A DNA stretch of 26,598 bases from a virus, in the IMG/VR virus record IMGVR_UViG_3300021142_000157, positions 1 through 26,598 of that record. One strand, written 5' to 3'. Positions 1 through 26,598 of this stretch are shown here, one piece after another (positions within the stretch are counted from its first letter, which is position 1; each line of letters opens with the position of its first letter). The notes beneath the pieces are model-generated. The model did not search any database and was not told the origin of the DNA. It worked only from the letters and a program-made list of their open reading frames with translations. The translations under genes were made by a program, and so were the position numbers.

Positions 1-364
1 AGTGCCTGTTGCCGAAGCAGCACCCTGATAGCCTGTTGCCGAAGCAGCACCCCGAGTGCCTGTTGCCGAAGCAGCACCCTGATAGCCTGTTGCCGAAGCA
101 GCACCCCGAGTGCCTGTTGCCGAAGCAGCACCCTGCTCGCCTGTTGCCGAAGCAGCACCCTGATCGCCTGTTGCCGAAGCAGCACCCTGATAGCCTGTTG
201 CCGAAGCAGCACCCAAAGCGCCTGTTGCCGAAGCAGCACCCCGATAGCCTGTTGCCGAAGCAGCACCCTGATAGCCTGTTGCCGAAGCAGCACCCCGAGT
301 GCCTGTTGCCGAAGCAGCACCCTGATCGCCTGTTGCCGAAGCAGCACCCTGATCGCCTGTTGCC
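1..364. repeat. 27-bp tandem repeat array (about 13.5 copies)
   Basis: A 27-bp unit built on CCTGTTGCCGAAGCAGCACC is repeated head to tail and extends past the left edge. Within each unit 21 bases are almost invariant, while six bases (two codons of the minus-strand gene) vary: CTGATC, CTGATA, CCGAGT, CTGCTC, CAAAGC and CCGATA on the plus strand. Unit length is a multiple of three, so gain or loss of copies keeps the coding frame. Confidence 0.95.
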
Positions 365-711
365 AGCGAGGGGGAATCTGGATCAATCGGCTTGCAACGC
401 GCCATCACCCAGTCAATCGCATCGCTGACGATTTGCGGGATACCGATTTCTGCTTTGATCGTCAGAGAGGCAGCAGCGATTTTGGTGTCATCGCCGTGAC
501 GGGAAATCTCGCCAGTGGCTTCAACGATTGCAAAACGGCTTTCAGCGGGTGCGTAGTAATTGAAAACGTCGAGCGGGTATTCGCAAGCGTGTAACCCTTG
601 TTCGCAAGCCTTGACCGGCCCATCGTGCGTAAACGTCTTGCCGACCTCGTACTGCATATCGCGGCACTTGAAGTCTTTGTCGAAGCCTTTGTAGGCGATG
701 ATGGTTTCCAT
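1..711 (-). CDS. DUF7666-like protein with 9-residue repeats, 3' end cut by window
   Basis: The minus strand is open from an ATG at 711 to the window edge (237 codons, no stop). The first ~115 residues form a unique domain (starts [18 protein letters not shown], contains [11 protein letters not shown]) of the kind seen in phage proteins labelled DUF7666. After residue ~116 comes a run of about 14 repeats of the form ATG-xx-GAAS, where xx is DQ, TR, YQ, YR, AL or EQ. The family has no established function as far as I know. The start lies one base past the stop of the upstream gene (713-1093), so the two are probably co-translated from the repressor-controlled leftward promoter at 1136-1164. 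The repeats have no stops in the opposite strand either, giving a misleading plus-strand frame. Family assignment is by recognition of the N-terminal sequence and repeat style; the C-terminus is not visible. Confidence 0.8.
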
Positions 712-712
712 C

Positions 713-1093
713 TCAGCAGTCCTCGTCGGCATCGAGCAGTTGACGAGCAGCCTCGGTTTCAGCTTCTTTCGCCCAGTAGTCCCAAACAACCTTGCGGAGG
801 GTTTTGTAAGCCCTGGCTTGATCAGCGACGGGTTGATTGTCATCGCCGCCCCAAAGCTGGAGTGCTTTGGTCACTAGCTCCTGATTGCCGAGTACGATCT
901 CTTCGCAGAAAAAGTTCTCGTGGCTGAATGGATAGAAGCGGCCAGTCTTGTCGGCAAGCAACTCGGCAGCGCGACGGGTGACCGCAGCGTCCCAGGCGTC
1001 AAGCTCACCGGCTACTTGCGCGTACTTGTCGGCGGCAGCTTCGGCAGTTGCGATGCTCATGTACCGGCCAACGGAGTGTTGGGTGTGATGCAT
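713..1093 (-). CDS. Hypothetical protein, first gene of leftward operon
   Basis: 126 residues starting [21 protein letters not shown] do not recognise a family. It is rich in Ala, Asp and Glu, looks helical and soluble, and ends in an acidic tail (LLDADEDC). The ATG at 1093 is preceded by GGGAG seven bases upstream on the minus strand, which decides the start; the frame is open further upstream, but that extension would run through the -10 region and has no ribosome site. Its stop is one base from the ATG of the repeat-protein gene. It is the first gene behind a promoter holding the phage operator, the position occupied by pL genes in lambdoid phages, so early lytic expression is inferred. 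Confidence 0.75.
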
Positions 1094-1135
1094 CTTGTTT
1101 CTCCCGTTATCGGATCTTTGTGATCTGTTAGATAG

Positions 1136-1164
1136 ACTGTACCCGTAGGTACATATCAAGTCAA
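1136..1164 (-). promoter_or_regulatory. Leftward early promoter (pL-like)
   Basis: On the minus strand, TTGACT (1164-1159), a 17-base spacer, then TACAGT (1141-1136). The near-palindrome GTACCC-GT-AGGTAC lies across the spacer and -10. The spacing and operator position match those of the rightward promoter at 2339-2367. It would drive the genes at 713-1093 and 1-711. Confidence 0.7.
1139..1152. promoter_or_regulatory. Repressor operator, left (OL-like)
   Basis: GTACCCGTAGGTAC, differing by one base from the 14-mer at 2351-2364. Further partial matches (GGGTACAT near 1173 and GTACCTAT at 1201) may be weaker sites. Binding by the S24 repressor encoded at 1604-2290 is inferred from position and sharing. 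Confidence 0.65.
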
Positions 1165-1240
1165 GCCCCAAGGGTACATATTTTTAACAAATTAGGGAAA
1201 GTACCTATATGCCGTTGCAAACAGGCAAAAAGACAGGCGC

Positions 1241-1263
1241 AAAAAAACCCGCGATTGCGGGTT
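1241..1263 (-). terminator. Intrinsic terminator of the repressor operon
   Basis: On the minus strand: AACCCGC, loop AATC, GCGGGTT, then seven T. It lies about 20 bases after the stop of the membrane-protein gene (1283-1594) and would end repressor-operon transcripts before the leftward promoter region. Confidence 0.85.
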
Positions 1264-1282
1264 GAGGTGGCATAACTAGCGT

Positions 1283-1594
1283 TTACTTTTTCTTCTGTGC
1301 CTTCTCACTGGCTGCGCCAACAAAGAATCCGAACAGAATTGATACAAAGAAAAAGACAACCGCAAAAATGGCAACGCGACCCAGCAATGAGGTCAGCGCA
1401 TTGTTGCTACCGGGCATATCTGCCAAGACCGCCGCAGCAACTCCAGCCGCGCCAGCCGCAAATTTGACCAGTGCCGCCTTGTCGGAATCATCAAACAGTT
1501 TGGTTTTGAACAGCAGGATTAGAACAAGCAGCACCGCACCGCCAGAGACGATCAGTCCTGCGCCGCCCAAACCGTCATTGGTAATCGGGTCCAC
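1283..1594 (-). CDS. Small membrane protein co-transcribed with the repressor
   Basis: 103 residues with a GTG start preceded by AGGGGAT. Three hydrophobic stretches are visible: ~13-30 (LIVSGGAVLLVLILLF), ~45-60 (Ala/Gly-rich) and ~73-93 (VAIFAVVFFFVSILFGFFV), ending in a basic tail (QKKK), so it is probably an inner-membrane protein. The start lies 9 bases past the repressor stop and a strong terminator follows, so both genes share a transcript and this protein should be made in lysogens. Membrane proteins in this position are often superinfection-exclusion factors; that role is inferred from context only. No named family recognised. Confidence 0.75.
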   Translation of the reverse strand: MDPITNDGLGGAGLIVSGGAVLLVLILLFKTKLFDDSDKAALVKFAAGAAGVAAAVLADMPGSNNALTSLLGRVAIFAVVFFFVSILFGFFVGAASEKAQKKK

Positions 1595-1603
1595 TTCGAT
1601 CCC

Positions 1604-2290
1604 CTAGAGTTTTCTGCTAAAGCGATGTTCCACGGCAACGCCGATAACACGGATTGCCGGGTCATCAATCTCAATGGTCGGATACGCTGGGTTCAGGGGG
1701 CGCAAAAACCAGCGGCCACCGTCCGTAGTCAATTTTTTGAATGTTGCTTGTTGCGTCGTTACGTCTTTCGCAACAACGTAGTCTCCAGCTTTCGGCGCCC
1801 GATCGGGATCAACAATGATGATGCTTCCCGGCGGGAAGTCTGCGCCATTTAAACCCCCCGTCATGCTGTCACCTTCAATCTCAAGGGCAAATGACCGCTT
1901 CCCCGGCGAAGATCGGTGCGGCTCAATCCACTCGTCGGCCTGACCAGCGAGATAGTTATCTTCAATGTCTGTCCAGGTTCCAGCTCGTACCCAAGAAATT
2001 AGCGGAACCTGAAAAACGATTAGTGATGTTTTTTCATAGTGTTTCAGGCCGGCGCCCAGATTGAACGGTCCGCTATCAATCCAATCGCGGCTCACCTGAA
2101 ACGTGGACGCAATCAGATCAACCATGTCATCGCCGATGCGCTTTTTGGCGGTCTTCCCCTCTGGAAGCAGCATTCTTGCAACGTAAGACGGGTCCCTCCC
2201 GAGTTTTCGGGACAGTTCAGCGTTGCTGCTTTCGCACTTTGTTTCCTTTAATTCCAGCAGCCTAAGCCGTCTTCTTTCGTATTTGTCCAT
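1604..2290 (-). CDS. CI-like phage repressor, S24 peptidase family
   Basis: 228 residues. Residues ~1-75 form a DNA-binding helix-turn-helix domain (NAELSRKLGRDPSYVARML). The C-terminal half is a LexA/UmuD-type S24 domain: VPLISWVRAGTW holds the predicted Ala103-Gly104 self-cleavage site, EGDSMTG carries nucleophile Ser142, and ATFKKL carries the general-base Lys (~185). This family represses lytic promoters and is inactivated by RecA-stimulated self-cleavage after DNA damage. I chose the ATG at 2290, with GGGAG nine bases upstream; an ATG seven codons earlier has its AAGGA too close. Likely targets are the operators at 1139-1152 and 2351-2364, the latter overlapping its own putative promoter. 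Confidence 0.95.
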   Translation of the reverse strand: MDKYERRRLRLLELKETKCESSNAELSRKLGRDPSYVARMLLPEGKTAKKRIGDDMVDLIASTFQVSRDWIDSGPFNLGAGLKHYEKTSLIVFQVPLISWVRAGTWTDIEDNYLAGQADEWIEPHRSSPGKRSFALEIEGDSMTGGLNGADFPPGSIIIVDPDRAPKAGDYVVAKDVTTQQATFKKLTTDGGRWFLRPLNPAYPTIEIDDPAIRVIGVAVEHRFSRKL

Positions 2291-2338
2291 AACGGGATTC
2301 TCCCGATCCATGTCCTTTCGGTAAATGACCTTTGGGTC

Positions 2339-2367
2339 TTGACAATATCTGTACCCGTGGGTACATT
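2339..2367 (+). promoter_or_regulatory. Rightward early promoter (pR-like)
   Basis: TTGACA (2339-2344), 17-base spacer, TACATT (2362-2367), a near-consensus sigma-70 promoter. The operator GTACCCGTGGGTAC covers the end of the spacer and the start of the -10. Transcription would begin near 2374, 26 bases before the Cro-like gene. A perfect 8-base palindrome, TTACGTAA (2366-2373), sits at the -10/start boundary. Confidence 0.8.
2351..2364. promoter_or_regulatory. Repressor operator, right (OR-like)
   Basis: GTACCCGTGGGTAC, palindromic except for the central GT. It is shared with the left promoter (13 of 14 bases) in the same position relative to the -10. A bound repressor would block RNA polymerase directly. 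Confidence 0.75.
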
Positions 2368-2390
2368 ACGTAATAAGCCCACCAAACCAA
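2363..2390 (-). promoter_or_regulatory. Possible repressor promoter (pRM-like)
   Basis: On the minus strand, TTGGTT (2390-2385), 16-base spacer, TAATGT (2368-2363). It overlaps the rightward promoter back to back and its start would fall inside the operator, allowing autorepression. The match is only moderate; it is proposed mainly because the repressor gene needs a leftward promoter here. Confidence 0.4.
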
Positions 2391-2399
2391 GACAAGGTC

Positions 2400-2648
2400 A
2401 TGGAAGAACTACTCCGGTTCCTTAACGAACTTCCCAAGGATGCGCAACACGCATTTGCTGCCAAGTGCAAAACGTCTTTGGGATATTTGCGCAAGGCTTG
2501 TTCAAAAGGCCAGAAGCTTGGTCCCGTTCTTTGCGTTCTCCTTGAGCGTCACAGTAAGGGTCGTGTTTCTCGCAAGGTTTTGCACCCCAACGAGTGGAAA
2601 GCAATGTGGCCTGAACTTGCCGCCAAGGGTCAAAAGGTGTCTCCATGA
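2400..2648 (+). CDS. Cro/YdaS-like helix-turn-helix regulator
   Basis: 82 residues. The N-terminal ~50 residues fit a small helix-turn-helix (AFAAKCKTSLGYLRKACSKGQKL), and the C-terminal VSRKVLHPNEWKAMWPELA is the tail typical of YdaS/Cro-like phage regulators, where a 'VTR..L.P..W...WPEL' pattern recurs. It is the first gene behind the rightward promoter and divergent from the repressor, the place of Cro. It probably binds the same operator region to shut off repressor synthesis. The ATG follows AAGG. Its stop overlaps the next ORF by four bases (ATGA). Confidence 0.85.
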   Translation: MEELLRFLNELPKDAQHAFAAKCKTSLGYLRKACSKGQKLGPVLCVLLERHSKGRVSRKVLHPNEWKAMWPELAAKGQKVSP

Positions 2649-2959
2649 CCGAAGCATGTTCTTTAGTTGTCGAAACGGCAAGGAAGTCATTGACCTTGGC
2701 ATTGCAGGGTCTTTCTGAGCCGGGTACGCAGAGCGCGATTGCGAAGGCAATGCAGACATCGGAAGCGACAGTTTCGCGCCTGAAGACAGAACACCTTCAA
2801 CCCATTATAGAAATGCTCGCGCTGTCCGGCCTGAAGGTGGTTAAGGCAACAGACAAAACAATCAACGAAGAGCGTTTGCGGGCAATCGCGGTGCTGGCTC
2901 ACTACGCGCTGTCCTCTGAAGAGGACTTTACCAACGCGATTCTGGGGGATAACAAGTGA
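2645..2959 (+). CDS. CII-like transcriptional activator
   Basis: 104 residues. ARKSLTLALQGLSEPGTQSAIAKAMQTSEATVSRLK is a helix-turn-helix resembling the phage CII family; the HTH (QSAIAKAMQTSEATVSR) is followed by a C-terminal helical part as in CII tetramers. In lambda-type phages CII follows Cro and activates repressor establishment and integration promoters. The gene is coupled to the Cro-like gene (ATGA overlap) and to the ParB-like gene (GTGA overlap). Family assignment is by motif and position; no CII-activated promoter could be identified. Confidence 0.75.
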   Translation: MTEACSLVVETARKSLTLALQGLSEPGTQSAIAKAMQTSEATVSRLKTEHLQPIIEMLALSGLKVVKATDKTINEERLRAIAVLAHYALSSEEDFTNAILGDNK

Positions 2960-3897
2960 GCGAACTCGTGACATATGAGCGTCATCCTCTGTCAGCCGCA
3001 TTTGGCGACATGTCTGAGGATGAGTATCAGGATCTCAAGGATTCGCTTGAGAATATTGGGCTGCAAAACCCGATTGTGATGTTCGAGGGCCGGGTCATCG
3101 ACGGCTGGCATCGGTACAAGGCTTGCGAAGAACTTGGCGTTCCGTTTACGACCGTTGAGTTGGGCGAGGATCAAGACCCTCAGTATTACGTCATATCCAC
3201 AAACACACGCCGAAACCAGACTAAAGCACAGAAAGCAATTTCTTTAAGCGAGGTTTATGCGTGGGGTAGGCATGGTGACAACCAGCATAAAAACAGGAAG
3301 GGTACTGAGTACCCGTCCTCATTTACCAGTCAGCAAATTGCAGAAGAGGCTGGTGTAAGTGAAAAAACAATCAAGCAAGCCAAGGCGGTTATTACCAAAG
3401 CTGTCCCCGAGTTAATTAATGCCGTCAAGAATGGCGAGATTGGTTTAACGAAGGCGGCGCAGATTGCCAAGCTGCCAAAGTCAGAACAGGCCACGGCGAT
3501 TGACAAGCCCCTTCCAAAGAAATCCAAGCCGGCGCAAGAGCCTGTTACGCCCCCGCCTGGATGGACGGCCGACCCGTCCCGCAATCAGCCAGATGACGAG
3601 GATGTACCCGAGTACAGCGAAGTGGACCAGTTGCGCGACCAGGTGACAGAACTACAGGCCGAAGTAATCCGGCTGACCACCGATCGGGCGATTGAAGATT
3701 CCGGCTTAGATGAAGAGGGAAAACTTGAGGTCAGGACGATCATTGATGGGCTGAAAGCGGAACTCAAGCAAGCCCAGATTGAACGCGATGCGATGCGGGC
3801 ATCCCGCGATGGATTCCAGCGCGAGGTCGCGGAACTCAAGAAGCAATGCGCCATCAACCTTCGCCGCGCAGAACGTGCGGAAAAGGCACTTAAATGA
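2956..3897 (+). CDS. ParB-like N-terminal domain protein with HTH and coiled coil
   Basis: 313 residues with a GTG start overlapping the previous stop. Residues ~5-95 form a ParB/Srx-type domain: HPLSAAFGDMSEDEYQDL, then GRVIDGWHRYKACEELG. Residues ~118-145 hold a helix-turn-helix (SQQIAEEAGVSEKTIKQAK). A Pro-rich linker (TPPPGWTADP) leads to a long coiled coil (~222-312). Such proteins in phage early regions may bind DNA near the origin or act as regulators; partition is less likely because no ParA gene or centromere-like repeats are seen. It stands immediately before the helicase and primase-like genes (4-base overlap), suggesting a replication role. Confidence 0.85.
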   Translation: MSELVTYERHPLSAAFGDMSEDEYQDLKDSLENIGLQNPIVMFEGRVIDGWHRYKACEELGVPFTTVELGEDQDPQYYVISTNTRRNQTKAQKAISLSEVYAWGRHGDNQHKNRKGTEYPSSFTSQQIAEEAGVSEKTIKQAKAVITKAVPELINAVKNGEIGLTKAAQIAKLPKSEQATAIDKPLPKKSKPAQEPVTPPPGWTADPSRNQPDDEDVPEYSEVDQLRDQVTELQAEVIRLTTDRAIEDSGLDEEGKLEVRTIIDGLKAELKQAQIERDAMRASRDGFQREVAELKKQCAINLRRAERAEKALK

Positions 3898-5378
3898 TGG
3901 CGCGTCGGGATATGTCACTGCGGCCATATCAGGCCGATGGCATTGAGAATGCGCGGGTTGGCGCAGCCGACGGTCACCGCTCACAGATTTTGTACGCACC
4001 CTGCGGTGCCGGCAAGACCGAAATGGCAATTGCCCTGATGAAGTCATGCGCCGATCGCGGAAGGCGTGTAGCGATGGTTTTGGACCGGATAGTGCTGGTG
4101 AACCAGACCAGCGCGAGGCTTGACTCATATGGGATAGAACACGGGGTTTTGCAAGCCGGACATTGGCGCTATCGCCCGTCAGAACGAATCCAAATTTGCA
4201 GCGCACAGACGCTTGAAAAGCGCGGTTCGTTCCCCGGTCTGGATTTGCTGATCATCGATGAGGCGCACCAGACCCGCAAGCAAACCAAGGAGTTCATCAA
4301 GTCAAATCCCCAGGTTCGCGTTCTCGGGCTGACCGGATCTCCATTTACAAAGGGACTTGGACAGACGTTTACGAACATTGTGAACGTCACCAATACGGAC
4401 AGTTTGATCAAGCTGGGAAACCTTGTACCGCTGCGCGTGTTCGTTGCGAAAGAAATTGACATGACCGGCGCAAAGAAGGTGGCCGGTGAGTGGTCGGATT
4501 CGGAAGTCACGGAGCGCGGCATCAAGATTACCGGGGATGTCGTGGCGGAGTGGGTCAGCAAAACGCATGAAATATTTGGTGGCCCCAAAAAAACCATCGT
4601 GTTTTGCGCTTCTGTCGCGCACGGTGATGACCTGTCGCGCAAGTTCGCCGAGGCTGGCTACAACTTTGTTGCCATCAGTTACAAGGATGATGACAAGTAC
4701 AAGGCAGATGTGTTTGAGGAATTTGCCAAACCTGACACATCGATCCACGGCCTTATCGCGACCGACATTCTGACAAAGGGGTTTGATTGCCCCGATGTGA
4801 TGATCGGGATTTCAGCGCGGCCATTTTCCAAATCGCTATCCAGCCACATTCAGCAGCTTGGCCGCGTCATGCGTTCATTTGAGGGCAAGGAATTCGGTGT
4901 GTGGCTTGACCATTCCGGTAATTACCTTCGATTCAGGGAAGATTGGGAACAGGTTTTTTCCGATGGCGTGAGCGCTTTGGATGATGGGAAAGAAAAGCCG
5001 AAACCGGAGCCGTCAGACCGTGAAAAGAAAGAGGCCAAGTGTCCGAAATGCGGCCACCTATGGGGCGTCGGTGACGTTTGTTCTCATTGTGGATTCGTGC
5101 GCGAAGCGCGGAATCATGTCGTATCAAACCCCGGCGCCCTTGAGGAGCTGAGAGTCAAAGCGCAGAACACCAAGCGGGCAAAGCAAAAGTTCTACAGCGA
5201 AGTCATCGGGTACAGTGAATTGAAGGGTTTCAAGCCTGGTTGGGCATACCACAAGTTCATTGAGAAATTCGGTGAACCACCGTCAAGATTGTTGAAGATG
5301 TCCGCGCAACCGTCACTTGAAACCATGAACTGGATCAAGTCACGGATGATCGCGTATCGCAAGAGGAATGCGGCATGA
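3894..5378 (+). CDS. SF2 DEAH-type helicase with C-terminal zinc ribbon
   Basis: 494 residues. Superfamily 2 motifs in order: Q-motif region LRPYQ (9-13), Walker A PCGAGKT (Lys41), motif II DEAH (122-125), motif III GLTGSP, and RecA2 motifs IATDILTKGFDCPDV (V) and QQLGRVMR (VI). A CPKCGH...CSHCG zinc ribbon follows (residues ~383-403), then ~90 residues of unknown fold. These proteins couple ATP hydrolysis to DNA unwinding or translocation. With the primase-like gene coupled downstream (ATGATG overlap), it is the likely replicative or origin-opening helicase of this phage. All motifs look intact. Start may be either of two adjacent ATGs. Confidence 0.92.
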   Translation: MMARRDMSLRPYQADGIENARVGAADGHRSQILYAPCGAGKTEMAIALMKSCADRGRRVAMVLDRIVLVNQTSARLDSYGIEHGVLQAGHWRYRPSERIQICSAQTLEKRGSFPGLDLLIIDEAHQTRKQTKEFIKSNPQVRVLGLTGSPFTKGLGQTFTNIVNVTNTDSLIKLGNLVPLRVFVAKEIDMTGAKKVAGEWSDSEVTERGIKITGDVVAEWVSKTHEIFGGPKKTIVFCASVAHGDDLSRKFAEAGYNFVAISYKDDDKYKADVFEEFAKPDTSIHGLIATDILTKGFDCPDVMIGISARPFSKSLSSHIQQLGRVMRSFEGKEFGVWLDHSGNYLRFREDWEQVFSDGVSALDDGKEKPKPEPSDREKKEAKCPKCGHLWGVGDVCSHCGFVREARNHVVSNPGALEELRVKAQNTKRAKQKFYSEVIGYSELKGFKPGWAYHKFIEKFGEPPSRLLKMSAQPSLETMNWIKSRMIAYRKRNAA

Positions 5379-6202
5379 TGGAATTCGCCGATTTCGCCCG
5401 CGCTCACGGACTCATCATCAATTCGGTGATCCCCGGAAAGTGGGTGCGCGTCCCGACGATCGATCACCCGAAAAAGCGCAACGGCGCATACAAATACTTG
5501 GGCGACATCGGGTTTGTCCAGAACCACGCAACCCAAGTGGATGTGAGCATCTGGAAACCCGAGCGCCAGGACGATTACAAAGTTGACTACAAGGCAATCG
5601 CAGCGCAAGCAAGGCGGCATGAAGCAGGGCGCCGTGCGTTGCAGGCAAAGGCTGCAAAGAAAGCCCAGTGGATCATCGGCCAATGCGGAACCCGCGAACA
5701 TCAGTACCTGACAGACAAGGGATTTCCAGAAGCGAAAGGCCTTGTCTGGACCAATGACGATGAGCCGATCTTGGTAGTTCCGATGCGAGTCGGAACGCTG
5801 GTTGTCGGTTGCCAGCTAATCACGAATTCCGGCGACAAAAAATTTCTGTCAGGTCAACGCACGAACGATGCCGTATTTCATATCGGATCGGGCACCCCGG
5901 TTCTTTGCGAGGGATACGCGACCGCTCTATCAATCCACTCGGCGTTGAGCGCGATAAAAGCCCGCAGGAGCGTTGTTGCTTGTTTCTCGGCACACAACCT
6001 AACCCGAGTGGCGAAAACCGTTCCAGACGCGATTGTGGTGGCCGACAACGATGTTTCGTTGACCGGCGAGCGCGTGGCAAAAGAAACAGGACTTCCATAC
6101 TGGATCAGCGATGTAGTCGGGGAGGACTTCAACGATTACGCCAAGCGTGTCGGAAGGTTCGCCGCATCACAGTCGCTGCGCAAATTACTGATTTCAAACT
6201 AG
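5375..6202 (+). CDS. Toprim-domain primase-like protein
   Basis: 275 residues. The C-terminal half has Toprim signatures: VLCEGYATALSIHSAL (conserved Glu) and IVVADND (Asp-x-Asp metal site). Residues ~85-130 resemble the middle of phage primases (REHQYLTDKGFPEAKGLVW, then ILVVPMRVG). The N-terminal ~70 residues (VRVPTIDHPKKRNGAYKYL) lack the usual CHC2 zinc cysteines but resemble the start of other phage primases of this type. It probably synthesises primers with the adjacent helicase; no separate helicase domain is fused. The gene overlaps the helicase stop by four bases. A gene-poor stretch follows. Confidence 0.88.
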   Translation: MMEFADFARAHGLIINSVIPGKWVRVPTIDHPKKRNGAYKYLGDIGFVQNHATQVDVSIWKPERQDDYKVDYKAIAAQARRHEAGRRALQAKAAKKAQWIIGQCGTREHQYLTDKGFPEAKGLVWTNDDEPILVVPMRVGTLVVGCQLITNSGDKKFLSGQRTNDAVFHIGSGTPVLCEGYATALSIHSALSAIKARRSVVACFSAHNLTRVAKTVPDAIVVADNDVSLTGERVAKETGLPYWISDVVGEDFNDYAKRVGRFAASQSLRKLLISN

Positions 6203-6537
6203 CAAGGCGAGTGATGCCGTAAGCATCCGTCAGGGCGCGCAAGCAGACAAGGTGGCCACCAGAACCCAGATATGGCCGGCAGATAGGGTGTCGTGACAGT
6301 ACAGGTCGGATAACAAACTTTCTGGTCTCAGAGCTCTTAAGTGGGGACTCTGGCAGTGCGGGGAAAAAAGCGGTGACAACAAGCCTTGCATGATGAGAAC
6401 ACTACCTCCGGGACGGGCTGGGGCTGTCGGGAAATCCTCCGGTAGCGTGGGCCAGGAAGTGAAGGGCAAAGCAACGGCAAAAGCAACTGCCGCCGCAACC
6501 GCTCATCACCCTTTAGACCAACTTATTGTCTTGTGAA
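6203..6537 (+). other. 335-bp stretch without a recognised gene
   Basis: This breaks an otherwise gapless operon. One plus-strand frame is open from 6204 to the TGA at 6534-6536 except for a single TGA at 6294-6296. Its conceptual products are ~30 residues (SIRQGAQADKVATRTQIW) and, after the stop, a piece ending in a 48-codon ORF from ATG 6390. No Shine-Dalgarno sequence precedes either part. A minus-strand frame is also open at 6230-6469. The stretch may hold a decayed gene, a structured RNA or an origin; I cannot decide from the sequence. Confidence 0.5.
6390..6536 (+). CDS. Possible 48-residue protein coupled to DUF5710 gene
   Basis: MMRTLPPGRAGAVGKSSG followed by a basic, Ala/Thr/Lys-rich tail (KGKATAKATAAATAHH). 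Support: its stop (6534-6536) lies one base before the ATG of the DUF5710 gene, which lacks a ribosome site of its own and so may need coupling. Against: no Shine-Dalgarno before 6390, low-complexity composition, and the frame continues upstream to an in-frame TGA at 6294. No family recognised; it could be the tail of a broken gene. Confidence 0.3.
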   Translation: MMRTLPPGRAGAVGKSSGSVGQEVKGKATAKATAAATAHHPLDQLIVL

Positions 6538-6774
6538 ATGCGAACAAATTTAGAAATTGCTAAGGAATTAAAAGGGGCAATAAAGCGGCGGCAAATTGTC
6601 CCGAACGCGATCAAGCTGCGAAGCAAAGAGCGCGTGTATTTGAGGTGCGATTTTGAAGAGCGCAACGCGGTCAAGATCCTCGGCGCCAAGTGGGATTCGA
6701 TCATGCGCAAGTGGTACGTCGATGACGTATCGAACCTAAACGTGTTTGCGAAATGGATACCGAACCATGGATGA
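6538..6774 (+). CDS. DUF5710-type small protein
   Basis: 78 residues. The central segment ERVYLRCDFEERNAVKILGA followed by KWDSIMRKWYV fits DUF5710, a short domain found in phage and mobile-element proteins and often fused to primase or DNA-modifying modules. Function is not established. I chose ATG 6538; a TTG four codons upstream is possible. No clear Shine-Dalgarno is seen, so translation may be coupled to the small ORF ending at 6536. The 3' end overlaps the Lar-like gene by eight bases. Confidence 0.75.
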   Translation: MRTNLEIAKELKGAIKRRQIVPNAIKLRSKERVYLRCDFEERNAVKILGAKWDSIMRKWYVDDVSNLNVFAKWIPNHG

Positions 6775-6967
6775 AGACCTTAAGTCGTTGAGGCAAGGAT
6801 TGAAAGGTTGCCCGTTCTGCGGTGGCGACCCGACATTGGAGCCAATGCCAGCGAAATCTGGCTGGTGGCGTGTTCGCTGCAAAGACTACGCATGCGGTGG
6901 CACGACTTGGGCAATGTCGGACGCAGAAGCGGCAGTTATGGCGTGGCAAAGGAGAGCGAAGTGCTAA
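6767..6967 (+). CDS. Lar-like restriction-alleviation zinc protein
   Basis: 66 residues: CPFCGGDPTLEPM, then WWRVRCKDYACGG and a C-terminal AEAAVMAWQRRA. This is the layout of the Lar family (CPFCGG, second Cys pair, '..W..R'), named for Rac prophage Lar, which alleviates type I restriction by stimulating modification. Many small phage members are annotated by this zinc motif alone, so antirestriction activity is inference. The start at 6767 overlaps the DUF5710 stop; the GTG of the next gene overlaps its stop. Confidence 0.8.
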   Translation: MDEDLKSLRQGLKGCPFCGGDPTLEPMPAKSGWWRVRCKDYACGGTTWAMSDAEAAVMAWQRRAKC

Positions 6968-7122
6968 CCATCCAGATCGACGAAAACACCAGCCCCTGGG
7001 ACATCGATGAGTACGTCGCGGTTCTGAAGAAACTGAGCAAGGTGCGCCTGAAGGCATATGAAGAAATGTGCGAGGAAGAGCGGCCCGCAGAAGCTGCGAA
7101 GAAGGTTGCAACGAATGACTGA
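6961..7122 (+). CDS. Small acidic hypothetical protein
   Basis: 53 residues with GTG start (MLTIQIDENTSPWDIDEYV), charged and mostly helical (VLKKLSKVRLKAYEEMCEEE). GGAGAG precedes the GTG by four bases. It sits in an unbroken chain of overlapping genes, 7 bases into the previous stop and 8 bases into the next start, which supports expression. No family recognised. Confidence 0.65.
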   Translation: MLTIQIDENTSPWDIDEYVAVLKKLSKVRLKAYEEMCEEERPAEAAKKVATND

Positions 7123-7623
7123 TGGGATGAAGTTCCTGAGCATCTGCTCTGGCATTGAGGCCGCATCTGTCGCGTTCGCTCCGCTTGGTTGGAAAGCCCG
7201 TGCGTTCTCGGAAATTGAACCGTTCCCGAAAGCTGTGCTTGCGCATCATTTTCCCGATGTTCCTGACATGGGAGATATGACAAAGTTTCGCACTTGGCCT
7301 GATGAAATTTTCGTGGAATCCGATTTGATAGTTGGTGGTCCGCCTTGCCAAGCATTTTCGGTCGCGGGTCTTCGCAAGGGGTTGGATGACAAGCACGAAT
7401 CAACGACTTTTGCTCTGTTATTCGTGCCATAAGTTTGTTCATTCCAAGCGAAATGTCGCCAACGAATTTTTGCATCGACCTAGTTCTTGAGCGCGGCTAC
7501 ACCAACATCCCGTGGCGCGGCAAACCAGAATCGCCCGACGGCCCTCGTTACAAGGCACTTGGGAATTCCTGGGCAGTGCCTGTGGCGCGATGGGTGGGAC
7601 AGAGGATCAAGGATGCCCTATGA
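7115..7623 (+). pseudogene. C5 cytosine methyltransferase remnant, internally deleted and frameshifted
   Basis: The frame from ATG 7115 encodes motif I (FLSICSGIEAASVAF) and motif IV with the catalytic Cys (GGPPCQAFSVAGLRKGL) of a DNA (cytosine-5) methyltransferase, then stops at 7432 after 105 residues. In another frame, 7493-7623 encodes the usual C-terminal end (YTNIPWRGKP, PDGPRYKALGNSWAVPVARW, motifs IX-X). Motif VI (ENV), motif VIII (QRR) and the target-recognition region, about 150-200 residues in intact homologues, are absent. Between the pieces is unrelated-looking sequence. A functional methyltransferase is very unlikely; both fragments would need to be expressed and still lack essential motifs. 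The phage probably once used it against host restriction. Confidence 0.85.
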
Positions 7624-7816
7624 ACACACCTGTGGAACTTACGTCCATGACCACCGATGCGTTGAATGTTGCGCTCGTCTTGCACTGTCTGCAAGGCCGA
7701 GAAAAGATTTTGCAGAGCGTTTCTTGGAGGTGATCAGCAAGTCACCGGGCGCAGTTTCAAGGGCTGCGATATTGAACAGGATGAGGGAGAAGATCAATGA
7801 ACTGTCAGCAAAATGA
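7614..7816 (+). CDS. Small zinc-binding hypothetical protein
   Basis: 67 residues: MPYEHTCGTYVHDHRCVECCARLAL followed by a helical tail (FAERFLEVISKSPGAVSRAAILNRM). The C-x8-C-x2-CC spacing suggests one zinc knuckle. Similar short Cys-rich proteins occur in phage early operons. It overlaps the end of the methyltransferase remnant and, by 20 bases, the start of the next gene. A rival frame at 7620-7733 (37 residues) is less convincing because it lacks the Cys pattern. Confidence 0.65.
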
Positions 7817-8057
7817 TTTAGCAATTGTTGTCGGGTCTATTACGGAACCGAGTGCGAATGGAAAGATTGTCAGGTGCCTTCGGTTGTGTGCGGAAAAGAA
7901 ACTTCCTGCGTGGGAAATTGACCCGCCGATTCAAGCGAAATTTGGATACTACACATCAATCATGGATCAACTGCTGCGGCCAATCCGCAATCCGGGCGCG
8001 GATGAGGTCGATGAAATGGTGCTACTGGTTGAGCGGCCTGATGTGGTGAAGGCATGA
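7797..8057 (+). CDS. Conserved-looking phage hypothetical protein
   Basis: 86 residues starting MNCQQNDLAIVVGSITEPSA and continuing GKIVRCLRL. The opening (Asn-Cys, then a hydrophobic strand and Gly-Lys-Ile-Val) resembles a widespread small phage protein with an SH3-like beta fold and unknown role. It overlaps its neighbours by 20 and 4 bases, so it is probably translationally coupled in the early operon. Confidence 0.7.
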   Translation: MNCQQNDLAIVVGSITEPSANGKIVRCLRLCAEKKLPAWEIDPPIQAKFGYYTSIMDQLLRPIRNPGADEVDEMVLLVERPDVVKA

Positions 8058-8515
8058 CACGCGAATCGGTTTACGTCCGGGTTGGGAAAGGTCGATTGGA
8101 ACCGGCGGATGCGTATGCTGCGAGTCAGCTTCGCAGTCGGGGCTACAGGGTTGGTGACGTACTCAAGGCCAAACTGACCAAGTTGCGCAACCCAAAGTTC
8201 AATCGGCTGGTTCACCGCATTGGTCAACTGGTGGTGGCAAACATTGATTCATTCCACGGTGCTGACGCACACGACGCGATCAAGCGGTTGCAGATTGAGT
8301 CAGGCGCAGGGTGTGACGAAATTGGAGTGATCCTGCCAGGGTTTGGAATGGCCATGCACAGGACGCCGCGATCGCTTTCGTTCGATCAGATGTCCGAGGA
8401 GGAATACCAACAAGTTGCCAAGGCCATCTGCCGATACGTCTCAGAACGATACTGGCCAACGCTGACGCCCGAGCAAGTTGAGGCAATGGCAGAAGCGTTC
8501 ATTGAGGAGACTTGA
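8054..8515 (+). CDS. DUF1367-like protein
   Basis: 153 residues. The segment GDVLKAKLTKLRNPKFNRLVHRIGQLV and later AIKRLQIESGAGCDEIG resemble DUF1367 proteins, which lie in the nin-like recombination regions of lambdoid phages next to RusA and Ref/NinG-type genes. Their biochemical activity is not established. The neighbours (HNH/Ref-like and RusA genes directly after) fit this setting. ATGA overlap upstream; the next ATG follows the stop with no gap. Confidence 0.7.
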   Translation: MTRESVYVRVGKGRLEPADAYAASQLRSRGYRVGDVLKAKLTKLRNPKFNRLVHRIGQLVVANIDSFHGADAHDAIKRLQIESGAGCDEIGVILPGFGMAMHRTPRSLSFDQMSEEEYQQVAKAICRYVSERYWPTLTPEQVEAMAEAFIEET

Positions 8516-8788
8516 ATGCAATCGAAAAATAAGAAGACCATGACCGCAGCAGAACGCCGGCACGTTTCAGCAGTCAAGAAACTCAGTTGCGTGATTTGCG
8601 GTGAGCCAGGACCGACAGAAGCGCACGAACCGGAACAGGGTGCCTGGTACATATCGGTCGCTCTTTGTCCAGAATGTCATCGGGGCAGTGGTGGTTGGCA
8701 CGGAACTCGGGCGCGTTGGAAAAATCACAAGATGGATGAACTAGGCGCAATCAACGAAACGCTCCGGCGCCTGATGGAGTCGGCATGA
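8516..8788 (+). CDS. Ref/HNH-like small nuclease
   Basis: 90 residues. CVICGEPGPTEAHEP, then LCPECHRGSGGWHGTRARW gives two Cys pairs and the His residues of a zinc-bound beta-beta-alpha (HNH-type) fold, as in the C-terminal domain of P1 Ref (recombination enhancement function, a RecA-dependent nuclease) and related small phage proteins. Cleavage activity is inferred. Context between DUF1367-like and RusA genes supports a recombination role. The 3' end overlaps RusA by four bases. Confidence 0.75.
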   Translation: MQSKNKKTMTAAERRHVSAVKKLSCVICGEPGPTEAHEPEQGAWYISVALCPECHRGSGGWHGTRARWKNHKMDELGAINETLRRLMESA

Positions 8789-9147
8789 TCATCGATCTAC
8801 CGTGGCCACCGGCAACCGGCAATCACACGACCCGATTGGGAAAGAAGGGTTTTTACACGATCGGCTCAATCAAGGCTTACCGAGAACAGGTCGGATGGCT
8901 GATCAGGGCCGCAAAGCTGGACCGCCGGTTATCAGGTCCGCTGATCGTTGAATGGTTTGCCAACCCGCCAGACCGCCGCGCTGTTGATGATGACAACGTG
9001 ATGAAGGTAGTAAAGGATGCCCTTACAAAAGCGTTTTTTTGGCAAGACGATAGCAATAAGGTTATCCGCAGGACGGTTTTTGAGTGGGGCGATCCGATCA
9101 AGGGTGGCCGGATCAAAATCACGGTTTCAACAATGGAGGCGGCATGA
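8785..9147 (+). CDS. rusA: RusA-type Holliday junction resolvase
   Basis: 120 residues, the usual length of RusA. The signature DDDNVMKVVKDAL (residues ~72-84) carries the metal-binding acidic residues, and the start LPWPPATGNH matches the family's 'PP..N..' opening. RusA cuts four-way junctions symmetrically during recombination; in phages it debranches DNA before packaging. Overlaps of four bases on both sides place it within the coupled early operon. Confidence 0.92.
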   Translation: MIIDLPWPPATGNHTTRLGKKGFYTIGSIKAYREQVGWLIRAAKLDRRLSGPLIVEWFANPPDRRAVDDDNVMKVVKDALTKAFFWQDDSNKVIRRTVFEWGDPIKGGRIKITVSTMEAA

Positions 9148-9605
9148 CAACTCGCGAGCGGATCGGCACTGCCCAGGAATCATCGGATCTTGGAGAGGTT
9201 CACACAGATGAGATCGGTGACGTTGACATCATCAGGGCTTGCGGCATGGCCGGTGTCAGCAACGCGCTGGGGCTTTCAATATGGAGGTGGCGCGTTGCTC
9301 GAGACAACCGCGAACTGAGGCCGATCTTTGAAGGTCTAGTCGCGCTCGGTCACCCGCAGGAAACGGTCATTGAAGTGCTGACGCATATGTCCAATGATGT
9401 GTGCCAGCAATGCGCGGGCAGGGGATATTTTGTCATTCCCGGCACCCCGATGCTGTCCGATGACGTTTGCCCAGAATGTCGCGGTGCAGGGCGGAGAACC
9501 ATGACGGGTGCGCAGGAACTCGTTGTGGTTGAGTTGATTGAACAATTCCAGCGCCAGGTTGCAGGGGAGATCATGCGCCGGCTGAACACGGAGATGGATT
9601 TATGA
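9144..9605 (+). CDS. Q-like antitermination protein candidate (zinc finger)
   Basis: 153 residues. Residues ~86-120 hold a DnaJ-like zinc module, CQQCAGRG...CPECRGAG; lambdoid antiterminator Q proteins carry a comparable C-x2-C pair module. The N-terminal part (ACGMAGVSNALGLSIWRWRVARDN) and the C-terminal helix (ELVVVELIEQFQRQVAGEIMRRL) suggest DNA-binding and helical parts. The strongest support is context: it is near the end of the early operon and about 0.8 kb before a near-consensus promoter whose leader ends in a terminator (10431-10672), as Q stands before pR'. A general DnaJ-type zinc protein cannot be excluded. Confidence 0.55.
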   Translation: MTTRERIGTAQESSDLGEVHTDEIGDVDIIRACGMAGVSNALGLSIWRWRVARDNRELRPIFEGLVALGHPQETVIEVLTHMSNDVCQQCAGRGYFVIPGTPMLSDDVCPECRGAGRRTMTGAQELVVVELIEQFQRQVAGEIMRRLNTEMDL

Positions 9606-9898
9606 GCAAGCACACGCCGGGACCATGGATAAATTCCCAAGCTTGGGGCAAAAGGCTGTCGTTCAGAAGGATTATTTCTGACACGCCGCATGTCTCTGTT
9701 GTGGTGGCGGATGTTCCCGATGACCCAACAACAAGCGCAAGAACTAGACACGCCAACGCACGCCTGATCGCAGCGGCACCAGAAATGCTTTCGATGCTGA
9801 TCAAGGCGGAAGACTATTTGCGGGACGTTGCCGGTGCACCCGTCTTGGCGAACGAGTGCAAAGCCATCATCGAAAAAGCTCGAAAAAGCGAAGGGTAA
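9602..9898 (+). CDS. Phage hypothetical with ANARLIAAAPEML motif
   Basis: 98 residues: starts MSKHTPGPW and contains TRHANARLIAAAPEMLSML, a pattern found in a very common small phage protein family of unknown function. The conserved opening (HTPGPW) supports the ATG at 9602, which overlaps the previous stop by four bases. No catalytic motif can be named. Confidence 0.8.
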   Translation: MSKHTPGPWINSQAWGKRLSFRRIISDTPHVSVVVADVPDDPTTSARTRHANARLIAAAPEMLSMLIKAEDYLRDVAGAPVLANECKAIIEKARKSEG

Positions 9899-9901
9899 AG
9901 C

Positions 9902-10345
9902 ATGAAAGTCATCGGGGTAACGCTCTTCGTTAATCATCTACCCTGGTCTGCCGGAGTCAGACAGCGGATCAAAGACATGCTTCAGATGGACCATCGGTAT
10001 GTCGCGTTCACCGCAACCGAGGTGGACGGGCAACTCAAGGCGGCGGCGTGGGAGAAGGTGCCGGAGTCTTGGGGAGACTCCACCAAGTTCATCGCGTATA
10101 CGCCGCTCGACGTTGGTCGGCCAATGCCGACGAGCAAAACGGGGATTGCCGTGCTTCTGGTCGAACAGGGGTTGTCGCGGCACCAGGCGGCATCCAAAGC
10201 CGGGGTTGATTACGCAAGCGTCCAGAAGGCGGTCAAGCGCAGGGAAAGGCGCGGAGTGTGCCAGTGCTGCGGTCAGCTATTGCCAAAGAATTCCACGGTC
10301 AACCCGATTGGTAAGGAATTTGCATTACCACGGCAAAGCACTTAA
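9902..10345 (+). CDS. HTH and zinc-finger hypothetical protein, last early gene
   Basis: 147 residues. Residues ~82-112 look like a helix-turn-helix (IAVLLVEQGLSRHQAASKAGVDYASVQKAVKRR), followed by CQCCGQLLP, half of a possible zinc site. The N-terminal ~70 residues are unrecognised. It ends just before the AT-rich late promoter region, so it could help control late transcription, but that is position-based inference. Spacing to the previous stop is three bases. Confidence 0.65.
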   Translation: MKVIGVTLFVNHLPWSAGVRQRIKDMLQMDHRYVAFTATEVDGQLKAAAWEKVPESWGDSTKFIAYTPLDVGRPMPTSKTGIAVLLVEQGLSRHQAASKAGVDYASVQKAVKRRERRGVCQCCGQLLPKNSTVNPIGKEFALPRQST

Positions 10346-10383
10346 ATATCCGAATTCGGAAATAAAAAGCCAATTTCGGATGT

Positions 10384-10416
10384 TTGAATTCATGTTCTTT
10401 CTGGTTGAATTCATGT
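10384..10416. repeat. Paired direct repeats upstream of late promoter
   Basis: TTGAATTCATGT occurs at 10384-10395 and 10405-10416, exactly 21 bp apart (about two helical turns), 14 bases upstream of the -35. The palindrome CCGAATTCGG lies nearby at 10350-10359. The in-phase spacing suggests tandem binding of an activator or antiterminator; no protein is assigned. Confidence 0.6.
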
Positions 10417-10430
10417 GCAAAAACAACTAC

Positions 10431-10459
10431 TTGACTCCACACATTCGCGGAATTAAAAT
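10431..10459 (+). promoter_or_regulatory. Late promoter (pR'-like)
   Basis: TTGACT (10431-10436), 17-base spacer, TAAAAT (10454-10459). Five of six bases match consensus in each hexamer, inside an AT-rich intergenic region between early and late genes. Transcription would start near 10466 and enter the structured leader that ends at 10672. Confidence 0.75.
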
Positions 10460-10465
10460 TGCACT

Positions 10466-10672
10466 CAGGGAGCGTGCGCCCGCTCGTTACGCACACGAGC
10501 CGCTCCTCGCATCAAGACACAATCCGACTCGCCGGTACAGCTAGACCGCAGAAATGCGAAGCTGGGGCGAGTCAAACAGTTCCCCTCTGGAAGGCGAGAG
10601 CCAGACGAGTGAGTCGGATTCTGTGTCGGTGCAAAAGCACACGACCTATCGCCCTCTTCGGAGGGCTTTTTC
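10466..10672 (+). ncRNA. Structured late leader RNA (lambda 6S-like in layout)
   Basis: About 207 nt from the predicted start to the terminator U-tract (start position approximate). Stems seen: outer GACACAATCC (10516-10525) with GGAT/TGTGTC (10616-10627); hairpin 1 GACTCGCC (10526-10533) with GGCGAGTC (10566-10573), enclosing CAGCT/AGCTG and a GCA-GAAA-TGC tip; hairpin 2 TCTGG (10586-10590) with CCAGA (10601-10605); hairpin 3 GTCGGTGC-AAAA-GCAC-A-CGAC (10625-10645); then the terminator. Together these form a three-way junction. AATCCGACTC can instead pair with GAGTCGGATT (10611-10620), which competes with hairpin 1. No reading frame with a ribosome site is evident. Family unknown to me. Confidence 0.65.
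10651..10672 (+). terminator. Intrinsic terminator ending the late leader (tR'-like)
   Basis: GCCCTC, UUCG loop, GAGGGC, then TTTTTC: a strong intrinsic terminator lying upstream of all late genes. Late expression would need antitermination here, consistent with a Q-type switch. Confidence 0.9.
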
Positions 10673-10695
10673 ATTTCCGCAAGCGGAGGTGCATT

Positions 10696-10881
10696 ATGGC
10701 TTTCTGGCTGTCTGTCATCTTCCTTTGCAGCCCCGACTGTACGTTCGTACTCGGGGATACAAAGTTCTTCACCCCGTCAGGATGCTCAGAAGTCACCCAG
10801 TACGCACTGGGCGAGATCCGCAAGGCCGGCGCGTCTGCCGCCGGGGTGTGCATCAAGGTCGATACGAAAGACTTGGTTTGA
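10696..10881 (+). CDS. Small hypothetical protein, first late gene
   Basis: 61 residues, MAFWLSVIFLCSPDCTFVLGD, then KFFTPSGCSEVTQYALGE. GGAGG six bases before the ATG decides the start. A short hydrophobic N-terminus and four Cys are visible. No family recognised. It is followed by an intrinsic terminator at 10910-10934 and preceded by the leader terminator, so it forms its own small transcription block. Confidence 0.7.
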   Translation: MAFWLSVIFLCSPDCTFVLGDTKFFTPSGCSEVTQYALGEIRKAGASAAGVCIKVDTKDLV

Positions 10882-10909
10882 AAATCTCCTCCCGTTGTCC
10901 CAAACGGTT

Positions 10910-10934
10910 CGCCTGGTAACCCCAGGCGCTTTTT
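10910..10934 (+). terminator. Intrinsic terminator
   Basis: CGCCTGG (10910-10916), loop TAACC, CCAGGCG (10922-10928), then CTTTTT. It lies between the small genes at 10696-10881 and 10950-11183. Confidence 0.85.
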
Positions 10935-10949
10935 ATTCTTGGAGGTTGC

Positions 10950-11183
10950 ATGGCAACCCTGACCGAACAAATCGCCGCTGATGAAGCAGCAGTAGCCGCA
11001 GCGCAATCGGCGCTCGACGCCGCAAGCGAACAACTCGCAGCAAACAAGGCCGCGCTCGCCGCCGCCCAACCGCACCTGTCGGTGTGGCAAGAGGTCGAAG
11101 CCTACGCCAGCACGGTTGGCGGTGAGGTCGAATCCGCCCTCAAAGACTTCGCCGCCCGCGGCAAATCCCTCCTCAATCTCTAG
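10950..11183 (+). CDS. Ala-rich coiled-coil protein
   Basis: 77 residues, MATLTEQIAADEAAVAAAQSA with regular Ala/Leu heptads to residue ~45, predicting a helical coiled coil, then a short C-terminal part (YASTVGGEVESALKDF). GGAGG precedes the ATG. Function unknown. It is the first of four short genes directly before the terminase genes. Confidence 0.75.
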   Translation: MATLTEQIAADEAAVAAAQSALDAASEQLAANKAALAAAQPHLSVWQEVEAYASTVGGEVESALKDFAARGKSLLNL

Positions 11184-11191
11184 GATCAATC

Positions 11192-11446
11192 ATGGCCGAA
11201 ACCATCACGATCGAAATCGGCGACGATAAGTCGATCGTCATCTCCGTGGCAGAAGACGGCAAGCCGGCGGGTGAACCGTACACGGCCAAAGATCCCGCCG
11301 ACGCAGCCAAGTACATCGACTCCATCATCAACGAAGAAAACGACGAGTCGCCCGAAGAGGAAAATACTGAAGGCCCCGAAGACTACGCCAAGGCGTGGAA
11401 CGAAGAGGCACAGAAGCGACCCGCCCAACCCGGCATCATGGCTTAA
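11192..11446 (+). CDS. Acidic hypothetical protein
   Basis: 84 residues: a beta-like N-terminus (ITIEIGDDKSIVISVAEDG) and a strongly acidic, helical C-terminus (INEENDESPEEENTEGPED). It starts nine bases after the preceding stop. No family recognised. Coding is supported by gene order, the same GC-rich codon style as neighbours, and tight packing. Confidence 0.65.
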   Translation: MAETITIEIGDDKSIVISVAEDGKPAGEPYTAKDPADAAKYIDSIINEENDESPEEENTEGPEDYAKAWNEEAQKRPAQPGIMA

Positions 11447-11457
11447 AGGAAACCACC

Positions 11458-11625
11458 ATGCAAGACTACTCATCCCCCACCCCCTCCCGCGACACGATGA
11501 AGGGCGCTGATCTGCCATCCAAAGTCAACGTCCAGTTCCCCGAAACCGTCAAGCCCTACGGTGGCGCACAGAAGCTCCCGACGCCCCTCGGCTTCAATGA
11601 CGGCATCAAGAACGGGAAAATCTGA
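11458..11625 (+). CDS. Small hypothetical protein
   Basis: 55 residues, MQDYSSPTPSRDTMKGADLP, Pro- and Gly-rich, probably unstructured. AAAGGA stands seven bases before the ATG at 11458. It overlaps no other likely gene and fills the gap between 11446 and TerS. No function can be proposed. Confidence 0.55.
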   Translation: MQDYSSPTPSRDTMKGADLPSKVNVQFPETVKPYGGAQKLPTPLGFNDGIKNGKI

Positions 11626-11662
11626 TGGGCTGCAAGGGTAAGAAACCGCCGAAGAAATAGTC

Positions 11663-12166
11663 ATGGCCGCAAAGAAGACCCCCACCAAGAAAGCCGCGAG
11701 TAACAATGCGCCGGCCAAGGTGGGGCGCCCGTCGAAGTTTGACGAGGGGATGAGAGAGAAGATCAGGCAGCTTTGCATTCTCGGCGCAACCGATGCGGAC
11801 ATTGCGAATTTCTTAGACATCAGCATTTCGACGCTGTCCAACTGGAAGGTCGAGAAACCAGAATTTCTGGAAGCCTTAAAGGCGGCGAAGTCTGAGGCCG
11901 ATGCCAGGGTCGAACGCAGTTTGTACGAACGGGCAATGGGTTACGAGCATGATGAGGTGGACATCCGAGTCATAGCGAATCAAATTGTCCAAACGCCGAT
12001 CCGCAAGAAGTACCCGCCAGACACGACCGCGGCGATCTTCTGGTTGAAGAACCGCAAACCTGTTGAATGGCGCGACAAGGTGGAAAACATCGTCAGCGGC
12101 CCCAATGGCGGTCCGGTGCAGCATTCACTTGAGGTTTCCTTTGTCAAATCCCATAGAGCTGCCTGA
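11663..12166 (+). CDS. terS: Terminase small subunit (TerS)
   Basis: 167 residues. After a basic N-terminus, a helix-turn-helix is clear: REKIRQLCILGATDADIANFL followed by ISISTLSNWKVEKPEF. The middle (ALKAAKSEADARVERSLYERAMGY) is the typical oligomerisation helix region of phage small terminases. TerS binds the phage packaging site and regulates the large subunit. The large-subunit gene starts inside its 3' end (26-base overlap), supporting the pairing. Confidence 0.88.
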   Translation: MAAKKTPTKKAASNNAPAKVGRPSKFDEGMREKIRQLCILGATDADIANFLDISISTLSNWKVEKPEFLEALKAAKSEADARVERSLYERAMGYEHDEVDIRVIANQIVQTPIRKKYPPDTTAAIFWLKNRKPVEWRDKVENIVSGPNGGPVQHSLEVSFVKSHRAA

Positions 12167-13430
12167 GTGGGCTGAAGAACTCTTCAAGCCATATCGGTAC
12201 AAGGTAGCGTGGGGCGGCAGAGGATCAAGTAAGAGTTGGTCATTCGCCAAGGCGCTCCTGATCAAGGGGGCGAAAGAAAAGCTTCGGGTGCTTTGCGCTC
12301 GTGAGGTGCAGAAAAGTCTCAAGCAGTCGGTGCATCAGTTGCTGCACGACCAGATTGAGGCGATGGGACTCGGTGGGTTCTACGAAGTTCTCGAGACAGA
12401 GATTCGTGGGAAGAACGGCACGACGTTCGATTTCACCGGCCTTCTGCAGCACACGGTGGACACGATCAAGAGCTACGAGGGCGCTGACATCGTGTGGGTG
12501 GAAGAAGCCCACTCGGTCAGCAAGAAATCGTGGGACATCCTGATCCCGACCATCCGTAAACCGGGGTCTGAGATTTGGGTGAGTTTCAACCCGAACCTGG
12601 ACACGGACGATACCTGGAAGCGGTTCGTAGAGAATCCGCCGCCGCGGTCAGTTGTTCTGAACGTCAACTATGCGGACAACCCCTGGTTTCCACCAGAGTT
12701 GGAGCAAGAACGGATTCATTGTCTTGAGACAGATCCAGAGGGCTACAAAACCATCTGGGGCGGTCAGTGTCGGTCATCGATTGACGGGGCTATATACGCA
12801 GAGGAAATGGCATTCGCGGTCAAGGAGGGCAGGATTACCCTGCTTCCCTACGATCCGAAGGCGAAAGTCCACGCAATTTGGGATTTGGGCTGGAACGATT
12901 CGACCTCGATCATCATGGCTCAAAAGATCGGGCCGAGTGCGCTCGCGGTCATTGACTACATCGAAGACAGCCAGAAAACGCTGGACCACTACGCGAACGA
13001 ATTAAACCGGCGCCCTTACAACTGGGGCGATTGGTGGTTGCCGCACGACGCAACGCACAAAGACCTGAAGACCGGAACCAGTGTGCAGTTGATGCTGAGA
13101 AAGATGCGGCAGGGTAACCGGATGCCGAAGATAACTCCGAATATCGGGGTTGAACCAGGCATCAGGGTAGCGCGGATGACGATGCGGCAGTGCTATTTCG
13201 ACAAGCAGAAGACGGCGCGGCTCATTGAATGCCTGAAGCGGTATCGGCGATCGATCCCGATCAGCACGGGTGAGCCGGCGGCGCCGGTACATGACGAGTT
13301 CAGTCACGGCGCGGACGCATTCAGATATTTGGGCGTGATCGCAGACCAGTTGAGCAACGAGGAAGTCAGCCCATTCATGGGCGCTCCGGTCGTAAGTTAC
13401 GGTGTACTAGACACAGAAATCGGCGTGTAG
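12141..13430 (+). CDS. terL: Terminase large subunit (PBSX-type TerL)
   Basis: 429 residues from a TTG at 12141 with TGAGG six bases upstream; a more distant ATG (12063) adds residues unlike TerL. Walker A GGRGSSKS (Lys31), Walker B ADIVWVEEAH, and the coupling motif FNPN give the packaging ATPase. The nuclease domain shows IWDLGWNDS and DEFSHGADAFRY with acidic metal ligands. The protein cuts concatemeric DNA and drives it into the procapsid through the portal encoded next. It overlaps TerS by 26 bases and is followed by a UUCG terminator. Confidence 0.93.
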   Translation: MSNPIELPEWAEELFKPYRYKVAWGGRGSSKSWSFAKALLIKGAKEKLRVLCAREVQKSLKQSVHQLLHDQIEAMGLGGFYEVLETEIRGKNGTTFDFTGLLQHTVDTIKSYEGADIVWVEEAHSVSKKSWDILIPTIRKPGSEIWVSFNPNLDTDDTWKRFVENPPPRSVVLNVNYADNPWFPPELEQERIHCLETDPEGYKTIWGGQCRSSIDGAIYAEEMAFAVKEGRITLLPYDPKAKVHAIWDLGWNDSTSIIMAQKIGPSALAVIDYIEDSQKTLDHYANELNRRPYNWGDWWLPHDATHKDLKTGTSVQLMLRKMRQGNRMPKITPNIGVEPGIRVARMTMRQCYFDKQKTARLIECLKRYRRSIPISTGEPAAPVHDEFSHGADAFRYLGVIADQLSNEEVSPFMGAPVVSYGVLDTEIGV

Positions 13431-13451
13431 CCGGATACAAGAATCACACAG

Positions 13452-13473
13452 GCCACCTTCGGGTGGCTTTTTT
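13452..13473 (+). terminator. Intrinsic terminator after terL
   Basis: GCCACC, UUCG, GGTGGC, then six T, between terL and the portal gene. Confidence 0.85.
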
Positions 13474-13487
13474 ATTGGGCATCGCAT

Positions 13488-15749
13488 ATGGCATTGACCG
13501 ACTTTCCTGCGCAGTATGAATCGGGGATGGATGAGCCGATGGGAGAACCGTCGGCGCTTGATCCGCAGGCAGAGGCGGCGAAGTTTGAGGAACAGTTGCA
13601 GGCGTTTGGTCATTCACTTGCCAAGCAGCGCGACGAGTGGGTAAGGGCGCGGGCGGCAACCGGGTGGGACAAGCGGGTACAGGAAGACCTGGACCAGTAC
13701 CATGCGCGTGATGCCGCAGCCAAGCAAGCTGCCGAGATGATGGAGTCGGTGTACCAGGGCTACCCCATCACGACTCAGGGCGCGAAGCCGACTCGCTCTA
13801 CCGTGTTTATCGGACTGACGCGACAGAAGGCGAACGCAGCCGAGGCGCGGCTTGCCGACATCATGCTCCCGACCGATGACCAGAACTGGGGCATTCAGCC
13901 TACGCCGATCCCCGAGTTGGCATCGTCTCTTGCATCGGATGCCTTGGCCGTCGATCCGCAGTCTGGCACCCAACTGGTGGACGCGAACGGTCAGCCGGTG
14001 ACCGAGAAAGATGTCGCTCGCAAGATCATGGAGTTGGCGCGGACAAAAGCCGACGCGATGTCAAACGTCATTGACGACCAGTTGGTTGAGTGCGACTACA
14101 ACTCCGAAAGCCGGAAGATGATCCACGACTCTGCGATCATGGGCGTTGGGATATTGAAAGGGCCGATCGTCACGAACAGGACACGCAAGGCGTGGATGTC
14201 GATGACCGACCAAACCGGCCAGACGGTGCAATGCATTGAAATGGTCGAAGAGATCAATCCGGCATCGTTCAGGGTTGATCCGCGCAACGTGTGGGAAGAC
14301 CCCGCCTGTGGTGATGACGTTCACGCCGGCAAGGGGATTTACGAGCGCGACTTGATGACTCCGCGGCAAGTGCGCGACCTTGCGAAGCAACCGGGGTACA
14401 TGAAAGCGCAATTGCGCAAGGTACTTGAAGAGGGTCCGAAACCGACGGCCACGATGACCGAGGTAGGCGACCAAAACTCCGCAGCACGCGAACGCCAGCG
14501 CACTAATTTTGAGGTGTGGACGTACACGGGCGAGGTCAACCACGATGACCTACAAGCCGCAGGCGTTCCCGTCGGTGAGAAGGATGAACTTCATTCGGTG
14601 AGTGGGGTGGTGGTTTTCATCAACTCAATCGTCGTGAAGGCCTACCTGAACCCGCTGGAATCCGGCGATTTGCCGTATGACTTTTACCCTTGGGAGAAGG
14701 TTTCTGATTCTCCCCGCGGCTACGGGATTCCGTATCTCATGCGGTCGCAGCAGAAAGTGCTGAATGCGGCGTGGCGCACGATGATGGACAACATGGGCGT
14801 GAGTTCCGGTCCGCAGATCGTCATCAAGCCGAGCGTGATTCAGCCGGCAGACAAGCAAATGCAGTTGACCGGGCGCAAGATTTGGTACGCGACCGATGAC
14901 ACGGATGATGTGCGTAAGGCATTCACCACGTTTGAATTCGCATCGCACCAGGCCGAACTTGAGAAGATCATCGGTATGGCGCAGCAGTTGGCCGACGAGG
15001 AAACCGGCGTACCGATGCTGACGCAGGGTGAGCAGGGGAAAGCCCCCGACACGGTCGGCGGGATGCAGATGCTGATGAACGCAGCAAACGTCGTGCTGCG
15101 GCGCCTGGTCAAGCAATACGATGACTACATCACGAAACCGCACATCCGCCGGTACTACGACTACAACATGCTGTATTCGGACAAGGATGACATCAAGGGT
15201 GACTTCAATATTGATGCTCGTGGATCGTCCGCGCTACTGATCCGAGACATCCAGAACCAAGCGTTTATGAACCTGATGGCCGCGGCATCGAATCCGGTGT
15301 TTGGGCCGATGGTCGATCCGAAGAAGTTGTTTGAGAAAGCCCTACAAGCACAGCACGTTGATCCAGCGGACATCATGCTCTCGGATGACGAGATCGAGAA
15401 GAAGCAGGAAGCGATGGCGCAGAACGCGCAGAACGGTGGCGGCGATCCTCGTCTGGTCGCAGCGAAGATGAAGGGTCAGGCCGAGATGCAACGCGCACAG
15501 GCAGACATCCAGATTTCGCAGGCAGAGGCTCAGACACGGATGCAACTGGCGCAGCAAGATCAGGCGTTCAAGTTGCAAATGCTTGACAAGCAACTCCAGC
15601 TTGAGATGATCAAACTCGCACAGGTCAAAGATTTAACGCTCGAGCAGATCAAAGCGGATCTCGCGATGACTGCCATTACGGAACGCACGAAGAAAGAATT
15701 GCTGGCTACCGAGGCGCAACTCAAGTTGTCTGCCGGCACGGGGATTTAA
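13488..15749 (+). CDS. Portal protein
   Basis: 753 residues, long for a portal but normal for P22-like and N4-like groups. Portal-like segments are YPITTQGAKPTRSTVFIGLTR near the N-terminus, NPASFRVDPRNVWEDPA, YDFYPWEKVSDSPRGYGIP and DEETGVPMLTQGEQGKAPDT in the second half. The last ~110 residues are a Gln/Ala-rich helix (AEMQRAQADIQISQAEAQ), matching the barrel or coiled-coil tail of P22-type portals. It forms the dodecameric entry for DNA at one capsid vertex. It follows terL, the usual order, and abuts the next gene without a gap. Confidence 0.9.
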   Translation: MALTDFPAQYESGMDEPMGEPSALDPQAEAAKFEEQLQAFGHSLAKQRDEWVRARAATGWDKRVQEDLDQYHARDAAAKQAAEMMESVYQGYPITTQGAKPTRSTVFIGLTRQKANAAEARLADIMLPTDDQNWGIQPTPIPELASSLASDALAVDPQSGTQLVDANGQPVTEKDVARKIMELARTKADAMSNVIDDQLVECDYNSESRKMIHDSAIMGVGILKGPIVTNRTRKAWMSMTDQTGQTVQCIEMVEEINPASFRVDPRNVWEDPACGDDVHAGKGIYERDLMTPRQVRDLAKQPGYMKAQLRKVLEEGPKPTATMTEVGDQNSAARERQRTNFEVWTYTGEVNHDDLQAAGVPVGEKDELHSVSGVVVFINSIVVKAYLNPLESGDLPYDFYPWEKVSDSPRGYGIPYLMRSQQKVLNAAWRTMMDNMGVSSGPQIVIKPSVIQPADKQMQLTGRKIWYATDDTDDVRKAFTTFEFASHQAELEKIIGMAQQLADEETGVPMLTQGEQGKAPDTVGGMQMLMNAANVVLRRLVKQYDDYITKPHIRRYYDYNMLYSDKDDIKGDFNIDARGSSALLIRDIQNQAFMNLMAAASNPVFGPMVDPKKLFEKALQAQHVDPADIMLSDDEIEKKQEAMAQNAQNGGGDPRLVAAKMKGQAEMQRAQADIQISQAEAQTRMQLAQQDQAFKLQMLDKQLQLEMIKLAQVKDLTLEQIKADLAMTAITERTKKELLATEAQLKLSAGTGI

Positions 15750-17021
15750 ATGGCCGTTGATGCCGCAACCGCACAGGCGTTTCAAGATGCGATGAGCAGC
15801 GGAACGGCGGGTATCTCGTATGACGCCAGCAAGAATTTGCTGGTTGACAAGAGCGGGAACGCACTTGGTACTCCGCAGGATTTCGGGTTCAGCCCGAAGG
15901 CTGCGTTGCAATTGGATACCGGGATGCCGGTTGGATCACAGTATGACCAGGCGAGCGGCACGGTGCGCGACCAGAATGGGAACGTGATCGGTAGGCCGCA
16001 AGACTTCGGGATGACCGTTGATCCGCAGGGGAACATCACCTCTGATCCGACGCAAGGGATTTCGCAGACCACCACGAACGGTGCGGTTCAGTTGGCTCCT
16101 CAAGCGGCTGCTGCACCCAACGGGCTGGACTTCGGGGCCGGGGTGAATCAGTTCACTCAGCAGGGTCTTACTCCAGGTGGTCAGTCGTATGAGGGCGTGC
16201 CGACACAGTTCCTCGACAAGAACGGCAACGTCGCAGCCTGGTACGGAACGGTGAGTAGTGGTGCATCACAGAACACTACCCCGTCGCAATGGGGCTGGCA
16301 CACGGCGGCGGAACTCACGCCGCAGCAGGGGATTGATTCAGGCGGCAACGTCGTGACGATCAACCCGGTGCCAGCTTACGCGACGGCGAGCCGGTTTGAT
16401 GCCGGCGCCCAGAACCGCGCTGCGTTGGCCGGGACTGCGATGGTGCTTGGCGGGATGGCCGGTGCGGCTGCGCTGGCTCCGACGGTGGCCGCGATGGCAC
16501 CAAGTGCGAGTACCGCGGGGCTGGCATCAATGGCGCCGGAATCGATGATGGGCGCGGGGTATGGCGCGGCAGGGTCAACGATCGCACCTGGGGCTGGAAC
16601 GTCATTGCTCCCAACGGTTGGTCAAGCAGCGGCATATGACGCAGGGCTATCTGCGGGCGCAGGAGTCGGCGCGAACGCGGGCGAAGCGGTTGCCGGTAGC
16701 GGTTTAACAGGCAGTCAGATAGTCAACGGCCTGAAGCAAGCAAATCAGGTTTACGGGCTTGCAAAGAACGTGGCCGGTGTGCTGACCCCCGCATCAACCC
16801 CGTCACTCGCGCAGACTGCGGCCTCGAGTCCGATCCCGACAACGAGCGCGACTGCGCCGGCAACGACGATTCAAGACCCGTACACGGTAGCGCAATTGCA
16901 GGGAATACAGGGATTCAAGACCCCGGCCCAGCTTGCCCTACAAACGCCGGGAATTATTCAGCAACAACTTGCAGCGGTATCACCAAATGTGCCTGGTCTG
17001 ATCGCCGGGGCAAGAGCCTAA
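15750..17021 (+). CDS. Virion-associated protein, Ala/Gly-rich
   Basis: 423 residues starting one base after the portal stop. Residues ~20-110 contain two copies of a unit that ends in PQDFGFS or PQDFGMT (LLVDKSGNALGTPQDFGF and VRDQNGNVIGRPQDFGM); a third weaker copy has FLDKNGNVAAWYG. Residues ~220-265 are hydrophobic Ala/Gly/Met-rich (TAMVLGGMAGAAALAPTVA). The C-terminus is Ser/Thr/Pro-rich with Gln. Composition and position suggest an internal or DNA-ejection protein, but no family is recognised. Confidence 0.7.
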   Translation: MAVDAATAQAFQDAMSSGTAGISYDASKNLLVDKSGNALGTPQDFGFSPKAALQLDTGMPVGSQYDQASGTVRDQNGNVIGRPQDFGMTVDPQGNITSDPTQGISQTTTNGAVQLAPQAAAAPNGLDFGAGVNQFTQQGLTPGGQSYEGVPTQFLDKNGNVAAWYGTVSSGASQNTTPSQWGWHTAAELTPQQGIDSGGNVVTINPVPAYATASRFDAGAQNRAALAGTAMVLGGMAGAAALAPTVAAMAPSASTAGLASMAPESMMGAGYGAAGSTIAPGAGTSLLPTVGQAAAYDAGLSAGAGVGANAGEAVAGSGLTGSQIVNGLKQANQVYGLAKNVAGVLTPASTPSLAQTAASSPIPTTSATAPATTIQDPYTVAQLQGIQGFKTPAQLALQTPGIIQQQLAAVSPNVPGLIAGARA

Positions 17022-17031
17022 AGGAAATGCA

Positions 17032-17397
17032 ATGAATCAACAAAACTTCTTGCGCAAGACCATGCAAGCGACGATCTCTTCTGGTACTAGCGTGTCGAAC
17101 GCAATTGATCCGGTGGACTCGGCGCTGCTTGGATTTATTATGCCGGCGGCGTGGACCACCGCCGCGCTCAATCTTGAAGTATCGATGGACAACACAAATT
17201 GGGCGACCGTGATTTATGACAAGGTTGGTACTGCGGTTAGTTCGTGGGCAACCCCGGTAGCTGGTGCAGCATATGCCGTAGACGCGATGTCGATGCTGCC
17301 ATGGCGCTTCGTTCGCTTCCGTTCTGGCACTTCTGGGTCTCCCGTCACACAGGGCGCCGACAGGCTGATAACGACTGTCATGCGTCCGCTAGCCTGA
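17032..17397 (+). CDS. Hypothetical virion protein
   Basis: 121 residues with a beta-rich pattern (LNLEVSMDNTNWATVIYD, then LPWRFVRFRSG), resembling small phage structural proteins that describe 'value per sample' beta sandwiches. AAAGGAA precedes the ATG. It sits between the portal-linked gene and the lysis block. No named family. Confidence 0.65.
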   Translation: MNQQNFLRKTMQATISSGTSVSNAIDPVDSALLGFIMPAAWTTAALNLEVSMDNTNWATVIYDKVGTAVSSWATPVAGAAYAVDAMSMLPWRFVRFRSGTSGSPVTQGADRLITTVMRPLA

Positions 17398-17430
17398 TAG
17401 ATCAGATATGTCAGCGATGTTGGGTGCGCG

Positions 17431-17625
17431 ATGCTAGCAAACAAGCCAATCACTCGCGTTTGCTATTGCGTTGGCAAGCAGGATGATGATCCGTACTGCC
17501 CATGTGAGATGCGCCGACACGGGCTGCGCCCAACGGTGATGTTGCCCGACTATTCGTTTAACCACAAACATGGGGAAGAACATGTCGAAAGATTGGGTAA
17601 AGGGCGCGATAAAGAAACCCGGTAG
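17431..17625 (+). CDS. Small Cys-rich hypothetical protein
   Basis: 64 residues with C-YC-x8-C-x-C spacing (VCYCVGKQDDDPYCPCEMRR), suggesting metal binding. The Shine-Dalgarno is weak, and the last 44 bases overlap the next gene in another frame. Coding is supported by the Cys pattern and by filling the gap; confidence is moderate. Confidence 0.45.
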   Translation: MLANKPITRVCYCVGKQDDDPYCPCEMRRHGLRPTVMLPDYSFNHKHGEEHVERLGKGRDKETR

Positions 17626-17767
17626 CCTTCATGCCGAATTGGGAATTCCGCAAGGAAAGAAAATTCCCGAAAATGTTTTAGATGCCGCGGCGAAGATGCC
17701 GGGTAAAGAGGGCGAGCGCGCTCGGTTCGCGAAGGTGATTCGCGGGTTCAACCATCACAAAGACTAG
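17582..17767 (+). CDS. Small basic phage protein (KKPGSLHAELGIPQGKKIP type)
   Basis: 61 residues: MSKDWVKGAIKKPGSLHAEL, then GIPQGKKIPENVLDAAAKM. This opening is shared by a common small phage protein of unknown function. The ATG at 17582 is chosen because GGGGAAG lies five bases upstream; an ATG four codons earlier overlaps that site. Strongly basic, so nucleic-acid contact is possible. Confidence 0.75.
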   Translation: MSKDWVKGAIKKPGSLHAELGIPQGKKIPENVLDAAAKMPGKEGERARFAKVIRGFNHHKD

Positions 17768-17776
17768 GTGGCGCCA

Positions 17777-18097
17777 GTGGACATCAGCATTCAGGACGCC
17801 AGTTTGGTGAAGTTGGTATCAGGCATCGCTGGAAGTTTTGTGTCTATTCGTTTTGTTCAGGGTACTTGGTTTGAGCGTCTGATCATGTGTATCGGCGGAT
17901 CTGCGCTCTCGTACTACGCGACATCGCCGGTCGCTGTTTGGGTTGGCCTGCCGAACGCCGAAGGGCTTGTCGGGTTTTTGATCGGGCTTTTTGGCATGAG
18001 CATCGCGGCGAAGATTTACGAAGTCATCGCATTTTTAGATGCGCAGAAGGCGGCAACGGAACTGTGGGATTGGCTATCGCGAAAGTGGAAGGCCTGA
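17777..18097 (+). CDS. Putative holin-like membrane protein
   Basis: 106 residues from a GTG at 17777, with AGGTGG five bases upstream (an earlier GTG at 17768 is possible). Three hydrophobic stretches: ~30-47 (LIMCIGGSALSYYATS), ~53-80 (LVGFLIGLFGMSIAAKIY), plus a weaker N-terminal one, and a charged C-terminus (LWDWLSRKWKA). Small proteins of this style, coupled with endolysin and spanin genes, are usually annotated as holins, which form membrane holes at lysis. Proof would need lysis assays; an unrelated membrane protein is possible. Confidence 0.6.
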   Translation: MDISIQDASLVKLVSGIAGSFVSIRFVQGTWFERLIMCIGGSALSYYATSPVAVWVGLPNAEGLVGFLIGLFGMSIAAKIYEVIAFLDAQKAATELWDWLSRKWKA

Positions 18098-18098
18098 C

Positions 18099-18353
18099 AT
18101 GGAATTCGTCTATTCGCTCTCGTTGGTTTTCGCGGCAATGCTTGCCTGCTTGGCAATCTTTAGTGACAGGTTTGGCGACAACTTTTTGCAGCGGATCGGG
18201 CTATCCCTGATCGGGTTTGCGTCATGCGTTGATTTGTACCTGATGTACCTGACGGCAGATTGTTGCACCCGTCACAACCCGAGGTCGCTATTCATCATTG
18301 GATTCGCGGTGTACGGGGCTGGAACATTAATGAAGGTCTACAGACACAACTAG
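18099..18353 (+). CDS. Small membrane protein, possible second holin or antiholin
   Basis: 84 residues with three hydrophobic segments: ~5-20 (YSLSLVFAAMLACLAIF), ~32-50 (IGLSLIGFASCVDLYLMYL) and ~64-80 (SLFIIGFAVYGAGTLM). It starts one base after the holin-like gene's stop. It could be an antiholin or partner; this is position-based. Confidence 0.6.
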   Translation: MEFVYSLSLVFAAMLACLAIFSDRFGDNFLQRIGLSLIGFASCVDLYLMYLTADCCTRHNPRSLFIIGFAVYGAGTLMKVYRHN

Positions 18354-18362
18354 GGGTTGAGC

Positions 18363-18701
18363 ATGAGATTGGTCACAGCAAATACTTGCAAGGCCGTCTA
18401 CGAAATGCTTTACCAGGTTCCCCCGTTCTGCAAGTGGAACCTACCACCGTCCGATGACATTGAGTTTGTCGTGATGCACGACCCGTCCTGTTATGGGATG
18501 TATGAACCGGAACACATCATCACGATCTCGAGCGCGAAGCATGGCCACCTAGATACGATTATCAGGACGATGGCTCACGAGATGATCCACCTGTACCAAT
18601 TCACCCGAAACAGGGGTGGCTGGAACATACACGGCGCGGTGTTCAACCGATACGCGCACAAGGTTTCTGAATCCTTGGGTTTTGACCCGAAGGAGCTTTA
18701 A
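18363..18701 (+). CDS. SprT-like zinc metallopeptidase
   Basis: 112 residues. The zinc motif HEMIH is inside IIRTMAHEMIHLYQF, with a downstream His in WNIHGAVFNRYAHKV, matching the compact catalytic core of SprT/WSS1-like peptidases. The rest has no recognised DNA-binding tail. SprT-like domains act on DNA-bound or structural proteins; the phage role is unknown. ATG 18363 is chosen (AGGGG nine bases upstream) over a TTG two codons earlier. The metallophosphoesterase gene starts at the base after its stop. Confidence 0.8.
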   Translation: MRLVTANTCKAVYEMLYQVPPFCKWNLPPSDDIEFVVMHDPSCYGMYEPEHIITISSAKHGHLDTIIRTMAHEMIHLYQFTRNRGGWNIHGAVFNRYAHKVSESLGFDPKEL

Positions 18702-20714
18702 GTGTCGCAAGCACCGCTATCCGACGAACAAGCATTAGAAGCCTACGCAGCATTACAGCGATTTGGCAGCAAGCGAGCGGCGGCTCAGGCGTTGGGAATA
18801 CAACGCTCGACAATGTCGAACCGCCTCAGAATATATGAGGAACGTAACCCGCAAAACGCAGAATTCAGCATTGCACCGATCCCCGAAGATGACATTGACA
18901 TTGAGGATTTGGTCAATCTGCGCATCAAGCAATTTGCCAAGAAGAAAGCCTACGAACAGGCAACTAAGCTGATCGAAGTCAAAGTAAAGATTTCCGGCCC
19001 AATCGGAATACTTCACTTTGGCGATCCGCACGTTGATGACGATGGCACGGATTTGGAACTGCTGCGCAAGCATAGTGACCTGACGCAGATAGAAGGCGTT
19101 TGGGGCGCAAACATCGGGGATACGACCAACAACTGGGTCGGACGATTGGCGAGGCTGTACGCCCAACAATCGACCTCTGCTAGTCAGGCGTGGAAGTTGG
19201 CAGAATGGTTCGTTGCGAGAACCCGCTGGATTTACATGATTGGGGGTAACCACGACTGCCACGACGCAGAAACGGAAGCCCTGACGAAACGTGGATGGGT
19301 TAAGTATGACCAGATTCGAAAGGATGACAAGGTTTTATCATTTGATCCCGAAACAGAATGCGCGGTTTGGGATGACATACAAAGCGTGATTGTCAGGGGG
19401 CATGACGGTGAAATGGTTGACATTAAGTGTCAATCGTTGGATGCAAGCGTTACACCTAATCATCGCATCTTGCACAAATCGCGAAATTGGAAGAAACAAT
19501 GGGGCGATTGGGGCTACGCGCAAGCCGGCAATTTGCCGCCCAGGTTTAAAGTCCCGGTAAGTGCGCAGATTCAGAATGAAGGGGTCGCACTGTCAGACGA
19601 TCAGATATCACTTGCCGGCTGGATTCTTACGGACGGTAGCATTTATCACAAGGGCAATAGCCCCAAGATAACCCTGTACCAAAGCAAGGATGGCGCGGAA
19701 ATAAATCGCCTTGTTTCTGCGCTTGATTTGACGGTGAGAAAGTCGGTTAGGGCGAGAAAGATCATGTCCGTTTGTGGGCGTGATCTTGTCAAGCCACCCA
19801 AAGATCAGCATGAATGGACATTTAATGCTGACTCATCCAGAAAAATTCTAGGATGGTTGCCAAGGAAAGGGATTCTTCCTGCCTGGACACACGATCTGAA
19901 TGAGCGGCAATTTTCAATTCTATTGGACGCGCTTGTGGCGGGTGACGGCACATGGGATGGTGTTAGCCCAAAAGACAAAAACGTCGCCGTTCTACATGGT
20001 ACGGAACAATTCTTGTCAAGCGTTCAGGCAGTCGCCGTGATGCACGGATGGAATGCTAGGCTTTCTGTAGCTCGGGAAAAGGATTACCGACTTAATCTGT
20101 GCAATCGGTCAACAATTCAGGCAGAGCGTGGAGTCGCAGTATCTAGACGCGAATACAAAGGGATTGTGTGGTGCTTGACGGTGCCACATAGCAACTTCAT
20201 GGTTCGCAGAAATGGCGCGGCGCATTTCTCTGGAAACTGTTGGGCCGGTGCTGCCGATCCTCTGAAATGGATAGCGAAACAGTCGGACACGCTTTACAAA
20301 GCTAGCGAATGCCGCATCAATCTGGCATTTCCGAACGGGCGCAGCGTCATCGTCAACGCTCGGCATGACTTCAGCGGATCGTCAATGTGGAATCCTGCTC
20401 ACGCGCAGATGAAGGCCGCGCAGCTTGGCTACCGCGACCATATCTCGGTGAGCGGTCACAAGCATTGCAGCGGGTACGGGGTCATCAAGGACGGCGGGAC
20501 AGGCAGGGTATGCCATGCGCTGCAAGTGGCCTCGTACAAATTGTACGATCACTACGCGAAGGAAAAGGGGTTCAGGGATCAGACGCTATCACCGGCCTGC
20601 ATGACCGTGATTAACCCTGAACTGGAAGAATCCCACCCCGACATGATCAAGGTTTTCTGGTCACCTGAAGAAGGCGTGGACTTTCTTAAATGGAAGCGCG
20701 GCAAAGGTTCGTGA
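18702..20714 (+). CDS. Metallophosphoesterase with N-terminal HTH, interrupted by intein
   Basis: 670 residues as encoded; 343 after removing the intein (residues 186-512). The N-terminal ~48 residues form a helix-turn-helix (SKRAAAQALGIQRSTMSNRL). The extein then shows calcineurin-like phosphoesterase motifs: GDPHVDD (107-113), NIGD (137-140), GNHD (182-185), NARHDFSG and SGHKHCSG near the C-terminus, all binding the two metals. It begins with GTG right after the SprT stop. Related HTH-phosphoesterase proteins occur in phages; their substrate is unknown. Activity probably depends on splicing, since the intein lies directly after the catalytic GNHD. Confidence 0.88.
   Translation: MSQAPLSDEQALEAYAALQRFGSKRAAAQALGIQRSTMSNRLRIYEERNPQNAEFSIAPIPEDDIDIEDLVNLRIKQFAKKKAYEQATKLIEVKVKISGPIGILHFGDPHVDDDGTDLELLRKHSDLTQIEGVWGANIGDTTNNWVGRLARLYAQQSTSASQAWKLAEWFVARTRWIYMIGGNHDCHDAETEALTKRGWVKYDQIRKDDKVLSFDPETECAVWDDIQSVIVRGHDGEMVDIKCQSLDASVTPNHRILHKSRNWKKQWGDWGYAQAGNLPPRFKVPVSAQIQNEGVALSDDQISLAGWILTDGSIYHKGNSPKITLYQSKDGAEINRLVSALDLTVRKSVRARKIMSVCGRDLVKPPKDQHEWTFNADSSRKILGWLPRKGILPAWTHDLNERQFSILLDALVAGDGTWDGVSPKDKNVAVLHGTEQFLSSVQAVAVMHGWNARLSVAREKDYRLNLCNRSTIQAERGVAVSRREYKGIVWCLTVPHSNFMVRRNGAAHFSGNCWAGAADPLKWIAKQSDTLYKASECRINLAFPNGRSVIVNARHDFSGSSMWNPAHAQMKAAQLGYRDHISVSGHKHCSGYGVIKDGGTGRVCHALQVASYKLYDHYAKEKGFRDQTLSPACMTVINPELEESHPDMIKVFWSPEEGVDFLKWKRGKGS
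19257..20237 (+). mobile_element. Intein with LAGLIDADG-type homing endonuclease
   Basis: 327 residues in frame, from Cys186 to Asn512 of the host ORF. Block A: CHDAETEALTKRGWV. Block B: VTPNHRIL (Thr251, His254). LAGLIDADG helices: LAGWILTDGS (304-313) and LLDALVAGDG (407-416). Block F: VWCLTVPHSNF. Block G: HFSGN, followed by +1 Cys (codon 20238-20240). The penultimate residue is Gly rather than the common His. Removal joins GGNHD to CWAG in frame. All main splicing residues are present, so splicing looks possible. Its base composition appears more AT-rich than the flanking extein, consistent with separate acquisition. Confidence 0.93.
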
Positions 20715-20941
20715 TGCTCAAACTATTGAAGGACATCTTCACGGAAGATGACAACCAGACGTATTGCGCCGCTCGAGTGTGCGGTGTGTCTGCCGTATTT
20801 GGATACTTGGGTGCGGCGTATTTCCATATCTTCCACGGCCAGCCGATGGACTTCTCGCAACTCGGCATCGGGTGTGCCGCGGTGCTTGGCGGTGCCGGCG
20901 CATTCGTGAGCCTCAAGGCGGCAACGCAAAAGGATTCGTGA
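20714..20941 (+). CDS. Small membrane protein, possible holin
   Basis: 75 residues. Hydrophobic stretches at ~22-40 (ARVCGVSAVFGYLGAAYF) and ~51-69 (LGIGCAAVLGGAGAFVSL). Starts TGATG-coupled to the phosphoesterase stop and ends coupled to Rz. Two membrane spans next to spanin and endolysin genes fit a class II holin, so it competes with the proteins at 17777 and 18099 for that role. Confidence 0.65.
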   Translation: MLKLLKDIFTEDDNQTYCAARVCGVSAVFGYLGAAYFHIFHGQPMDFSQLGIGCAAVLGGAGAFVSLKAATQKDS

Positions 20942-21522
20942 TGATCTCAATACCAGGCCTTCCCAGCCCGACTGTGCTGATTGCCGCGGGGATCGCGGTT
21001 GTTGTTGCCTTCGGCGTAGGAGCATACGAGGGTTATTCCCATGAACACGACAAGTTCGTCGCGTTTCAGGGGGAAGTCAAGGCCGCAGGAGAAATCGCCG
21101 AGGCACGGCATAAGGCGACGATCGCCGGACATGAAGCAGTGACCGCGAAGGTTTCCCAGGATGCGGCATCGAAAATCGCAGCCCTTCAGGCGAAGGCAGA
21201 GGAGGCACTGAAGGTCGAACAGTTGGCACACGTTCAGGATATCCAATCCCTTCAATCAACTCACGCTGCCGAGAAGCAGCAAGTCACGGAGCATGTCAAA
21301 AATGACTTCCAGCAAAAAATTGATTCTATCCGCGCTGCTTACGCTAACCGGGTGCGCGGCGCAACCGATTCCGGTGGCCGTGACTTGCCCCCCGTTTCCC
21401 TCGCCACCCCCCCAGCTTATGACGAGTCCTCCTACAACGTCCTTGCTGCAAACTGCTCAATAACCACACAGATGCTGATCTCACTTCAGGAGTGGGTCCG
21501 CGAACAGGAAGCCGTTAAATGA
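20941..21522 (+). CDS. Rz: Rz-like inner-membrane spanin
   Basis: 193 residues. An N-terminal hydrophobic anchor (~10-28, VLIAAGIAVVVAFGVG), a long periplasmic helical coiled coil (~35-135), and a C-terminal NCSITTQMLISLQEWVREQ typical of Rz ends. Rz bridges the inner membrane to the outer-membrane lipoprotein Rz1 and fuses the two membranes at the last step of lysis. Overlaps: one base with the upstream gene (TGATG) and four bases with the endolysin. Rz1 is embedded in the +1 frame. Confidence 0.88.
   Translation: MISIPGLPSPTVLIAAGIAVVVAFGVGAYEGYSHEHDKFVAFQGEVKAAGEIAEARHKATIAGHEAVTAKVSQDAASKIAALQAKAEEALKVEQLAHVQDIQSLQSTHAAEKQQVTEHVKNDFQQKIDSIRAAYANRVRGATDSGGRDLPPVSLATPPAYDESSYNVLAANCSITTQMLISLQEWVREQEAVK
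21302..21463 (+). CDS. Rz1: Rz1-like outer-membrane spanin lipoprotein, nested in Rz
   Basis: 53 residues in the +1 frame wholly inside Rz. It has a lipoprotein signal MTSSKKLILSALLTLTGC with lipobox L-T-G-C (Cys18), then a short Pro-rich mature part (CPPFPSPPPQL), the hallmark of Rz1. The nested layout is the classic lambda arrangement. No rival reading is needed to explain it, and a chance signal peptide with lipobox plus Pro-rich tail is improbable. A weak ribosome site (GGAGCATGTCAAA) precedes ATG 21302. Confidence 0.9.
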   Translation: MTSSKKLILSALLTLTGCAAQPIPVAVTCPPFPSPPPQLMTSPPTTSLLQTAQ

Positions 21523-22148
21523 TCACCCCCGAATTGTTGTCTGGCGCAGGCCTGTGTTCGCCGTCTTTGGCTGACCAATGGGCGGCGCCGCTTGAGGCTA
21601 CTGCGGAACGGTTCCAGATTGACTCTGACTTGCGTGTGGCTGGGTTTCTGTCACAAATTGCGCATGAGTCCGGCGGGTTCCGGTTTGTGGTGGAGAACCT
21701 GAATTATTCGGCGGCATCGTTGTTGGCCGTCTTCGGGAGGTACTTCAATGGACCGCAAGCCACGCAGTATGAGCGTCAGCCAGAAAAGATTGCAAACCGG
21801 GTGTATGCCAACCGGATGGGCAACGGTGACGAAGCGTCGGGTGACGGTTGGAAATACCGTGGCAGGGGTCTTGTGCAGCTTACGGGCAAGGACAACTACA
21901 TTGCTTTTCAGGCGGCGTGTGCGGCAGACATTGACGGCAACGTCGTGACCAACCCCGACCTGGTCGAGGCATCTGATCTTGCTTCGTTGTCCGCCGGTTG
22001 GTTTTGGTCCACCCATCACCTGAACGAAATTGCGGACACGGGCGATGTGGCCGCGATGACTCGCCGGGTGAACGGTGGCCTGAACGGATTGGACGATCGG
22101 ACCGCGAAGTACCTGGCGATTCGTGCGTACCAGACTGCTCAAAAATGA
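21519..22148 (+). CDS. GH19-family endolysin
   Basis: 209 residues. FLSQIAHESGGF (catalytic Glu50) and GDGWKYRGRGLVQLTGKDNY are signatures of glycoside hydrolase family 19 chitinase-like phage endolysins; the C-terminal part (SAGWFWSTHHLNEIAD, VNGGLNGLDDR) also fits. It cuts beta-1,4 bonds of the peptidoglycan glycan strands. No signal peptide is seen, so it needs a holin for export. It is coupled to Rz (ATGA overlap) and followed by a weak terminator, ending the lysis block. Confidence 0.93.
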   Translation: MITPELLSGAGLCSPSLADQWAAPLEATAERFQIDSDLRVAGFLSQIAHESGGFRFVVENLNYSAASLLAVFGRYFNGPQATQYERQPEKIANRVYANRMGNGDEASGDGWKYRGRGLVQLTGKDNYIAFQAACAADIDGNVVTNPDLVEASDLASLSAGWFWSTHHLNEIADTGDVAAMTRRVNGGLNGLDDRTAKYLAIRAYQTAQK

Positions 22149-22211
22149 TGTGGAGTTTTGAAAAAAAGTCCTGTAAAATCAAGGGCAGGGGACTCGCGTC
22201 CTCAGAAAATG

Positions 22212-22231
22212 AACCCGCCACCGTGCGGGTT
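22212..22231 (+). terminator. Probable intrinsic terminator after the endolysin gene
   Basis: AACCCGC, loop CACCGT, GCGGGTT, followed by a broken U-rich stretch (TATGCATTTTTA). The stem is strong but the U-tract is interrupted, so efficiency may be partial. Confidence 0.6.
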
Positions 22232-22281
22232 TATGCATTTTTACCCCTACACCACGGTTTCGCATAAAGCGGAATACGCAA

Positions 22282-22485
22282 ATGGCGATCAATTTTTACT
22301 CCCCTGAGTGGCATCAGATAGCCCGATGGGTTGAAGCGGAAATTGACAAGGTTCGCCGAAAGAATGATGCGCTCGGTTTGTCTTCGGACGATACCGCTGC
22401 GCTGCGCGGAGAGATCCGTGCGTTCAAACGCTTGCTCGGCCTGAAGGAAGCTTCTGCCCGAGATGCGGTTGCCGAGTCGGAATAA
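22282..22485 (+). CDS. Small helical hypothetical protein
   Basis: 67 residues, MAINFYSPEWHQIARWVEAE, continuing IDKVRRKNDALGLSSDD and EIRAFKRLLGL. Almost entirely charged amphipathic helix. It stands between the lysis block and the scaffold gene and is followed by a UUCG hairpin. Similar short helical proteins occur beside phage capsid genes; function unknown. Confidence 0.7.
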   Translation: MAINFYSPEWHQIARWVEAEIDKVRRKNDALGLSSDDTAALRGEIRAFKRLLGLKEASARDAVAESE

Positions 22486-22506
22486 TCCCACTTGGTATTT
22501 ATGACA

Positions 22507-22527
22507 GGCACCTTCGGGTGCCGTTTT
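22507..22527 (+). terminator. UUCG hairpin terminator before scaffold gene
   Basis: GGCACC, UUCG, GGTGCC, then GTTTT. Short U-tract, so it could also be a processing or stability hairpin. Confidence 0.7.
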
Positions 22528-22546
22528 CATTTGTAGGAGGGTAAAC

Positions 22547-23443
22547 GTGGCCGATACGCTCACCACGGAGCAGATGCAGGAAGCATGGGACGAAGAGGCA
22601 AAAGCCCGTGAGGCTGGCGAAACGCCACCCGTACAGGTTGTCCAGGCGCCGGTTGAAGAACCGCCGCAAGTCGAACCAGAATCCGCACCTACCCCGGTAG
22701 CTGATGATCCACTAGCGTCTCTCCCCCCCGAGGTCCGAGCCAAACTGGCGAAGATCGACGAGATTGAGAACGCCAACTCCCAACTGCTGCACGAACTAAA
22801 GACAACCCAAGGTCGGGTGTCGGCAATGCAGTCTTACATCGATACGGCCAAAAAGGCGCAGCAGACCGTTGCCCCTGGACAGGCTCCGACCGATGCACAG
22901 ATCGCGAGCGCCGTGCAGAACCCGCAGGAGTGGGAAGCTTTGAAGGCCGACTATCCCGAATTCGGGGTGGCGCTGGACAAGAAGATTCAAGCCGAAATGG
23001 CCGCAATCCGACAAATCCCGGCTGGGCTGAAACCTGAAGACGTAGCCAATTTGGTGCGTGAACAGGTGGTAGCCAATCAGGTCGAGATAAAGCAACTGCT
23101 CCAAGAGGCCAAGATCGAAGGCAAGTACGAAGATTGGCGGGAAGTGGTCCAGACAAAGGACTTCGCCGCATGGTTGGAAGTACAGAAGCCCGAGGTCAAG
23201 GTCCTGGCCAATAGCGACCAGGCAAAAGATGCCATCAAGATGCTGGATCTTTTCCACACCGCTAAAGCCAAACCCGTCGAAACGATTCGACAGGAACGCG
23301 AAAGCCGGCTTGCCGCTGCTGCCGCACCGACCAAAGGCGGGACAGTCCCGCCACCGAAGTCCTTGGACAGCATGACTCCCGAGGAACTTTGGAATCTTGA
23401 GGCCAAACTGCGCGAACAAGAAAAAGCGCAGCGAGGTTTTTGA
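22547..23443 (+). CDS. Scaffolding-like protein
   Basis: 298 residues with GTG start and a strong GGAGGG seven bases upstream. Charged and almost wholly helical: an acidic Pro-rich N-terminus (VQAPVEEPPQVEPE), a coiled-coil stretch (~60-110), then mixed helices (AKIEGKYEDWREVVQTKDFAAWLEV), ending EELWNLEAKLREQEKAQRGF. Composition and the position immediately before the capsid gene are typical of phage scaffolding proteins, which guide capsid assembly and leave before packaging. Scaffolds diverge quickly, so no family name is claimed. Confidence 0.75.
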   Translation: MADTLTTEQMQEAWDEEAKAREAGETPPVQVVQAPVEEPPQVEPESAPTPVADDPLASLPPEVRAKLAKIDEIENANSQLLHELKTTQGRVSAMQSYIDTAKKAQQTVAPGQAPTDAQIASAVQNPQEWEALKADYPEFGVALDKKIQAEMAAIRQIPAGLKPEDVANLVREQVVANQVEIKQLLQEAKIEGKYEDWREVVQTKDFAAWLEVQKPEVKVLANSDQAKDAIKMLDLFHTAKAKPVETIRQERESRLAAAAAPTKGGTVPPPKSLDSMTPEELWNLEAKLREQEKAQRGF

Positions 23444-23472
23444 AACCCATTTGATTTGAAGGAGTGACCATC

Positions 23473-24534
23473 ATGGCCACGCAAAATTACGGCACAGTAG
23501 CCTCGCGGAACCTAATCCGCGCCGCCCAAGGCATGTTGGAACATGCCCAACCCATTACCGTTCTGGGCGACTTCGGCACCCAGCGCGAGATGCCCCAGAA
23601 CCAAACCGACACGCTCGTGTTTCGTCGCATTCTGCCCTTCGGAGCCGTTGCCGCTGGCAGCACGATTGAAGGCTCGGCGCGTTACGCCGGCACCCCGGTC
23701 ATCGCCGCCACCGACTTCGTCTTGTCGGAAGGTGTGACGCCCAACGCAAACACGATCTCGGCGCAAGACGTTTCGGTCCAACTTCAGCAATTCGGCGTTC
23801 TGTTCAAGTTCTCGAGCAAGACCGAATTGCTGTACGAAGATGACATCCCCGGCGAGATGGTCAAGATCACGGGCGAGACGATGGCCGAAGTTCTGGAAAT
23901 GGTGCGCTACGGTGTACTGAAAGCCGGCTCGACGGTGATCTACGCAAACGGAACGACCCGCGCCGGCATCAATACCGCGGTCAGCCTGAACTCGCTGCGC
24001 AAGGCCGCTCGTACTCTGGAAGCAAACCGCGCCCGTCGCGTCACCTCGCGTGTCGCCCCTGGTCCGAACTTTGCGACCCGTGCCGTGCAGCCGTCGTTCA
24101 TCGTGTTTGTTCACACCGATGTGGTGTCGGATATCCGCAACCTTCCCGGCTTCACCCGTGTCGAGGAATACGGCAGTTTCAAGCCGATTCACGATCGCGA
24201 GATCGGCGCTGTCGAGGACTTCCGCTTCGTGTCTTCGCCCCTGCTCAAGTCGTTCCTCGCGGCTGGCGCCGCTGTGGCCGGCACGACCATGCTGTCGATT
24301 GGCGGATCGAACATCGACGTTTATCCGCTGATCGTCATCGGTGAAGATGCGTGGGGTCAGGTGGCTCTCAAGGGCATGTCGGCGATCAAGCCGGTTGTGC
24401 TGAAGGCCTCGCAGACCAGCCATGCCAACCCGCTCGGCCAGTTTGGCTATGTGGGCGCATCGACCTGGTTCAACGCGGTCCGGCTGAACGATTCCTGGAT
24501 GGCTCGCATTGAGGTCGCCGTCACGGCGCTCTGA
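23473..24534 (+). CDS. Major capsid protein, N4-gp56 family
   Basis: 353 residues. TLVFRRILPFG, then EGVTPNANTISAQDVSVQLQQFG and LTYEDD-like LLYEDDIPGEMVKITGE are signatures of the N4-gp56 capsid family; VHTDVVSDIRNLPGF and EIGAVEDFRFVSSP fit the P-domain. This is an HK97-fold shell protein. Start ATG 23473, with AAGGAG eight bases upstream; a GTG three codons earlier overlaps that site. Codon use is distinctly GC-ending, as expected for a highly made protein. It directly follows the scaffold. Confidence 0.92.
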   Translation: MATQNYGTVASRNLIRAAQGMLEHAQPITVLGDFGTQREMPQNQTDTLVFRRILPFGAVAAGSTIEGSARYAGTPVIAATDFVLSEGVTPNANTISAQDVSVQLQQFGVLFKFSSKTELLYEDDIPGEMVKITGETMAEVLEMVRYGVLKAGSTVIYANGTTRAGINTAVSLNSLRKAARTLEANRARRVTSRVAPGPNFATRAVQPSFIVFVHTDVVSDIRNLPGFTRVEEYGSFKPIHDREIGAVEDFRFVSSPLLKSFLAAGAAVAGTTMLSIGGSNIDVYPLIVIGEDAWGQVALKGMSAIKPVVLKASQTSHANPLGQFGYVGASTWFNAVRLNDSWMARIEVAVTAL

Positions 24535-24542
24535 TGAATTAG

Positions 24543-24558
24543 GAACCCTTCGGGGTTT
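24543..24558 (+). terminator. UUCG hairpin after capsid gene
   Basis: GAACCC, UUCG, GGGTTT, with no U-tract afterwards (CTAGTTC). Probably an attenuator or 3'-end stabiliser that sets capsid mRNA level rather than a full terminator. Confidence 0.55.
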
Positions 24559-24585
24559 CTAGTTCTCCACACAGGAGATCACAGC

Positions 24586-25044
24586 ATGAACAATCTTCAA
24601 AAGCTCACGACCGAGAATCGGTTCGATGACATCACGGCGAACCGTTGGCGCGGCCCCCACACGGGAGCGGTGTTCACGGCGAACCTCACTGCGGCTGCAA
24701 CCGTTCAACCGCTTGATAGCGGCGCGACGTATTTCCTCAGTGCGCTTGCCGGTTTTGCCATCACGCTTCCCGCCCCCGCGCTTGGGCTGACCTACACGTT
24801 CGTCGTGCAGACTGCCCCGACTTCCAACGGCTACACGATCACCACGAACGGTTCCGCGAACATCTTCTACGGTGCGCACTCGGTTACCGCAACTGGCGGC
24901 GGAAATGCAATTTCTGGTGCTCACGTTTTGACGTTTGTCGCGAACAGTTCCGTTCCCGGCGACAACATCACGCTCACCTCCGATGGCACGAACTGGTATG
25001 TCAATGCCGCTTCGACGCTGAAAGCCAGCATCACCAACGCCTAA
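24586..25044 (+). CDS. Beta-rich virion protein, possible capsid decoration
   Basis: 152 residues rich in Thr, Ala, Asn and Gly with alternating hydrophobic residues (TYFLSALAGFAITLPAPA, TYTFVVQTAPTSNGYTITT), suggesting a beta-sandwich. CAGGAG precedes the ATG. Directly following the capsid gene, this is the usual place of a head-decoration protein; no family match is claimed. Confidence 0.7.
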   Translation: MNNLQKLTTENRFDDITANRWRGPHTGAVFTANLTAAATVQPLDSGATYFLSALAGFAITLPAPALGLTYTFVVQTAPTSNGYTITTNGSANIFYGAHSVTATGGGNAISGAHVLTFVANSSVPGDNITLTSDGTNWYVNAASTLKASITNA

Positions 25045-25071
25045 CCCATTCCACTTTCAAGGACACTCATC

Positions 25072-25503
25072 ATGTACAACCTTTCTGATGTGGTCAACCT
25101 GAACCTGTCGTTGTCTTCGGGCGCGATTGCAGGCGGCACCACGGCGGGTACTTTCAAAACGACCGCTACCATCACCTACCTCATCAACTCCATCTTCAAG
25201 TCGCTTGCCGCGACCGACAACCTTGCCTTCTCCGCAAGCAAGAACCTGGCCAACAACCAATCGTGCCTGTTTGGCATCTGGGTTGATGCTTCGGGCAACG
25301 TCACGACCTCGCAAGGTCCGATCGTTACCACGGGCGATGACTGCCCGCCCCCGATTGCCCCCGCTGCCAGCTTGGCTGCGATCGGCATGATCAAGGTGGC
25401 TTGCTCGTCTTCGCAGACGTTCACGACCGGCACGACCGCGCTCGGCACGGGTAACACCGCGACCTACTACAACGTGGCCGCGATGCCTGGTTACTCGCTG
25501 TAA
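25072..25503 (+). CDS. Virion protein of unknown role
   Basis: 143 residues, Ser/Thr/Ala-rich with beta character (TATITYLINSIFKSLAATDN, GIWVDASGNVTTSQGPIV). AAGGA precedes the ATG. Codons resemble those of the capsid gene, consistent with abundant expression. Possibly a head fibre or second decoration protein. A UUCG terminator follows at 25529. Confidence 0.65.
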   Translation: MYNLSDVVNLNLSLSSGAIAGGTTAGTFKTTATITYLINSIFKSLAATDNLAFSASKNLANNQSCLFGIWVDASGNVTTSQGPIVTTGDDCPPPIAPAASLAAIGMIKVACSSSQTFTTGTTALGTGNTATYYNVAAMPGYSL

Positions 25504-25528
25504 TCCGGCAGTCCAACGCAGTAAGCAT

Positions 25529-25555
25529 GGGGTCACCTTCGGGTGGCCCCTTTTT
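25529..25555 (+). terminator. Strong UUCG intrinsic terminator
   Basis: GGGGTCACC, UUCG, GGTGGCCCC (one G-U pair), then five T. It probably ends the capsid-gene transcript. Confidence 0.88.
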
Positions 25556-25578
25556 CTTACATCTACAGGAGTTAATTC

Positions 25579-25998
25579 ATGGCAACTCGTCACCCCATCC
25601 AAGGGCTTGAAATTACCGATGTTCAGGAAACGATTGAACCCGTGTCTGCATCCGCCGATTTCAGGCAACTGGCCGCAGACGAAGCGTTTATGAATGAAAT
25701 CGTGACCGTTCGTGTCCACGAAACCACGGACGAGAATCAGCCTCCGCACCTGATCGTGAATTGCAACGGCATGAATCAGCCGATCATTCGCGGCCAGGAC
25801 ACGCCGATCAAGCGCAAGTACCTTGAAATTCTGGCTCGCATGAAAGAAACCAAGTACACCCAGGTTCAACATGCGGATGCTCCCGACCGGCTTGATCTTC
25901 GCGCCCGCACGGCGCTCGTCTACCCATTTGATCTGTTGGCTGATCCGAACCCGAAGGGTCGTGCGTGGCTGAATCACATCATTGCCGAGCCGGCGTAA
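25579..25998 (+). CDS. Phage structural protein, hypothetical
   Basis: 139 residues. Segments ADEAFMNEIVTVRVHETTDE and PPHLIVNCNGMNQPIIRGQ, then IKRKYLEILARMKETKY resemble small phage proteins between capsid and tail genes that are often only called 'structural'. ACAGGAG eight bases before the ATG. The protein has mixed alpha/beta character and no hydrophobic spans. Confidence 0.7.
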   Translation: MATRHPIQGLEITDVQETIEPVSASADFRQLAADEAFMNEIVTVRVHETTDENQPPHLIVNCNGMNQPIIRGQDTPIKRKYLEILARMKETKYTQVQHADAPDRLDLRARTALVYPFDLLADPNPKGRAWLNHIIAEPA

Positions 25999-26031
25999 TA
26001 AATAGTTCCGCCAAGTAGTCTGGAGACATAC

Positions 26032-26598
26032 ATGCAAAAATATTTTGATGTTGTCCAGAATTCATTTGGAAAGGCTCTTGGCGGAGCAACGATTACGGTA
26101 TACAACAGCGACGGGTCAAAAGCATCAATATTCAGCGATTCCAGTGGAACCCCGACGGCCAACCCGATTACGGCAGATTCAACCGGAGAGTACTCATTCT
26201 ATGCTGCGAACGGAACGTATAGGCTAACGATTGCATCAAATGGGTACACGACAGAGAACCGCGATGGGGTAACCATATTTGACCCCTCAAGCGCAGTTCA
26301 AATTAATGGCGCCCTTGGGACTCCCACAAGCGGTAATTTTTCAGCCGGCACTTTTACTTGGCCGACATTTAACCAAAGCACGACGGGAAGTGCGGGGAAT
26401 GTTTCACATGCGCTGACGTTTGGCACTGGACTATCTGGTACGTCATACGATGGTTCTGCCGCAATTACTGTGACGATCGATAGCACGGTTGCCACACTGT
26501 CTGGATCGCAAACATTAACAAACAAAGCACTCAGTGGCTCGAGCAATACTTTTAGTTCGATTCCGACCTCTGCTTTGACCGGAACAATTAGCAACGCG
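26032..26598 (+). CDS. Tail fibre-like protein, N-terminal part (cut by window)
   Basis: 189 codons open to the right edge. The N-terminus (MQKYFDVVQNSFGKALGGAT, then ITVYNSDGSKASIFSDSSGT and TADSTGEYSFYAANGTYRL) resembles a carboxypeptidase-regulatory-like beta sandwich seen at the start of tail fibres. After residue ~95 come fibre-type repeats: GTPTSGNFSAGTFTWPTFNQ and GSQTLTNKALSGSSNTFS, SALTGTISNA. Such proteins bind the host receptor, with the specific tip beyond the window. ATG 26032 follows TGGAG. Codons are more AT-ended than in the capsid genes, suggesting different ancestry or lower expression. Confidence 0.85.
   Translation, partial: MQKYFDVVQNSFGKALGGATITVYNSDGSKASIFSDSSGTPTANPITADSTGEYSFYAANGTYRLTIASNGYTTENRDGVTIFDPSSAVQINGALGTPTSGNFSAGTFTWPTFNQSTTGSAGNVSHALTFGTGLSGTSYDGSAAITVTIDSTVATLSGSQTLTNKALSGSSNTFSSIPTSALTGTISNA

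Follow-up and report, generated by a model that had tools for sequence, protein, structure and literature searches.

A predicted class-1 intein at the GNHD motif of a phage HTH-phosphoesterase, distantly related to the RDF intein of A1 mycobacteriophages

The host gene and its insert

The window analyzed here, the whole 26,598-nucleotide stretch of an IMG/VR virus record, contains one uninterrupted frame of 670 codons with a GTG start, which encodes an HTH-metallophosphoesterase split by an insert of 327 residues (Table 1). The ORF matched phrog_7339 of the PHROGs collection, annotated as "DNA repair exonuclease" (E value of 1.1e-38), and scored below the cut-off of the Pfam Metallophos model. 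The DxH, GD, GNH[D/E], H and GHxH motifs of calcineurin-like metallophosphoesterases were identified in the homologue alignments, and the corresponding fold was observed in the predicted structure of an intein-free homologue, L032 (pLDDT 84). Residues 87 to 333 of this model comprised the HTH-phosphoesterase core, and the nearest solved structure was DP1, the proofreading exonuclease subunit of archaeal DNA polymerase D (PolD; Z 17.6), followed by Mre11 (Z about 13). As modeled, the host resembles the DNA-exonuclease phosphoesterases PolD DP1 and Mre11.

Immediately upstream, a gene for an SprT-like metalloprotease (18357-18701; Pfam E value of 1.1e-6) directly adjoins the GTG start of the phosphoesterase, and the two may be co-translated. 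The window also encodes an S24/LexA-like repressor on the minus strand (1604-2311; Pfam E value of 1e-22), suggesting a temperate phage. No close relative of this phage at the DNA level was found in the phage collection.

The insert comprises 981 nt (327 codons), from a Cys codon starting at 19257 to an Asn codon at 20235-20237, and is flanked by GGNHD upstream and by CWAG from 20238 downstream. The original prediction, made from the sequence alone, had given these boundaries right to the base, and the intein blocks A, B, F and G and the two LAGLIDADG helices that it had described were all located within the insert. The endonuclease was apparently intact, as had been claimed, with both D126 and D230 present; the position of Asp126 was occupied by D/E in all inteins found at the GNHD site. 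A tblastn search with the insert matched a phage intein with an E value of 6e-34 and covered all 327 residues. The standard Pfam and NCBIfam intein models gave only below-threshold matches (E values of 0.03-0.07), and automatic annotation would therefore overlook the insert.

Table 1. Coordinates of the host gene, the insert and their motifs in the window
Feature	Position	Strand	Detail	Basis
Host ORF	18702..20714	+	HTH and calcineurin-like metallophosphoesterase, split by intein	phrog_7339; fold match of empty homologue
N-extein	18702..19256	+	185 aa, with HTH	Motifs conserved in homologue alignments
Motif I	19020-19043	+	GDPHVDDD; N-extein	Conserved in homologue alignments
Motif II	19116-19136	+	GDTTNNW; N-extein	Conserved in homologue alignments
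Motif III	19242-19256	+	GGNHD; N-extein	Conserved in homologue alignments
Intein (predicted)	19257..20237	+	327 aa, Cys1 to Asn327	No counterpart in 104 homologues; same-site relatives; predicted structure
Block A	19257..19298	+	CHDAETEALTKRGW (C1...RGW); nucleophile Cys1	C1, T10 and G13 invariant in intein alignment
Block B core	19449..19466	+	VTPNHR, residue 65; T66 and H69	T66 and H69 invariant in intein alignment
First LAGLIDADG helix	19611..19637	+	LAGWILTDG, residue 119; predicted catalytic Asp126	Model helix 114-126
Second LAGLIDADG helix	19920..19949	+	LLDALVAGDG, residue 222; predicted catalytic Asp230	Model helix 216-230; D230 invariant
Block F	20166..20183	+	VWCLTV, residue 304; Cys306 at F:4	C306 invariant in intein alignments
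Block G and +1 residue	20220..20240	+	AHFSGN, residue 322; terminal Asn327, then C-extein +1 Cys	+1 Cys in 4/4 HTH-phosphoesterase carriers
C-extein	20238..20711	+	158 aa	Homologue alignment
Metal-site motif VNARHD	20364-20366 (His)	+	C-extein	Homologue alignment
Metal-site motif GHKH	20454-20465	+	C-extein	Homologue alignment

Predicted fold and class of the insert

An AlphaFold2 model of the insert, built with six input sequences, had a mean pLDDT of 89.9. Its best matches in the PDB were full-length, endonuclease-bearing inteins, with residues 1-327 covered (Foldseek E value of 9.5e-16). Superposition on TliVMA (7qsu) gave a Z of 25.7 over 298 residues with an rmsd of 3.8 Å, and Z was 23.5 for PI-PfuI (1dq3) and about 21 for PI-SceI. 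Inteins and Hint domains also ranked top in a profile search of PDB sequences. The tblastn E value together with the structural match to full-length solved inteins excludes a chance match.

In keeping with class 1, the insert is cleanly bounded and in frame, has Cys1, T66 and H69, Asn327, a +1 Cys and a predicted Hint fold. The penultimate residue is Gly326, the His that is usual but not obligatory at this position in class 1 being absent. Each of the two predicted LAGLIDADG helices has an acidic end (D126 and D230), as in homing endonucleases of this family. A class 3 assignment was considered and rejected. Of the WCT triplet (B:12, F:4, G:5), the F:4 Cys is present in block F, but the triplet is incomplete, G:5 being Ser (FSGN) rather than Thr, and Cys1 is present. 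Since the position-1 nucleophile is there and the class 3 triplet is not complete, the insert was assigned to class 1. By its sequence and modeled fold it is very probably a large, endonuclease-bearing class-1 intein, from which we infer that it splices.

Intein-free alleles of the host gene

When the exteins were joined at the protein level, the resulting 343 aa aligned end to end with intein-free homologues at 50-60% identity and without a gap at the junction, bearing out the proposal that removal of the insert leaves a continuous phosphoesterase. Intein-free alleles had been put forward as a check, and they were abundant: an insert at the GNHD site was found in 0 of the 104 homologues aligned across it, which came from IMG/VR, from bacterial genomes and from phages, contradicting the notion that the 327 residues are a normal domain of the family. 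Counts of the residue next to GNHD in these homologues were 46 for Leu, 44 for Ala, 10 for Met and 2 for Cys. Within the phage collection, the nearest homologue was a 338-residue protein of Pseudomonas phage IME307, in which the site reads GGNHDAWSG. A single scan of bacterial genome contigs produced 12 relatives, and none of those aligned across the GNHD site had an insert.

The precedent in A1 mycobacteriophages

The phosphoesterase/RDF of A1 mycobacteriophages carries an intein at exactly this site (GNHD^) with a Gly-Asn end (Kelley 2016, PMC5050341). In that study, the intein of the Bethlehem gp51 RDF (317 aa, penultimate G316) was demonstrated to splice, and to do so completely. It spliced well with the penultimate Gly, faster than with His, and badly when the Gly was changed to His; the endonuclease of this intein was toxic as long as it was not mutated (PMC5050341). 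Corvo gp52, annotated as a phosphoesterase, was used as a stand-in for Bethlehem gp51 in our sequence comparisons; it has a 317-residue intein exactly after GNHD with Cys1 and a Gly-Asn end. The assignment of the Corvo intein to the Bethlehem family rests on the description in PMC5050341 and on the agreement of Corvo with it in length and residues. An empty allele (GNHDL) was found in mycobacteriophage Bones.

The A1 RDF intein and that of the window share insertion after GNHD, Cys1, the Gly-Asn end and a LAGLIDADG endonuclease. They are also similar in size (317 versus 327 aa). They differ in the +1 residue (Ser in A1, Cys in the window), and the Corvo intein is only 32% identical to the window's. 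The host proteins also differ, as the A1 protein is a shorter RDF-type phosphoesterase of actinobacteriophages without the HTH found in the window host.

The Gly-Asn end was observed in 15 of 16 inteins compared, the remaining one, from a terminase, ending in Gly-Gln; these inteins were gathered by similarity, and the proportion is valid for that subfamily only. All four inteins of HTH-phosphoesterases end in Gly-Asn. The inteins of phage DNA methyltransferase, terminase, portal protein and ribonucleotide reductase share with the window's their architecture, the Cys of block F and a Gly-Asn terminus, but occupy other sites in other host proteins and are about 21-28% identical to it. The original prediction was correct in placing the intein immediately behind the catalytic GNHD motif of the phosphoesterase, but its view that this site and the Gly-Asn end are unusual did not hold, given that A1 mycobacteriophages share GNHD^, that related inteins commonly end in this way and that the Gly is functional in Bethlehem (PMC5050341). 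Neither feature is new, both having been published for A1 mycobacteriophages (PMC5050341), and the window intein adds a distant member to a known site-specific family; it is not a novel kind of element.

Further carriers at the same codon

Searching IMG/VR for DNA that fits a degenerate IGGNHDC pattern returned 26 stretches. In three of these, L140, L151 and L154, the encoded protein belongs to the same phosphoesterase family as the window's host and is interrupted by an intein at the identical codon; intein-free GGNHDCW alleles were also among the matches (e.g., L141, L142, L143, L149 and L155). The pattern demands Cys, and carriers with a +1 Ser or Thr, or without Ile two residues before Gly-Asn, lie outside its scope. 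What is new here is the presence of same-codon inteins in these three further uncultivated phages. Their inteins are 52-59% identical to that of the window and their exteins 48-58%. An intein-only search of viral contigs gave a single find, the terminase intein L027, and plasmids gave distant inteins only.

When 19 inteins from phages and plasmids were placed in a tree, those of the window, L140, L151, L154 and Corvo formed one clade (support 92/91), which was recovered in 92% of bootstrap trees; this support is moderate because the Corvo branch is long. Judged from the sequences, the window intein and the A1 RDF intein belong to the same allele family, sharing the insertion codon and common descent, with moderate clade support.

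A second tree was built from 48 host proteins, those with an intein being entered as protein-level fusions of their exteins. Carriers did not group in it: the neighbors of the window were empty alleles with Ala, those of L140 mostly had Leu, and L151 and L154 lay near IME307. Such scatter fits either repeated entry or an old presence followed by many losses. Within the host-tree clades of the window and L140, Cys after GNHD was confined to carriers (three of the four carriers having been found with the Cys-demanding pattern), suggesting that the Cys codon came with the intein or is a rare variant that permits entry.

Two other inteins were noted during these searches. In Rheinheimera phage barba_12-8E, a phosphoesterase annotated as a serine/threonine phosphatase (L028, 1255-2724) has an intein at GNH^C. 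Like that of the window, it lies in motif III and has a Gly-Asn end, but it is inserted one residue earlier, falls outside the GNHD-site clade, and has a host annotated only as a phosphatase. Phosphoesterase motif III has thus been invaded at two adjacent positions, by what seem to be different intein lineages. The terminase large subunit of an uncultivated phage (L026, 84-3551; L027, 468-1424) has a 319-residue intein with the Gly-Gln end, and further downstream in the same ORF is an apparent second Hint-like insert, which starts with CFIADTKISTIRGDK.

Upkeep of the endonuclease

Between carriers, synonymous differences were near saturation (pS 0.64-0.87) and nonsynonymous differences were 0.27-0.37, with the same picture for the splicing and endonuclease parts. 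Amino-acid identity was higher in the endonuclease part than in the splicing part in five of the six carrier pairs. The endonuclease has been maintained by selection, implying that homing went on through time. The original prediction of recent mobility was not upheld, as the nearest other carrier of the GNHD-site intein is just 59% identical; an endonuclease that is intact across this distance points to long-term, not necessarily recent, mobility. Neither the intein search of viral contigs nor the DNA search of the phage collection found a near-identical relative of the window, empty or filled. The GC3 of the intein is 0.50, compared with 0.58 and 0.68 for the exteins, but this was rejected as a sign of recent arrival since the evidence is weak, the L154 intein being GC-rich (GC3 of 0.86).

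Discussion

We propose that a 670-residue precursor would be translated from the host ORF, that Cys1 would attack the Asp185-Cys1 bond to form a thioester and that the N-extein would then be transferred to the +1 Cys (codon 20238-20240). Cyclization of Asn327 would release the intein, and the exteins would be ligated as GGNHD-CWAG to give a 343-residue HTH-phosphoesterase with a DNA-exonuclease-like metal-binding fold. Since the insert separates motif III from the other active-site elements, the precursor probably has no activity before splicing. Most likely, the endonuclease recognizes the GNHD codons of intein-free alleles together with the sequence on either side, and would during co-infection drive the transfer of an intein copy to alleles that lack one. 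Splicing, DNA cutting and homing in this phage are proposed from the conserved residues and the same-site relatives; Bethlehem gp51, the sole source of splicing data, has an intein about 30% identical to the window's.

The unbroken frame across 670 codons could equally be expected of an ordinary extra domain, but we give this reading practically no weight, as the 327 residues are missing from the 104 homologues, have relatives in unrelated proteins (methyltransferases, terminases, portal proteins and ribonucleotide reductases) and are predicted to adopt an intein fold along their whole length. It is also very improbable that the insert is a splicing-deficient remnant, either a domain that the phosphoesterase permanently retains or an element capable of cleavage only. 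Such a loss of function would be compatible with the missing penultimate His, but Gly is standard there in this subfamily, the other splicing residues are all intact, and the homologous Bethlehem intein splices completely (PMC5050341). A retained insert would, moreover, break an active-site motif that is invariant across homologues.

An intein that still splices but whose endonuclease is inactive, so that it is now inherited purely vertically, is a more serious alternative, albeit an unlikely one. It would agree with the failure of the searches for relatives to find a close pair of filled and empty alleles. Against it, both LAGLIDADG aspartates are present, the endonuclease part is conserved as much as the splicing part or more, and the host genes of the carriers are dispersed among empty alleles. 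A spliced intein with a working endonuclease remains our preferred reading, and the scatter of carriers among mostly Leu and Ala empty alleles fits long-term homing to one active-site motif.

More tentatively, a single intein lineage specialized on the GNHD codons at phosphoesterase active sites might move between phages of distant hosts (actinobacteriophages on one side, tailed phages infecting other bacteria on the other), the carrier proteins of which are alike in little besides the GNHD motif. By co-converting its own +1 Cys codon, it could invade recipients with Leu or Ala at this position, and it may keep an exonuclease-like phosphoesterase inactive until splicing.

The window intein is otherwise ordinary, though invisible to standard family models, and is of moderate interest in itself. 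Together with its relatives it shows that inteins recur at the phosphoesterase GNHD motif far outside the mycobacteriophages, and the four diverged, apparently intact inteins, together with many empty alleles, provide material on how inteins colonize genes that lack a +1 nucleophile.
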